From: Deltaproteobacteria bacterium
GTDB lineage: Bacteria; Desulfobacterota; DSM-4660; Desulfatiglandales; Desulfatiglandaceae
Direction: 5' to 3'
Assembly: GCA_019307945.1 (NCBI GenBank)
Contig: JAFDIS010000014.1
Span: 1-56,198, forward strand
Length of the DNA: 56,198 bases
In this document: in pieces, positions 1 to 56,198 of the stretch
Numbering within the stretch: the stretch's first letter is position 1
How the letters are laid out: every line of letters begins with the position of its first letter
Translations under genes and position numbers: made by a program
The notes under the pieces: generated by a model
What the model saw: only the letters and a program-made list of their open reading frames with translations
The model's database searches: none
Told to the model about the DNA's origin: nothing

Positions 1-353
1 ACACCGTTCTCATCGGGCAGCGGATGGCCGGCTTCGGTGATATGCGTCACGCGCAGATCCTCCGTGAAACCGTACTTGACGTTTATCATCCCCTCGCTGA
101 GGCGCTCCCCGAATATTTCCTCCACGGCCCGGGCCATCGGCGCCGTGGCCTTGCCTCCGCCCACCACGAGCACTCGATCGAAAAGAGAGAGGTCCAGTGT
201 CTCCGACTCCCCTTTCTCCGGTCCCAGGAAGAGCAGCCCTCCCTCGATTCGAACAAACCGCTTGACCGCTTCATAGGGGTCCACGGCCCGAAGGGAGGCC
301 CGAAAAATCTTTTCCGCCTCGTGTCGCATCTCTTTCAGCAAGGGCGTTTCCAC
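1..353 (-). CDS. Glycerate 2-kinase, MOFRL/GckA family (cut by window edge)
   Basis: Only the N-terminal ~117 residues lie in the window; the rest runs off the left edge. The start is a GTG at 353 with an AAGGAG-type ribosome site about 8 bases upstream. The translation has a helical opening (ETPLLKEMRHEAEKIFRASL), then a Rossmann-like strand with VVGGGKATAPMARAVE, then TEAGHPLPDENG. All three are typical of DUF4147/MOFRL glycerate kinases, which phosphorylate glycerate with ATP in the cytoplasm and feed 2-phosphoglycerate into glycolysis or serine-cycle metabolism. The C-terminal MOFRL domain is not visible. It is divergent from the DUF3786 gene across a 288-bp region with no promoter I would defend. 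Confidence 0.82.
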   Translation of the reverse strand, partial: METPLLKEMRHEAEKIFRASLRAVDPYEAVKRFVRIEGGLLFLGPEKGESETLDLSLFDRVLVVGGGKATAPMARAVEEIFGERLSEGMINVKYGFTEDLRVTHITEAGHPLPDENG

Positions 354-641
354 GGTTTATTCTCCTTTCTTTCTCCCCCGGATCTTCAAGGGTCCTATCG
401 CGCCCCGAGAAGGCACCGATTATAGACGAGAGAAAAACGGCTGTCCAACGCAAAGCCCGGAATTTCTCCTCCTTTGCAGGAGCCAGGGTGCCGCCCCCCA
501 GCCCCCCGGCGGAGGAAAGCCGGTCGCTTTTCGCCTTGACCCGGGCCCAACCCGTCGATATATCCTTTTCTCCATTACGTGTACGTGGGAGCGGGCCGAT
601 TTGTGGGGAGATGGAGGCCCGGCGCTGTGGAGGAGGACGAC

Positions 642-1241
642 ATGGCCACGAACTACGAGACAATCATCCGGGAAAACCTGACACGCCTTTTCGATGATCC
701 CCCCGTAGACCTTGCCGAGCGCATGGGGGCGCAAAGAGCCGGGAACAGCTATCGCCTGCGGGCCTTCGGCGAGGACTGTTCCCTCTCACCCGAGGGAATT
801 CGGTTTTCGGGCAACCCCGCAACGGGCCCGCGGGGGCTCCTGGTCTCCCTTTATGCGCTTAATGCGGGATCGGAACCAATGAAAACCGTTCCTTTTCGAT
901 CTTTCAGGGAATTACCCGGCAGCATGCCCTACCAGGGGGCCTTCACGAGCCACACGGAACGAGTGCTTGTACCCCAAGTGCAGGCAATCCGGGAGCATAT
1001 CCCCCGGATCAACCAGGCCCTGGACGCACCGGAAGGGAGGGTGGAAGAAGGGGATTTCTCGCTATTACTACAGCCCCTACCCAAAATCGCCCTCCTCTAC
1101 ATTTTTTATCTGCCGGACGAGGAATTCCCCGCCTCCGCCACATGTCTCTTTTCGGCCAACGCCCTCGACTTCATGCCCCTGGATGGGCTGGCCGACGTTG
1201 GCGAATACACCTCCCGCGCCATCCTGCGTCTCATCCGTTAA
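642..1241 (+). CDS. DUF3786 domain protein
   Basis: A 199-residue cytoplasmic protein with no signal peptide or membrane segment. The ATG at 642 is chosen because GGAGGAGG lies just upstream. Features include RLFDDPPVDLAERMGA near the N-terminus, FRELPGSMPYQGAF in the middle, and a PLPKIALLYIFYLPDEEFPA segment followed by FSANALDFMP. I recognise this as the DUF3786 pattern, common in anaerobic Desulfobacterota and clostridia. Its function is unknown; a link to corrinoid or tetrapyrrole enzymes has been suggested for some members, but nothing here tests that. It has no obvious operon partner. Confidence 0.75.
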   Translation: MATNYETIIRENLTRLFDDPPVDLAERMGAQRAGNSYRLRAFGEDCSLSPEGIRFSGNPATGPRGLLVSLYALNAGSEPMKTVPFRSFRELPGSMPYQGAFTSHTERVLVPQVQAIREHIPRINQALDAPEGRVEEGDFSLLLQPLPKIALLYIFYLPDEEFPASATCLFSANALDFMPLDGLADVGEYTSRAILRLIR

Positions 1242-1294
1242 CAGGTCCAACTCACAAGCATCCCGGGTGTTGGAGGCAGAGGTGTGCCTCATGC

Positions 1295-1323
1295 TTGACC
1301 GAAGCCCTGTTTTCCCCTACGGT
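1295..1323 (+). promoter_or_regulatory. Candidate sigma-70 promoter for the WbqC-like gene
   Basis: TTGACC at 1295-1300, a 17-base spacer, and TACGGT at 1318-1323. The downstream ATG is at 1332, only 8 bases after the -10 box, and no Shine-Dalgarno sequence precedes it. If this promoter is real the transcript would be essentially leaderless. A 6-bp dyad (GAGGCA/TGCCTC, 1273-1290) just upstream may end the DUF3786 transcript. Confidence 0.4.
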
Positions 1324-1331
1324 ACTCGCTT

Positions 1332-2042
1332 ATGAAAGTCGTTTCCATAAACCAGCCCTATTTCGCTCCCTACCCCGGGTTTTTCCAGAAGGCCCTGCGC
1401 TCTGACGTCTTCGTCCTCCTGGACACGGTCCAGTTCCCCAGGGGGACCACGTGGCTCAGCAGGAATCGATTCAAGAACGACCAGGGGACTCTCTGGCTGA
1501 GCGTCCCGGTCTGGAAGAAGGGGCGGGGACTCCAGCAGATCCGGGAAGTGGAAATCTGTTACGAAGGAAGATGGCCCAGAAAACACCTGGCGAGCCTGAA
1601 GACGGCCTACGCGCGAGCCCCCTTCCTGGAAGATCACCTGGAATTCCTCGAGACCCTCTTGGGTGCAAGGTACGAAACTCTCCTGGAGTTTAACCTGAGG
1701 CTCCTGGGCTACCTGCTCGACACCCTGAAAATCTCCGTTGAAGTGGTGTTGCTTTCCGACCTGGACATTTCCCTGGCTGAACCCGACCTCTCCCTGGAGG
1801 TGTGCAGGCGGATGGGGGCCACCAGGTTCCTGGCCCAGGCCGCTGCGCGAAAGTACATCCACCCGCCGGGCGTCTTCGAACGCTCGGGCATACAGGTGGT
1901 CTTTTTCAACCCCTCGCGCTGTGTGTATCCCCAGTTGTGGGGGAATTTTCTACCCAATCTCTCGGTCCTGGATCTTCTCTTCAACTGCGGCCCCGCGGCC
2001 CGGGCGGTCCTGGAAAGAGGCATGGACAGGGGTGGGACATGA
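1332..2042 (+). CDS. WbqC-like family protein
   Basis: 236 residues. The N-terminus MKVVSINQPYFAPYPGFF and the following VFVLLDTVQFPRGTTWLSRN are the hallmark of the WbqC-like family (PF08889 type), which begins with I-x-Q-P-x-Y-x-P-x-x-G-F-F. C-terminal matches include ARKYIHPPGVFERSGI and LSVLDLLFNCGP. The family occurs in O-antigen or glycan clusters and elsewhere, and its biochemical role is not settled. No glycan genes are adjacent here. It ends 10 bp from the convergent ftsH stop. No ribosome site is visible. Confidence 0.85.
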   Translation: MKVVSINQPYFAPYPGFFQKALRSDVFVLLDTVQFPRGTTWLSRNRFKNDQGTLWLSVPVWKKGRGLQQIREVEICYEGRWPRKHLASLKTAYARAPFLEDHLEFLETLLGARYETLLEFNLRLLGYLLDTLKISVEVVLLSDLDISLAEPDLSLEVCRRMGATRFLAQAAARKYIHPPGVFERSGIQVVFFNPSRCVYPQLWGNFLPNLSVLDLLFNCGPAARAVLERGMDRGGT

Positions 2043-2052
2043 CTGGGCCCTG

Positions 2053-3882
2053 TCAGGCCCCGGCCGCCTCCGGTCCTGAAGACCCTGCCGATTCCAGGAG
2101 GGAGAGGAGTTCCTCGCCTTCCATTTTTTCTTTTTCAAGAAGCACGGCGGCGCCTCGGTCCAGGACATCCCTTTTCTCCTCAAGGAGTCTCTTCGCCTTC
2201 TCATACTGGGCGTCGATAATGCGCCGGACTTCCCGGTCAATCAATTCCGCCGTGGCCTCGGAGTACTCCTGCGCCCCCTGGACGCCCGTGTCCAGGAAAC
2301 GAGAGGTCCTCTCCCTGGCGAAGTAGACATGCCCCACCTTTTCGCTCATGCCGTATTCCTTCACCATGCTCCGGGCGATGTCCGTGGCCTTTGCCAGGTC
2401 GTTATGGGCGCCGGTTGAGATGTCATGGAAGACGATCTCTTCGGCGGCCCGACCTCCAAGAAGGGTTGCGATACGATTTTCGAGTTCCGTCTTGTGCATG
2501 AGGAAACGGTCTTCCGTAGGGACCTGCATGGTATACCCCAGGGCCGCAATCCCCCGCGGGATGATGGAGATCTTTCGGACCGGGTCGGTGCCGGGCAAGC
2601 TTAGCGCCACCAGGGCATGGCCCATTTCGTGGTAGGCCACAATCCGTCGCTCTTTTTCGTTGATGAGCCGGTTCTTCTTTTCCAGGCCCGCCATGACCCT
2701 TTCGACGGCCTCTTCGAATTCCTTCATACTCACCCTCTTCTTCCTCCGCCTCACCGCCAGGAGGGCCGCCTCGTTGACAAGGTTGGCCAGGTCCGCACCC
2801 ACCATCCCGGGGGTCATGGCGGCGATCCGTTCCACGTCCAGGTTTTTCACGGTCTTGATCTGCTTCAGATGCACCCTCAAGATCGCCTCCCGGCCCTTCT
2901 TGTCAGGTCGGTCCACCAGGATGTTCCGGTCGAACCGGCCGGGCCTGAGAAGCGCCGGATCCAGAATTTCGGGCCGGTTCGTGGCCGCCATAAGAATGAC
3001 GCCCACGGTGGGATCGAACCCGTCCATCTCCACCAGGAGTTGATTCAGTGTCTGTTCTCTTTCGTCGTGCCCTCCCAAGGTGCCGAAGCCCCTGGCCTTG
3101 CCCAGGGCATCCAGCTCGTCCACGAAAATGATGCAGGGGGCTTTCTGTTTGGCCTGCACGAAGAGGTCCCTAACCCGAGCTGCGCCCAGCCCCACGAACA
3201 TCTCCACAAACTCGGAACCGCTCATACTGAAAAAAGGCACACCGCTCTCACCCGCCACCGCCTTGGCCAATAGCGTCTTTCCGGTACCGGGAGGTCCCAC
3301 CAACAGCACCCCCTTGGGAAGCTTGCCTCCCAGCTCTGTGAAACGGGAAGGATTTTTCAGGAACTCGACGATTTCCTGAAGTTCCTGCTTCGCCTCGTCC
3401 ACGCCCGCCACGTCGTCAAAGGTGACGTTGAGGTCGTCTTCCATGTAGATTCTTGCCTTGTTTTTGCCAAGGCTCATGAAACCCGGCTGCTGGCCCGTCA
3501 TGCGCTTCATGAAAAAATACCAAACACCCACAAAGAGAAAGATGGGGAAGAGCCATGAAAAAAGGTCCCTCAAGAACGTGGACTCCACCTCCCCTTTGAA
3601 GGTGACGTTGTATTCGTCCAGGAGGCGGGAGATCTCGGGATCCACACGAACGGTCCTGAAAAGCTTACCCTTGCCCCCCTTCTCCCCGTCCACGAGCCTG
3701 CCCTGGATCTGGTTGGTGCCGATAGCCACCTCGGCGACCTTTCCCTGTTTGACCAGGTGCAAGAACCGACTGTAAGGGATCACTTCCACGGCCAGGACGG
3801 CTACAAGGTAGTTGTGGATGATCAGGACCACCCAAACACCCAGCAGTACATACCAGATGGAGAACTTGTGATGCTTTTCCAT
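2053..3882 (-). CDS. ftsH: ATP-dependent zinc metalloprotease FtsH
   Basis: 609 residues from the ATG at 3882, preceded by AAGGAG. A longer frame upstream lacks a start signal and was not used. Membrane segments lie at about residues 10-30 and 107-124 around a short periplasmic domain. The AAA+ core has Walker A GPPGTGKT at 196-203, Walker B IIFVDE at 251-256, a pore loop around [14 protein letters not shown] and [12 protein letters not shown]. The zinc protease motif HEMGH is at 418-422, and AHNDL carries the third ligand. It degrades misfolded or regulatory inner-membrane and cytoplasmic proteins. The Walker B tail reads LDALGKARG where the classical housekeeping form reads IDAVGR. This suggests the second FtsH subtype seen in organisms with several copies. 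Confidence 0.96.
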
Positions 3883-4081
3883 GTGTCTCTCTTCTCCTTC
3901 CCCGGGCCTCCGGCGGACCCGGAACCGATCTCCATTGACCCGGAATTCACTCCTGTTTCTCCTCAATCTAGATTCGGTGGTCCCGATATGCAAGGCCAAT
4001 GGGAAAAATGCCCGGAGGCGCCATTTCAAAGCGCCGCCCATCTTTCCCGGTCTCGCCCCGGGGCGGCCCGGCCGGAATCCC

Positions 4082-4110
4082 TTGAAAACAGAGGGTTCGT
4101 GGTCTAAGGT
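4082..4110 (+). promoter_or_regulatory. Weak candidate promoter for the KamA-like gene
   Basis: TTGAAA at 4082-4087, 17-base spacer, TAAGGT at 4105-4110, 35 bp before the ATG at 4145. It lies in the 262-bp region between divergent ftsH and the aminomutase-like gene. The -10 box matches only three positions of the consensus. Confidence 0.3.
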
Positions 4111-4144
4111 AGGCGGCGTTTGCGCCGGAAGAGGGAACCGTCCC

Positions 4145-5224
4145 ATGAGCAAATGGAAAAAACTACTGGCAGAAAGCGTAACGTCTCCAGGGGATCTGCC
4201 CGGGCATTTGGGCCTTTCTACGGGCGAGCTGGATGAAGTGGTCCGTACCTACCCCATGCGCATCAACCCCTACTTCCTGGGGCTGATCAAGCGGAAGGGA
4301 GATCCCATTTACGCCCAGTGCATTCCCGACACAAGAGAAATCACCGACCCTTCGGGCCTTGAAGATCCCCTGGACGAAGAGGCCCGCTCACCCGTCCCCG
4401 GCCTCACCCACCGGTATCCGGACCGGGTCCTCTTCCTGGTGTCGGGCCGGTGTGCCGTATACTGCCGTTTTTGCAATAGAAAGCGAAAGGTGGGGAAACC
4501 GGGCATGGTGAGCAATACCACCATCGAGGCGGGCCTCCGCTACATTCGTGACCACCACGAAATCCGCGACGTGCTTCTTTCGGGGGGAGATCCCCTGCTC
4601 CTGGAAAACAATGCGCTTAAACGTATCCTTTCCGCCCTTCGAGCCATGCGTCATGTGGAGATCATCCGTATCGGGACTCGGGTACCCTGTACCCTGCCGC
4701 AACGGGTAACCCCGGCCCTCACCGATCTTCTCAAGAAATATCATCCTCTTTACGTTGTGACCCACTTCAACCACCCCCGGGAGATCACGAGGCAGTCCGC
4801 CTCCGCTTGCGAAAGACTCGCCGACGCCGGGATCCCCGTGGGATCGCAGACGGTCCTGTTGAGAGGAATAAACGATCGGGCCCTGACCATCCGTGAACTG
4901 ATGCGGAAACTTCTCACCATCAGGGTGCGTCCCTACTACCTTTTCCAGGCGGACCTGGCCCGGGGCACGGCGCACTTCTGGACTCCCCTGGATACCGGGC
5001 TCCGTGTCCTGGACCAAATTCATGGACACACCTCCGGTCTTTGCGCACCCCATTTTGCCGTGGACCTTCCCGGCGGCGGCGGAAAGGTGCCCATGCTCCC
5101 GGATTACGCGGAAAAAACTGAAAAAGGGCGCTGGATCCTCAGGAACTACCAGGGTAAAAAGACATTATACCCGCCCCCGGAGGCGGAGTGCTTCGGAGAG
5201 GGGCGGCACGCAAAAGGAGAATGA
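4145..5224 (+). CDS. KamA/EpmB-family lysine 2,3-aminomutase-like radical SAM enzyme
   Basis: 359 residues. The radical-SAM cluster motif CAVYCRFC places Cys at 103, 107 and 110. It is followed by DVLLSGGDPLLL (SAM-binding GGDP) and, near the C-terminus, DLPGGGGKVP. K314 in that last motif is the expected pyridoxal-phosphate lysine. The family moves an amino group from C2 to C3 of lysine, either free (KamA) or on elongation factor P (EpmB). No EpmA gene is adjacent, so the substrate cannot be assigned. At 359 residues it is nearer EpmB than the ~416-residue clostridial KamA. Its stop is 1 base before the next start, so it is probably co-transcribed with the beta-CASP hydrolase. Confidence 0.88.
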   Translation: MSKWKKLLAESVTSPGDLPGHLGLSTGELDEVVRTYPMRINPYFLGLIKRKGDPIYAQCIPDTREITDPSGLEDPLDEEARSPVPGLTHRYPDRVLFLVSGRCAVYCRFCNRKRKVGKPGMVSNTTIEAGLRYIRDHHEIRDVLLSGGDPLLLENNALKRILSALRAMRHVEIIRIGTRVPCTLPQRVTPALTDLLKKYHPLYVVTHFNHPREITRQSASACERLADAGIPVGSQTVLLRGINDRALTIRELMRKLLTIRVRPYYLFQADLARGTAHFWTPLDTGLRVLDQIHGHTSGLCAPHFAVDLPGGGGKVPMLPDYAEKTEKGRWILRNYQGKKTLYPPPEAECFGEGRHAKGE

Positions 5225-5225
5225 A

Positions 5226-6836
5226 ATGATCAGAGTCACTTGCCTGGGTGGGGCCGGATCCGTGACCGGATCCTGCTTTCTCGTGGAAAGCCCCGGAGGG
5301 AAAAAAGTCCTCGTGGATTGCGGACTCTTCCAGGGCGGAAAAAATATGGAACAGCGAAACAGGGGCCAGTGGGGTTTCGACCCCGGCGCAGTAGACGTCC
5401 TGTTCCTTACCCACGCCCACATCGATCACAGCGGACGAATCCCCAAGCTGGTCAAGGATGGGTTTCGAGGACGCATCATCACCTCCCCCCCCACGGCCGA
5501 GCTCTGCGGGATCCTACTTCTGGACTCCGCCCACATACAGGAAATGGACGCCGAGTGGCAAACCCGCAAGAACAAGAGAAAGGCCAGGGCCGAAGTTACA
5601 CCCCTTTACATCACGAAAGACGCACAGGCCGCCTTGAAACGTTTCTCACCAGTGGAAAGGGACCATGTCATCGAGATTGAACCGGGGCTCAAGGCCAGGC
5701 TCCGGAACGCCGGGCACATCCTGGGCTCCTCCATCCTGGAGCTCTGGGTGGAAGAAGGTGGCGAACGTCTCAAAGTAGTCTTCTCCGGAGACCTGGGCAA
5801 GAAGAATCAACTGATCGTGAAGGATCCTCACGAGGTCTTTGACGCCGATTACCTGTTTATCGAGTCTACGTACGGGAACCGCAGGCACCGTTCCTTTGAG
5901 GACAGCAAGCAGGAGCTCCTGGAGGCCGTCCGCTTCAGCACCTCCCGCGGTGAGAAGGTCATGATCCCGGCCTTTGCCGTAGAGAGGACCCAGGAGATCC
6001 TCTACATCCTGGGGGAATTTCAGCGGCGGGGGGAACTTCCCGCAATCCCCATATATCTGGACAGCCCCCTGGCCATCAAGGCCACGGAGATCTTCAGGAA
6101 AAACAAGAAGTGCTACGACGAGGAGGCCCGGGCCATCGTGGAGGAGGGGTTCGATCCCTTTGACATGCCCAACCTCCGGTTCACCGAAACCACGCGGGAG
6201 TCCATGGCCATAAACGAGCAGCCCGGCCCGGCGGTGGTGATCGCCGGAAACGGCATGTGCACCGCGGGCAGGATCAAGCACCACCTGAAGCACAACCTGT
6301 GGCGGGAGGGAGCGAGCCTGGTAATCGTGGGTTTCCAGGCACAGGGGACCACCGGCCGCCGGATCGTGGACGGGGCCAGGAGCGTGAGGATCTTTCGCGA
6401 AGAGGTGGCCGTCAGGGCTCGAGTGTTCACCATCGGGGGTTTTTCGGCCCATGCGGACCAGGAGGATCTCCTGGAATGGGTGGGGCATTTCGAGAGCAGG
6501 CCCAGGGTGTTCACCGTGCATGGAGAACAGGAAGCCTGTGAAGCCCTGGCCGAAGCCATACGCGAAAGGCTGGGTTTCGAAACCCGGGTGCCTCGATGGA
6601 AGGAGCGGCTGGTCCTGAGGCCCGAGGCGCCCCATGTCGAAGGGGTCGAAGAGGCCCCTGCCGCCGCCGACCCCCGCACCGAACTTCTCAACCGCATCAT
6701 CGACCTTGAAAACGAGCTTAAGGCCTTGAAAAAGAGGATCAGGGCCGAAGATCTGAAGTCACGCCTTGACGGAGATGAAGATGACAGACTCCGTTATGTC
6801 CGCGAAGAACTGCGCTCCATCCTGTCGGCGTCGTGA
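5226..6836 (+). CDS. MBL-fold beta-CASP RNA-metabolising hydrolase
   Basis: 536 residues, starting one base after the aminomutase stop, with AAAGGAG upstream. The metallo-beta-lactamase core has GGAGSVTGSC at the start, LTHAHIDHSG (zinc motif, residues 62-70), NAGHILGSS and FSGDLGKK. Beta-CASP signatures follow: IESTYGNR, MIPAFAVERTQEIL, YLDSPLA, and late GNGMCTAGR, QGTTGR and GGFSAHADQ. Proteins of this type (YSH1/RNase J relatives) usually cut or trim RNA. The last ~60 residues (TELLNRIIDLENELKALKKR) form a predicted coiled coil beyond the catalytic core, perhaps for oligomerisation. The zinc ligands appear intact. Confidence 0.9.
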   Translation: MIRVTCLGGAGSVTGSCFLVESPGGKKVLVDCGLFQGGKNMEQRNRGQWGFDPGAVDVLFLTHAHIDHSGRIPKLVKDGFRGRIITSPPTAELCGILLLDSAHIQEMDAEWQTRKNKRKARAEVTPLYITKDAQAALKRFSPVERDHVIEIEPGLKARLRNAGHILGSSILELWVEEGGERLKVVFSGDLGKKNQLIVKDPHEVFDADYLFIESTYGNRRHRSFEDSKQELLEAVRFSTSRGEKVMIPAFAVERTQEILYILGEFQRRGELPAIPIYLDSPLAIKATEIFRKNKKCYDEEARAIVEEGFDPFDMPNLRFTETTRESMAINEQPGPAVVIAGNGMCTAGRIKHHLKHNLWREGASLVIVGFQAQGTTGRRIVDGARSVRIFREEVAVRARVFTIGGFSAHADQEDLLEWVGHFESRPRVFTVHGEQEACEALAEAIRERLGFETRVPRWKERLVLRPEAPHVEGVEEAPAAADPRTELLNRIIDLENELKALKKRIRAEDLKSRLDGDEDDRLRYVREELRSILSAS

Positions 6837-6865
6837 ACAGAGACGGAGGCGCAAAGCTGAGGCCG

Positions 6866-6894
6866 GAGTGCTCTTGTCAGGCAAGGGGGCACTC
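6866..6894. other. Stem-loop downstream of the beta-CASP gene
   Basis: GAGTGC (6866-6871) pairs with GCACTC (6889-6894), and inside it CTTG (6873-6876) pairs with CAAG (6882-6885). It is 30 bp past the beta-CASP stop. There is no T-run, so it may be an RNA-stabilising or Rho-type end rather than an intrinsic terminator. Confidence 0.4.
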
Positions 6895-7069
6895 ATGAAG
6901 AGCGGCGCTATTGGGGAAGGCACCTCCTCCAGGAACAAAAGGCGGAATTTTTGCGCGTCACGGCAAGCCGGCACGGGACGGCGACGATCCCCGTCCGTCC
7001 CCACGCGCTCACCGGGCGTTCTCTTGACCCGGCGCGTCCGATCACATGCGTTACAGACTGTTGGGGCCT

Positions 7070-8383
7070 TCAGTACATCAAATTGGGCAGGAAGAGAATG
7101 ATCCGGGGGAAAATCATCAGGATGATGATCCCCACGACCACGGCCAGCAGGAAAGGAAGGATTCCCTTGAAGATGGACTCAAGGGGGATTTCTCCCACCA
7201 CACGTCTTGCCACTCCGAAGACCACGTACACGTTGATGCCCACGGGCGGCGTGATCACCCCCATTTCCGTCACCATGACGATTATGATCCCGAACCAGAT
7301 GGGGTCGTAACCCAGGGCCATGACAACTGGGTAGAAGATGGGCACGGTGAGCGTAACAAAGGCCAGGGCGTCCATGAAACAGCCGCCGAAAAAATAGATC
7401 AGGATAATCACCGCCATCACCAGGTAGGGGGGCAGGTCGAATCCCCCCACCCAGGTGGCGATGTTGAAGGGTATCCTGGTGACTGCCAGAAACTTTCCGA
7501 AGAGCACTGCCCCTGCGATGAGCATCATCACCATGCAGGAGGTCCCCAGGGTTTCATAGAGCGATTTGACGAAACCCTCCCAGCTCAGATTTCTCCGAGC
7601 CACGGAGACTGCCAGCACCCCGAAGGCGCCCACGGCGGCCGCCTCCGTGGGGGTGAAAAGACCCACGAAGAGCCCGCCCATGACCAGGAGAAACACCAGC
7701 AGCGTCTCACCCATACCCAGGAGCGATTTCAGGCGTTCCTTCCAGGGGAAGGACTCGCCCCGGGGGCCCAGCTCGGGCCGCCTGGTGCATATGAGGTATA
7801 TGGATAGGATGAACAGGATAGTGACCAGGATGGCCGGGAAGATCCCCGCCACGAACAGGGCGCCTATTGACTGCTCGGTGAGCACGCCGTAAACGATGAG
7901 CACGACGCTGGGGGGCATGATCATGCCCAGGCCGCCGCCGGAGGCCACGGAACCCGTAGCCAGCTCATCCGCGTAATTGTATCGCTTCATCTCCGGCAGG
8001 CCGACCGTTGCCATTGTGGCCGCTGTCGCGGGACTCGATCCGCACACCGCACCAAAGGCCGTGCAAGCCGTCACCGTTGCCATGGCAAGGCCGCCCCGGG
8101 TGCTTCCCAGGTACTTGTAGCCCGTGTCGTAGAGTCTCGTGCTGATGCCCGCGTTGAATGCCAACTGGCCCATCAATACAAACAGGGGGATGGTGGTAAG
8201 ACCGTAGGATGAGAAGACCTCGTAGATATTCCGGGAGAGAAGGGCCAACCCCCCCTGGGGCGAGATCATGATACTGAACCCCGCGAACCCGATCATGGCC
8301 ATGACGTAGGCCACCGGCATCCTGGACAGAAAGACCAGGATCATGACCAGGATACCGATGATGCCGATGACGGTGGGATTCAT
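7070..8383 (-). CDS. dctM: TRAP transporter large permease DctM
   Basis: 437 residues and very hydrophobic, with about 12 membrane segments throughout. Family signatures include GLTTIPLFVLMGQLAFNAG, TACTAFGAVCGSSPATAATM (the conserved GSSxATAA loop) and MPPSVVLIVYG, plus FTPTEAAAVGAF in the second half and TPPVGINVYVV near the C-terminus. It is the sodium-coupled transport subunit of a tripartite TRAP importer in the inner membrane. Its ATG overlaps the dctQ stop by 4 bases (ATGA). It completes a dctP-dctQ-dctM operon. The substrate is not predictable from this subunit. Confidence 0.95.
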   Translation of the reverse strand: MNPTVIGIIGILVMILVFLSRMPVAYVMAMIGFAGFSIMISPQGGLALLSRNIYEVFSSYGLTTIPLFVLMGQLAFNAGISTRLYDTGYKYLGSTRGGLAMATVTACTAFGAVCGSSPATAATMATVGLPEMKRYNYADELATGSVASGGGLGMIMPPSVVLIVYGVLTEQSIGALFVAGIFPAILVTILFILSIYLICTRRPELGPRGESFPWKERLKSLLGMGETLLVFLLVMGGLFVGLFTPTEAAAVGAFGVLAVSVARRNLSWEGFVKSLYETLGTSCMVMMLIAGAVLFGKFLAVTRIPFNIATWVGGFDLPPYLVMAVIILIYFFGGCFMDALAFVTLTVPIFYPVVMALGYDPIWFGIIIVMVTEMGVITPPVGINVYVVFGVARRVVGEIPLESIFKGILPFLLAVVVGIIILMIFPRIILFLPNLMY

Positions 8384-8865
8384 TTTCTTTTGAGCTTTCC
8401 TAATCGCGAGACGAAATCCTGAAGAATCACCATACTAAAGACGAGCATACAGAAGGCAACTATGTAAATAACAGCGTATTCCGGAAATTCCAGGTTCATG
8501 GACACTTCGCCCGACGCGTGCATGGTCCGTGCATAAAGGGTCATTCTCCAGGTCACGACCGCGAAGAGCAAAAGGCTCAGGAAACTGGTGCACAGAGCGA
8601 TTACCTCCCGGGTCCTGTCGGAAAAAAGCCTCACCACGATCTCCACTCCCACGTGGCCGTCCACCTTGTGGGTGTAAGGAAGCGCCATGGCCACCGCTAT
8701 GGTGGCCATGAATCCCACGAGTTCCACGGATCCGAAGATGGGGTGCTTGAAGAAACGCCCCACAACGTCCACGCAGGTCAGCCCCATCATGCCCACCAGG
8801 CATGCGGCCCCCACGACTTTCATCTTCTCCCCGATCCAGTCCGTCACGGTCCAGAAACGACCCAT
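8380..8865 (-). CDS. dctQ: TRAP transporter small permease DctQ
   Basis: 161 residues from the ATG at 8865, chosen because AAAGGGAG lies 9 bases upstream; a longer in-frame start at 8904 has no such signal. There are four predicted membrane helices, the usual DctQ topology. Matches include FKHPIFGSVELVGFMATIA (the conserved R/K-x-x-x-x-x-x-x-E-L region) and HKVDGHVGVEIVV. It scaffolds DctM and the substrate-loaded DctP. It overlaps dctM by 4 bases and follows dctP by 98 bases. Confidence 0.9.
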   Translation of the reverse strand: MGRFWTVTDWIGEKMKVVGAACLVGMMGLTCVDVVGRFFKHPIFGSVELVGFMATIAVAMALPYTHKVDGHVGVEIVVRLFSDRTREVIALCTSFLSLLLFAVVTWRMTLYARTMHASGEVSMNLEFPEYAVIYIVAFCMLVFSMVILQDFVSRLGKLKRK

Positions 8866-8963
8866 CACCACACTCCCTTTCCCGGGATGAGGCAAAGGTG
8901 GCACCTGCGGCGGGACCGGGCCGAAATCCCTTTCGGGGCCCGTCCCACCACAGGTGTGCCGCT

Positions 8964-9986
8964 TTATTTGCCGTACTTGGCCATCGTGGCCCTGATGAAG
9001 TCGACGATTTCCGCCCCGTTGAATCCTTTACTATCAAGCTTTTTCACGTAGTTTGTGATGATAGGTTGGACCTTCTTTTTCCACCGGGCCGATTCCCTGG
9101 CGTCCAGGCCGATGATCTGCCCGCCGTGCGAAAGGAAAAAGACGATGCCCTTCAGGTCGCTGCTGTCCCAGGCCTCGCCATGCTTGACCGCCCATTCCCG
9201 GTTTATTCCCTCGATGATTCTCTGAACATCGCCGGGAAGGGCATTCCACTTGTCCTTGTTCATCACCACGAAGAATGTGGTGGTGTATGCCACGGAGAAG
9301 GCCGCCGTGCAGTAATCCGTAACCTCGCCCAATTTCCAACCCTTGTTGGCCTCCCATGGATAGGTGGCGCCGTCCACGGTCCCCTTCTGCAGCATCTGGT
9401 AGCACTCCGGCATGGGCTTGGGAACGGGGGTGGCCCCCAGGGCCTTCTGGACCAGCGCGCTCGTGCCGTGGCCTCTCAGTTTCAGGCCCTTCATATCTTC
9501 CAGCTTACGCACCGCCTTACCCCGGGTGTGAATCAGGCCGGGGCCGTGGGCATGCAGGTACATCACCTTGGTATCCATGAGTTCCTTGGGCATGAACTTA
9601 CGGTAGACCGCGTTGGCCACCGCCGTAGCCACCCGACCGCTCGGATAGCCTAGGGGGAGATCCACGGCTGACATCACCGGGAAACGGCCCCGGGTATAGG
9701 CCAGCACCGAAAGTCCCACGTCGGAGAGCCCCGTCACCACGCCGTCATAGCACTGTCTCGCCTTGGTCAGGGTTTGGCCCGCGTAGTACTCTACTTTGAC
9801 GCGGCCGTTGGTCTGCTTTTCCACTTCTTTGCACCATGCCTCGGCCAGTTTGCTTTGAATGTGGGTGGGAGGGAAAAAATTGCTGTAGGTAAGTTTGACG
9901 GAAGCGGCCTCTGCCTTGAGGGCGCCCATGCTCAAGAATACGAGGCCTACCAATACCGCCAGGCAGCACACGAGTGTTTTTTTCAT
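8964..9986 (-). CDS. dctP: TRAP transporter solute-binding protein DctP
   Basis: 340 residues. The ATG at 9986 follows GAGGAGGAT. A Sec signal peptide (MKKTLVCCLAVLVGLVFLSM to ALKAEA) directs export to the periplasm. The mature protein has KLTYSNFFPPTHIQSKLAEA at the start and the DctP core: GAVDLPLGYPSG-like, KAVRKLEDMKGLKLRGHGTS, and GTVDGATYPWEANKGWKLGE. The conserved arginine that normally contacts the carboxylate lies in KGLKLRG. It binds a solute for the DctQM permease. DctP proteins with the FFPPTH opening often bind aromatic or branched carboxylates, but that is only a hint. Confidence 0.93.
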   Translation of the reverse strand: MKKTLVCCLAVLVGLVFLSMGALKAEAASVKLTYSNFFPPTHIQSKLAEAWCKEVEKQTNGRVKVEYYAGQTLTKARQCYDGVVTGLSDVGLSVLAYTRGRFPVMSAVDLPLGYPSGRVATAVANAVYRKFMPKELMDTKVMYLHAHGPGLIHTRGKAVRKLEDMKGLKLRGHGTSALVQKALGATPVPKPMPECYQMLQKGTVDGATYPWEANKGWKLGEVTDYCTAAFSVAYTTTFFVVMNKDKWNALPGDVQRIIEGINREWAVKHGEAWDSSDLKGIVFFLSHGGQIIGLDARESARWKKKVQPIITNYVKKLDSKGFNGAEIVDFIRATMAKYGK

Positions 9987-10153
9987 CGGGACATCCTCCT
10001 CGCTAAAGGGTGGCATCAAAAAGTAAGGACTATACCCCTGGACCAGAAGTGCGTCGTTCCTTTCACCTCCCTTCACGCCTATACTCCGGGAATCCCGGTC
10101 TATTGGGTTCGTTCCCCCTGTGCTCACAAAACAATCACATTTTAGCTATAAAA

Positions 10154-10182
10154 TAACTACAGTCTACCCCGGTTCCTGTCAA
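10154..10182 (-). promoter_or_regulatory. Candidate promoter of the TRAP operon
   Basis: On the minus strand TTGACA (10182-10177, perfect -35), a 17-base spacer, then TAGTTA (10159-10154). The predicted leader to the dctP ATG is about 160 bases. An AAATGTGAT half-site like the left arm of a CRP/FNR-family operator follows at about 10137, with no matching right arm. Confidence 0.4.
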
Positions 10183-10254
10183 GAAAAAACCCGCCGCGCA
10201 AGGCCGGTCACACCCCGGACCACGGCGATGGGATCTCTGCGCCCCCCCACCCCC

Positions 10255-10283
10255 TTGACGGCTCGATACGACTCGTTTACCCT
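10255..10283 (+). promoter_or_regulatory. Candidate promoter of the small cysteine-rich ORF
   Basis: TTGACG at 10255-10260, 17-base spacer, TACCCT at 10278-10283. Transcription would begin near 10290, about 50 bases before the ATG at 10340. Confidence 0.4.
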
Positions 10284-10339
10284 ATCGGGACCTTGAATCC
10301 TCATGCGAAAGGAGGGGCCGTGAGGCGATCCAAGGCTCC

Positions 10340-10510
10340 ATGAAATTCTGCGATTTCACCTGCCGCCACGCCAAGAGACCCGACGACCCGTCGCTGGACG
10401 GGTCCTGCAGGACCTTTCAGGCAGTCTTCTGCGTCAAAAAAGGCCGCAACGTGCACAAGAACGCGCCCTGCGAGGACAAGGAGCCAAGGTCTTCTCCGTC
10501 CTGTGCTTGA
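10340..10510 (+). CDS. Small cysteine-rich protein (56 aa)
   Basis: An ORF of 56 codons between the divergent TRAP promoter and the purH 3' end. Its start reads MKFCDFTCRHAKRPDD. Cysteines are at residues 4, 8, 23, 31, 44 and 55, and the middle reads GSCRTFQAVFCVKKGR followed by VHKNAPC. The spaced C-x3-C, C-x7-C and late C pattern with many basic residues suggests a metal-binding or redox micro-protein in the cytoplasm; there is no signal peptide. I have a general impression of similar short ORFs in Desulfobacterota but cannot confirm it. A GGAGG sits 24 bases before the ATG, rather far, so the start signal is weak. It is convergent with purH, 23 bp away. Confidence 0.55.
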   Translation: MKFCDFTCRHAKRPDDPSLDGSCRTFQAVFCVKKGRNVHKNAPCEDKEPRSSPSCA

Positions 10511-10533
10511 CTTCTCCCCGGCCCTTGTTGATC

Positions 10534-11133
10534 TCAGGGAGATTCAACGCCCCCAAGGTACCGGCTGATGGCCCCGTCGTACTCGTGGGTGACTTGAAAG
10601 ACCTTGCGCGCGAGTTCGAAACGCGTTTTGAGCGTGGTCTCCCCGCCGGTCTCTTTCATCTCCTCCAGCACCCGCCCATAGTCGGCAGGATCCACCACCA
10701 CGGTCACGTACCGGAAGTTCTTGGCTGAGGAGCGCAGCATGGAAGGCCCTCCGATGTCGATGTTCTCGATTGCCTCCTCCAGCGTGACTCCTTCCCGGGC
10801 CACGGTTTTTTCAAACTGGTAGAGATTCACCACCACGAGATCGATGGGCCGGATGCCGTGTTTTTCCATCATGGCCGCGTGTTCCGGGTTGTCCCGCAAA
10901 CCCAGGAGACCTCCGTGCACCTTGGGATGGAGGGTCTTGACCCGGCCGTCCATCATCTCCGGGAACCCGGTGTACTCGGAAATATCCGTCACCGTTAGGC
11001 CACCCTCTCGCAGGACCCGGGCCGTGCCGCCGGTGGATAGGATCTTTACGCCGTAAGACGAAACGGCCCGGGCGAAGTCCACCACCCCGGTCTTGTCCGT
11101 TACGCTGAATATGGCGGTTTCGATTTTGCCCAT
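10534..11133 (-). CDS. purH: Stand-alone IMP cyclohydrolase (PurH N-terminal domain)
   Basis: 199 residues covering only the MGS-like/IMP cyclohydrolase half of PurH. Motifs are [60 protein letters not shown], and [18 protein letters not shown]. It closes FAICAR to IMP in the last step of purine synthesis. A usual bifunctional PurH is about 510-530 residues and continues into the AICAR formyltransferase domain. Here the frame ends cleanly after AISRYLGG and the following DNA shows no formyltransferase remnant, so this looks like the split form. It has a GGAGGAGGAGG ribosome site and a good promoter. Confidence 0.92.
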
Positions 11134-11177
11134 GGCCTCCTCCTCCGGAAAATCTTCAGATTCTGCCGTTTAGTTCC

Positions 11178-11206
11178 TCTATAAAGCAAACCCCGCCATT
11201 TATCAA
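11178..11206 (-). promoter_or_regulatory. Sigma-70 promoter of purH
   Basis: On the minus strand TTGATA (11206-11201), exactly 17 bases, then TATAGA (11183-11178). The predicted start near 11171 gives a ~38-base leader carrying the purine-rich ribosome site. No PurR box or purine riboswitch is seen. Confidence 0.6.
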
Positions 11207-11428
11207 GTGTGCAGGAGTAACGGACCCTCATCCTACCCAGGACCGAAGGCCCGGCATTTGAGGATCTCCAGAAGGTTTCCGTTGGCTTTTTCCGGGGACC
11301 CACTATTTTTCTTTGAACCCTCCAAAGTCCCCGTGCTATGTTGAGGGCGAAATCCCTCTCCCTTGACGACACGGGTCCAGGCCCTTCCCGAAGGCCGGAG
11401 TTTTTGAGACATCTGCACGAGAGGCACC

Positions 11429-12658
11429 ATGGACACGGCGGGGAAAATAGCGTTTGTAAATGGAAAACTTAGTGTCCCGGATCACCCGGTGATCCCTTAT
11501 ATCGAAGGCGATGGTATCGGCCCCGATATATGGAAGGCCGCGGTGATGGTCCTGGACCATGCCGTCCGCCTGTGTTGGGGGGAGAAGCGCGGAATCCGCT
11601 GGCTGGAAGTCCTGGCTGGTGAGAAGGCATACAGGGAGACGGGACAATGGCTCCCGCACGAAACCGTGGAGACCTTGCTGGACTTTCGCGTGGGCATAAA
11701 GGGACCCCTGAGCACGCCGGTGGCCGGCGGGATTAGGAGCCTCAACGTTGCGCTGCGGCGGGAATTGAACCTTTACGCCTGCGTTCGTCCGGTAAAATAC
11801 TTTCCCGGAGTGCCCAGTCCGGTGCGCAAGCCTGAAAAGGTGGACATGGTGGTTTTCCGGGAAAACACGGAAGACGTCTATGCTGGATTCGAACTCGAAG
11901 CGGGCGGGAAAGAAACAGTACGTCTCATCACCCATCTGGGCCGGGAGTACGGGTGGAGGATCGCCCGGGATTCCGGCCTGGGGATCAAGCCCATCAGCCG
12001 GTCGGCCACGCGGCGCCTCGTACGCGCGGCGCTCGATTACGCGGTGGCCCGAGACAGGCGCAGCGTCACCCTGGTCCACAAGGGGAACATCCAGAAATTC
12101 ACCGAAGGGGCCTTCCGAAACTGGGGATACGAACTCTGCCGGGAGGAATTCGGCGGTGTTGCCGTGACCTGGGAAGAGTGCGGCGGCCATCCCCCCCCAG
12201 GCAAGATTCTTGTGAAGGATACGATCGCGGACATCTTTTTCCAGCAGGTCCTCACACGACCCGAGGAGTTCGATCTCATCGCCACCATGAACCTGAACGG
12301 GGATTACATCTCAGACGCCCTGGCCGCGCAGGTGGGAGGCGTGGGCATGGCACCAGGCGCCAATATCAACTACGAGGACGGCTACGCCCTTTTCGAAGCG
12401 ACCCACGGAACCGCGCCCAAGTACGCGGGCCTGGACAAGGTGAATCCCTCTTCCCTGATCCTGAGCGGCGTCCTCATGCTGGAGCACTTGGGATGGGCCG
12501 ATGCAGCCCGCCTCATAGAACAGGGACTCGTGCGGACCTTTGCCGAACGCCGGGTCACCTATGATCTCGCCCGGCTGATGGAAGGCGCTTGCGAGTTGTC
12601 CTGCTCAGGGTTTGCCGAACGGGTATGCAAAAACATGGAAGGGCCCGAACGCATCTGA
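11429..12658 (+). CDS. icd: NADP-dependent isocitrate dehydrogenase
   Basis: 409 residues, close to E. coli Icd in length. It has [14 protein letters not shown], the substrate loop [20 protein letters not shown] (with the serine phosphorylated by AceK in E. coli), [45 protein letters not shown] and [17 protein letters not shown]. The Lys-Tyr in PKYAG and the Tyr and Arg in VTYDLARL are the NADP-specifying positions, so the cofactor is NADP. It converts isocitrate to 2-oxoglutarate. A flavodoxin-like gene follows after 12 bases and is likely co-transcribed. No AceK is seen in the window. Confidence 0.95.
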
Positions 12659-12670
12659 AAGGGACGCGCC

Positions 12671-13132
12671 ATGTGCCGCATCCTTGTGATCTATCACTCC
12701 CAGACGGGAAACACGGAAAAAATGGCCCGGGAAGTGGCCCGGGGGGCGGATGCCGTTGACGGTGTATCGGCCACGCTTCTGAGTGCGTCAGCGGCCGGCA
12801 TCGAGGACCTGCTCGCCTGCGACGGCATCGTGATCGGATCGCCGGAGTATTTCGGGTACATGGCCGGTATGGTCAAGGACTTCTTCGACCGGACCTATGA
12901 ACCGGCCAGGGGCAGACGGGAAGTATTCAGGAAGCCTTACGGGGTGTTCATCAGCGCGGGAAACGACGGCTCGGGTGCATTACGGAGTATCGAGCGGATC
13001 TGCCTGGGCTACCCCTTCAAAAAGGTCCTGGAGCCCCTGGTTGCCGTGGGATGCGTGGACGAATCGGTCCTTTCCCGCTGCCGTGAACTGGGTATGACCA
13101 TCGCCGCGGGGTGCGAGGCGGGAATATACTGA
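12671..13132 (+). CDS. Flavodoxin-family protein
   Basis: 153 residues. The FMN phosphate loop is YHSQTGNTEKMAREVARG near the N-terminus. IGSPEYFGYMAGMVKDFFDR carries the second flavin loop, and VFISAGNDGSGALRSIERI follows. This matches flavodoxin/NADPH-dependent FMN reductase-like proteins of the WrbA side of the family. It is cytoplasmic and probably an electron carrier or quinone/flavin reductase. It lies 12 bases behind icd, which makes NADPH; this suggests but does not prove a functional link. Confidence 0.85.
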   Translation: MCRILVIYHSQTGNTEKMAREVARGADAVDGVSATLLSASAAGIEDLLACDGIVIGSPEYFGYMAGMVKDFFDRTYEPARGRREVFRKPYGVFISAGNDGSGALRSIERICLGYPFKKVLEPLVAVGCVDESVLSRCRELGMTIAAGCEAGIY

Positions 13133-13163
13133 AATCCGATGCAGAGCAACAGTATTCGGTCTC

Positions 13164-13586
13164 TCAGTTTTTCTCCGGGTCCGTGTCCTTGGGCAGTGGA
13201 AACTTAAAGAAAGGTACGCCCTCCTTTTCCAGGATCTTCTCCTCCTCGGCCGTGGCCGACCCCCGGATGTTTCGGCGCTCCTTCACCCCGTACTGCATCT
13301 TGAGGGCCTCTGCAGCGAACCTGGGGCCCACATCCTCGAAATTCTCCTTCACATAGTTCACGATTTCCCTGGCCAGTCTGCGGTAGTCGATGGCCTCCCG
13401 GGAGACACCTTCCGGGGCCTGGGACTTTTTCACGGCCACCGGGGAAAGGACGCGCCTGACCGCCGTGTCGTCGCAGTAAGGACAACGAACCAGGTCCCGC
13501 GCCAATTGCTCCTCGAAGGCCTCTCCGCTGTCGAACCATCCCTCGAAGAGATGTCCGGCACTGCATTCCAGATCAAAGGCAATCAT
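13164..13586 (-). CDS. DUF1178 family protein
   Basis: 140 residues. The N-terminus MIAFDLECSAGHLFEGWF followed by VRCPYCDDTAVRRVLSPVAV gives a rubredoxin/zinc-ribbon-like pattern with Cys at about residue 8 and a later C-x2-C. The C-terminal half has NYVKENFEDVGPRFAAEA and KERRNIRGSATAEEEKIL, both DUF1178 hallmarks. The function is unknown; a metal-bound regulatory role is often guessed. It starts 3 bases after the endonuclease IV stop, so it is the third gene of the HTH-cupin/nfo operon. Confidence 0.88.
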   Translation of the reverse strand: MIAFDLECSAGHLFEGWFDSGEAFEEQLARDLVRCPYCDDTAVRRVLSPVAVKKSQAPEGVSREAIDYRRLAREIVNYVKENFEDVGPRFAAEALKMQYGVKERRNIRGSATAEEEKILEKEGVPFFKFPLPKDTDPEKN

Positions 13587-13589
13587 GGC

Positions 13590-14453
13590 CTAACCATTCG
13601 TCTCCAGCATCCTGAGCGTGCGCATGTTCACAACGTCCATGTCCGTCCCTTTCGGGTCCTTGTCCTTGGGCGTCTCCAGGATAAAAGGCGTGTCACGGAA
13701 CAGCCGATCCTGCATGAAAAACCCAAAACCCCGCGCTCCGATACATCCTTGCCCGATATGGGCGTGCCGGTCGACCCGGGATCCCGCCTCCCGCCTTGAG
13801 TCATTGACGTGCACGACCTTCAAGCGCTCCAGACCGATCTCTTTCTCAAAGGCCGCCATCAAGTCTTCGTACCCTGCCCTGCTCCTGAAATCATACCCGG
13901 CCGCAAAAACGTGGCAGGTATCCAGGCACACCCCCATCCTGTCCGGAGCACCCACCCGCTCCAGAATGACGGCCAGGTGCTCGAAACGATGCCCGAGTCC
14001 GGTTCCCTGCCCGGCCGTGGTCTCCAACAGGATCATCACGGGGACCGCGGGGGTCCTGCGAAGCACATGTCCGATCCCCTCGGCGATTCTTCGAAGGCCG
14101 AGGTCCGTCCCGGTTCCCAGGTGAGCCCCCGGGTGCATCACGAGGTACGGGATCTCGAGCCTCGCGGACCGCTTCACCTCATCTTCCAGGGCCGCAAGGG
14201 ATTTTTCCCTTACGTCGTTTCGCGGCGATGCCAGATTAATAAGGTAACTCACATGGGCCGCTACCGGCTCCACGCCGGTCTGCGCCCGTGCCTCCCGGAA
14301 CCGTATCACCTCCGCCTGAGAGAGCGCACCGACCTCCCAGCGACTGGTGCCCCGCGTGAACACCTGCACCACCCGGCAGCCGGCCTGCCGACCCCGCAGC
14401 AGGGCCTTTTCCAGCCCGCCGGCCACGGACATGTGGGCCCCCAAACGCGGCAT
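13590..14453 (-). CDS. nfo: Endonuclease IV (apurinic/apyrimidinic endonuclease)
   Basis: 287 residues, the family length. It has the LGAHMSVAGGLEKAL start, VVQVFTRGTSRW, VAAHVSYLINLASP, YLVMHPGAHLGTG, ILLETTAGQG, GVCLDTCHVFAAGYD, VVHVNDSRREAGSRVDRHAHIGQG and PFILETP. Together these supply the three-zinc site of the TIM barrel. It cuts 5' of abasic sites in base-excision repair. One variation is FTRGTSRW where the common form is F-x-K-N/S-x-R-x-W. It starts one base after the stop of the HTH-cupin gene and three before DUF1178. Confidence 0.95.
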   Translation of the reverse strand: MPRLGAHMSVAGGLEKALLRGRQAGCRVVQVFTRGTSRWEVGALSQAEVIRFREARAQTGVEPVAAHVSYLINLASPRNDVREKSLAALEDEVKRSARLEIPYLVMHPGAHLGTGTDLGLRRIAEGIGHVLRRTPAVPVMILLETTAGQGTGLGHRFEHLAVILERVGAPDRMGVCLDTCHVFAAGYDFRSRAGYEDLMAAFEKEIGLERLKVVHVNDSRREAGSRVDRHAHIGQGCIGARGFGFFMQDRLFRDTPFILETPKDKDPKGTDMDVVNMRTLRMLETNG

Positions 14454-14454
14454 C

Positions 14455-15153
14455 CTATCTTTCGGCGTAAAGGACCGCCAGTATCCGGGTCACCCGATCC
14501 CCGTGGCACTTGACCAGGTGTGGCACCGTGGAATCGTAATAGATGGCGTCTCCGGGTTGAAGCACATGGACCTCTTCTTCCAGCCGGACCTCCATCTCGC
14601 CTTCCAGGACGTAGATAAACTCCTGTCCGTCGTGGGCTGAGCGCTCCTCTTCCGTAGCAGAGGGCTCCAGCGTCACCAAGAAAGGCTCCATGTGACGATC
14701 CTTCTTGTGGGGCGCCAGGGCCTCATACTGGTAACCGTAATGGTCGGATTTCGTGGAATCGTACCGGGATATGACCCTGCGCTCCGTCCCCCGAACGATG
14801 GTGTAGGACCGAACCTCATCCCCGGAGATAAAATAGCCCATCTTCATCTCCAAGGCCTTGGCCAGTTTGATGACGGTACCCAGGGGCGGCGCGAAGCTTC
14901 CCTCTTCGATCTGCTGCAACGTGCCGAGATCGATCCCCGTCCTCTTTTCGATATCCTCCAGGCTCAACCCTCTGGCCTGCCGGGCCTTGCGGACCCGTTC
15001 GCCCACATGGGCCTCCAGGGAGTCCTCTTCCACGGCCGTGGGGCCGATGTCGTCCATGAAGGCCTTCTCTTCATCCTTCCTACCCAGTTGTTCACTGATC
15101 TCCGTCAGGAAGTCCTGGTAGGCGTCTCTTTCCTGCTCTTTTTCTTTCGCCAT
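14455..15153 (-). CDS. HTH-XRE transcriptional regulator with C-terminal cupin
   Basis: 232 residues from the ATG at 15153, which follows GGAAGAAG; an in-frame GTG at 15168 is possible. The first ~45 residues are charged and helical. An XRE helix-turn-helix follows (VGERVRKARQARGLSLEDIE, GIDLGTLQQIEEGSFAPP), then a cupin barrel (HDGQEFIYVLEGEMEVRLEE, VLQPGDAIYYDSTVPHLVKC) with ligand-binding histidines. Such proteins sense small molecules and repress or activate nearby genes. It leads the operon with nfo and DUF1178, so it may control itself; the ligand is unknown. Confidence 0.88.
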   Translation of the reverse strand: MAKEKEQERDAYQDFLTEISEQLGRKDEEKAFMDDIGPTAVEEDSLEAHVGERVRKARQARGLSLEDIEKRTGIDLGTLQQIEEGSFAPPLGTVIKLAKALEMKMGYFISGDEVRSYTIVRGTERRVISRYDSTKSDHYGYQYEALAPHKKDRHMEPFLVTLEPSATEEERSAHDGQEFIYVLEGEMEVRLEEEVHVLQPGDAIYYDSTVPHLVKCHGDRVTRILAVLYAER

Positions 15154-15276
15154 GTTCTTCTTCCGCACCGTTGTGGAGTTTTACCGCTGTCCGTCCCCTC
15201 CCCATGTCACCGTGTCGTAGGCCGGAACCATGCGATGGTTCCACGGGATGGAGGGGGCCGGGGCCCCTATGCTGCG

Positions 15277-15483
15277 TCAGGCCTCCAGGAGAAAGATAAC
15301 TTCCATCCTGACGCGATATTCCGAAATCCGGTTGTCCTCCACGGCCACACGCTGTTCCAGAACCCGAAGGCCCGTGATATTCCGCAGCGTGCGATTGGCC
15401 CTTTCGAAGCCCGCCTTGATGGCCTCCTCGAAGCTCACGGGGGAAGCCGCGATGATCTCGGTCACCCTTGCCACGCGTTCCAT
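15277..15483 (-). CDS. Dodecin family protein
   Basis: 68 residues, the normal dodecin length. It reads RVTEIIAASPVSFEEAIKAG then ERANRTLRNITGLRVLEQRV and ISEYRVRMEVIFLLE, the beta-alpha-beta-beta fold that assembles into a 12-mer. Dodecins store or buffer flavins or coenzyme A. The position usually holding the flavin-stacking tryptophan (T-x-x-x-x-W-x-V) here reads ITGLRVLEQ, so the ligand may not be the flavin sandwich seen in archaeal members. It appears monocistronic. Confidence 0.88.
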   Translation of the reverse strand: MERVARVTEIIAASPVSFEEAIKAGFERANRTLRNITGLRVLEQRVAVEDNRISEYRVRMEVIFLLEA

Positions 15484-15600
15484 TCCCTGCGCCCCTCCTT
15501 TGACCTGTCCCTCATGCCCGGGGACCTGCCGCGAAGCCTGAGGTCCCGTTTATCTTGAAATAACAGAGCCCGCGCACCGCTGGCCCACTTTTTTCTCACC

Positions 15601-15629
15601 TTGACACGTTTTTCACCTAAAATTATTAT
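15601..15629 (+). promoter_or_regulatory. Strong sigma-70 promoter of the LOG-protein/rsmG operon
   Basis: TTGACA at 15601-15606 (perfect), exactly 17 bases, TATTAT at 15624-15629 (five of six). It sits in a visibly A+T-rich patch. The leader to the ATG at 15765 is about 130 bases with no clear structured element. Confidence 0.65.
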
Positions 15630-15764
15630 GTTAAACGATTTCAAAGAAAATCGGAACCCTAAAATACCGCAAGTTCTCGGCCGGACCGGACGCAGAGCCC
15701 TCACGGGAGTTCTTCGGCCGGCTCACTACCCTTCACCCGGATCGCAGGAAAGGAACCACTGCCC

Positions 15765-16418
15765 ATGCACGAAAAACAATTTCTTGTGGACGAGCTGACC
15801 CTCAAGGACTCATGGAGGATGTTTCACATCTTGGCGGAGTTCGTGGAGGGCTTCGAGGTGATGCCCGAGGTCTACCCCGCAGTCACCATTTTCGGCTCAT
15901 CCCGCAAGCGCCCCAAGAGCAAAGACTACAGGATGACACTGCGCACCGCCCGCCTGCTCGTGGAAAACGGGTTCAACGTGATTTCGGGCGGAGGTCCGGG
16001 GATCATGGAGGCCGCCAACAAAGGCGCGGCCGAGGCCGGCGGCAAGTCCGTGGGACTTCACATCAAACTTCCCAACGAACAACAACCCAACAAGTACGCC
16101 AATGTGAGATTGGGCTACAAGTATTTCTTCGTAAGAAAAGTGATGTTCATCAAGTACGCCGTAGCCTACATCATCCTGCCTGGGGGCTTCGGGACCCTGG
16201 ACGAGCTCTTCGAGGCCCTCACTCTGATCCAGACCCAGAAAATCAAGCCTTTTCCCGTAGTCCTCCTCAACCGCGGTTTCTGGGAGGGGCTCCTGGAATG
16301 GTTCAAGGACACTCTTGTCCGGGAAAGGACCGTTTCGGAGGACGACCTGGAGATCTTCTCCGTCGTGGACACCCCTGAAGAAGCGGTAAACATCATCAAG
16401 AAGACGGTGGTGGTTTGA
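15765..16418 (+). CDS. LOG family (TIGR00730-type) Rossmann-fold protein
   Basis: 217 residues. Signature elements are VTIFGSSRKRPKSKDY, the nucleotide-binding NVISGGGPGIMEAANKGA, and the catalytic ILPGGFGTLDELFEALTLIQ (PGGxGTxxE). Members act as cytokinin riboside monophosphate phosphoribohydrolases or related nucleotide-salvage enzymes; in most bacteria the true substrate is unclear. It is cytoplasmic, with no signal peptide. Its TGA overlaps the TTG start of rsmG by 4 bases. Confidence 0.9.
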   Translation: MHEKQFLVDELTLKDSWRMFHILAEFVEGFEVMPEVYPAVTIFGSSRKRPKSKDYRMTLRTARLLVENGFNVISGGGPGIMEAANKGAAEAGGKSVGLHIKLPNEQQPNKYANVRLGYKYFFVRKVMFIKYAVAYIILPGGFGTLDELFEALTLIQTQKIKPFPVVLLNRGFWEGLLEWFKDTLVRERTVSEDDLEIFSVVDTPEEAVNIIKKTVVV

Positions 16419-17125
16419 AAAAGCCCCAGGTCCGCCTAGAGGATTACGCCTCCTGGGTGAAGGCCATGAACATCCCGCTGACGGCCCGTCGCGCCGACCT
16501 CCTCCGCCGCTACCTGGACGAACTGTGGGAGTGGAACCTCAAGTTCAATCTCGTGGGGGTCTCTTCATACCGGCGCGTGCTCGAAGAACTCCTGCTTGAC
16601 TCTCTCGTACCCGCACCATACCTGTCTCCTCGGGGAGACATCCTTGATGTGGGCTCCGGCGCGGGATTCCCGGCCATCCCCCTTGCTGTCTGCCGACCCG
16701 ACCTGCATATGAATCTGGTCGAGCCCTCCGCGAGAAAAGCGGCGTTCCTGCGCCATTGTGCCCGGACCCTGGGCCTTGACACAGTTCGCGTGCAGGAGGC
16801 CCGGATCGAGGACCTGCCACCTGCGCCGGCCCATGGCGGGTACCACGTAGTGACGGCCCGGGCCGTGGCGCCACTGGAAAAGATCATCGGGTGGTGCGCT
16901 CCTCACCTCCACCCGGATGGGCGAATGTTCTGCTTTCAGGGGGATCGCCCGGATCGGGTGATCACGAGGAGCCGGCAAGCTATGAGCGACGCGGGTCTTC
17001 GTATCAGGGAGCGCGTGGCCTACCATCTGCCGGGGGACAGGCCCCTGCGTCACCTGCTGATTCTTTCCCGCGTCCCCGCCCCCCCGCACCTGAAACAAGG
17101 CCTCGGGGACGCGGTCAGGCCTTAA
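16415..17125 (+). CDS. rsmG: 16S rRNA (guanine-N7)-methyltransferase RsmG
   Basis: 236 residues if the TTG at 16415, overlapping the previous stop, is the start; no ATG lies nearer than the one preceding NIPLTARR. Evidence includes LWEWNLKFNLVGVSSYRRVL, the SAM loop ILDVGSGAGFPAIPLAV, LVEPSARKAAFLRHCARTLG and VVTARAVAPLEKII. It methylates the N7 of G527-equivalent in the 530 loop of 16S rRNA. Here it sits with a LOG protein instead of the usual mnmG/parA neighbourhood. Its 3' end overlaps the convergent TetR gene by 11 bases. Confidence 0.92.
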   Translation: MKKPQVRLEDYASWVKAMNIPLTARRADLLRRYLDELWEWNLKFNLVGVSSYRRVLEELLLDSLVPAPYLSPRGDILDVGSGAGFPAIPLAVCRPDLHMNLVEPSARKAAFLRHCARTLGLDTVRVQEARIEDLPPAPAHGGYHVVTARAVAPLEKIIGWCAPHLHPDGRMFCFQGDRPDRVITRSRQAMSDAGLRIRERVAYHLPGDRPLRHLLILSRVPAPPHLKQGLGDAVRP

Positions 17126-17732
17126 GGGCGCGCAAAACGGTCACGAGTTGGAGATCGATGTAGCGATCCAGGGTAAGCCGCTTCTTGAAGTGCCAGCGTT
17201 TCAAGACCCACATATGGGCCATCATCATGATGTCGTATGCGATGAGGTCGACGTCCACCTCTCTGAAAACCCCCTTGTCGATTCCCTCTTGAATGATCTC
17301 CTTGAAGATGTTCAGCACTTCTATCTCCAGTTGCATCACCCGGGCCTTGGAGGCCTTGTCCAGAGAACTGGACTTCTGATAGATGAGCAGCGCCTTCTCA
17401 CGATGCCTGTCCACCACCCGGATATAAAGGATCAAAGCAATGGCCAGCTTTTCCTCCGGGTCGTCTATTCCCTCGATCTGGCTTACCAGGCTCTCTTGAA
17501 AGGTGTTCAGGACATCTTCCATGATCATGCGCATGATCTCTGACTTGTTCTTGATATAACCATAGGTGACCGGGAGGCTTACGCCGGCCGCCTCCGAGAT
17601 CTCTTCGATGGATGTGGCCGTAAAACCCTTCTTGGCATACAGGACACTGGCCGCGTCCACGATCTTCCTCCTCACCTTGTCCGAAGCCGTAATTTGGTCG
17701 AGGACCGTCAACTTGCTCTTTGAACTCTGCAT
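17115..17732 (-). CDS. TetR/AcrR family transcriptional regulator
   Basis: 205 residues from the ATG at 17732, which has GGGAGGGG upstream. The N-terminal helix-turn-helix reads KIVDAASVLYAKKGFTATSI, EEISEAAGVSLPVTYGYIKN and KSEIMRMIM, the TetR pattern with a Tyr-x-Tyr-x-x-K-x-x recognition helix end. The C-terminal ligand domain (QKSSSLDKASKARVMQLEIE and onwards) resembles regulators of fatty-acid or acyl-CoA metabolism in Desulfobacterota. The neighbours are not clearly its targets, so the regulon may be elsewhere. Confidence 0.88.
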   Translation of the reverse strand: MQSSKSKLTVLDQITASDKVRRKIVDAASVLYAKKGFTATSIEEISEAAGVSLPVTYGYIKNKSEIMRMIMEDVLNTFQESLVSQIEGIDDPEEKLAIALILYIRVVDRHREKALLIYQKSSSLDKASKARVMQLEIEVLNIFKEIIQEGIDKGVFREVDVDLIAYDIMMMAHMWVLKRWHFKKRLTLDRYIDLQLVTVLRALKA

Positions 17733-17844
17733 ATTCGTTTCCCCTCCCGGGCCCTGTCCCTCAAAATGCCCCGCCGGGGCCGCGGGGAGGCCCGTCCCCG
17801 CACGCGCCCGCCCCACGGCAGGCTAACCGGTCGACCCGCCCGTT

Positions 17845-17872
17845 ATTGTAGGGGATCGCCGGTTCAAGTCAA
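17845..17872 (-). promoter_or_regulatory. Sigma-70 promoter of the TetR gene
   Basis: On the minus strand TTGACT (17872-17867), 16-base spacer, TACAAT (17850-17845). The -35 box lies inside the last codons of the upstream Mut7-C gene, so tetR can be transcribed separately. Confidence 0.5.
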
Positions 17873-18343
17873 GTCGCAAAAGAATCGAGGGCCGATCACT
17901 TCCCAGGCCCGCAGTTGAGCCAGCATCCGCTCCCGGTGGGTCCCGGGCCAGTAATGCCGACCGCAGCCCGGGCATCGCCGGATTCTCGCAAATCCCTGGT
18001 TGAGGACATACTCCGGAACGAGGTCCTCCGCCTCCTCGGGGTCGGCGGCCTCCAGAGGCTCATTGCACAGCAGGCACCGGGTGAAGAACCGGGCTGGATC
18101 CGGGACCACAAGGCCCGCCTTCGTCAACTGCATCAGTTGTTTCCCCACGCGATCATCCCGGATCCACCGGGCCCTTTTCACGGTGGAGACCGTCTTGAGG
18201 TCACGGGAAAGCAATACCCGGTCACTCCCGGCAAGAGAGCGAAGTTGACCCGGGCCGTAGCGACTCCGGTAACATGTATCATAGCCCATGGCCCGGAGCC
18301 ACTTGGCCAGTTTTCCCAGCATGGCATCTGCGACGAACTTCAT
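17864..18343 (-). CDS. Mut7-C RNase domain (PIN-like) protein
   Basis: 159 residues from the ATG at 18343; GGAGG lies about 12 bases upstream and the family starts at the same place. A longer in-frame start at 18475 is possible. KFVADAMLGKLAKWLRAMGYD and RVLLSRDL supply the acidic residues of the PIN-like nuclease fold. The C-terminal zinc ribbon has CLLCNEPLE and CPGCGRHYWPGTH. Mut7-C proteins are predicted RNases. It is divergent from murA with about 200 bp between the chosen starts. Confidence 0.85.
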   Translation of the reverse strand: MKFVADAMLGKLAKWLRAMGYDTCYRSRYGPGQLRSLAGSDRVLLSRDLKTVSTVKRARWIRDDRVGKQLMQLTKAGLVVPDPARFFTRCLLCNEPLEAADPEEAEDLVPEYVLNQGFARIRRCPGCGRHYWPGTHRERMLAQLRAWEVIGPRFFCDLT

Positions 18344-18548
18344 CACGCCCAAAAATTCCTCCGGCGCAGGCCGGTCCCCGTACACCCGCCCAGGGGGCTC
18401 AACCAGCGCGGCGGGCAGTATGAGATTGTATTGACGAAGCCTTACGGGATAGTATAAAGGGAAATCGCGGCTCATTTCCACCCTCAAAAGGGAACCGCAC
18501 CGGGGACCAGCTGCGGATCTTGAATCCGCCGCGGCCGGAGAATCTTTC

Positions 18549-19805
18549 ATGGACAAAATCGTGATCAAAGGCGGAAATCCGCTGAAAGGGACCGTCTCAG
18601 TAAGCGGAGCGAAAAACGCTGCCCTACCCGCCCTGGCAAGCTGCCTTCTCGCGGAGGGCCGCCATCAGCTGAGCAGTATCCCCCGCCTGAGGGATATCGA
18701 CACCATACGGCGCATCATGTCTCAGTTGGGCGTGGGTTTTCACGACCGCGGGGAGGTCCTGGAGGTGGATTCCACCCGCATAACGAACCACGAGGCCCCC
18801 TACGAACTGGTAAAAACCATGCGGGCCTCAATCCTGCTCCTGGGCCCCCTCCTGGCCCGTTACGGCAAGGCCAAGATCTCCCTGCCGGGCGGATGCGCAA
18901 TCGGTGCGAGGCCCGTCAACCTCCATCTCAAGGCCCTGGCGGCCATGGGAGTGGACATGCATTTGGACCAGGGCTACATCAACGCCCGAGCCCCCAGGCT
19001 CAAGGGCGCGGACATCTTTTTCGACACCCCAACGGTAACGGGCACGGAAAACATCATGATGGCAGCGGCGACCGCATCGGGGGTCACTGTGCTCAAGAAC
19101 GCCGCCAGGGAACCGGAAATCCAGGACCTCGCCCGCCTCCTCCGCAGGATGGGTGCTGACATCGAGGGGGATGGGACCGACACGGTAGTGATCCGGGGGG
19201 TGCCTGAACTGGGGACCGCCCGGCACGAGATCATTCCCGATCGCATCGAGGCGGGTACGTTTCTCATCGCCGCCGCCATGACCGGGGGGGAGGTCCGCAT
19301 AGAAGGGTGCCTTCCGGATCACCTCGAGGCGGTGATCGAAAAGGTGGAGTCTGCGGGAGCCGGTGTGAAGGTCCTGGATCGCGCCCTCGAGGTAAGAGGG
19401 CCCGACGTGTTGCAAAGCGTGGACATCAAGACACTGCCATATCCCGGCTTTCCCACCGACCTACAGGCCCAGTTCATGGCCATGATGGCCGTGGCCGACG
19501 GCTGGAGTATGATCCGGGAAACCATCTTCGAAAACCGCTTCATCCACATCAGCGAACTGAAACGGATGGGCGCTGATATCGAGATAAACGGCAGCCAGGC
19601 TCTGGTAAGAGGAAAACGCCCTCTGCTGGCGGCCCCTGTCATGGCCACGGATCTGCGGGCAAGCGCCTGCCTGGTGTTGGCGGGTCTCGTGGCCGAGGGT
19701 GGTGCCACCGAGATCCACCGCATCTATCACCTGGACCGGGGTTACGAAAGACTGGAGGAGAAATTCTCACTGCTTGGCGCAGACATCCGACGCGTCAATG
19801 CCTGA
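18549..19805 (+). CDS. murA: UDP-N-acetylglucosamine 1-carboxyvinyltransferase MurA
   Basis: 418 residues, the usual length. It has [20 protein letters not shown] (substrate Lys-Asn), [14 protein letters not shown] with the catalytic cysteine at 116, [44 protein letters not shown] and [17 protein letters not shown]. It adds enolpyruvate to UDP-GlcNAc, the first committed step of peptidoglycan synthesis, in the cytoplasm. The cysteine is present rather than aspartate, so the enzyme should be fosfomycin-sensitive. Its stop overlaps the comEC start by 8 bases. Confidence 0.97.
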
Positions 19806-22278
19806 AGCCCGAACGTCCAGCCGGATAAACCGGCCCCTGATTGTTCTTCTGCCCTGTTTCATGACGGGCATCCTTTTGAGCGTCCGGCTCCTGCCCCGCT
19901 CCCCTGCATGCCCAGTGGTCCTCCTCATCCTCTCCAGCCTGACGGCGGCGGCCGTCATGGCGGCCCGCGGCCTGAAGCGACAGATCGCGGCGTCGCTGCT
20001 CTTCCTCCTGGCAGGGGCGCTCTTGGCAGGGCGTCCGCCCGCGCCCTCGAAACTGAGAACACTGGCCCAGGACAAGTCTAAGGTTGTCCTGGAAGGAACG
20101 GTCCTTCAACCGCCGCGTATCACCAAGGGCGTGATAAAGGCGGCCGTCCTTGCGCAAAGGGTCTTGAAGGGCGGTAAGTGGATTGGAGCTAACGAAAAGA
20201 TCCTGGTTACAGTCTACGAAAACGGCCGGGATTTGTCTCCCGGCCGGAAGCTCCGCTTTCCCGTCACCTTGCGTCCTTTCCGAAACTTCAACAACCCCGG
20301 CGGGTATGACTACCGCTTCGCCATGGAGAGAAAGGGCTTCACCTGTGCGGGGTCTGTCTCGGACGGCAGAAGCATGGTTCTCATGGGCGGGGGTGCTCTC
20401 CCATTTCCCCAGGACCTGTTGGAGAAAATACGCGCACCCGCCCGTTCGCTCTTCTCTGAAGACCTCGCCGGTGAAAAAGGCGCCCTTTACAGGGCCCTCA
20501 TCCTCGGAGAAAGACAGGCGCTCGGGACAGGGCTCAGGGATGTTTTCAACCGCACGGGCCTGGCCCACATCCTCGCCGTTTCGGGGCTTCATGTGGGTCT
20601 CCTCGCCTGGTGTTTCTACACTCTGTTGCGATGGATCCTGCTCCGGGTCCCAACCGTGGGGCTGCACGCCGACATCCGTAAGCTAGCCGTCGCCCTGACA
20701 TTTCTTCCGGTCACGGTCTATGCCTGTGTGGCGGGACTTCAACTTCCAACCCAGAGGGCATTGATCATGGTGGCGGTGTTCCTGGGCTCGGTGCTGGCCG
20801 GTAAGGAGCGTGAAGTCTGGTCCACCCTGGCGCTGGCGGGCCTCCTGATCCTGGCCATGGATCCCCTTCAGATCTTCAGTATCTCTTTCCAGCTCTCTTT
20901 CGCTGCGGTGGCGGGCATTTTGTGGCTTGCTCCGCCGCTGATCGAGAAGCTCTCGGCGCTGCTGGGGCTTTCCCCCGAATCCTCCTCGGCGGGCACCAAG
21001 ATAGTTAGATACTTCTTGGGTCTTTTGGCCGCTGGTATCGCTGCGACGGTGTTCCTGGCCCCGATCCTCGCCTATCACTTTCACAGGGTCTGCCCTGTGG
21101 GCATCCTGGCGAACCTGGTGGTGGTGCCCGTGCTTGGACTCTGGGTCATTCCCCTGGGCTTCCTCGCCGTGCTGTTTCTTCCCCTGTCCCATGGAATCGC
21201 CTTCTGGCTGGCCCTGGCCGGCTCCCGGGGTCTGGAGATTATCCTGAAAACGGCCGATCTCCTGGCCTGCGTCCCTTTCGGGTCCTTCTGGATGATTATG
21301 CCAAGTCTTTTCGAAATCCTCCTCTTCTATCTTTTCCTCTATTTCACCGTCTCATTCCGATCCCGCCCCAGGGCCCGGTCGGGCCTTGCGGCGGTCTGCC
21401 TCATCGTCCTGGTCCATGGGGCCTTCCACGTCCATGAGACGTACTTCAAGAAGCGTCTCCGGGTGACTTTTCTGGACGTGGGTCAGGCCAACGCGGCCCT
21501 TGTGGAGTTTCCGGGAGGCCGAACGATGTTGATAGACTGTGGAGGCTTTCCCCGTGACCACTTCGACACCGGCCGGATGGTGGTGGCGCCCTTTTTATGG
21601 CATTCGAAAATCCTACGCCTCGACTACCTGGTCCTCAGCCACCCCCAGGCAGATCACATGAACGGCCTCCGCTTCATAGCGGAGACATTCCATCCCGGGG
21701 AATTCTGGCACAACGGGGTGGAGGTGGACCGGCCCGTCTTCCGGGAACTCATGGCCATCCTGAAGGCTCACGGGGTCAAGATCAAGGGCCCCCGGGAGCT
21801 ATCGAACGAACGCGAAATCTCAGGTGTCCGTGTGCAGGTGCTCCACCCCCGCCCCGAAGGATACCCGCGATGGAGACCCGGCCGAGACCTCAACAACCAT
21901 TCACTGGTCCTGAGGCTTTCGTACGGAAACAAGCGCATCCTCTTTCCCGGGGACCTGGAATGGAAAGGAGAGCGACAGCTTATCATGGAAGCAGGGCGAA
22001 ACCTTCGCACCGACGTGCTCCTCGCCCCCCATCACGGCAGCCGCAACGCCTGTTCGAAAGCCCTACTGGCCAGGGTTCGTCCCCGGCTCTGCGTAATTTC
22101 CTGTGGCAAGGGGAATCGTTTCGGATTCCCACACCAGGAGACTATCCGGAGGCTCCGGGAAGCGCGCTGCGCTGTCCTGCGGACCGACCGGTCGGGTGCC
22201 GTTCAAGTCACCGTGGATGCGTCCGGGTGGAAGGTGCGGACCTACATTCGGCAAGGCACCTCCCCCTGGGCCTCTTGA
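19798..22278 (+). CDS. comEC: ComEC/Rec2-family DNA-uptake channel protein
   Basis: 826 residues from the ATG at 19798, which overlaps the murA stop. Domains in order: a hydrophobic N-terminus; a soluble OB-like DUF4131 segment (about residues 85-210); the multi-helix Competence domain (about 230-540) opened by [18 protein letters not shown] and [15 protein letters not shown]; and a C-terminal metallo-beta-lactamase-like domain (about 555-826) with [30 protein letters not shown] (H615) and [13 protein letters not shown]. ComEC forms the inner-membrane channel for single-stranded DNA in natural transformation. All three parts are intact; no other competence genes are in view. Confidence 0.93.
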
Positions 22279-22288
22279 GGCCCGGGGG
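22263..22288. terminator. Strong hairpin across the comEC stop codon
   Basis: The run CCCCTGGGCCTC (22263-22274) can pair with GAGGCCCGGGGG (22277-22288), a near-perfect 12-bp stem with one T-G wobble. It lacks a T-tract, so it is at best a weak intrinsic terminator or an RNA-end stabiliser between comEC and the lipoprotein gene. Confidence 0.35.
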
Positions 22289-22394
22289 CCCGTCTACTGC
22301 TCCCTTTCTCCCGCAACGGTTGAACTTCCCACGCAGAGGGGGTATCCTGGAAGCCACCAGCAAAGGAAAAATTGGAAACTCTTGAGAGGAACAT

Positions 22395-22886
22395 ATGGCC
22401 ATTAAGATACGGCGGGCGGTGCCGGGGATCCTGCTGGCAGCAGTCTTAACATCGGCAGGTTGCTCATTGCTTGACCGATACGGCAGGCTGAGCGCCCCCT
22501 GGTTTGGAGGAACGCAACCACTCATCTCCGAGCTGATCGATTCCTTTGAAAAATACCGCGTCTTTTACGCAGGAATTTCCCTCCAAAGCCCCTCGGCGGT
22601 GCTCTTTGATCCCAGGGATGACGACCGCATACTGACCCCCGAGCAATGGGTGGAGGTGACCCGGAAGGAAGATCTGAGGGAGTTGGTGGGATGGCTGGAG
22701 GCCGATCTAAAATACCCGCCCAGGCTCTACAAGATACTGGGCCCCGGGGATCGGCTCTTCGGGTATTTCTACTCCCCCTGGAACAGCTTGCTCCTCAGGG
22801 TTGTGGACGCGCAGACCATGTGGGTCGAGGACCTGCCCCTGCCGCCCATTGAGTATGGAGGAAACGAGGGGAAAGCGGGCCCGTGA
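22395..22886 (+). CDS. Putative lipoprotein, unknown function
   Basis: 163 residues. The N-terminus is basic then hydrophobic and ends in a lipobox (VLTSAGCSLL) with the lipid-accepting Cys near residue 23, so it should be anchored to a membrane. The mature part has SELIDSFEKYRVFYAGISLQ, VLFDPRDDDRI, and KILGPGDRLFGYFYSPWNSL followed by VDAQTMWVEDLPLPP. I do not recognise the family. The GAGAGG ribosome site is plausible. It lies downstream of comEC on the same strand, with 116 bp including the hairpin between them. Confidence 0.72.
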   Translation: MAIKIRRAVPGILLAAVLTSAGCSLLDRYGRLSAPWFGGTQPLISELIDSFEKYRVFYAGISLQSPSAVLFDPRDDDRILTPEQWVEVTRKEDLRELVGWLEADLKYPPRLYKILGPGDRLFGYFYSPWNSLLLRVVDAQTMWVEDLPLPPIEYGGNEGKAGP

Positions 22887-22957
22887 GGCGATAAAAAAAG
22901 CGTGGGACGGCCCTGCTGCCGGCAAGACAGCAAAGGGCCGCCGGAGGGGAGGATAAC

Positions 22958-23629
22958 ATGCCCCATGTAAAAATAGCCGATGGGGTGTTCCAGGTGGGGG
23001 GAGGATCCCTGACCTCCCCTGAGGACGCTGCAATCTACCTGGTCCGCTCGGGGGCCCAAGCAGCCCTGGTGGATGCAGGCTGTGGTGGTGCCGTAGAAAG
23101 GCTCATGGAAAACATCCGCTCCTGCGGGATCGCGCCCGATCTGATCGAGCTGATTCTTCTCACTCACTGCCATTTCGACCACGTCGGCGGTGCGGCGGAT
23201 CTCAAAGAAAGAGTATCCTGCGCCGTCGCGGCGCACGAACTGGAAGCGCCCTATCTCGAGCGCGGTGACAACCTTGTAACCGCGGCCAAATGGTACGGCT
23301 CGTCGTTGACACCCTTCACGGTGGAAAAAAAGATCGCAGGTGCGGGAGAAAATATTCAGATAGGAGATCAAATCATCCAGGCAATTCATGTCCCCGGCCA
23401 CTCCCCGGGATCCATGGTCTTCCTGATGGTATCGGATGGGATGAAGATCCTTTTCGCACAGGATGTGCACGGCCCCCTACACCCGGATCTTCTCTCCGAC
23501 CGTAAAGCCTATCTCGAATCCCTCGACCGTCTCCTCTCGCTGGAGGCGGACATCCTTTGTGAAGGACACTTCGGCATCTACCGTGGACGGGATGAAGTCT
23601 CCCGCTTTATCCGCTCTTTCATGCCATGA
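22958..23629 (+). CDS. MBL-fold metallo-hydrolase
   Basis: 223 residues preceded by GGGGAGGA. The zinc-binding set is complete: LTHCHFDHVGG (H-x-H-x-D-H), HVPGHSPGSMVFL, ILFAQDVHGP and a C-terminal EGHFGIYRG. This resembles glyoxalase-II-like and quorum-quenching-like small hydrolases, and the substrate cannot be chosen between them. The residue after the third histidine set, AQDVHG, takes the place of the usual GDxLF. It is probably cytoplasmic. It is the last intact gene before the decayed 23.7-29.6 kb stretch. Confidence 0.85.
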   Translation: MPHVKIADGVFQVGGGSLTSPEDAAIYLVRSGAQAALVDAGCGGAVERLMENIRSCGIAPDLIELILLTHCHFDHVGGAADLKERVSCAVAAHELEAPYLERGDNLVTAAKWYGSSLTPFTVEKKIAGAGENIQIGDQIIQAIHVPGHSPGSMVFLMVSDGMKILFAQDVHGPLHPDLLSDRKAYLESLDRLLSLEADILCEGHFGIYRGRDEVSRFIRSFMP

Positions 23630-23681
23630 GTTGCCACGAAGATACTGGGGGGTGGTACCGAGGGGTACGGATGCCGCGATC

Positions 23682-23858
23682 TCAGCGTAGTGCCTTGTTT
23701 CTCTTGCGCAACAGCCTTTCCCATTGCTCGTCGAAGGGATGTACCGCAACTGTTTCCCCTTCTAGGGTCATTACGGGATTGTTCACGTTGTACCACCGGA
23801 AAATTCCACCGCTCAGGTTGGAGGCGGACCGGGCCCCGGCCTGCAAGGCCCTGTTCAT
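23682..23858 (-). pseudogene. Rhodanese-domain C-terminal remnant
   Basis: About 58 codons that match only the end of a rhodanese domain: ALQAGARSASNLSGGIFRWY, then NPVMTLEGETVAVHPFDEQW and ERLL. In rhodaneses the segment before this, Y-R-S-x-x-x-A-x-x-L-x-x-x-G, follows the active-site cysteine loop. Here the active-site loop and the N-terminal half are absent, and the residues further upstream (IWGVWGNAEGIKK) do not resemble the family. It reads open to 23960 but is most likely a decayed fragment. Confidence 0.6.
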
Positions 23859-24227
23859 GGCACAACCATCGCAAATACGTTTTTTTATGCCTTCTGCGTT
23901 TCCCCATACTCCCCAAATGGGATGCGATCGCCGGTGGTGGATTTTCATGAAAATTCGCATTTCGTGTATCGTTGCAAGGTAGTCCCGGGGAAATTACCCT
24001 TGTCCCCCGCGCCGATCCGTGGCATAGGTGTTTTTCATATCACATGCGTGGCGGCGCATTATTGACCTTCTTGGGGAAGTTGGATAAAGGCCCTGGCCTT
24101 CACGCGAAGACTCTGGGCCCTTGTGCCTCTGTTTCTTTGTGCCTCAAGGGTTCTGCTCCACCCCATCGTGGTTGACCCCCTTGATTTTGAATAGAATGCA
24201 ATACGCCTCCAAAGGCAAAGGCCGAAA
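23859..24227. other. Non-coding, degraded stretch
   Basis: About 370 bp without a convincing gene on either strand. On the minus strand around 24106-24142 it reads GAGGCACAAAGAAACAGAGG and onward, an A/G-rich near-repeat of the kind found in decaying intergenic DNA. No inverted terminal repeat or transposase fragment was recognised. Confidence 0.4.
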
Positions 24228-25325
24228 ATGAACGGGGAGCGAAGACACTGGTGGCATTTCAGGATAGAGGACTTGCTGGCGCTTGGGAAAACTCGTGCGC
24301 CGCTTTACATTTACAACGAGGAAACCCTCAATGAGATCTACTTTGACCTGTCGGCGCTAGACGTTGTGGCGGAACTTTTCTACCCCTTCCATGCGAATTC
24401 CCATCCAAAGGTGCTGCGGAAAGCCTTTGAGCAGAATACGAGTTTCCGGTGCAACTCTCTTCTGGAAATAGATCGTCTGAGAGAGATCCTTCCGGCGCTC
24501 GACCCCGGGCGCATCCTATTTCTGGCGGATCGGGCCCCCATGAAAGACTGTGAGCAAGCGCTGAAGCAAGGGGTCCACGTGGCCACCAGGCCGAGAAAAG
24601 ACACCACGCAAAACAGTCTCAATGCCATTGAAGGGAAAGGTGTTTCCATTTACATGGAGAAGGGTGGGACGATCGTGCCGACAGCGTCTTCAAACAGGGC
24701 CGCCAGGGGGATCTATATCTGCCCCGACGCCCGCTTTTCTTCCCTGTGCAGTCAAGCTGAAAAGATTTCTCTGTTCCGAGAGCTGTCACGGAATTTCCCG
24801 AATGTTTCAATCCTGACCCTGGGCAACGATGTGTCCGGAAAATCAGATTTTTATGGGGATAAATGGAACATTTCCGAAATAGGGCATGACCTGGAAGCCA
24901 TTCAGGATGCCTGCCCCCGGTTTGAACTACGCCTTGAGTTGCCCATTCATCTGGTGAGTTATTCAGGCGCACTGGTGGTGAAAGCCCTGGAGAGCGGCAC
25001 GGCCGAAGGTGGGCATTATGTCAGGATCCATCTGCCCTTGAATCACTCCCTTATCGCTGAAATCCATGAGAGCACCCACCACCTGGTCAACCTTTCAAGA
25101 CCGGGCTTCCAAAATGATATCATGATCCAAAAGGTTCAACCGCAAGATCATTCGGGAAGCGCCACAATGTATCTCAAACATCCATGCCCGGTTTCAAAAG
25201 GCGATATACTGCTGATAACCCAATTGGGAGCATATAGTTCACAAACACGATCAACCGAAATTACGCGAAATCGACTGCCTGAATTGTATCTAAAGGCGCG
25301 ATCTCTATGCCCGGTTAAACTTTAA
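24228..25325 (+). CDS. Diaminopimelate-decarboxylase-like PLP-barrel protein lacking catalytic residues
   Basis: 365 residues, co-linear with fold-III (Orn/DAP/Arg) decarboxylases, especially the decarboxylase half of LysC-LysA fusions. APLYIYNEETLNE opens it; ILPALDPGRILFLADRAPMK, LVSYSGALVVKALESG, STHHLVNLSR and KGDILLITQLGAYSS align along the rest. Every expected catalytic site has changed. His55 (FYPFHANSHP) replaces the PLP lysine of Y-A-M-K-A-N; LGNDVSG (198-204) replaces the glycine-rich phosphate loop; ELPI (237-240) replaces E-P-G-R; DHSGS (307-311) replaces C-E-S-x-D. The frame is open for its full length, so it may be a selected pseudoenzyme rather than a dead gene. It is visibly more A+T-rich than core neighbours, and its ribosome site is weak. 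Confidence 0.75.
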   Translation: MNGERRHWWHFRIEDLLALGKTRAPLYIYNEETLNEIYFDLSALDVVAELFYPFHANSHPKVLRKAFEQNTSFRCNSLLEIDRLREILPALDPGRILFLADRAPMKDCEQALKQGVHVATRPRKDTTQNSLNAIEGKGVSIYMEKGGTIVPTASSNRAARGIYICPDARFSSLCSQAEKISLFRELSRNFPNVSILTLGNDVSGKSDFYGDKWNISEIGHDLEAIQDACPRFELRLELPIHLVSYSGALVVKALESGTAEGGHYVRIHLPLNHSLIAEIHESTHHLVNLSRPGFQNDIMIQKVQPQDHSGSATMYLKHPCPVSKGDILLITQLGAYSSQTRSTEITRNRLPELYLKARSLCPVKL

Positions 25326-25408
25326 CAGTACGGGTCGTGGTTAGCGGTTCGCTTCTTGCCGTTCCAGGAGCATCACCCGGCCTAAAACAAGGAAAAGAGA
25401 GGCTTGGA

Positions 25409-26206
25409 ATGGATCTGGAAACCTACCTTCCGGAACTGAAACGCTGGTTTGAAGAATATGTTGAAAAGTTCGCTTCACCAGATCGGAATATACAGGCAGC
25501 CCTGGATTTAAAACAGGCCCATACGAGACGTGTCTGCGAGGCCATCCTGGATATCGGGACCCACGAAGGGCTTTCCGGGGAGGACTTACGCTTAGCGGAA
25601 GCTGCGGCGCTTCTTCATGACATAGGACGGTTCGAACAATACAAGAAATACCGGACATTTTCCGATGTGCGATCCGAAAACCATGCGCTTCTCGGGGTCA
25701 GGGTGATTCGCGAAAACAAGATTCTTGAAGGGATCGACCCAAACAGCGCAGAGACAATCATTCATGCCGTACAATATCACAACAGGGCTGTTATTCCTCA
25801 CAGTGACAACGGACGCAGGATCTTTTTCACAAAGCTCTTGAGGGATGCGGACAAGGTGGACATCTGGCGCGTTGTCACCGACTACTATCGCGATTCACAT
25901 GAGTCCAGGAACCAGACCATTGAATTGAACCTTCCTGACACGCCCGAGATCTCCGACGCGGTCTGCCGGTCCCTTATGGAAGGAAAGATCGTTCAGGTGG
26001 GAGACTTAAGAACCTTAAACGATTTTAAACTGCTTCAAATAGGATGGATTTATGATATTAATTTCCTTCGCACTTTTCAAATTGTAAAGGAAAGAGAATA
26101 CCTGGAAAAAATCAGGAAAGCCCTGCCCGAAACCTCCGCCTGTGTGAACAGTGTCTATGAACGGGCACAAATCTACATGACTCGCAAAGTCTCCGAAAAC
26201 TCATGA
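25409..26206 (+). CDS. HD-domain phosphohydrolase
   Basis: 265 residues from the ATG at 25409, which has AGAGAGG upstream; an earlier in-frame start was rejected because it has no ribosome site. HTRRVCEAILDIG gives the first histidine, ALLHDIGRFEQYKKY the His-Asp pair, and IIHAVQYHNRAVIP and LRDADKVDIWRVV later metal ligands. The HD superfamily hydrolyses phosphate esters of nucleotides or nucleotide signals; the substrate is unknown. It lies 83 bp behind the decarboxylase-like pseudoenzyme on the same strand and could share its transcript. Confidence 0.85.
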   Translation: MDLETYLPELKRWFEEYVEKFASPDRNIQAALDLKQAHTRRVCEAILDIGTHEGLSGEDLRLAEAAALLHDIGRFEQYKKYRTFSDVRSENHALLGVRVIRENKILEGIDPNSAETIIHAVQYHNRAVIPHSDNGRRIFFTKLLRDADKVDIWRVVTDYYRDSHESRNQTIELNLPDTPEISDAVCRSLMEGKIVQVGDLRTLNDFKLLQIGWIYDINFLRTFQIVKEREYLEKIRKALPETSACVNSVYERAQIYMTRKVSENS

Positions 26207-26319
26207 CAATACAAGTACAATGAATTCCTTGGATTGTGCCACCGGATTTCCATCGGTAGGAATAATCGGGGCCTCTTGTGGAAATCCCCTTCTGAAGCCC
26301 CCCGTACGTGCCCCAGGTA

Positions 26320-27960
26320 TTATCGACCGTAGCAATTCTTCCCGGAAAATCTTTCCCGGTACGCGCCCAGGATGGAGGTAACAGTCCTTTCAGGTATCAT
26401 AGTCTCCTTGAGCCTGGCCTGCATCTGTTCATTATCCAATTCCACATCCAATCTTCTGTTAGGAATATCTATCGCTATAATATCACCGTCTCTCACTGCC
26501 CCGATAGCTCCGCCATTATAGGCCTCCATCTCCACATGACCGATGCACGGCCCTGTGGTTGCCCCCGAAAACCTTCCGTCGGTCAAGAGAGCGACCCTTT
26601 TGTACCCCGCACCTTTTATGGCATCGGTAGGTGTCAACATTTCAGGCATCCCGGGCGCACCAGCCGGTCCCTGGAATGGTAGCACTACCACATCTCCCTC
26701 TTTGATGGTCCCTTCGCCTATGGCCTCGAGTAAATCCTTCTCAGAATAAAAGACCCTTGCCGGGCCCCTGTGGACCATCATTTCCTCTTGAACGGCTGTC
26801 TGTTTTATAATGGCGCTATTCGCAATATTGCCTCTCAGCACTGCGATACCGCCCTCCTCGTGATAAGGACGATCCAGCGGCCTGATCACAAGTTCATCCT
26901 TCACTCTACCCTTGGCGGCTATCTGGGTGATAGATGCACCAGTGATGGTAGGGGATTCCTCCAGGAAATCCATCAGTCGATTCAACACGGCGGGAATACC
27001 GCCCGCCGCATCAAGATCCGCCATCTCGTATTCACCTGACGGGATAATGGAGCAGAGATTAGGTGTCTCCCGCGATATTCTGTCAAATTCGCCAACCTCG
27101 ATAAGAATGCCCCCTTCTTTTGCGATAGCCGGAATGTGCAAAACCGCATTTGTGGAACCACCCATGGCCATATCGACCCTGATGGCATTGGCAAATGCGT
27201 TTTCCGTCATTATATCCCTGGGCCTGATTTCCTTCCTTACCAGATCCACGATCCTCTTCCCCGACTGGTAGGCCTGATCTTTCTTGAGAGGATCCAAGGC
27301 CAGAGTCGTGGAACACCCCGGCAGAGACATGCCCAACACCTCACTGACCACCGCCATGGTGTTCGCGGTATACAGGCCTACACAGGACCCGGCTCCGCAA
27401 GTCATGCAAGGCAGAAGACCTTCGGCTTCCTCCGGGCTCATTTTCCCGGCTTTTACCTGGCCCACTATGCCGAAGCCTTCCACCGGATGGTGTTTCTTAC
27501 CATTGATGATGTTTGCCTTCATGGGACCGCCGGTGAGAATAACGGCAGGCAGGTTGAGGCGTCCGGCAGCCATCAGCATGCCGGGTGTGATCTTATCACA
27601 CGCCGTCACCCCGACCCATCCGTCCAGGGAGTGGGACAGTACCATTATCTCAATGTTATCGGCAATGTGCTCCCTGCTAGGGAGGCTGAGTCGCATCTCC
27701 ACGAACATGGCGATCCCGTCACAAATGCCGGGCACCCCCCATTCAAAGGGTACGCCTCCTGCTTCCCTGATGCCCCTTTTCACCTCCGCTGTTAGCTCAT
27801 TGAGGTGGATGTGACCGGGAATGAGCTCCGTGAAGCTGTTGGCAACACCGATGAATGGTTTTCCCGACTCAAGATCTTGCCTTTTCACTCCTGCGGACAT
27901 CAACAGGGCCCTGTGGGGCAGGGTCTCAACGCTTCTTTTCAAAATCTCTGATCGCATCAT
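26320..27960 (-). CDS. ilvD: Dihydroxy-acid dehydratase (IlvD/Edd family)
   Basis: 546 residues. Motifs are GVPGICDGIAMF, VTACDKITPGMLMAAGRLNL (iron-sulfur Cys and carbamylated Lys region), PCMTCGAGSCVGLYTANTMA, SLPGCSTTLALDP, AMGGSTNAVLH and TDGRFSGATTGPCIGHVEME. It dehydrates 2,3-dihydroxy acids using an Fe-S cluster. Classical IlvD serves valine/isoleucine synthesis. The neighbours here (XRE-cupin regulator, TRAP solute-binding remnant) suggest instead a catabolic relative acting on an imported sugar or hydroxy acid. The unusual SLDGWVGVTACDK stretch supports caution. The ATG abuts the stop of the regulator directly. Confidence 0.85.
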   Translation of the reverse strand: MMRSEILKRSVETLPHRALLMSAGVKRQDLESGKPFIGVANSFTELIPGHIHLNELTAEVKRGIREAGGVPFEWGVPGICDGIAMFVEMRLSLPSREHIADNIEIMVLSHSLDGWVGVTACDKITPGMLMAAGRLNLPAVILTGGPMKANIINGKKHHPVEGFGIVGQVKAGKMSPEEAEGLLPCMTCGAGSCVGLYTANTMAVVSEVLGMSLPGCSTTLALDPLKKDQAYQSGKRIVDLVRKEIRPRDIMTENAFANAIRVDMAMGGSTNAVLHIPAIAKEGGILIEVGEFDRISRETPNLCSIIPSGEYEMADLDAAGGIPAVLNRLMDFLEESPTITGASITQIAAKGRVKDELVIRPLDRPYHEEGGIAVLRGNIANSAIIKQTAVQEEMMVHRGPARVFYSEKDLLEAIGEGTIKEGDVVVLPFQGPAGAPGMPEMLTPTDAIKGAGYKRVALLTDGRFSGATTGPCIGHVEMEAYNGGAIGAVRDGDIIAIDIPNRRLDVELDNEQMQARLKETMIPERTVTSILGAYRERFSGKNCYGR

Positions 27961-28530
27961 TCACATCGCCTCCTTGTCCACCACTATGACCAAACACTCA
28001 CACTCCTGCCGACCCGTATTTTGTCCCCTATGGGATACGGACGGGTCGAAATGAATGGCATCACCGGGGTTCAACCTCACTTTTTCCTTGCCGTAAACAA
28101 ACTCCATTTTCCCTTTCAGGACAAACAGGAACTCCTCTCCCGTATGATCGAAAAGTATGCTGGGTTCTTTGGTTATCACGGGATATCGTACAATAAAAGG
28201 TTCTATGAGATGACGCGACTTGAGGTGCGTCAGGGAAAAGTATGTAAATCCTATTCTCGTTCCCATTCTCACGACCTGTCTCCGGTCCCTTTTTCCGGTA
28301 ACAGAGTAGCGTTCCTCCTCACCCTCCTCACCATCAAAGAACACACTGATGGGAACGCCCAGGCCTTTGGAAATCTTGGAAAGGGTTGCGATAGGCGGTG
28401 AGACCTGATTGTTTTCTATCCTGGACAACAGCCCCTTGGAAAGCCCGATCTCCTGGCCCAGCTGTGCAAGGGTAAGGCCTTTATTTTTCCTTAATTTCCG
28501 GATTTTATCCGCAATCCTTTTTTCAAGCAT
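27961..28530 (-). CDS. XRE-cupin transcriptional regulator
   Basis: 189 residues. The N-terminal helix-turn-helix reads IADKIRKLRKNKGLTLAQLG, then QEIGLSKGLLSRIENNQVSP and PIATLSKISKGLGV. The C-terminal cupin has LFDHTGEEFLFVLKGKMEFV and LNPGDAIHFDPSVSHRGQN. The layout is that of PuuR/SutR-like regulators, which respond to small acids or amines. Its stop adjoins the ilvD start, so both belong to one operon, and it probably senses the dehydratase substrate. The regulator starts only 27 bp after the broken dctP, hinting that the deletion fell just upstream of it. Confidence 0.88.
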   Translation of the reverse strand: MLEKRIADKIRKLRKNKGLTLAQLGQEIGLSKGLLSRIENNQVSPPIATLSKISKGLGVPISVFFDGEEGEEERYSVTGKRDRRQVVRMGTRIGFTYFSLTHLKSRHLIEPFIVRYPVITKEPSILFDHTGEEFLFVLKGKMEFVYGKEKVRLNPGDAIHFDPSVSHRGQNTGRQECECLVIVVDKEAM

Positions 28531-28557
28531 TGACCTTATTCCCGGTTTGTTCAGGGA

Positions 28558-29105
28558 TTATTCCCAGATGCCCACGGTCCGGAATTTCCGCCCCTTGAAA
28601 TCGGAAAGGCTGTTTATGGGCTTGCGTGACCAGCAGAAATTTTCCGAGCCGAGCATACCATAAGGAGGTAGTACCACCACACCATGGCCGCGGTACATCT
28701 CATTCCAGAGTTCGAGACCGCCGCCGGTGTATATCCAGGCCAACATCTCCTGCATTTGCAGCCCATTGGGAAAGGAATTTCCGAATAGCACGGATGCCGG
28801 AAACTTGCCTATCCACCACCCAGCCCAGGTACATCCGATATCCAACGTGCCCGTACTCACCGCGTCAAATATTTCCTTAGATGGGACAATGGCGCCGCCG
28901 GGGTGCATTTTCACCACAAGCTGTCCGTCGGTCAGTTCCTTGACAAGGCTGGCGAAATGTTCAGCGGGCGCGTAGAGCTGGGGTAGGCCGGACGGATAGC
29001 TGGATTGGGCCCTCCATACGATCCTTTTGGACGCTGCAAACAGGGAGGCGGCCCCCAAACCCCCACGCCAATCAAAAAGGCGGCATAGGACTGCCGCCTT
29101 TTCAT
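28558..29105 (-). pseudogene. Broken TRAP solute-binding protein gene (frameshift plus C-terminal truncation)
   Basis: A DctP-type reading begins at the ATG at 29105 (MKRRQSYAAFLIGVGVWG, a signal peptide) and then breaks in a run of five G (plus-strand C at 29052-29056). One more G would join it to AASLFAASKRIVWRAQSS and onward. The second frame continues with FASLVKELTDGQLVVKMHPG, PSKEIFDAVSTGTLDIGCTW and SLSDFKGRKFRTVGIWE, then stops at 28558. Only ~180 of ~340 residues remain. The ligand-binding C-terminal lobe and any dctQM genes are absent. Confidence 0.8.
29074..29101. other. Perfect 9-bp hairpin at the 5' end of the broken dctP
   Basis: On the minus strand AAGGCGGCA pairs with TGCCGCCTT across a 6-base loop and is followed by TTTGAT. 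On the plus strand the same stem is followed by TTTTC. It has the shape of a bidirectional intrinsic terminator. It overlaps the first codons of the dctP remnant, so it could equally be chance codon pairing that blocks translation. Confidence 0.4.
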
Positions 29106-29218
29106 CCCGGCCCTATTCAAGCCTTCGCTGGACGGTGGGAACCCGGATCCGTGAAGATACCTCATCCTCTCCATGCCTTCCGGACACGGAGACACACGGC
29201 CGATCCTCCTGCCACTTC

Positions 29219-29569
29219 TTAGGGTTTCGTATACAGACCTTTTGCAGGGCTTATCACTTTGCCCTGTTTCTTCAGATTGTACACGATGCTTCTCACCTTG
29301 GCATCCTTGAAACCCGTCTTCTGCTTTAGGATGGCAACGTTTACCCCTTTTCTGCTTCTCCTGATGATGGCCAGCACCTTGTCCGTGTCCGTGACCCTCC
29401 GGGACTTCTTGGCGGCTTTGCCTTTTGAAGTTGCCTTCTTGAGTGCCGCCTTTTTCGGAGCGGATGCCTTTTCGAGCCCTTCCAGCCTGCTCATCATTCT
29501 TTCCGCCTTCTGCTGCATTGTTTTCAGGCTTTTCAAGACGGCCAGCAAATCCCTTTTTAATTGTTTCAT
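29219..29569 (-). CDS. Small basic winged-helix protein with coiled-coil N-terminus
   Basis: 116 residues with an AGGAGG site 8 bases upstream. Residues ~1-35 form an amphipathic helix (LLAVLKSLKTMQQKAERMMS). Residues ~36-60 are a Lys/Ala-rich linker (KKAALKKATSKGKAAKKSRR) reminiscent of histone-like tails. Residues ~61-116 (DKVLAIIRRSRKGVNVAILK, DAKVRSIVYNLKKQGKV, then ISPAKGLYTK) fit a winged helix. It is probably a DNA-binding, nucleoid- or repressor-type protein; the family is not one I can name. A promoter with an overlapping palindrome lies about 205 bases upstream. Confidence 0.75.
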   Translation of the reverse strand: MKQLKRDLLAVLKSLKTMQQKAERMMSRLEGLEKASAPKKAALKKATSKGKAAKKSRRVTDTDKVLAIIRRSRKGVNVAILKQKTGFKDAKVRSIVYNLKKQGKVISPAKGLYTKP

Positions 29570-29773
29570 GTGTACTTACCTCCTGTTTGTGAATGATTTA
29601 TCTTTGCGGTCTCGGATTCGTCCTCCGCCCTCCCCGCCGCCTCTTATGCCGGTGCGCCATCAGGGCGGAAGCGCCGGCCGCGGAAAACGCCTGTCTTGCG
29701 AACCGAATTCTTCAACCCGTTACCCTTTTGCCCTCTTCCTTGATGGCGATAAAGCGTAAAAAGCCCTTTAGAC

Positions 29774-29802
29774 TTATTAGTAAAATATGTTGAATATTTC
29801 AA
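29774..29802 (-). promoter_or_regulatory. Candidate promoter upstream of the winged-helix gene
   Basis: On the minus strand TTGAAA (29802-29797), 17-base spacer, TAATAA (29779-29774), in an A+T-rich patch. The predicted leader is about 200 bases. The -35 box is covered by the palindrome at 29789-29803. Confidence 0.4.
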
Positions 29803-29803
29803 C
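29789..29803. promoter_or_regulatory. Operator-like palindrome GTTGAA-TAT-TTCAAC
   Basis: A perfect 6-bp inverted repeat with a 3-base centre that overlaps the -35 box of the candidate promoter. Its position and symmetry suit a dimeric repressor; the adjacent winged-helix protein is the obvious candidate, by inference only. Confidence 0.4.
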
Positions 29804-29841
29804 TCAAAAAATCGCGCTACAAAAAGTTTTCCGGTTCTTGT

Positions 29842-29870
29842 TGATGAAGGGATTTATCGAACCTTCATCA
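29842..29870. repeat. 9-bp inverted repeat in the 29570-30026 intergenic region
   Basis: TGATGAAGG (29842-29850) and CCTTCATCA (29862-29870) flank an 11-base A/T-rich centre. The rest of this 457-bp gap holds the promoter and palindrome listed and nothing else I can support. Confidence 0.45.
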
Positions 29871-30026
29871 TGAAAAGAACCCAGGCGATGTACCACCCAC
29901 GCCGGGGGGTAAAATCCCCTCTTCCTGAGGGAGTCACGGCCCGTGCCGCTTTCCGGGGATCACCGGACCGAATCGCGGCTCGGCCTGCTCCTGAAAAGAT
30001 GCCGCATGCTTGTCGGATGAAACACG

Positions 30027-30740
30027 TCAGGGAAGGCCAGGGTCCAGGTAAGGGTCGAAAAGGAAACGCAACTCCTCCAGCGAATCCTCGATGGCATAGG
30101 GCAGGCTCTTTGCGAAGAGGTCCAGTAGGATAAGGGCATTGACGGCGGAATCCTCTTTCATGGCCGCCCTGAAACGTTCGGTCATGGCGAGGTTCATGGC
30201 GTGAATGTTTTCATACATTTTCTTGAGGCCGGCCAAGGCCCCGTCCGGCTTCCCCATCTTGGCGCCGACAAAATACTGGGCCAGCAGATACATGGATGAT
30301 GCCCGATAAATCGTTTCCTCCTCGCTCGCCAACGGGAGGTGAAACCGGGCCATGGGCTTGAAATAGCGCGTATGGGGACAACCGCTCGTGGGAATGATGA
30401 GGCCCATCAGGGAGCTCATCGCCCTCTGTGCCGTGGTACTCTTGCTCACGGTGCGCTCGGGGGTCGTGACCTCGACATAGACCTCATCGTAGGACATCAA
30501 TCCCCGGCATAGGCCGATGAGGTCCACCAGGTGATGTGCTGCCGGGCAAAGCGGAGAATGGGAAACCTCCAGTGGGCAGATGGGGCACTGGTGGTAGTCC
30601 AGCCGCACCCAGTCGGGAGGATCCGCCGCAGGCGTGTTTATCAGGTCGAGGGAGCGAGCGTCCAGGTCCACGGGATAGATGGTCTCTCTGCCGTCCGGGA
30701 ACCTGAATCGGTATTGAAAGCGAAGCACGTCCATGGGCAC
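30027..30740 (-). CDS. Conserved cysteine-containing protein, unknown function
   Basis: 237 residues from a GTG at 30740 with GGAGG 11 bases upstream; the ATG two codons later (30734) is an equally valid start. The opening FQYRFRFPDGRETIYPVDLD looks like a strand-rich domain. HQCPICPLEVSHSPLCPAA gives three nearby cysteines, and IIPTSGCPHTRYFKPMARFH a fourth region. EEETIYRASSMYLLAQYF leads into an all-helical C-terminal half. I have the impression of a family shared among Desulfobacterota but cannot name it. The Cys/His set suggests a bound metal. It is soluble, with no signal peptide. Confidence 0.72.
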   Translation of the reverse strand: MPMDVLRFQYRFRFPDGRETIYPVDLDARSLDLINTPAADPPDWVRLDYHQCPICPLEVSHSPLCPAAHHLVDLIGLCRGLMSYDEVYVEVTTPERTVSKSTTAQRAMSSLMGLIIPTSGCPHTRYFKPMARFHLPLASEEETIYRASSMYLLAQYFVGAKMGKPDGALAGLKKMYENIHAMNLAMTERFRAAMKEDSAVNALILLDLFAKSLPYAIEDSLEELRFLFDPYLDPGLP

Positions 30741-30846
30741 TTCGCCCGGCGCCTCCTACTCGATTCCCTCCTGGGAGGGGCGTCGAGTCCGGGGGTTGAC
30801 GGCGGCCTTGCCCGCGCTGGAGCAGGCAAGACCATCGGTTTTCAAC

Positions 30847-31407
30847 CTACTTCTTTTTGAGTTTTCCCATAAGCCCCCCGAGCCAGTCCATCAACCCGTC
30901 CAGCATGGACGGTCCTTCCACCTTGAGGGTGCACTGGGCCTTCTTGTCGGAAATCATGCTGGTCGCAAGAGCCGTGTAGGTACCCTCGGGAATGGGAGGC
31001 TTGTCCACGAAGATATAGGATTCCAGTTTTTCATTGGTTTTTACCCTGGCCCTGAGGATGTCCGTGATCTTCGCGAGCTTTTCCATCCTGGCCTGGAAGG
31101 TGCCGTCTTTGCCCACTTCCCCCAACGCCACGGGCAGATCTTTCTTTTTGCCGTCCACGGGTACGTCCAGGAGTTTGATGAACACGCTGTCTCCGGGCTC
31201 AAAGCCCGCCCCGGTGAATACGACGTTAGTCTTGAGGAGTTTCACCACCCCGAGCCGAATGGTATCGGGATTGACAACCATCTGGGGCCCTGTAATGCTC
31301 TTATCGATGACCTTGGGGGGCGTGCCGCAGGCCGTCAAGGCCATCACAACCGCCAAACCCGCAAACATGAGGCAACCTTTCATCAGTCGTCCTTTCCTCC
31401 TCGCCAT
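30847..31407 (-). CDS. Putative outer-envelope lipoprotein
   Basis: 186 residues from the ATG at 31407, which has AAAAGGAGG upstream; a start at 31383 is also possible. The signal peptide ends in a lipobox (VVMALTACGTPP). The mature domain is strand-rich and Ig-like: VVFTGAGFEPGDSVFIKLLD is the pattern of a fold that presents a secreted beta-sandwich, followed by PPIPEGTYTALATS. The C-terminus is short, hydrophobic and lysine-rich (DWLGGLMGKLKKK). Its function is unknown. It follows the M23 peptidase gene on the same strand with a separate candidate promoter. Confidence 0.75.
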   Translation of the reverse strand: MARRKGRLMKGCLMFAGLAVVMALTACGTPPKVIDKSITGPQMVVNPDTIRLGVVKLLKTNVVFTGAGFEPGDSVFIKLLDVPVDGKKKDLPVALGEVGKDGTFQARMEKLAKITDILRARVKTNEKLESYIFVDKPPIPEGTYTALATSMISDKKAQCTLKVEGPSMLDGLMDWLGGLMGKLKKK

Positions 31408-31486
31408 TTCATCCTCCTTTTCGAAAAAAACCGGTGCAACAGCTTTTGATATCGTCGTAATCATTACTTTTTGGGTGAATGGAAAA

Positions 31487-31515
31487 GGCGTATTATGTCC
31501 ATGTCCTTTTGTCAA
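31487..31515 (-). promoter_or_regulatory. Candidate promoter of the lipoprotein gene
   Basis: On the minus strand TTGACA (31515-31510), 17 bases, then TACGCC (31492-31487). The -35 is perfect but the -10 is weak. A short GGGA/TCCC stem followed by six T just upstream (31514-31527) may end the M23 peptidase transcript. Confidence 0.35.
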
Positions 31516-31537
31516 GAAAAAAGGGAGCTTCCCGTGA

Positions 31538-32530
31538 CTACCGAATCCTGGTCTGCGAGTGGGTTGAATCGGCGAGGAAGAACCGCCCGTTCATGCGGTC
31601 CATGAGATAGGGCGTAGGATCTGCGTAACGGCCGCGCTTGACCACGGCGTAATGCACATGATACCCGGTGCTTCTTCCCGAATTGCCCATGAGCCCGATT
31701 ACCTGCCCCCGCTCCACACGCTGCCCCCGCTTTACCTCGGCCTTGAGCAGATGGCCGTAAAGCGTGGTGAATATGGAATTGTGCCTGATCTTGACCACGA
31801 GACCCAAAGGACCCATCTTACCCACATAAGACACCTTGCCGTCGGCTGTGGCCATGATGGGGGTGCCCTTCCAGGCGGCCAGGTCCACGCCTAGATGAAA
31901 CTGGCGCTTCCCGGTGAATGGACTCACCCTCGGGCCGTAGGAGGAAGAAATCCAGGATTTTTTCGGATCCACAAGCGAAATCGAAGGGGTGCGGTCCAAC
32001 TCCTTTTGTCGACGCTTGAGGGTCTCGATGATGGCGTCGAAATCCCGGGCGAGTGTCTCCAGGTCCGCAGCCTGAAGCGCTTCAGGGGGCGCTGGGTCCA
32101 TGGGGTTGCCTTCCACGGATAGACGGCACGGGGAAGGGTTCCACGCATGGGCCGGGTCCTTAAGGCTGACCGCCTCTCCCCCCTGTCCCAGGGAACCTTT
32201 GAGGGATCCCTTGCTATCCAATCCCAGGAACCCCTTGATGAACCGGGACTGTTCCCGAAGCCTGGAGAGTTCTTCCGTCATGCGGTGGATCTTGACATCC
32301 CGTTCTTCGCTTACCAGTCGGAGGACCCGGGCCTCATTTTCCAGTGCGGCGCATCTGTCCAGGACCTCTTTCTGCCGGAGGAAGGCCCGAGTTGTCACCC
32401 CGCACCAGACGAGGCCCAACACCGTGACCAGGATGAGGGTCCTCCGTCCCCAGGCTGAAAGATTGAGGCGAACGATCCTGCCCGGCGTGCCCTCCGGAAG
32501 GATCATGATAATGGTGCCCAGCCTTTTCAC
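31538..32530 (-). CDS. M23-family metallopeptidase, membrane-anchored
   Basis: 330 residues from the GTG at 32530 with AAGGAG upstream. One membrane helix (TLILVTVLGLVWCGVTT, about residues 31-48) is followed by a coiled coil (QKEVLDRCAALENEARVLRL, RMTEELSRLREQSRFIKGFL). The C-terminal LytM domain has SSYGPRVSPFTGKRQFHLGV ending in D (zinc H-x3-D), YGHLLKAEVKRGQRV and TGYHVHYAVV (H-x-H). Both zinc motifs are intact, so it may cut peptidoglycan cross-links; proteins with this layout act in cell division or envelope growth. Confidence 0.9.
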   Translation of the reverse strand: MKRLGTIIMILPEGTPGRIVRLNLSAWGRRTLILVTVLGLVWCGVTTRAFLRQKEVLDRCAALENEARVLRLVSEERDVKIHRMTEELSRLREQSRFIKGFLGLDSKGSLKGSLGQGGEAVSLKDPAHAWNPSPCRLSVEGNPMDPAPPEALQAADLETLARDFDAIIETLKRRQKELDRTPSISLVDPKKSWISSSYGPRVSPFTGKRQFHLGVDLAAWKGTPIMATADGKVSYVGKMGPLGLVVKIRHNSIFTTLYGHLLKAEVKRGQRVERGQVIGLMGNSGRSTGYHVHYAVVKRGRYADPTPYLMDRMNGRFFLADSTHSQTRIR

Positions 32531-32670
32531 GGACCGCTCCTTTCAGACGCCGCTCTCTTTGAGCCCGGGCGCGGGCGCCTTCCGGGGAGTGTGAATCGAT
32601 ACTGAAAGCGCCGCCCGACCCTCGCCAGGTGTATGATGAAGTAGACGCCCTGAAACCAAAGTGCACTCAC
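32527..32670 (-). CDS. Possible 47-residue ORF coupled to the M23 gene
   Basis: A GTG start with GGGAGGG 6 bases upstream and a stop that overlaps the M23 GTG by 3 bases (GTGA), a layout typical of translational coupling. It begins SALWFQGVYFIIHLARVGRR and continues FQYRFTLPG, which resembles FQYRFRFPDG at the start of the 30027-30740 protein; the rest is Arg/Pro-rich and of low complexity. It may be a degenerate fragment of a paralogue. The 374 bp beyond it (32671-33044) show no gene or clear element. Confidence 0.3.
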   Translation of the reverse strand: MSALWFQGVYFIIHLARVGRRFQYRFTLPGRRPRPGSKRAASERSGP

Positions 32671-33044
32671 GAAACACCCTCCCGTTGGCGCAGGAAGACC
32701 GTCAACCTGCCGGCAGGACAAATAAAATGTAACGCATACGCCCCGTCCGGGCTCCCATGCCACCAAATAAAACAGCAAGTTTCATACCACCGATGCTCTC
32801 GCAGGAGTAGGTGTCCCGCTCTGCCGGGGCTGAAAGGCGTGGTCCTTCATGGTCTTTGGGGATGCGATCTGAGGCACCGGGACATCACACGGTCCGGGCA
32901 TCTTTCGAGGTCGTTGAAAATTTTCATCCCGCCATCGTGGAACGGATGGGCGTTTTCAAAAGGTCTCCAATGTCATGCCCACCTGGGGCAGGAGGCTGCG
33001 GGAAACGCCCACCGAAACATATCCCCCCCCGGGAGTCCCGGTGT

Positions 33045-33485
33045 TCAGGAGAGAATTTCCAGGTAGCGGGTGAACAGTTCGGCACGAAGCGCCTCAATGT
33101 CCCGGATTGCCTGCTGGAGGTCTCCCGGCAGGGCCGCCTTTTCGCTGCGCAACGCCGCCTCCAACACCGCACAAACGTACCGATGGCAGGCATAGGGCCT
33201 TGCCTGCGGCCTCAGTGTACAACCCCGGGCCCCCAGGTACGGGCAACCCGGGGTCCTTCTCCGGTCCTTGCGGGGCGGCTCGCCCTGCCCGGAAAATTCC
33301 AGGTAGAGGACATCCTTTTCGTCGTAGAGATACTGAACCCTGCCGCAACAGGGATCCTCGCATCGGGGGCAGGTCTTTTGCACGGCCGATCTCTGGGCAG
33401 CGATGCACCACGACAGGAGTGACTCGATTCGATTCGACAGGTCCCCAAGGGTCGGCGAAAAGGTTGAAAACCGGTGTTTTCTCAT
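33045..33485 (-). CDS. YkgJ-like cysteine-cluster protein
   Basis: 146 residues. It has CPRCEDPCCGRVQYLY, then GCPYLGARGCTLRPQARPYA with CHRYVC behind it. Nine or more cysteines in the order C-x2-C-x3-CC ... GC-x6-GC ... C-x4-C fit the zinc/iron-chelating YkgJ-type arrangement (PF03692-like), although the spacing is shifted. The final 35 residues are a helix. Its function is unknown. Its ATG overlaps the stop of the beta-propeller gene by 4 bases, so they are co-expressed. Confidence 0.65.
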   Translation of the reverse strand: MRKHRFSTFSPTLGDLSNRIESLLSWCIAAQRSAVQKTCPRCEDPCCGRVQYLYDEKDVLYLEFSGQGEPPRKDRRRTPGCPYLGARGCTLRPQARPYACHRYVCAVLEAALRSEKAALPGDLQQAIRDIEALRAELFTRYLEILS

Positions 33486-34408
33486 CGCGCCAGGCCGATG
33501 ATGTAAAGATCTCCCGTGACCAGATCAGGTACCACGACCGTCAGGCCCCTCTCCCGCGGGACAAGGCAGAAATCAGCCGGTCCCCGCAAGCCCGACGCCA
33601 GGGCCCTGTGACCGGAATGCTCGTCCCAGAGAAGGAGAGAGCCTGATTTCCAGTCCGTAAGAATAAGAAGGCCGGTGGAGAGCCTCGCGATACCATCCAG
33701 CCTTCCTAGGCCCTCGGCCAATACCCGAACCGAGCCCCGCCCGTCCACTTCGTAAATCCCGCGGTCTCTGCCGCCCATGTCGTAGCCTGCCACCAGGAGG
33801 GTTCCCCCCGGCGTGGGGCAAAGCCCGTTGGGCCCAAAGGACAAGCCCGAGGCAAAGACCGATACTTCAGGATGCCCGGCGATACTCAGGAAGTCGGCCG
33901 GGGATACCCGATAGATCTTCCCGGTGGCCGTGTCCGAAACGAAGAGGGATCCGTCCATCAGCGCCACGTCGTTTGCAAAGCGGGCCCCCGGAAGGAGCAC
34001 CTTTCTGCCCTTTCGATTCGTAAGATCAAAGACCCAGGCCGTATCGATATCCGCCACCCAGGCCCTGCGGCCCTCCACCCAAATACCCTTGGGCTTGTGA
34101 AGTATGTCGCCCGGGCCCGGAAGGAACCGCTCCTCCAACAACCTCCCTGTGAGGGAAACACGGCTTATCTTGCCTTTGCCGTCCTTCAATGTGGGCCGAA
34201 GTACGGATCCGAATCGACTCACAAGCAGTGTCCGGTCCCCAGGATCATATGCCACCGATTCCGGGTGCCCGAGCCCCGAAACCCGCACCTTGCTCGCCAC
34301 CGAAAATGGGCGCTCCGGGGCCGCCGACACGGACAAGTCTGAGATGCTCACCAATAGAACGGCTCCAAGAATCAGCGCCCCCCATCTCCTGGATGTCCTG
34401 GCCACCAT
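33482..34408 (-). CDS. Secreted SMP-30/NHL-type beta-propeller protein
   Basis: 308 residues from the ATG at 34408, chosen for AAGGAG 7 bases upstream. A Sec signal peptide (ALILGAVLLVSISDLSVSAA) is followed by repeated blades: LGHPESVAYDPGDRTLLVSR, ILHKPKGIWVEGRRAWVADI, FANDVALMDGSLFVSDTATG, SFGPNGLCPTPGGTLLVAG and LGRLDGIARLSTGLLILTDW. The N-D-V-A and N-G-L positions match metal ligands of the SMP-30/gluconolactonase fold. It is probably periplasmic. Catalysis (lactone hydrolysis) is possible but not shown. Confidence 0.82.
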   Translation of the reverse strand: MVARTSRRWGALILGAVLLVSISDLSVSAAPERPFSVASKVRVSGLGHPESVAYDPGDRTLLVSRFGSVLRPTLKDGKGKISRVSLTGRLLEERFLPGPGDILHKPKGIWVEGRRAWVADIDTAWVFDLTNRKGRKVLLPGARFANDVALMDGSLFVSDTATGKIYRVSPADFLSIAGHPEVSVFASGLSFGPNGLCPTPGGTLLVAGYDMGGRDRGIYEVDGRGSVRVLAEGLGRLDGIARLSTGLLILTDWKSGSLLLWDEHSGHRALASGLRGPADFCLVPRERGLTVVVPDLVTGDLYIIGLAR

Positions 34409-34454
34409 GGTGTGCTCCTTTCCCACCGGTCGGCCCCCCGGACCGGTCCGATGC

Positions 34455-36257
34455 TCAATCCGTAAAGTGACGATCCTCCAAATTCACCGTCAAGCCGTCA
34501 CTCTGGAGCAGACGTCGGCACAGCCCCTCGATCTTGGGAAGTTCATAGCTGAAAAAATACTGATAGGTGCGTAGCTTCCCCTCGTAGAAATCCCTATCGC
34601 CCCCCGAAGGGTCGGCCTCCAACGCCTCGCTCGCCCGAAGGGCCTGCAGCAACCATTGCCAGGCCACCGTCACCACGCCGAAAAGCTCGAGGTAGAGCGT
34701 TGCATCGGCCAGGAAGAGTTCCGGATCCCCGGGAGCGAGCTCCAACAGGTGAGCCGTGACCTCCTCGAGCCTCTGGAGAGCCCCTTCCAGGAGCCCCGCA
34801 CCCGCATCGAGCCCCCGCGTCGCCTCCGCACGGGCCACGGCCCCGCGCACCTCTTCGAGGTACAACTTGAAAGCCTTCCCTCCCTTTATCACCACTTTAC
34901 GGCCCAGCAGATCCAACCCCTGGATCCCGGTGGTCCCTTCGTGGATCGGGTGGATCCTTGCATCCCGGTAATGCTGCTCCAGGGGGAATTCGTCGCAATA
35001 CCCGTACCCCCCGAGGCATTGAAGACCCTGGCTGACGCTGAGAAGTCCCATCTCCGAGGGATATGTCTTGGCCACGGGGGTGAGGAGATCCAGGAGCAGC
35101 CCGTGCCTTTCCTTTTCCTCCCCTTCCTGGACCTTCTCCAGGTCCGCGTATTTGGCGCACTGCAGAAGCAGGGCAAGGGAGCCGTCCACCACGGCGCGCT
35201 GGAAGAGCAGCATCCGCTTCACGTCCGGGTGCTCGATGATGGGGACCTGGGGAAGGCTGGGATCCTTGGAGCGCAGCCGGCGACCTTGAGGCCTCTCCCG
35301 CGCGTACTCGAGCGCCGCATAATAGGCCGCCGATGCAATGGCCGCAGCCCCCATCCCCACGTCGATGCGGGCCTCGTTCATCATTTGAAACATGTAGGAG
35401 AGCCCCTTATGCGGTTCCCCCACGAGGTACCCCCGGCAATCATCGTTTTCGCCCAGGCTGAGCTGCGTGATGGGGGCCCCGCGGTAGCCCAGTTTGTGGT
35501 AGATGCCCGCAACCTGTACGTCGTTGGGGACCAGGGTGCCGTCGGGCTCGGGCCTCAACCTGGGCACCACGAAAAGGGATATTCCCTTCACCCCATGGGG
35601 GGCCCCCTCGATCTTGGCCAGCATCAGGTGAATGATATTGTCCGCGCCGTCGTGATCGCCCGCTGAGATGAAGATCTTTTGCCCCCTGATCTTGTAGTAG
35701 CCTTCCTGCGTGGGCACGGCCTTGGTGGTGATGTCCGAAAGGGAACTTCCCGCTTGAGGCTCGGTGAGCGCCATGGTCCCCTGCCACTGCCCGGAGAACA
35801 TCTTGGGGATATAGAGTGCCTTCATCTCCTCCGTGCCAAAGGACTCTATGAGGTGGGCCGCACCGCTGGTGAGCAGGGGATAGACACTGGCCGAGTAGTT
35901 GGCCGCGAAGAAGATGAAGCGGCTCGCGGCCGAAATCATGATCGGCAGTTGTTGCCCTCCAAGCTCGTAAGGGGCGTTGGCCCCGATCCAGCCCCCCTCG
36001 CCGCACTCCCTCATGAGAGTCCTGACCAGGGGATGCACCTTCACCCGGCCTTCCACGTATTGCGGGGGGTTGCGGTCCATCTCCTGGAAGGTGCCGTGAA
36101 GCAGGTCCTTGCCCATCCGCAGGGCGGTATCCAGAATCATGTCGAAGATCTCCCTGCCGTGGTCCTGGTAATAGCTATATCGGGTGAGACCCTCCACGTC
36201 GAACACTTCATACAAGAGGAATTTGAGATTCCTCTCACTCACGAATTTCTCCGCCAT
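34455..36257 (-). CDS. Acyl-CoA dehydrogenase, long (FadE5/DmdC-type)
   Basis: 600 residues from the ATG at 36257 with AAGGAGG upstream. In order: an N-terminal helical domain; the FAD-binding middle domain (GTMALTEPQAGSSLSDITTK, KIRGQKIFISAGDHD); the C-terminal helical domain with PIHEGTTGIQGLDLLGRKVV, whose glutamate is the probable catalytic base; then an extra helical C-terminal domain of ~130 residues. Length and the EGTTGIQ site place it with FadE5/3-methylthiopropanoyl-CoA-dehydrogenase-like enzymes rather than the ~380-residue short type. It oxidises acyl-CoA for beta-oxidation. The nearest neighbours are NUDIX (72 bp upstream) and the propeller (46 bp downstream). Confidence 0.92.
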   Translation of the reverse strand: MAEKFVSERNLKFLLYEVFDVEGLTRYSYYQDHGREIFDMILDTALRMGKDLLHGTFQEMDRNPPQYVEGRVKVHPLVRTLMRECGEGGWIGANAPYELGGQQLPIMISAASRFIFFAANYSASVYPLLTSGAAHLIESFGTEEMKALYIPKMFSGQWQGTMALTEPQAGSSLSDITTKAVPTQEGYYKIRGQKIFISAGDHDGADNIIHLMLAKIEGAPHGVKGISLFVVPRLRPEPDGTLVPNDVQVAGIYHKLGYRGAPITQLSLGENDDCRGYLVGEPHKGLSYMFQMMNEARIDVGMGAAAIASAAYYAALEYARERPQGRRLRSKDPSLPQVPIIEHPDVKRMLLFQRAVVDGSLALLLQCAKYADLEKVQEGEEKERHGLLLDLLTPVAKTYPSEMGLLSVSQGLQCLGGYGYCDEFPLEQHYRDARIHPIHEGTTGIQGLDLLGRKVVIKGGKAFKLYLEEVRGAVARAEATRGLDAGAGLLEGALQRLEEVTAHLLELAPGDPELFLADATLYLELFGVVTVAWQWLLQALRASEALEADPSGGDRDFYEGKLRTYQYFFSYELPKIEGLCRRLLQSDGLTVNLEDRHFTD

Positions 36258-36329
36258 CGAAACCTCCTTTCTTGCCCCCCATCCCTCGAGCGGCCGTTCC
36301 CGGCAGGGGGAAAGATCCCGCACCCTTCC

Positions 36330-36821
36330 TCAGTCCCGCAGACCCCTGGACCGGAGCCAGTCAAGGACGGCAAACCCCGTGCCGTAACGCCAGGGTTTGA
36401 GCCTTTCTGGGGGGACCGCCCTGTACTCCTGTAATTCGTCTCCCAGCACGATTTCCCCTCGGCCCTTGACGTGAAAGGCAAGGATCAACTGGTTCATTTC
36501 AAAGAAGGAATAGTAGCCCACGAACCCGGCGATTTCACCCTCCAGGCACAGCTCCTCCCGCACCTCCCTCAGGACCGCCTGATCCGGTGTCTCTCCCTCT
36601 TCCAGGAATCCCGACACCAGCCCGTACATCTTTTCGGGCCATCCCTTGTTCCTCACCAGGATCACGGAGCCTTCCCGTTCCACGATGGCTGCCACCACCG
36701 GCGTCGGGTTGTTCCAGAATACGTAATCACAGGCCGCCTCGGTGCATCCCAGGCGCATGCGACCGTCGATAAGGGACTCTCCGAGTTCACCCCCGCACTG
36801 GGGGCAGTATTTCATACGCAT
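36330..36821 (-). CDS. NUDIX hydrolase with N-terminal zinc ribbon
   Basis: 163 residues. The zinc ribbon reads KYCPQCGGELGESLIDGRMR followed by LGCTEAACDYVFWNNPTP, and the Nudix box is GFLEEGETPDQAVLREVREE with L after it (G-x5-E-x7-R-E-x2-E-E). This is the NudC/NADH-pyrophosphatase-like arrangement but without the longer N-terminal domain of true NudC (~257 residues). The ribosome site GGAGAAGGAAAT is adequate. It probably hydrolyses a nucleoside diphosphate derivative. Confidence 0.88.
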   Translation of the reverse strand: MRMKYCPQCGGELGESLIDGRMRLGCTEAACDYVFWNNPTPVVAAIVEREGSVILVRNKGWPEKMYGLVSGFLEEGETPDQAVLREVREELCLEGEIAGFVGYYSFFEMNQLILAFHVKGRGEIVLGDELQEYRAVPPERLKPWRYGTGFAVLDWLRSRGLRD

Positions 36822-36909
36822 TTTATTTCCTTCTCCCCGAAGGGATCCAGGCCCGCCAGGGCCGTAGCCCGATCTCCCTGGTACTCAGCCGCTGGGCTCC
36901 CCTGTTCCC

Positions 36910-37327
36910 CTACCTGTACACCCACCGCGTGCCCGCCCTGATGGCAAATCCGCACTCCATCACCGGGGGCATTGCCGCCCGGATGCTGCGGAAATCCAGG
37001 TCCGGGTAATCCGAAGTCGCGCTCCCGCCCGTCAGGTTGAAGCGGATCACCAGATCCTCCCGCAACCGCCGGTGCTGGGCCTCAATGGCCCGTCGGCACG
37101 CCTCCGCCGTGAGGCCCGCGGCCCGGATCTCCACGATTTCCATGTCATGTGCCGGCAGGGGCACGAACCGGACATACACGGAGCCGCCCTCCATCTCACC
37201 GGCAACGAACCCTTTCTCCTCCTCCATCTCGGCAAAACTCATGCGCTGTATGGAACCGGGGTAAACGAAGTAAAGCCCGGCTCACCTCGAAGCCCAGATG
37301 GGTATCGGCGGTATGTACGAACCTCAT
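36910..37327 (-). pseudogene. SbcD-like metallophosphoesterase gene with its middle deleted
   Basis: The ATG at 37327 overlaps the AOR stop (ATGA) and encodes MRFVHTADTHLGFEV, the N-terminal metal motif of SbcD-like DNA exonucleases. After codon 15 (about 37283) the frame is lost. One base later a second frame begins with GLYFVYPGSIQRMSFAEMEE and continues RFVPLPAHDMEIVEIRAAGL, LREDLVIRFNLTGG and ECGFAIRAG to a stop at 36910, the C-terminal domain of the same family. Roughly 240 residues holding the other metal ligands are missing. A residual ORF of 110 codons starts at 37242 but cannot be catalytic. Confidence 0.8.
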
Positions 37328-39249
37328 CGGACAAGGGACCTCTTTTTGAGGGCCTCCGCAACGTCCCCAAGGCCCAGCCGGTTCAGGGTCTCCGCCGTCT
37401 GAAGGCCCGTCTCCCGGTCCCAGCCTCGCAACTCGTAGTACTCTGCTCTCATCTCCTTGTATTTTTCCCTGTCCAGGACGTTCCCTTTCACGGACACGGG
37501 TTCCTCCGTGGGCCCGGGCACGATGAGGCGCGGGTTCAGGAGATCATGAAGGATCGGCTCCGTGAAGTTGAAAGAAGCGGGCTCGTCACCCTCCAGGGGC
37601 TTCCACCCCTCGCGCAACAGGACCGCCCGCTGGAGGTTGAAATTCCGCTCGCCGTAAGCCCGAAGCCCCTCTTCATCCGACTCCAGCCCGGTAACGGCGG
37701 AAAAGATCCGGGCCTCGAGGTTCGGATCTCCCACGTGATCCGGGGTGTTGAAGGAATCCATGATGGGCCATGCGCAATCGCAAAGCACCAGGCTGTCCTT
37801 CATATAGGTGCGGTCCTGGATTCGCATGGCGGCCTCGGCCTTTCCCTCATAAGTGGTCATATCCCAGGCCTTGTCATTGCCCCAAAACTTGGTGGCCGCC
37901 GCCCGAAAGACCTCGGCCGTGGTGGGGCTGAGTTCCGGTTTGATCCGGTGCAGAAGCCACCTGGCTATAAGATAGCTCACCTCATGAAGCATGGCGATGG
38001 GCTGCCGGGGTTCCAGGGCGTAGAGCAGGGCGTTGATAACATACTCCCTGGGGGAGTAGGAAGAACCGAGTCCCACGCCTGAAACATCCTCCGTGAAGTG
38101 CCGCGTCGCCCGCTCCCCCAGCCTTTCACCTGTACGCAGAAGACCTTCGGCCAAGACATCGCCCAGGCCCTCCCTGCGGGTGATCATCTCGGTGAGCCTT
38201 TCGAAAAAGGCTCGGGATCCGATCTCCCCGATGTTCAGGCCGGCCTCTTCAGCGGACAGATCCCCCGCCTCCCAGGCCCTGGCGAGCCATCCCATCACGT
38301 TGTCCATTTCCATGGTGCAAAGGCCTAGATCATTGCAGATCTTGGTGGCGTCCACGGCCGTATCGATGTTTTCTCCAGGCCTCATGGCCACCCACGGCAT
38401 GTAAAAGACCATGGAATGGCACTTCCGCACCACCTCCTTGCCCGAAGCGGTTCGAAATGCCCCGCGAAGACAGTCCAGGCCGCACTGGTAGCAGGAGGCC
38501 CGGCCCACATAACGCATCTGGTCCTTGGGAAGGGGCATCCGCAGGGTGCCGCGCTTGCTCAACCGGATGGTGAGGCGGTTGAGTTCCGTCAGTGCCTTTG
38601 GGTCCGCCACCCTGGGCCTTCCGGAACCCAGTGCCACAACGGCCTTGAGGTTCTTGGAGCCCAAGACTGCTCCAAAGCCACCGGTGGCGCTCCCCTCGTG
38701 GTCCGTGATCAGGGCGGCGGTGCGCACCAGATTCTCGCCGGCGGGACCCGTGGTGACGAAATGGGCCCGGCGGCCGTGATCGGCCTTGAGCCTGTCCCGC
38801 ACCGCGTACGTGCCCAGCCCCCATAGGTGGGCGGCGTCACGAATCTCTGCACGGCCGTCCTGGATCAGGAGGTAGCAGGGTTCCGCGGCCCTGCCCGTAA
38901 CCATCACACCGTCGTAGCCCGCCTGCTTCAAGGCCGGGCCGAAATAGCCCCCCAGGTTGCCGTAACAGAATCCCTCGGGCAGCAGCATGGGGGATTTTCC
39001 CACCACCTCGAAGCGGGAGGCCCCCTGCGCCCCCGTGGCCCCCAGCGGCCCGGTCATCAGGATGAGGGCATTTTCGGGATCCAGGGCCCCTGTCTCCGGG
39101 GCCACACATTCCCAGTAAAGGCGGGTGGCGATCCCACGACCTCCCAGAAAACCCTCCGCGTACTCCATGGTATCGATGTCCTCGACACTACCCAGTGAGA
39201 GGTCAACCTTCAAAATCCTTCCGGTCCAACCGCAGACTTCCCTTTTCAT
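37324..39249 (-). CDS. Aldehyde ferredoxin oxidoreductase
   Basis: 641 residues. The N-terminus GWTGRILKVDLSLGSVEDID and FLGGRGIATRLYWE belongs to the tungsten-bispyranopterin AOR family. The 4Fe-4S ligands are C253, C256 and C260 (CYQCGLDC) with a fourth in LVLCDCAWP (about 490-492). GPLGATGAQGASRFEVVGKS and TDHEGSATGGFGAVLGSKNL are further hallmarks. It oxidises aldehydes to acids, reducing ferredoxin, in the cytoplasm. It overlaps the NMO/FabK-like gene upstream and the broken SbcD-like gene downstream by 4 bases each, so it sits inside an operon. The specific aldehyde is unknown. Confidence 0.94.
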   Translation of the reverse strand: MKREVCGWTGRILKVDLSLGSVEDIDTMEYAEGFLGGRGIATRLYWECVAPETGALDPENALILMTGPLGATGAQGASRFEVVGKSPMLLPEGFCYGNLGGYFGPALKQAGYDGVMVTGRAAEPCYLLIQDGRAEIRDAAHLWGLGTYAVRDRLKADHGRRAHFVTTGPAGENLVRTAALITDHEGSATGGFGAVLGSKNLKAVVALGSGRPRVADPKALTELNRLTIRLSKRGTLRMPLPKDQMRYVGRASCYQCGLDCLRGAFRTASGKEVVRKCHSMVFYMPWVAMRPGENIDTAVDATKICNDLGLCTMEMDNVMGWLARAWEAGDLSAEEAGLNIGEIGSRAFFERLTEMITRREGLGDVLAEGLLRTGERLGERATRHFTEDVSGVGLGSSYSPREYVINALLYALEPRQPIAMLHEVSYLIARWLLHRIKPELSPTTAEVFRAAATKFWGNDKAWDMTTYEGKAEAAMRIQDRTYMKDSLVLCDCAWPIMDSFNTPDHVGDPNLEARIFSAVTGLESDEEGLRAYGERNFNLQRAVLLREGWKPLEGDEPASFNFTEPILHDLLNPRLIVPGPTEEPVSVKGNVLDREKYKEMRAEYYELRGWDRETGLQTAETLNRLGLGDVAEALKKRSLVR

Positions 39250-40232
39250 CTCCTGTTTCTCCTCCCCGTCCTCCCTCCAGGCCTGAGACCGTCCACGACC
39301 TCGTGATACTGCCGTTCCAGTTCCCGGAACAGCTCGGCCACCGGTGGCACGGAACGTACAAGACCCGCCGACTGACCCGCCTCCAGGATCCCCTGGGAGA
39401 CGTCCCCCTTGATCATGCCCGATTCGGCACGGTTGCGCTCTTTGGCCACCAAATTCAGGAAGGCCTCCCGATCCGGGATCCGTCTTTCCTTTTCCGCCAG
39501 CCAGAGGGAATATTCATTCTTGAGACAACGCAACATCATGTTGAAACCCCGGCCCGTAATCAGCGTGCCCGTATCCGGGGCCTCCACCAGTTTCTGTTTG
39601 AAGGCCTCGTGGGCCCCGCATTCGGCCGTGGCGATGAAGCGGGTTCCCATCTGGACCCCGTCGGCACCGAGCGCCAGGGCGGCGGCTATTCCGCGGCCGT
39701 CCGCAATTCCGCCTGCCGCCACCACCGGGAGGTCCACGGCGTCGGCCACCTGCGGCACCAGGGCCAGTGTTCCCAGTTCGTCCATTCCGTTGTGCCCCCC
39801 AGCCTCGTAACCTTCGCATACCACCGCGTCATAGCCCGCGTCCCGGGCCCGGACGGCGCCCCGCACGTTGGGGACCACGTGGAGTATCCGCACTTTCGCC
39901 CGGCCTGCTCGGAGCAAAGGCGCCACCCGAGCGGGGTCGCCCGCAGAGGTCGTAAAGATCCCGACCCTCTCTTCCAGGCACAGGGAGACAGCAGCCTCCA
40001 CATCCCTTCGCAGCAGAGGGATGTTCACGCCCCAGGGCCGGTCCGTCTCTTCCCTCATCTTGCCTATGTTCCACCGAAGAGTTTCGAGGTCCATGGAACC
40101 GCTGCCCAGGACGCCCAGCCCCCCGGCATTGGACACCGCTGATGCCAGCCTCCAGTCGGCCACCCAGACCATACCTCCCTGAATAACGGGGTAGCGGATC
40201 TCCAGGAGCGAGGTAAGCCTTGTGGGAATCAT
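39246..40232 (-). CDS. Nitronate monooxygenase / FabK-like flavoprotein
   Basis: 328 residues from the ATG at 40232 with GGAGG 8 bases upstream. The TIM-barrel FMN enzyme is shown by ITYPVIQGGM-like EIRYPVIQGGMVWVADWRLA, VSNAGGLGVLGSGSM, PWGVNIPLLRR, VCEGYEAGGHNGMDEL, PVVAAGGIADGRGIAAALAL and GADGVQMGTRFIATAE. The family covers nitronate monooxygenase and the enoyl-ACP reductase FabK; this sequence has features of both, and I cannot choose. Overlap with AOR (4 bases) suggests joint redox metabolism. Confidence 0.85.
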   Translation of the reverse strand: MIPTRLTSLLEIRYPVIQGGMVWVADWRLASAVSNAGGLGVLGSGSMDLETLRWNIGKMREETDRPWGVNIPLLRRDVEAAVSLCLEERVGIFTTSAGDPARVAPLLRAGRAKVRILHVVPNVRGAVRARDAGYDAVVCEGYEAGGHNGMDELGTLALVPQVADAVDLPVVAAGGIADGRGIAAALALGADGVQMGTRFIATAECGAHEAFKQKLVEAPDTGTLITGRGFNMMLRCLKNEYSLWLAEKERRIPDREAFLNLVAKERNRAESGMIKGDVSQGILEAGQSAGLVRSVPPVAELFRELERQYHEVVDGLRPGGRTGRRNRR

Positions 40233-40293
40233 GAGACGGCACCTCCATTGCCGGAAAACGGCATTTTCGAGGCTGCACCGCAAATCATTTTTC

Positions 40294-40869
40294 TCACCCC
40301 TGTCCTCCCTTAAGCCCTATGGCCTCGGCCACATCTCTCATGCCCATGATGGTGTCCGCGATGAGTTCGGAGAGTTCCACCCCGAGCATCAGTGCCCCCT
40401 TTTCCACGATCCCGCGGTCCACGCCGGCGGCGAATCGCTTGTCTTTCCATTTCTTTTTCACGGACTTGGGTTTCATGTCCATCACACTGCGTGAAGGCCT
40501 CACCAGGGCCGCAGCCGCCACGAGCCCCGTCAGTTCGTCCACGGCATAGAGGACCTTCTCCAGGTCCGTGCGGGGTTCCACGTCCGAACAGATGCCCCAG
40601 CCATGACTCACCACCGCCCGGATGTATTCCTCGGGCCACCCTTCCTGTGTGAGGATCTCTTCGCTCTTGCGGCAGTGCTGATCCGGGAAGCGTTCGTAGT
40701 CCAGATCATGCACCAGGCCGATGACCCCCCACTTCTCCTCGTCTTCTCCACGTTTTCTCGCCATGTAGCGCATAACGCCCTCCACCGCAAGGGCGTGTCT
40801 GATGAGGCTCTCCGACTCATTGTAGCGCTTGAGCAACGCCATTGCCTCTTCCCTGGTGGGAACGCTCAT
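40294..40869 (-). CDS. HD-domain phosphohydrolase
   Basis: 191 residues from the ATG at 40869 with GGAGGGAG upstream. Metal site: RHALAVEGVMRYMA, GVIGLVHDLDYERFPDQHC (His-Asp) and VVSHGWG, plus AVDELTGLVAAAALVRPSRS in the C-terminal half. This subtype is widespread in anaerobes and often annotated as an HDIG-type hydrolase; the substrate is unknown. It is the first gene of the HD-NMO-AOR operon (61 bp to the next start). The 320 bp upstream (40870-41189) show no gene or clear promoter. Confidence 0.88.
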   Translation of the reverse strand: MSVPTREEAMALLKRYNESESLIRHALAVEGVMRYMARKRGEDEEKWGVIGLVHDLDYERFPDQHCRKSEEILTQEGWPEEYIRAVVSHGWGICSDVEPRTDLEKVLYAVDELTGLVAAAALVRPSRSVMDMKPKSVKKKWKDKRFAAGVDRGIVEKGALMLGVELSELIADTIMGMRDVAEAIGLKGGQG

Positions 40870-41189
40870 CACTTCTCCCTCCTCTCGGCCGGGCCACCCC
40901 GGCGGACCTTCCTCCACGATCCGTTGCGAAAAACCCCCTCTGTTTTCGTAAAGCCTGGCATCCCAAATCGTTTTAGATTATGATGAAGCGGTCGATATAA
41001 ATCACGTGGCCTTCCCTCGTAGGCAGGGAACGCGCATCGACATTTTTTGTATCACAAGAAGGCCCGCGAGCCAAAGGGGAAAGAAGGCCACCGGGGTAGA
41101 TCGACTAGCAGGGGTCCGGTGCATCGACCATGCCCCGGCGGGGAGATCTCGTGGTTTTTCCATTCCTCGAAAATACGGGAGGAAGCCCT

Positions 41190-42527
41190 ATGGACGTCAA
41201 AATCGTCACATGCCCCCAATGCGGTCATGTCAACCCTGCGACGGAAAAGTGCGTCCGGTGCGGAACGGACCTGACCTCCGTCTCCCAGAACCTTGTCAGC
41301 ACCACCCGGCTTCAGACATCGACCCTGGACTCTGAAGAGGGGGTCGGACCCACGCAAATCTCCCGCTGCCCCAAATGCGGTATGGAGGACCCGGGTGAAG
41401 AGAAATGCCCCAGGTGCGGGATCATCTTTGCCAAGTATTTCGAGATCCAGGCCCGGGAGATGCGAGAAGCCCAGGAACGGGCAGAGGCCGCAAGACGCCA
41501 GAAGCTTGAACGAGATCGGCAGGAAGCGATCCTTAAAGTGAGGGAGGCCCAGGCACGCCTGGACGAGGTCTCGGGTCTGGTTCAGGAGCAGGAAAAGGCC
41601 CTGGCGGAACAAGAGGCCCTCAAAGAGGCCATGGAAAAGGAAATCGCCGACCTTCGGGCCCTCAAGGAGAAGGAGGCCCGGGAACTCGAAGAACTCAAGG
41701 CCAGTCGGGAAAGGGAGGAACAAAAAGCCCTGCAGGAAAACGGCCGGAAGATCCAGGAGGTCCGGGAACAATTGAAGGGGCTGGAAGAACGCCTCCAGGA
41801 AGCGCAAAAGACCCTCCAGGAAGTGGAAGCGAAAAGGGCGGATGAACAGGAGGCCCTGGAAACAATCCGTAAGAGCCGGGAAGAGGATGAAAGGCTCCAG
41901 GCCATGAAACGCGATGAACTGGAGGCCGAACACCGCGGTATCCTTGAAAGGATTCGCGAAGACCAGGAGAAGCTGGAAAACACCCGGGCGCGGCTCGAAG
42001 AGGAAGAGGCCCTCTGGTCTAAAAAGCAGGAGGAATGGAAAAAGAAAGAGGAGGAAGCTCTCCGGTCCATAGAGGCCCAGGAGCGACAACTGGACGAAGC
42101 CCTTGAAAAAGTCAAGGAGCAGGAGGAGCGATTGGCCGCTTTGAAGGCGAGTATCGAAGAGGCGGAACAGGCCGAGGCCGCGAGAAAAGCTCGTGAAGAG
42201 GAAAAGAGAAAACGCCTCTTTGCGGACCGTGAAGAAATCCTCCGGGCGATTGAACCGCGGCCCAGCCTCAAGGAGCAGCTCAAGAAATATGAGGGCCGGA
42301 CGATGGGAATCAATGCCGCCGATCCTGAAACAGTCGAGGAAGTCCTGATGCTCCAGGTGGGTGAGGACCATTTCATCGTCTGGAATGCCCGGGAAAAACT
42401 CGCCTATAACTTCCCCGTGGAAAACATCCAGACCCTGATCGAGGGTCCCGGGGAGCACCAGCCCGAGGACTCTGAATCAGGCCCCACATATGAGGCGGTA
42501 TTGAAGATCTTCCACGCCAGACGTTGA
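41190..42527 (+). CDS. Double zinc-ribbon coiled-coil protein
   Basis: 445 residues from the ATG at 41190 with GGGAGGA upstream. Two zinc ribbons open it: C8/C11-C21/C24 and C60/C63-C73/C76 (CPQCGHVNPATEKCVRCG and RCPKCGMEDPGEEKCPRCG). From about residue 85 to 375 there is an almost unbroken Glu/Lys/Arg-rich coiled coil with heptad leucines and alanines, roughly 40 nm long if extended. The last ~85 residues form a compact acidic domain (MGINAADPETVEEVLMLQVG, HFIVWNAREKLAYNFP). There are no membrane segments or signal. The family is not recognised; a scaffold or tether linked to a nucleic-acid or ribosome-binding ribbon is a guess. Confidence 0.8.
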   Translation: MDVKIVTCPQCGHVNPATEKCVRCGTDLTSVSQNLVSTTRLQTSTLDSEEGVGPTQISRCPKCGMEDPGEEKCPRCGIIFAKYFEIQAREMREAQERAEAARRQKLERDRQEAILKVREAQARLDEVSGLVQEQEKALAEQEALKEAMEKEIADLRALKEKEARELEELKASREREEQKALQENGRKIQEVREQLKGLEERLQEAQKTLQEVEAKRADEQEALETIRKSREEDERLQAMKRDELEAEHRGILERIREDQEKLENTRARLEEEEALWSKKQEEWKKKEEEALRSIEAQERQLDEALEKVKEQEERLAALKASIEEAEQAEAARKAREEEKRKRLFADREEILRAIEPRPSLKEQLKKYEGRTMGINAADPETVEEVLMLQVGEDHFIVWNAREKLAYNFPVENIQTLIEGPGEHQPEDSESGPTYEAVLKIFHARR

Positions 42528-42544
42528 AACGGAAAGGGGCCGAG

Positions 42545-42563
42545 AAGGGGGGGCGCCCTTTTT
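42545..42563 (+). terminator. Candidate terminator after the coiled-coil gene
   Basis: AAGGG (42545-42549) and CCCTT (42556-42560) with a GC-rich loop, followed by TTT, 18 bp past the stop codon. A second UUCG-type hairpin (GGGC-TTCG-GCCC) follows at 42570. Confidence 0.45.
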
Positions 42564-42756
42564 GCCCTGGGCTTCGGCCCGGAATCACCTCACACTGGAA
42601 GTCAAGAAAGTCCGCATGAGAAAGCCCGAATCGACAGGCCCCACCCATGCCTGAAAAATAGCCCCAAGACGCCCGGGCGCCTTCCGCGCAGCAGGTCGTC
42701 TCTCGGGGTCATTGCAGAGCCACCGGGGGCCGGATCGAGTTTGGGAAGATAGGGAC

Positions 42757-43245
42757 ATGGACAAGGTGAAGATCAACGGATACGTGCCGGGGGCGGTCGG
42801 ACGGATCGTGGAACTCCACGCCACGTACTATGCGCGGAACTGGGGTTTCGGGACCTTTTTCGAGGCCAAAGTGGCCACGGAGATGGGTGAGTTCCTGAGG
42901 CGCTATGATCCCGACCGGGACGGATTCTGGACCGTGAATCTGGAGGGCCGTGTGGAAGGCTCGATCATCATCGACGGGATCCATGCCCGGACAGAAGGGG
43001 CCCACCTGAGGTGGTTCATTCTCTCCTCACGGCTTCGGGGCCGCGGATTGGGTCACCGGCTCATGGAAAGGGCCGTGGGCTTCTGCCGAAAACAGGGCTA
43101 CGACCGGGTGTATCTCTGGACCTTTGAAGGACTGGACCCGGCCCGGCATCTTTACCAAAAATTCGGTTTCCGGCTCGCAGATCAACTGGAAGGAAGTCAG
43201 TGGGGGGCCCGGGTCAACGAGCAGAAGTTCGTGGTGGTGTTATAA
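42757..43245 (+). CDS. GNAT N-acetyltransferase
   Basis: 162 residues from the ATG at 42757; the ribosome site (GGGAAGAT) is weak. The acetyl-CoA loop RGRGLGHRLMERAVGFCRKQ (R-G-x-G-x-G/A) and LHATYYARNWGFGTFFEAKV match the acetyltransferase half of MarR-GNAT fusion proteins. This copy has no MarR domain. HLYQKFGFRLADQLEGSQW forms the C-terminal strand region. It is cytoplasmic; the substrate is unknown. It converges on the M20 peptidase with 27 bp between stops. Confidence 0.88.
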   Translation: MDKVKINGYVPGAVGRIVELHATYYARNWGFGTFFEAKVATEMGEFLRRYDPDRDGFWTVNLEGRVEGSIIIDGIHARTEGAHLRWFILSSRLRGRGLGHRLMERAVGFCRKQGYDRVYLWTFEGLDPARHLYQKFGFRLADQLEGSQWGARVNEQKFVVVL

Positions 43246-43272
43246 AGTCTTCTCTTCCTCTCCTTGCCATCC

Positions 43273-44577
43273 TCAGTGTGCGCAAAATTCCTCCACAATC
43301 GCCGTGAACACCTCCGTGCCCTTCAGCAGCTCGTCCACGGCGATCTTCTCATCGATCCCGTGCACCATCTCCACGTCCTCCAAATCCAGCAGCACCGGGC
43401 ATACACCGTAGGACGGGATACCCCTCTGGCGGAAAAAGCGGGAATCGGAAGCGGCGAACATGAGGGACGGGACCACCACGCTCCCGGGAAAACCGGCTTC
43501 CAGGACATTTTGGATCCTGCTGAAATATTCGCCGTCCCATGGAGACTCCGTGGACTCCGTACCCGTTTCGCATACCACCTCCACCTGCTCATCCCCCAGG
43601 CGCCGACGCACATCTTCCACCACGTCCTCGATCCGCTGGCCAGGCAGGAGGCGGACGTCCAGGTGGGCCTCGGCCCTGCTGGGGATCACGTTCGTCCTGA
43701 TGCCCGCCTGAAGCGTGGTCAGGCTAATGGTGTTGCGAGCCAGGGCCGAGACCTGGGGCATGGCCATGAGTCCGTTCTCCTCCAGGATTCGAGCAAGTGT
43801 CTCAGGGTTTCCTTCTTCCAGGAACGGACCGAGGAAATCCCATCCCCTGCCCAATCCCTTGAAATAGCGCTCCACCACGGGAGTGATCCGCACGGGCTGA
43901 TCTTCCGACAGAAGCCTGGAGAGGGCCTGCACGAGTTTTTCCAGAGTGTTCCGGCCGTGGGGAAGGCTCCCGTGGCCGGGGGGGCCTTCCCGGGTCAACC
44001 GGAGCCAACATACCCCCTTCTCCGCGGTGGAGACCATCATCACGGTCTGCTCGGGCAAGAGATTCTTCAGACCGAATCCCCCTTCGTTCAGGACAAGGTC
44101 CGCCTGGAAGTCCTCCGGATGATGCTCCAGGAGGTACTCCACGCCCCAGCGACTGCCCGCCTCCTCATCAGCCACCGCCAGGAAAACGATATCCCGCACC
44201 GGCCGTATGCCGCGCCTCTTGATGTCCAGAAGCGCAAGCAATTCCATGATCCCCTGCCCCTTCATGTCCAGGGCACCGCGGCCCTTCACGTACCCGCCCT
44301 CCACCACGCCCCCGAAGGGATCGAAACTCCACTCCTCGGCCCGGGCCGGAACCACGTCCGTGTGATTCAGGAGGATGAGTGGTCCCGCCTCACCGGTACC
44401 CGGCAGCACCGCGCGCAGGGACGCCCTGCCGGGGCGGGGTTCGTAAATCTTGTAAATCACACCCTCTGCGTCCAGGATATCCGCAAAAAACCCCACCGCC
44501 CTATCTTCGTTTCCCGGGGGGTTGCTAGTGTCCACCCTCAGGTACTTCGAAAGCAGTTCCACGGCCTCGTGTTCCAA
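43273..44577 (-). CDS. M20-family metallopeptidase/amidohydrolase
   Basis: 434 residues. Zinc ligands and catalytic residues are present: ILLNHTDVVPARAEEW (His), YVKGRGALDMKGQGI (bridging Asp), FLAVADEEAGSRWGVEYLLE (catalytic Glu, ligand Glu), LVLNEGGFG, and near the C-terminus VEMVHGIDEKIAVDELLKG with the last His. It fits the M20/M25/M40 group of peptidases, deacylases and carbamoylases, and the dimerisation domain lies in the middle. It starts 3 bases after the ATC-hydrolase stop, so the two are co-translated. Confidence 0.9.
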   Translation of the reverse strand: MEHEAVELLSKYLRVDTSNPPGNEDRAVGFFADILDAEGVIYKIYEPRPGRASLRAVLPGTGEAGPLILLNHTDVVPARAEEWSFDPFGGVVEGGYVKGRGALDMKGQGIMELLALLDIKRRGIRPVRDIVFLAVADEEAGSRWGVEYLLEHHPEDFQADLVLNEGGFGLKNLLPEQTVMMVSTAEKGVCWLRLTREGPPGHGSLPHGRNTLEKLVQALSRLLSEDQPVRITPVVERYFKGLGRGWDFLGPFLEEGNPETLARILEENGLMAMPQVSALARNTISLTTLQAGIRTNVIPSRAEAHLDVRLLPGQRIEDVVEDVRRRLGDEQVEVVCETGTESTESPWDGEYFSRIQNVLEAGFPGSVVVPSLMFAASDSRFFRQRGIPSYGVCPVLLDLEDVEMVHGIDEKIAVDELLKGTEVFTAIVEEFCAH

Positions 44578-44580
44578 GGA

Positions 44581-45069
44581 TCAACCCTCCTTCCGGTCCT
44601 GTCTCAGGGAAAACCGAAAATCGCAATGGTCGGCCCCTTCCATGATGGTCCGGGTCCGCTCGAGGCGGATTTTGGGGTTGAACCCTTCCACCAGGGCGTA
44701 ATCTCTGTCGCAAGAGAGCAGGGTCCCCAGATCCTCGAAACCATGCTCCCGGTACATCTCGGCGTAGCGACACCGCGTCACGTCCAGGCTCAGACGTTCC
44801 GGACCCGCTTCCTTCACCTCGAATTCCAGGGAGCCCCCTGCGGCAAAGAGGGCAAATCCATCCCGCAGTTTTTCCAAATCGTCTCCACCCGCAACTGCCT
44901 TGAGCATCCGGCCCGACTCCACGGCCAATCGCCGGAACACCCCCCGGGCCACACCCAGGGCCTCCTCACGGCCCATGGCATCCATGAAGGCCCGGATGAG
45001 CGGCGCGGCCACCAGGGCTTCGATCTCACGGCGTACCAAGAGGTCCACCTGCCCTATCTCGTCTCCCAT
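44581..45069 (-). CDS. L-2-amino-thiazoline-4-carboxylic acid hydrolase family protein
   Basis: 162 residues from the ATG at 45069. It has VRREIEALVAAPLIRAFMDA (helical), RMLKAVAGGDDLEKLRDGFA, LDVTRCRYAEMYREHGFEDL (conserved Cys), LLSCDRDYALVEGFNPKIRL and RTIMEGADHCDFRF. The C-x-Y/F-A-x-x-Y and CDFRF endings are the mark of the PF14196-type ATC hydrolase family. The namesake opens 2-amino-thiazoline-4-carboxylate to N-carbamoyl-cysteine; most members are untested. It lies between a cupin gene (49 bp) and an M20 hydrolase (3 bp). Confidence 0.82.
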   Translation of the reverse strand: MGDEIGQVDLLVRREIEALVAAPLIRAFMDAMGREEALGVARGVFRRLAVESGRMLKAVAGGDDLEKLRDGFALFAAGGSLEFEVKEAGPERLSLDVTRCRYAEMYREHGFEDLGTLLSCDRDYALVEGFNPKIRLERTRTIMEGADHCDFRFSLRQDRKEG

Positions 45070-45118
45070 GGTCTCTCGCCCCTTTGTCTTTTCCCCCGGG
45101 AGGGAAGTGAACTCGTCA

Positions 45119-45523
45119 CTATTCCTGCCCTTCGTACCCATTGGCGATACAGCAGAGGAAGGTGGCGGGTTCCGTGCCCACATTGCGCATGCCGTGTGCC
45201 TCAAGGCTAGGTATGTACACCGAATCACCGGGGCCCACTTCCCTTTTCTCCAGGAGTTTCTCCGTTTCCCCATCGAACCGCCAGCACTCGAAACGGCCGG
45301 TCAGGATGTACATGGTCTGGTGGTAGAAGTGGTTGTGAATGGGGATCTCCCCTCCCGGCTCCACAGTGAAGTGGCGCAGGCCGTATTCGGCATTCCCATG
45401 GCCGTCGTCCCCAGCCCGGGAGAGCCACCGTACGCTGGTGCCCACCACTTTCCTCATGGTCCCTTTGAATGGAAATTGTTCGACCGCAACCGCGTCGCAG
45501 TCAGAAAAATGAATGACTTCCAT
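45119..45523 (-). CDS. Cupin-domain protein
   Basis: 134 residues from the ATG at 45523 with AGGAGAGG upstream. A single double-stranded beta-helix: GGEIPIHNHFYHQTMYILTG carries the first metal motif (G-x5-H-x-H-x3,4-E/Q), and VGPGDSVYIPSLEAHGMRNV the second (G-D-x3-I-P-x3-H-x2-x-N). The usual Glu is Gln in HQTMY. It is probably a metal-binding enzyme or sensor. It heads the ATC-hydrolase/M20 operon. The 314 bp upstream (45524-45837) separate it from the HMG-CoA-lyase-like gene and show no clear promoter. Confidence 0.88.
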   Translation of the reverse strand: MEVIHFSDCDAVAVEQFPFKGTMRKVVGTSVRWLSRAGDDGHGNAEYGLRHFTVEPGGEIPIHNHFYHQTMYILTGRFECWRFDGETEKLLEKREVGPGDSVYIPSLEAHGMRNVGTEPATFLCCIANGYEGQE

Positions 45524-45837
45524 CTTACCTCTCCTAAACCTTAAGAGATCGAAAATCCACGGGCTCTCTTCCCGGCCCTGCCCCAAGTACGCACCCTGAT
45601 TTTCGGGTCGGCGAAACGCCTCCTGTCGACCCGCCTCCGGAGACTCTTTTACCAGATCCCATCGGGAAATGCCACGCCCTTTCCACACCCCGCATCCCTC
45701 GCCCGTGTTGAAACGCCCCCTTTACAGGACCTCCACTTTTTGAGACATTGGCGGGAAACAAGGAAAATCCACCCTTCACCCCTGGGGGATGGAGGATTAT
45801 GTCCGACCGTTCACGGTGATGGGAATCGAGGAGGTCC

Positions 45838-46788
45838 ATGTACACTCTGCCCAAATTCGTCGAATTTCGAGAGGAGGGCCCCCGGGAGGGGTTCCAGATC
45901 GAATCCAAAACCTACCCTCTGAAAGAGCGGGCCCGGCTCGTGGACGCCCTCAGTGAAACCGGCGTCAAACGAATACAGGTGGGCTCTTTCGTGAGTCCCC
46001 GGGCCGTTCCCTCCATGGCGGACGCAGAAGCCCTGTTTGCGGCCATCACTCCGCGCCGGGGGGTGCAATACACGGCGGTATGGCTCAACGAACAGGGATT
46101 CCGAAGGGCCGCCAAGACGCCCCGTGTCTACCTCTACGGCAAGATGGTGGTATACACCACGGATGCCTTCGCCAGGAAAAACAACAATTGCTCCGCGGCT
46201 GAATTGAAAAAACGACAACTGGACATGCTCCCTCTCTTCGATGAGATGGGCGTCCCCCTGGAAGAGGCCTATATCCTGACCGCTTTCGGGTGTAATTTCG
46301 AGGGCCCGGTACCCGTAGAGGCCGTCACGGACGGCGTGCGTTTCGTGGCGGATACCTGCACTGAACGGGGAAAACCGCTGCCCCAGATCGTGCTGGCCGA
46401 CACCATGGGATGGGCCAATCCTGAGCAGATCAAGCGGGTCATCCACGCCGTGCGCGAGACCGTCCCCGAGGCCAGAGTGGGCCTCCACCTCCACGATACC
46501 CGCGGTCTCGGGCCGGCCAATTTTTATGCGGCCCTCCAAATGGGCGTAGATCTATTCGACAGTTGTGTGGGGGGGCTGGGGGGCTGTCCCTTCGCGGCCT
46601 TCAAGGACCCGCGAGCCGCCGGCAACATCTGTACGGAGGACATGGTGTTTCTCTGCGAGGAACTGGGCATCGAAACCGGAATAGACCTGGAAAAGATGAT
46701 AGAGGCCGCCAGGATCGCCGAGCAAATCTTTCAGCGGCCCCTTCCGGGGAAAATCATGCACTCGGGGAGTCTCAAGGCCTTTCGATGA
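45838..46788 (+). CDS. HMG-CoA lyase-like TIM-barrel aldolase
   Basis: 316 residues after a GAGGAGG site. KFVEFREEGPREGFQIESKT gives the catalytic Arg and metal-binding Asp/Glu region (classical form R-D-G-x-Q; here REEGPREGFQ). VKRIQVGSFVSPRAVPSMAD, LADTMGWANPEQIKRVIHAV and GLHLHDTRGLGPANFYAAL (H-x-H metal motif) follow, then the GGLGGCPFA loop with the catalytic Cys. Known members cleave 3-hydroxy-3-methylglutaryl-CoA or citramalyl-type substrates. REEGPREG carries a Glu where HMG-CoA lyase has Asp, so another acyl-CoA may be used. Confidence 0.88.
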   Translation: MYTLPKFVEFREEGPREGFQIESKTYPLKERARLVDALSETGVKRIQVGSFVSPRAVPSMADAEALFAAITPRRGVQYTAVWLNEQGFRRAAKTPRVYLYGKMVVYTTDAFARKNNNCSAAELKKRQLDMLPLFDEMGVPLEEAYILTAFGCNFEGPVPVEAVTDGVRFVADTCTERGKPLPQIVLADTMGWANPEQIKRVIHAVRETVPEARVGLHLHDTRGLGPANFYAALQMGVDLFDSCVGGLGGCPFAAFKDPRAAGNICTEDMVFLCEELGIETGIDLEKMIEAARIAEQIFQRPLPGKIMHSGSLKAFR

Positions 46789-46942
46789 GGCGGCCCGCCC
46801 CCTTTTGTTGAAAGCGCCACATCATGGAGGTCTCCGGCCCGAAGGCATGTGTGCGGTGAGGTGTTCGGAGGGCACGGGGATCTTGCGGGGTGCGAATCAT
46901 TGCACGAGGGCTCACAGGGCGGATCGCCGGGAAGGAAGGACT

Positions 46943-47284
46943 TCAACAGGTCAGATGGAAGCAGGCGCACACCCGGGTGGAAGGAAGCAACTCAAGATAG
47001 AGTGATACCGCCCCGGGGTTTGGATGAGCGTGAAAGGCGATGCCCCTCCGGGCGAGGTGCTCTTCGAGATCCTCCCGCGGGACCACGCGGCCGTTCATGC
47101 CGGTCCCGGCCACGATGACCTCGGGCAGGTCCTGAATCAGGGAGGAGAGGTCGTCCACAGTCAGCTCGTGCCCGCAAGCCCTGCGCCATCCGTCCTCCAC
47201 ACGGCCTTCGGCATGGATCAGGAGGTCGGAGGCGTACTTTCGGCCTTTGATCACCATCCAGCCGAACCCGAAAGAGTCGATCAC
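46943..47284 (-). CDS. Mth938/NDUFAF3-like domain protein
   Basis: 113 residues from a GTG at 47284 with GGAGG 6 bases upstream. It has IDSFGFGWMVIKGRKYASDL, GHELTVDDLSSLIQ, PEVIVAGTGMNGRVVPREDL and the C-terminal RVCACFHLTC, matching the Mth938/DUF498 fold closely (the typical FHLTC end). The fold is shared with a mitochondrial complex I assembly factor; the bacterial role is unknown. It lies 48 bp downstream of the acyl-CoA synthetase subunit gene. Confidence 0.88.
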   Translation of the reverse strand: MIDSFGFGWMVIKGRKYASDLLIHAEGRVEDGWRRACGHELTVDDLSSLIQDLPEVIVAGTGMNGRVVPREDLEEHLARRGIAFHAHPNPGAVSLYLELLPSTRVCACFHLTC

Positions 47285-47332
47285 CGGAAACCTCCTTGTG
47301 CCCGTTCCTGCGTCCGAAGGAAGGATCTTGCC

Positions 47333-48766
47333 TCAGGAGCACCGTTCCAGCCGCCAGGCCCTGTAGCGCTGAATCCTTGCATAGGCCTTCATGGCCCGAT
47401 CCGGGGTCTCGAAAAAGGGAATTCCCGCCTCGAAAAAGTGTTGAGCCGACTCTGCTGGTGCGCCCGGGATATTGATCATCATGAGGGGCTTTTCATAATC
47501 CTTGCGAACGCGGATCATACCATCCACATAACTCCGATTGGTCCGGGGGTCCAGTCCCCTTCCGATCACGAAGAGGGCGTCCACCCCCGGGTCGGCCGCT
47601 GCCGCCTCTACGGCCCGCGCGTAGATCTCCGTCCGAAAGGAGGCGGTAAGCCCCACGTCGATGGGATTGCCCAGGCTCGTCCCCGTGGGCGGGACGAACT
47701 CCCCAAGGGTCTTCCGGGTGGCGGGTGAGAGCTCCGCCAGCCTGAGGCCTGCGTACCCGCAGGCCTCGGCGGCCGAGACCGCAAGCCCTCCGGGGCCGGA
47801 TATCACGGCAACACGGTCTCCACCGGAATCGGGCAGGAGGGCGCAGGCCATGAGCGTGTCCACCCAGGGTTCGTAACCCGATACCGGCACTGCCCCACCC
47901 TGCCGTACCAGGCCTTCCCAGAGCACAGCAGAGCCTGTGAGCGCTCCCGTGTGGGACAAGGCCGCTCGACCCCCCTCGGGCGTCAGGCCCACTTTCCAGA
48001 TCACCACGGGCTTTCTGAGGGACGCTTCGTGAAGGACCTCCAGGAAGCGAGGACCGTCCTTTATGCCTTCCAGGTACATGCCGATGACCTTGGTCTCGGG
48101 ATCCTGCCCCAGGTACTCCAGAAAATCGGCGCTCCACAGGTCGCACTCGTTTCCCACGCTCACGGCCTTGCTGAAATAGATTCCCTTTTCGGCGCCCACC
48201 CTTGCAAGGATATTGGCCAGGGAGCCGCTGTGTGAGATAAGGCCCACAGGCCCCGGGACACGGGAGATCTCGGGGAAAAAGGAAAGGCCCGTGCGGGGGG
48301 AGTAGAGCCCCATGCAATTGGGACCGATGAGGCGCATACCGCTCCGCCGGACCACGCGGACCAGTTCTTCCTCCATGGCCCTGCCCTGAGGGGTACCGGT
48401 CTCCTTGTACCCTGCCGTAAAGAGCACCACACCCTTGACACCTTTTTCGGCGCACTCACGCACCACCCCCAGGGTCTGCTCCTGTGGGACCAGAACGATG
48501 GCAAGATCCACCTGCCCGGGAATGGCTGAAACGGATGGGTAGGCCTTGAGCCCTTCGATCTCCGGTGCTTCGGGGTGCACAGGGTAGATCCTGCCGGGGT
48601 ATCCCATGTCCAGCAAGGCCAGGAGAAAGAGCTTTCCGCTCTTGAGGCCTCGCGGCACCCCCACCACGGCGATGGAGCGGGGATTGAAGAGTTGATTCAT
48701 AGTGGCGAAACGCTCTGCGCCGGGCTGTTTCGGGACCGGGTTGTGGGTCTCTGGTGTCGGTTTCAT
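47333..48766 (-). CDS. ADP-forming acyl-CoA synthetase, alpha-type subunit
   Basis: 477 residues. A CoA-binding Rossmann domain (NPRSIAVVGVPRGLKSGKLF, GYPGRIYPVHPEAPEIEGLK) is followed by two succinyl-CoA-synthetase-like domains. GPNCMGLYSPRTGLSFFPEI is present, and the phosphorylated catalytic histidine lies in AALSHTGALTGSAVLW. The ATP-grasp beta subunit is not fused and not adjacent, so it must be elsewhere. The enzyme makes ATP from acyl-CoA and ADP, the anaerobe strategy for energy from acetyl- or aryl-CoA. The AGGAGAAGGGAG ribosome site favours the start at 48766. Confidence 0.9.
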   Translation of the reverse strand: MKPTPETHNPVPKQPGAERFATMNQLFNPRSIAVVGVPRGLKSGKLFLLALLDMGYPGRIYPVHPEAPEIEGLKAYPSVSAIPGQVDLAIVLVPQEQTLGVVRECAEKGVKGVVLFTAGYKETGTPQGRAMEEELVRVVRRSGMRLIGPNCMGLYSPRTGLSFFPEISRVPGPVGLISHSGSLANILARVGAEKGIYFSKAVSVGNECDLWSADFLEYLGQDPETKVIGMYLEGIKDGPRFLEVLHEASLRKPVVIWKVGLTPEGGRAALSHTGALTGSAVLWEGLVRQGGAVPVSGYEPWVDTLMACALLPDSGGDRVAVISGPGGLAVSAAEACGYAGLRLAELSPATRKTLGEFVPPTGTSLGNPIDVGLTASFRTEIYARAVEAAAADPGVDALFVIGRGLDPRTNRSYVDGMIRVRKDYEKPLMMINIPGAPAESAQHFFEAGIPFFETPDRAMKAYARIQRYRAWRLERCS

Positions 48767-48923
48767 CGGCTCCCTTCTCCTGAAAGTCCCTCACCTTCAT
48801 GGACATGATCTTGTCTGCTCTACAAGGCGATTTGGTATCACCGCGCTTTTATCCAAGTCAAGGGAAATGGGAGGGTGTCCAAGCGTATCGATCCCGGCGC
48901 GCAGCCCGGCCGTAATCCGAGCC

Positions 48924-48953
48924 TTGACGGCCCGGCGGGAGGCAAACTACAAT
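48924..48953 (+). promoter_or_regulatory. Sigma-70 promoter of the outer-membrane barrel gene
   Basis: TTGACG at 48924-48929, 18-base spacer, TACAAT at 48948-48953. The leader to the ATG at 49048 is about 88 bases. Confidence 0.5.
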
Positions 48954-49047
48954 GCCCAGCACTCGGATCAGGAGCTTGCCCTCGCAGGGGAGGCCTCAAA
49001 ACCGGAAAACGGGCCGCCGCAAATCGGCCCCAAACCAGGAGGTGATC

Positions 49048-49815
49048 ATGAAAAGGACCGTTTTCTTCGTGGGGATCGTCTTGGTGTTCGTGTTGCCGAC
49101 CGCTTCTTTCGCCATGGGTCTTGAACTGGCCGTGGGGGGGTGGAGACAGGGTCCGGAGGGCGATGTCTCCTACGAGGCCGTGACCGATACCGATTCCCTG
49201 GATCTGGAACGGGACCTCAATTACGATAACGAGAACCGGTTCATGGGACGGCTCAAATTCGAAACACCCCTCTTTTTTCCCAATATCTACCTGATGGCCA
49301 CCCCCATGGAATTCGACGGCCGCGGTCGCAAGGCCGTATCCTTCAAGTTCGGAGACGTCTCCTTCAGCGGAAACGTGGATTTCTACTCCAAAATCGTCCT
49401 GGACCATTACGACGTGGCCTTCTACTACGGGCTGCCCTTCCTCAAGACCGCGACTGCGGGAGTCTTGAACGCGGAGCTGGGGGTAAACGTGAGAGTGGTG
49501 GACTTCAAGGCGGAGGTCAAACAGGACGACACCGGCTTGCGCGAGACAAAAAGCATGACACTGCCCGTGCCCATGGGATACCTGGCCCTGGCGATCCGGC
49601 CTTTCGACCGGATCGCTCTGGAGGCGGAGGGCCGGGGCGTGGCTTACAGCGGCAACCACTACTACAGCCTCATCGGCAGGCTGAGGGTCAAGGTCTTCGG
49701 TCCCCTTTTCGCGGCCGGGGGTTACCGGTACGAGGATATCAAGATCGACGAGGAGGACGTGGAAGCCGAAGTGACTTTCGCGGGCCCTTTCGTGGAAATC
49801 GGTTTCAAGTTCTAG
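49048..49815 (+). CDS. TIGR04219-like outer-membrane beta-barrel protein
   Basis: 255 residues after AGGAGGTGATC. The signal peptide is MKRTVFFVGIVLVFVLPTAS with FA behind it. The mature chain alternates hydrophobic and polar residues in strand pairs: MGLELAVGGWRQGPEGDVSY, NRFMGRLKFETPLFFPNIYL, MATPMEFDGRGRK, SFSGNVDFYSKIVLDHYDVA and FYYGLPFL. It ends in aromatic FVEIGFKF, the C-terminal phenylalanine recognised by the BAM complex. This is the TIGR04219 pattern of small barrels in Desulfobacterota. Pore or adhesin role unknown. Confidence 0.85.
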   Translation: MKRTVFFVGIVLVFVLPTASFAMGLELAVGGWRQGPEGDVSYEAVTDTDSLDLERDLNYDNENRFMGRLKFETPLFFPNIYLMATPMEFDGRGRKAVSFKFGDVSFSGNVDFYSKIVLDHYDVAFYYGLPFLKTATAGVLNAELGVNVRVVDFKAEVKQDDTGLRETKSMTLPVPMGYLALAIRPFDRIALEAEGRGVAYSGNHYYSLIGRLRVKVFGPLFAAGGYRYEDIKIDEEDVEAEVTFAGPFVEIGFKF

Positions 49816-49867
49816 CAGGGTATCGAAAACGCAGCGAATGCAGGTGAGGCGAGACAGATTGACAACC

Positions 49868-49901
49868 TTTTGCCGAATTAAAACGATCAATTCAGGCAAA
49901 A
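49868..49901. repeat. Inverted repeat in the 49816-50286 intergenic region
   Basis: TTTTGCCGAATT (49868-49879) and AATTCAGGCAAAA (49889-49901) form a 12-bp stem with one bulged A and a 9-base loop, 50 bp past the barrel gene. There is no T-tail, so it may be an operator or RNA-end structure. The rest of this 471-bp gap shows no gene; a perfect TTGACA at 49858 has only a poor -10 box. Confidence 0.4.
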
Positions 49902-50286
49902 AATAAACAAGTATTTTGAGCCGGATTTTGACCTGATCATCCACAAGCGCAGCGGTTTTCTAACAGCCTGCTGGAAGAGCCGGGGGGGCTCCTCATGTTG
50001 CGCCGGGCCCTGCCTTTGCGTCACCGGAAAGGGAGACCAGGAGCACCCCCCGGGGGTCCTTCCCCCTGCGCGCCCCCCGGATTCTCTCCGCTTCCTTTCA
50101 GCCCGGCCTCAGGGCGAGCTTCCTTCCGGCTCCGCGCTCCTTAGGAATCACGTGACAGGGTCTACAAAAGAAGATCAAGGAATGAGCCTATCTTTCCGAT
50201 ATTTTTGTTGATGTGGCTTTCGACCAACGCAGAGGAAAAGCAGAGGGGACCCGCGCAGACGGAAGGCTGATCCCCGGGGAGGAGGC

Positions 50287-52167
50287 GTGCCCATCACCCC
50301 CAAAATCCTGATCGTGGACGACGAACCGCTCATGCTCCGAAGCCTTCGAGATCTCCTCGGGGGCATGGATTACGATATCCATACCGCCGCAACGGGGAGG
50401 GAAGGCATCGAGCGGGTGTCACGGGAGTCGTTTGATCTTGTCCTGCTGGACATCGGTCTTCCGGACATGGACGGTTTCCAGGTGATGGATCGGCTCTGTC
50501 GCAACAGTCCGCGGACACGTGTGGTCATCATCACGGGGCATGCGTCCATCGAATCCGCCCTGGAGGCCATTCGGCGAGGGGCCTACAATTACCTCAGGAA
50601 ACCATTCCAGTACGAAGAACTGGTAAAGACGGTCACCAACGCCCTGGAGCACAAGCGCCTGGAGGAGGATCGGCGGCGTGCGGAGGAGGCGTTGCGCGAA
50701 CGGGAAGAACTGCTGCGGCTCTTCGTGGCCCACACCCCCGCAGCCGTGGCCATGTTCGACCGCGAAATGAGACATCTGGCTTACAGCCGCAGATGGCTGG
50801 AGGAATACGGCGGGGGCCATGCAGACCTGATCGGCCGGTCCCATTACGAGGTCTTTCCCCAGGTCCCTGAACGATGGAAAGAGGAGTACGGACGCTGCTT
50901 TCAGGGAGAGATCATCAAACACGAGGAGGAGCCCTTCCCCGGCCGGGACGGAGGGGTGGAATTCGTCCGCAGAGAACTCTACCCCTGGAAGCACGAATCA
51001 GGCCGCATCGGGGGAATCATAGTTTTTTCCGAAAACATTACGGATAGAAAACGCGCAGAGGAGGCACTGAGGGAAAGCGAGGAGCGTTTCCGGGAAGTGG
51101 TGGAGAATTCTTTGATCGGAATTTCCATTATTCAGGACGCCCGGGTCGTCTTCCAGAACCCGGAGCAGAGAAAAATCTTTGGTCCCTTGCCGCGGCTCCT
51201 GGTGCGGGGAGAACTCGATTTCATCCACCCGGACGATCGGGAAAAGGTAAGGGGGTTTCACAACGCCCTGATTTGTCGCAAGGCTCCGGTCCTGGAAACC
51301 GATTTCCGCTTTTTCCCCCCGGGCGACTCCCCCGGCAAGGCCGACATGAGGTGGGTCCAGTGCCGGGCCAGTTTCTTCACTTACCGCGGCAGGGAAGCGA
51401 TCCTGGTCAACACCGTGGATGTCACTCGTGCCAAAGAACTGGAACATCTGGTGACCATAAAGGACAAAATGATGTCTCTGGGCCGCGTGGCCGCCGGCAT
51501 AGCCCATGAAATCAGAAACCCGCTGACGGGCATCAACACCTATCTTTACTCGCTGGGAAACTTGTGCGAACGTGAAGAACCCGATCCCGAGAGTCTGGCC
51601 CTGATGAAACAGATCATCGGTCAGATCCAGCATGCATCCAACAAGATCGAATCCGTTATCAAGCGGGTCCTCGACTTTTCAAAGCCCAGCGTCCCCAGGA
51701 TGAGGCTTACGGACATCAATGGAGCGGTTCGGGATGCGGTGAACCTGTCCGCAGTGACCCTGCGCAAGGGAGGAGTGCGGCTGGACACCTCTCTTTCGGA
51801 GCCTCTTCCCCGGTGCTACGCGGACCCCCACCTCATAGAGCAGGTGATCCTGAACCTTATCAACAACGCCCACAAGGCGATGGAGCAACAGGATGGCCCT
51901 CGTTCCCTGGAGATCGCCACCGCCGTTGAAGGGGAATCCATCCTGATCGACATTTCCGACTCGGGTCCCGGGGTGCCGGAGGGTCTTCGGGCTGAAATCT
52001 TCGACCCGTTTTTCACGACCAACTCCGATGGTTCCGGGATCGGGCTGAGCCTCGTTCAGAGGATCATCACGGACCACAACGGATCCGTTTCAGTGGGCGA
52101 AAGCCGATGGGGAGGCGCCCTGTTCAGGATCGAACTGCCCATCGAACGAAGGAAGAACCCGCGATGA
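50287..52167 (+). CDS. Hybrid sensor kinase: REC-PAS-PAS-HisKA-HATPase
   Basis: 626 residues from a GTG at 50287 with GGAGGAGG upstream. An N-terminal receiver domain (residues 1-125) has acidic DDE and phosphoacceptor Asp55 in LLDIGLPDMDG and a Lys in LRKPF. Two PAS domains (about 150-265 and 270-385) each end in the D-I-T-x-R/K-K/A-x-x-E-L hinge. HisKA has IAHEIRNPLTGI (His407), and HATPase_c has NLINNAHKAME, SDSGPGVPEGLRAEIFDPFF and DGSGIGLSLVQRII. There is no membrane segment, so it is a soluble kinase, and a REC at the N-terminus suggests input from another kinase. Its stop overlaps the next gene by 4 bases. Confidence 0.93.
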   Translation: MPITPKILIVDDEPLMLRSLRDLLGGMDYDIHTAATGREGIERVSRESFDLVLLDIGLPDMDGFQVMDRLCRNSPRTRVVIITGHASIESALEAIRRGAYNYLRKPFQYEELVKTVTNALEHKRLEEDRRRAEEALREREELLRLFVAHTPAAVAMFDREMRHLAYSRRWLEEYGGGHADLIGRSHYEVFPQVPERWKEEYGRCFQGEIIKHEEEPFPGRDGGVEFVRRELYPWKHESGRIGGIIVFSENITDRKRAEEALRESEERFREVVENSLIGISIIQDARVVFQNPEQRKIFGPLPRLLVRGELDFIHPDDREKVRGFHNALICRKAPVLETDFRFFPPGDSPGKADMRWVQCRASFFTYRGREAILVNTVDVTRAKELEHLVTIKDKMMSLGRVAAGIAHEIRNPLTGINTYLYSLGNLCEREEPDPESLALMKQIIGQIQHASNKIESVIKRVLDFSKPSVPRMRLTDINGAVRDAVNLSAVTLRKGGVRLDTSLSEPLPRCYADPHLIEQVILNLINNAHKAMEQQDGPRSLEIATAVEGESILIDISDSGPGVPEGLRAEIFDPFFTTNSDGSGIGLSLVQRIITDHNGSVSVGESRWGGALFRIELPIERRKNPR

Positions 52168-53543
52168 ACGACTATGACGTATACGTGGTCGACGACGAAG
52201 ACGTGGCCAGGGAAGGAATCGCCCTTGCCTTGCGCAATGACTACCGGGTGGCCGCCTTTCCTTCGGCGGAACTCGCTCTGGAGGCCATGGAAAAAGGCCT
52301 CCCCGACCTGGTTCTCCTGGACATCGGCCTGCCCGGGATGGACGGCATCGAGGCGCTGGGGGCCATCAAGAAGCGCAGCCCTGAAACCGTGGTCATCATG
52401 ATTACGGCCTACGAGGACGTCAAGACCGTGGTATCGGCCATGAAACTGGGAGCATACGATTATGTGGTCAAACCGCTGCAGATGGACGGGCTGCTCCTGA
52501 GCGTCCGAAACGCCCTGGAGTCGGTACGCATGAGAAAGGAGATCCAGTCACTCCACGAACGCTATCTCAAGGAAAACGTCCCATGTTTCCTGGGCGAGAG
52601 CGATGCGGTCCAGGATATCATGGAAATCGTGGGGAAGGTGGCGGCCAGCCCGGACACCGCGGTGATGATCCTCGGCGAGACGGGAACCGGCAAGGAACTC
52701 ATAGCCCGGGCCATCCACTATCGAAGTCCTCATTTCAAAGGCCCCATGGTCTCGGTCAACTGCGCGGCGATCCCGAGGGAACTCATAGAGAGCGAATTGT
52801 TCGGCTACGAAAAAGGGGCCTTCAGCGGGGCGGAGGCCTCGGGCAAGAGCGGGCTGGTGGAAGAGGCCTCCGACGGGACACTTTTCCTGGACGAGGTGGG
52901 AGACCTGAGTATGGATGCCCAGGCCAAGCTCCTGCGCTTTCTGGAGGAAGGAGAATACTACCGAGTGGGTGGTACGCGCAGCCGAAAGGTGAGGACCCGG
53001 ATCATCTCGGCCACGAACCGTGACTTGGAGGCCATGATGTCGGAAGGGCGCTTCCGCAAAGACCTCTATTATCGGCTGGCCGTCGTACGAATCGAAATCC
53101 CTTCCCTGAACCAGCGGCGCAAGGATATCATGCCCATCGCCACACATTTCCTGGCCCAGTTCAACGAAAAATTCGGAAAGTCCTTTCTCGGTTTCTCGGA
53201 AGAGGCCAGAGAGGCCCTGGAAGGATTTCACTGGACCGGGAACGTCAGGGAACTGAAGAATCTCGTGGAACGCGGCGTGCTTCTGGGGGAAGGGCCGCTG
53301 CTCACCCCCGAAGGCCTGGGACTGGAACGGGTAACGAGCGCCGGAGGGGATGCCGGCCCGGGACAGCGGTGGAATCTGCCGCCGCTCTCCGCCGAGGGTT
53401 TCGACCTCCTGGGCCTGCTGGGAGAGATCGAGCGACGGTACCTTCGAGAAGCGCTGAGGCTTTCGGGAGACAACGAAAGCCGTGCGGCCAGACTCCTGGG
53501 GATCAGCCGGGACACCTTCCGATACAGGAAAAAGAGACTTTGA
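52164..53543 (+). CDS. NtrC-type sigma-54 response regulator
   Basis: 459 residues, ATGA-overlapping the sensor kinase. The receiver has DDED and phosphoacceptor Asp53 (LLDIGLPGMDG). The AAA+ domain has Walker A GETGTGKE (171-178), the sigma-54 contact loop GAFSGA (218-223), Walker B DGTLFLDEVGDL, the R-finger region and FHWTGNVRELKNLVERG. A Fis-type helix-turn-helix (SRAARLLGISRDTFRYRKKR) ends the protein. The loop carries Ser instead of the canonical Thr (GAFTGA), a tolerated variant in some activators. Probable partner of the preceding kinase; likely target is the -24/-12 promoter at 53848. Confidence 0.95.
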   Translation: MNDYDVYVVDDEDVAREGIALALRNDYRVAAFPSAELALEAMEKGLPDLVLLDIGLPGMDGIEALGAIKKRSPETVVIMITAYEDVKTVVSAMKLGAYDYVVKPLQMDGLLLSVRNALESVRMRKEIQSLHERYLKENVPCFLGESDAVQDIMEIVGKVAASPDTAVMILGETGTGKELIARAIHYRSPHFKGPMVSVNCAAIPRELIESELFGYEKGAFSGAEASGKSGLVEEASDGTLFLDEVGDLSMDAQAKLLRFLEEGEYYRVGGTRSRKVRTRIISATNRDLEAMMSEGRFRKDLYYRLAVVRIEIPSLNQRRKDIMPIATHFLAQFNEKFGKSFLGFSEEAREALEGFHWTGNVRELKNLVERGVLLGEGPLLTPEGLGLERVTSAGGDAGPGQRWNLPPLSAEGFDLLGLLGEIERRYLREALRLSGDNESRAARLLGISRDTFRYRKKRL

Positions 53544-53847
53544 GGATCGCTTCATCCTTGGGCTGCGGCCTGGTCCCAACGTCGCCGGATCGCCTTTCCC
53601 TCCTCCCTCTCATTCCCGGGATCCGTGGGTCACGCCGTCCCTGAGGCTGGCGGATGAAAATCGCCTGGTATCAGGTTCCGGGCCGACACCGGCAATCCCG
53701 GAATCTCCCGTCGGGGTGGGGCTTATGCCCACGGAATTGGGGATTTTGCCCCACATTGGTTTTGTCTCATACCGGCAAAGTGGCATGTCTGATTCCAACG
53801 TTTTGAAATAACGGAATAAAATTTTCAGCAGGTCGAGCTGAGGGCTT

Positions 53848-53863
53848 TGGCATGGAGCATGCA
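53848..53863 (+). promoter_or_regulatory. Sigma-54 (-24/-12) promoter candidate
   Basis: TGGCATGGAGCATGCA carries the -24 GG and -12 GC dinucleotides exactly 10 bases apart and matches TGGCAC-N5-TTGCA at nine of the eleven fixed positions. It lies 66 bases before the HDOD-kinase ATG at 53929 and 305 bases after the NtrC-type gene. The 385-bp intergenic region also holds several G/C hairpins (for example TGGGGATTTTGCCCCA) but no gene. Confidence 0.5.
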
Positions 53864-53928
53864 TCTTATCTGAACGCGGGCCATCGTTGGATCTGCCTTT
53901 GCCGAGCCCGCAGCCACAGGGGATACGT

Positions 53929-56067
53929 ATGAAAGAAGAACGACCCGACCTCGAGACACTCAAGGCCTTCAAGAAACTGCCCTCGCTTCCTCATATCCTG
54001 CTCAAGGTCCTCGAGGCGTGCAACGACCCCAAGGGCAGCGTGGCCGAACTCTCTGCAATCATCGAAAAGGATCCCGCCCTTTGTGGAAAGATCCTGCGAG
54101 TCGTCAATTCGACTTACTTCGGTCTGCGCCGGAAAGTGGAAGGTATCGCCCAGGCGGCCACCCTGCTGGGGACCAATGCAGTTCGGAACATGGTGCTGTG
54201 CGCCTCGGTGCATGAGGTGTTTCGCGCCCGGGGATCCGGCCGAGGGCCTGACCTGAAACGGTACTGGTGGCACTCGCTCAAAAGCGGAATCCTGGCAAGG
54301 GACCTGGCGCGCCGGGTGGGGTATGCTAACGGGGAAGAGGCCTTTCTCGCAGGCCTCCTTCACGATCTGGGGAAACTGGTGCTGTGGACTAATTTCCCGC
54401 GCGAATACGAGGAACTGCTGGAGCGGTACGAATCCCGGGAGGAACTCCGCCTGGCCGCCGAGAGCAAGCTCGGGGCGACCCATTGTCAGGCCGGAGGGTG
54501 GCTCCTGGATCGCTGGGGCCTGCCCACCTTCGTGGCGGATGCAGTCTACTACCACCATGAATCCCTGGAACGTGTCATGGACGCCCTTCCCCTGGTCCGG
54601 ATCGTCTTCGCCGCCAACGTGCTCTCCCAGCCGCCCACGGCCGAGTCTGAAAGCAGGGCCGCGGAGGTCCTGGGCGTTCTGTTCGGCCTAACGGCGGAGC
54701 AGGTGAGCGACATGGGTGCGCGAGCCGAGAAGGAAGTTGAGGAGGTAGCGCGATCCCTGCAGATCGAAGTATCCTCGCCGGCGGGTGATGATACAAACGA
54801 CCAGCTCAAGGCCGCCGCGCTGGAAAAACGGGTTCAGGACATGTCTCTGCTTTTGGGCACGTTGCAGAATCTGCTCCAGGCCCATGAAGAGCGGGCGATC
54901 CTCCGGGTGGTGGACGAGGGGTTCCGCATCTTGTTCGATTGCACGGATCTCTTTTTCTTCCTCCACGACCCGGACAAGGAGGCCTTGGTGGGACGGGGCG
55001 TGGTGGAGGAGGAACGATCCGCCCTCGTGGAAGGCCTGCTGGTTCCCGTCTCTTCCGAGCGCAGCCTTCTGGTCTCCTGTCTGCGCCGGGAGGAGATCCT
55101 GAACAGCTTCGAAGGCCCCCAAGACGAGGCACCGGTGATCATAGACGCCCAGCTCATCCGTTTCATGGGGGTCGAAGGCATGGTATGCATCCCCCTTTCG
55201 GCCCACGGTGAGTCGGTGGGCGTAGTGGTGTTGGGCTTGAAGGAAAAAGAGTTCCGCAAACTGGCCCTTGATTTTTCCCTCCTGCACATGTTCGTAAGCC
55301 AGGCGTCCCTGGCCCTTTACGCCCAGCAATTGCGTGAGCGTCAGTGGCGCAGGATCCAGGTGGAGAGGCTGGAGGCGGCCGAGGCCATGGCCCGCAAGGT
55401 GGTGCATGAAGCCAACAACCCTTTGGGCATAATGAAAAACTATCTCAAGATCCTCGGGATGAAGCTGGCGGAGAGAGGAATCGAGCAGGAAGAAATCCGA
55501 ATCCTGAACGAAGAAATCGACCGGGTTGCGGGCATTCTTGCGGGTCTCACGGCCTTCACTTCCCGCAGCGGCACCAGACCCCCCGAACCTGTCGATGTCA
55601 ACCGCCTGCTGAAGGACCTGGCCAAGATCACCAGGGATTCCCTGCAGCAGAGGGTGGGGGTGACTCTGCACCTGGATCCGGACCCCTCTCTTCCGACAGT
55701 CATGGCGGATCGAGACGGGTTGAAGCAGGTGGTGATCAACCTGGTAAAAAACGCCGCCGAGGCCATGGAAAGCCGGGGAGGGAACATCTACCTGGAGACG
55801 CGCCGCAGTTCCAAAGCGCTGGAGCAGGATGACGCGAAAGGCTATGTCCAGATAATCATCCGGGACGACGGTCCCGGGATCCCGGAGGAGGTCAAATCGA
55901 AGCTCTTCGAGCCCTTCGTGACCTCCAAAGGAGCCGGACACAGCGGACTGGGTCTTTCCATCGTGCACAACCTGGTGAAAAAGATGGGTGGCGCGGTGGT
56001 GTGCGAAAGCGAGGAGGGGAAAGGCACCCGGTTTCGAATCGAGATCCCGGTAGGGAAACAGGGCTAG
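53929..56067 (+). CDS. HDOD-GAF histidine kinase
   Basis: 712 residues from the ATG at 53929; the ribosome site AGGGGAT is weak. An N-terminal HDOD domain (about 15-220: LPSLPHILLKVLEACNDPKG, LLHDLGKLVLW, VADAVYYHHESLE) retains the HD pair. A GAF-like domain follows (about 310-460: RFMGVEGMVCIPLSAHGESV). HisKA has VVHEANNPLGIMKNY (His493), and HATPase_c has VINLVKNAAEAMESRGGNIY, RDDGPGIPEEVKSKLFEPFV and GHSGLGLSIVHNLV. There is no membrane segment. HDOD-kinase fusions are found where signals of stress or growth state feed a phosphorelay. The receiver gene that follows is its likely partner. Confidence 0.93.
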   Translation: MKEERPDLETLKAFKKLPSLPHILLKVLEACNDPKGSVAELSAIIEKDPALCGKILRVVNSTYFGLRRKVEGIAQAATLLGTNAVRNMVLCASVHEVFRARGSGRGPDLKRYWWHSLKSGILARDLARRVGYANGEEAFLAGLLHDLGKLVLWTNFPREYEELLERYESREELRLAAESKLGATHCQAGGWLLDRWGLPTFVADAVYYHHESLERVMDALPLVRIVFAANVLSQPPTAESESRAAEVLGVLFGLTAEQVSDMGARAEKEVEEVARSLQIEVSSPAGDDTNDQLKAAALEKRVQDMSLLLGTLQNLLQAHEERAILRVVDEGFRILFDCTDLFFFLHDPDKEALVGRGVVEEERSALVEGLLVPVSSERSLLVSCLRREEILNSFEGPQDEAPVIIDAQLIRFMGVEGMVCIPLSAHGESVGVVVLGLKEKEFRKLALDFSLLHMFVSQASLALYAQQLRERQWRRIQVERLEAAEAMARKVVHEANNPLGIMKNYLKILGMKLAERGIEQEEIRILNEEIDRVAGILAGLTAFTSRSGTRPPEPVDVNRLLKDLAKITRDSLQQRVGVTLHLDPDPSLPTVMADRDGLKQVVINLVKNAAEAMESRGGNIYLETRRSSKALEQDDAKGYVQIIIRDDGPGIPEEVKSKLFEPFVTSKGAGHSGLGLSIVHNLVKKMGGAVVCESEEGKGTRFRIEIPVGKQG

Positions 56068-56097
56068 TCTTTGAGCGGGAAGCGGGGGGCGATGGTC

Positions 56098-56198
56098 ATG
56101 GAGACACGGACGAAGATACTGGTGGTGGACGACGAGCCCCGGATGCGGGAAAGCCTGCAACTTCTGCTGAACCGCGACGGGCACGAGGTTCACACTGC
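56098..56198 (+). CDS. Response regulator receiver (cut by window edge)
   Basis: The first ~33 residues of a receiver domain (TKILVVDDEPRMRESLQLLL, with the acidic pair DDE) run off the right edge. The ATG at 56098 sits at a good distance from a GGGGGG tract; an in-frame ATG at 56092 is possible. It starts 30 bp after the HDOD kinase and is likely co-transcribed with it. The output domain is not visible. Confidence 0.85.
   Translation, partial: METRTKILVVDDEPRMRESLQLLLNRDGHEVHT

Follow-up and report, generated by a model that had tools for sequence, protein, structure and literature searches.

If a protein keeps the fold of an amino-acid decarboxylase while losing the residues of its active site, what is it kept for? 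The question is raised by a gene in a 56,198-nucleotide stretch of deltaproteobacterial DNA (contig JAFDIS010000014.1; the window), flanked there by a metallo-beta-lactamase-fold gene and an HD-domain gene. The original prediction, made from the letters alone, had claimed an intact frame of 365 codons; an open frame does run from ATG to stop at the positions given in table 1, which collects the features discussed below. We call the product and its relatives pseudo-LysA.

Table 1. Features of the pseudo-LysA gene; positions are those of the window.
Feature	Position	Strand	Basis or remarks
Pseudo-LysA gene, 365 aa, LysAC-related fold-III decarboxylase relative without catalytic site	24228..25325	+	frame, alignment, tree, AlphaFold, omega
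Arg12 codon	24261..24263	+	21/21 in pseudo-LysAs; Glu in both LysACs; Arg in 29% of canonical LysA-type sequences
Helix 31-42, EETLNEIYFDLS	24318..24353	+	inside the best-conserved interior stretch, residues 31-45
His55 codon, PLP-binding lysine position	24390..24392	+	alignment
Lys65 codon	24420..24422	+	20/21 pseudo-LysAs; Thr in both LysACs
Weakly conserved central barrel segment, residues 121-210, shortened relative to LysAC	24588..24857	+	alignment, AlphaFold, conservation profile
LGNDVSG (198-204), replacing the glycine-rich phosphate loop LGGGLGI	24819..24839	+	alignment
ELPI (237-240), replacing E-P-G-R; Glu237 kept	24936..24947	+	alignment
DHSGS (307-311), replacing C-E-S-x-D	25146..25160	+	alignment
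C-terminal tail (354-365), YLKARSLCPVKL	25287..25322	+	Arg358, Cys361, Val363 21/21; tail absent from LysA and LysAC

Is the fold that of a decarboxylase? AlphaFold2, given the window protein and 13 relatives (14 rows), returned a model with a pTM of 0.80 and a mean pLDDT of 76.6, in which both the fold-III barrel and the C-terminal sandwich are present; a second family member was also modelled with a pTM of 0.80. Foldseek and VIA-align group the model of the window protein with DAP and ornithine/lysine decarboxylases. The best solved match is the LysA 3vab (VIA-align Z 24.9, 333 residues, rmsd 3.6), and superposition on another LysA, 1knw, gave a Z of 24.2, so that structure prediction and superposition on LysA, the check proposed with the original prediction, bear out the fold. 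The end-to-end match that had been claimed holds over the 333 residues that align with 3vab (residues 5–359 of the model) but has to be qualified for residues ~121–210, which are shortened and poorly conserved. Model confidence is high over about residues 10–120, low around 121–175 and 202–212, and falls below a pLDDT of 50 in the last five residues. The last residues are low in both models; the cause may be an alignment of just 14 rows and not disorder.

Which decarboxylase is the nearest relative? Against NF006515, the bifunctional aspartate kinase/DAP decarboxylase (LysAC), the window protein scores 130.3 bits, under a cut-off of 802 that was set for the fused protein; against TIGR01048 (LysA) it scores 44.8 bits, under the cut-off of 297.9, and its match to Pfam PF02784 is marginal (22.3 bits; threshold 23.4). 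NF006515 is matched by all 14 of the aligned pseudo-LysAs, the best at 1.7e-83. LysAC, as found in Legionella and Xanthomonas, is the closest active sequence found. It shares with pseudo-LysA, over most of the length, the WW start, FYxxxAN-H-P, GFxCxSxxE and HHxIVNLSR, whereas pseudo-LysA has no kinase half, has lost the catalytic set and part of the central segment, and has gained a C-terminal cysteine tail and conserved Arg12, Glu32, Asn35 and Lys65. Canonical LysA has the same fold but matches weakly in sequence, and its PLP and substrate residues are missing from pseudo-LysA. The label of DAP-decarboxylase homologue describes the LysA-type fold correctly, but the nearest active relative found is the decarboxylase half of LysAC and not ordinary LysA. 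In a maximum-likelihood tree of 36 rows, 20 pseudo-LysAs form one side of a branch at 100/100, and the two LysACs fall between them and the canonical LysA-type sequences, which make up a side of their own (100/99). Descent of pseudo-LysA from LysAC is the direction that we infer from this tree, which has a midpoint root, just two LysACs and a long branch (G049).

What is left of the active site? The window protein was aligned with the Legionella and Xanthomonas LysACs and with canonical LysA, and the residue calls of the original prediction (His55, LGNDVSG, ELPI and DHSGS) are all right in this alignment. Its statement that every catalytic site is replaced went too far: the lysine, histidine, serine, arginine and C-E-S-x-D are gone, but the pyridine-nitrogen glutamate Glu237, the first loop glycine Gly199 and the tyrosine of the GAY motif, Tyr336, remain. 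The part of LysAC that runs from R-V-D-P-G to T-G-G-x-x-S-K-F-G is unrecognisable in the central segment, and the positions Arg154, His197 and Ser200 are likewise lost (these three, with E274, R277 and C360 below, carry what we take to be their T. brucei ODC numbers).

Relatives tell the same story with different residues. They share the loss of the catalytic set but not the individual substitutions: the lysine site holds H, Y, R, G, A, V, S, P or K, and His in only 6 of 21. Among 18 near-complete members the active consensus is retained at the PLP lysine in two (11%; G014 and G071), at Arg154 in 11%, His197 in 6% and Ser200 in 11%, at the loop glycines in 67, 17 and 33%, and at E274 in 50%; R277 and C360 are retained in none of the 18, and the Glu, Asp and Tyr that follow C360 in 6, 11 and 22%. 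Mean retention at catalytic positions is 19%; it is 40% at 66 further positions that the active enzymes conserve. Since the G014 and G071 proteins keep the lysine without R277 and C360, loss of the lysine probably occurred more than once, either later than that of the other catalytic residues or along with it. As read from these alignments, the old active site drifts freely across the family, and PLP binding and decarboxylase activity are presumably absent.

How widespread is the family? In protein and profile searches, 24 of the class's 85 genomes, from three families, proved to hold a relative, either complete or truncated at a contig end; a single-sequence search of the genome contigs gave no close relatives, but an alignment-based query did find them. 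The named carriers are deltaproteobacterial or Desulfobacterales genomes, mostly of uncultured organisms, and include the isolate NaphS2, a naphthalene-degrading sulfate reducer. In 395 genomes of the phylum, the family profile at E 1e-14 found nothing further beyond one 423-residue decarboxylase-like frame (G236), and that frame aside no nearer active ancestor was seen there. Presence is patchy within genera, and many of the genomes are incomplete; as many genomes of the same family and genus yielded no pseudo-LysA, we regard it as accessory. No match listed contains an internal stop. The G077 copy (L077:2609-3499) is 297 residues long, having lost ~68 residues of the central barrel in frame while keeping both conserved ends.

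Is the family under selection? Omega was estimated by pairwise GY94 maximum likelihood for seven pseudo-LysA pairs and five pairs of canonical LysA from the same group. For pseudo-LysA it is 0.21–0.45, below 1 in every pair (p 2.6e-4 to 4e-16, values that are not independent since the pairs partly share ancestry), and for LysA 0.035–0.084. The closest pairs, G004–G025 and G004–G036, gave 0.34 and 0.45; synonymous change is near saturation in more distant ones. All members in these pairs lack the catalytic set, so the purifying selection acted after its loss. By this measure pseudo-LysA is constrained, though less than LysA. The constraint is uneven: mean pairwise identity is 0.60 over residues 31–45 and 0.62 over the last five, against 0.12–0.24 across 91–225. 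Conservation is low across the central barrel and the segments of the former active site, with peaks at 31–45 and in the final residues; dN over residues 1–85 is about half its value over 86–225, or less, in four of five pairs. The original prediction of a retained pseudoenzyme is upheld by the catalytic loss common to the relatives, the lack of internal stops among the matches listed and these omegas; dN/dS across relatives, also proposed with it as a check, is significantly below 1 and argues against a fresh pseudogene. A fresh pseudogene or an assembly artefact is ruled out by the relatives in independent genomes together with an omega below 1.

What has been conserved instead? Compared with the two LysACs and 14 canonical LysA-type sequences, pseudo-LysA has a set of newly conserved residues that neither LysAC and at most a minority of the canonical LysA-type sequences have at those positions. 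Besides those given in table 1, they include Glu32, present in every true pseudo-LysA N-terminus, and Asn35, at positions that both differ in LysA and LysAC, as well as Tyr354 and Ala357 of the tail, whose consensus is YLxARxxCPV. That residues were lost at the old site and gained elsewhere suggests that the function has changed and that the gene is not simply decaying. Free drift at the old site alongside near-invariant new residues at both ends is, on these alignments, what is new here.

Homology to LysAC, loss of the catalytic set, retained selection and new invariant residues are observed. Building on them, we propose, with a probability of about 0.55, that pseudo-LysA is a pseudoenzyme, related to LysAC, that has been redeployed for binding without catalysis and acts through an N-terminal patch and the cysteine tail. 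The decarboxylase site of a LysAC-type half would have been lost and released from selection while the fold was retained. New conserved residues would have arisen in the N-terminal helix (Arg12), in helix 31–42 (Glu32, Asn35), at Lys65 and in the tail; they may form one surface, and through them and the tail the protein would contact a partner as an adaptor or regulatory subunit. Against this proposal, no partner, operon or phenotype ties pseudo-LysA to a process, its neighbours differ between genera, and it is accessory. A bolder form we put forward only tentatively, as the less likely outcome: the catalytic barrel would have become a non-enzymatic platform, with selection shifted from the old active site to new N-terminal residues and to a flexible, invariant cysteine tail that makes a contact or performs a reaction in anaerobic deltaproteobacteria.

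Might the new residues be a new active site? The invariant cysteine, arginine, lysine and glutamate could equally well be catalytic, and charged residues and a cysteine are invariant where LysAC had none. Migration of catalytic residues is known in pseudoenzymes (PMC10211241). Cys361, Arg358, Arg12, Glu32 and Lys65 would then be the migrated site of a new enzyme on the old barrel. But just four residues follow the cysteine, this part of the model has low confidence, and no substrate or pathway neighbour was seen; we consider a new enzyme unlikely.

Could pseudo-LysA instead regulate the active LysA of the same cell? It would, by analogy with antizyme inhibitor or a prozyme, form a heteromer with LysA (or with aspartate kinase) and alter its activity. 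Fold-III decarboxylases dimerise, and of 12 pseudo-LysA genomes tested, nine encode a full-length canonical LysA; in G053 other decarboxylases are present. The canonical lysA of the window genome is split, running off two contig ends (G000:C160:3-281 and G000:C4:1-105), with its middle missing from the assembly. A precedent is trypanosome AdoMetDC, which is activated by a dead paralogue (PMC5201418).

Several observations speak against such a regulator. LysA subunits lend the CESxD loop across the dimer, and pseudo-LysA has lost that loop. Its kinship is with LysAC and not with the resident LysA, and its omega is several times that of LysA. Relatives such as G015, G032, G003 and G006 have LysA without pseudo-LysA, while in G004, which is 92% complete, no canonical LysA was found. 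No linkage to lysine or polyamine genes, lysA included, was seen at the pseudo-LysA loci (regulators need not be linked), and Rfam searches of the window and of five relatives' loci gave tRNAs only, in one locus, and no riboswitch; the antizyme-inhibitor-like role suggested by the original prediction has found no support so far. We judge this alternative about as unlikely as a new enzyme.

Might the gene be functionless and in slow decay, its frame kept by chance? The family evolves fast and occurs patchily, and some lineages have lost the gene or parts of its interior (~68 residues in G077; a mere relic in G034), all of which would fit. However, no stop lies inside any match listed although protein identities fall to ~25%, omega is below 1 in all pairs tested, and residues are invariant in 21 of 21, which makes decay improbable.

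Do the neighbours name a process? In an all-against-all comparison over the loci of pseudo-LysA relatives, no neighbour was common to most loci and sharing was confined to sister genomes, so a conserved operon was rejected. The neighbours are DUF1638 and DGC in NaphS2, GAF and PIN in G001, a carboxyltransferase in G053, a pyridine-nucleotide oxidoreductase in G026, 6PF2K in G008, and radical-SAM genes in two pairs of genomes. In G020 and G070 the pseudo-LysA gene overlaps a TIGR03975 B12 radical-SAM gene by 4–8 bases (331 bits for the G020 protein; cut-off 282), and in G004 and G036 a radical-SAM gene of another kind lies just upstream.

In the related genome G034, pseudo-LysA survives only as its first ~22 residues, METEWWRCRRNELLAMAGQESP, joined in frame to the TIGR03975 protein (L152, reverse complement, frame 208-2223); the remainder of the gene is deleted, while the sisters G020 and G070 keep an intact copy overlapping the same enzyme. 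TIGR03975 is above cut-off in 31 of the 85 genomes of the class (loci L131-L160), often just downstream of genes that, from reading their sequences, resemble indolepyruvate-ferredoxin oxidoreductase; no RiPP precursor was noticed at these loci. Its role in the class may differ from its name, 'RiPP maturation C-methyltransferase'. A RiPP-type pairing was rejected, as TIGR03975 adjoins pseudo-LysA in one genus only across the class and the G034 enzyme does without an intact partner.

NHLP peptides have enzyme-like leaders, and these gene pairs and the conserved tail would suit a carrier or substrate of a radical-SAM maturase, with the cysteine tail modified and the dead barrel as recognition domain; but this is the least probable alternative, because the enzyme occurs in many genomes of the class without pseudo-LysA, because the G034 relic implies that it is independent of pseudo-LysA, and because the tail is constant where most RiPP cores are variable.

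Has a dead decarboxylase been put to use elsewhere? To our knowledge, most cases in which an inactive relative of a PLP amino-acid decarboxylase has been retained come from eukaryotes. Antizyme inhibitor (AZIN1/2) is likewise an inactive fold-III decarboxylase relative kept by selection, and the family profile matches AZIN1 (3btn) weakly, at 6.7e-9. The analogy is one of working: AZIN1/2 is eukaryotic, derives from ODC and binds antizyme, whereas no link to antizyme or polyamines was seen for pseudo-LysA. In trypanosomatids the AdoMetDC prozyme and the dead paralogue of DHS are also kept alongside the active enzyme (PMC5201418, PMC3663545); they differ in having unrelated folds and proven heteromers. 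Text searches of open-licence papers turned up no title or abstract opening that describes a bacterial dead relative derived from DAP decarboxylase, a weak negative, and the main text of the NaphS2 genome paper does not mention diaminopimelate.

An old enzyme scaffold thus seems to have been taken over for another, probably binding, job. In the pseudo-LysA family a fold has lost its chemistry but acquired new invariant residues, and the family's many divergent members, two of them with the catalytic lysine, together with its cultured host NaphS2 make this change of function directly testable.
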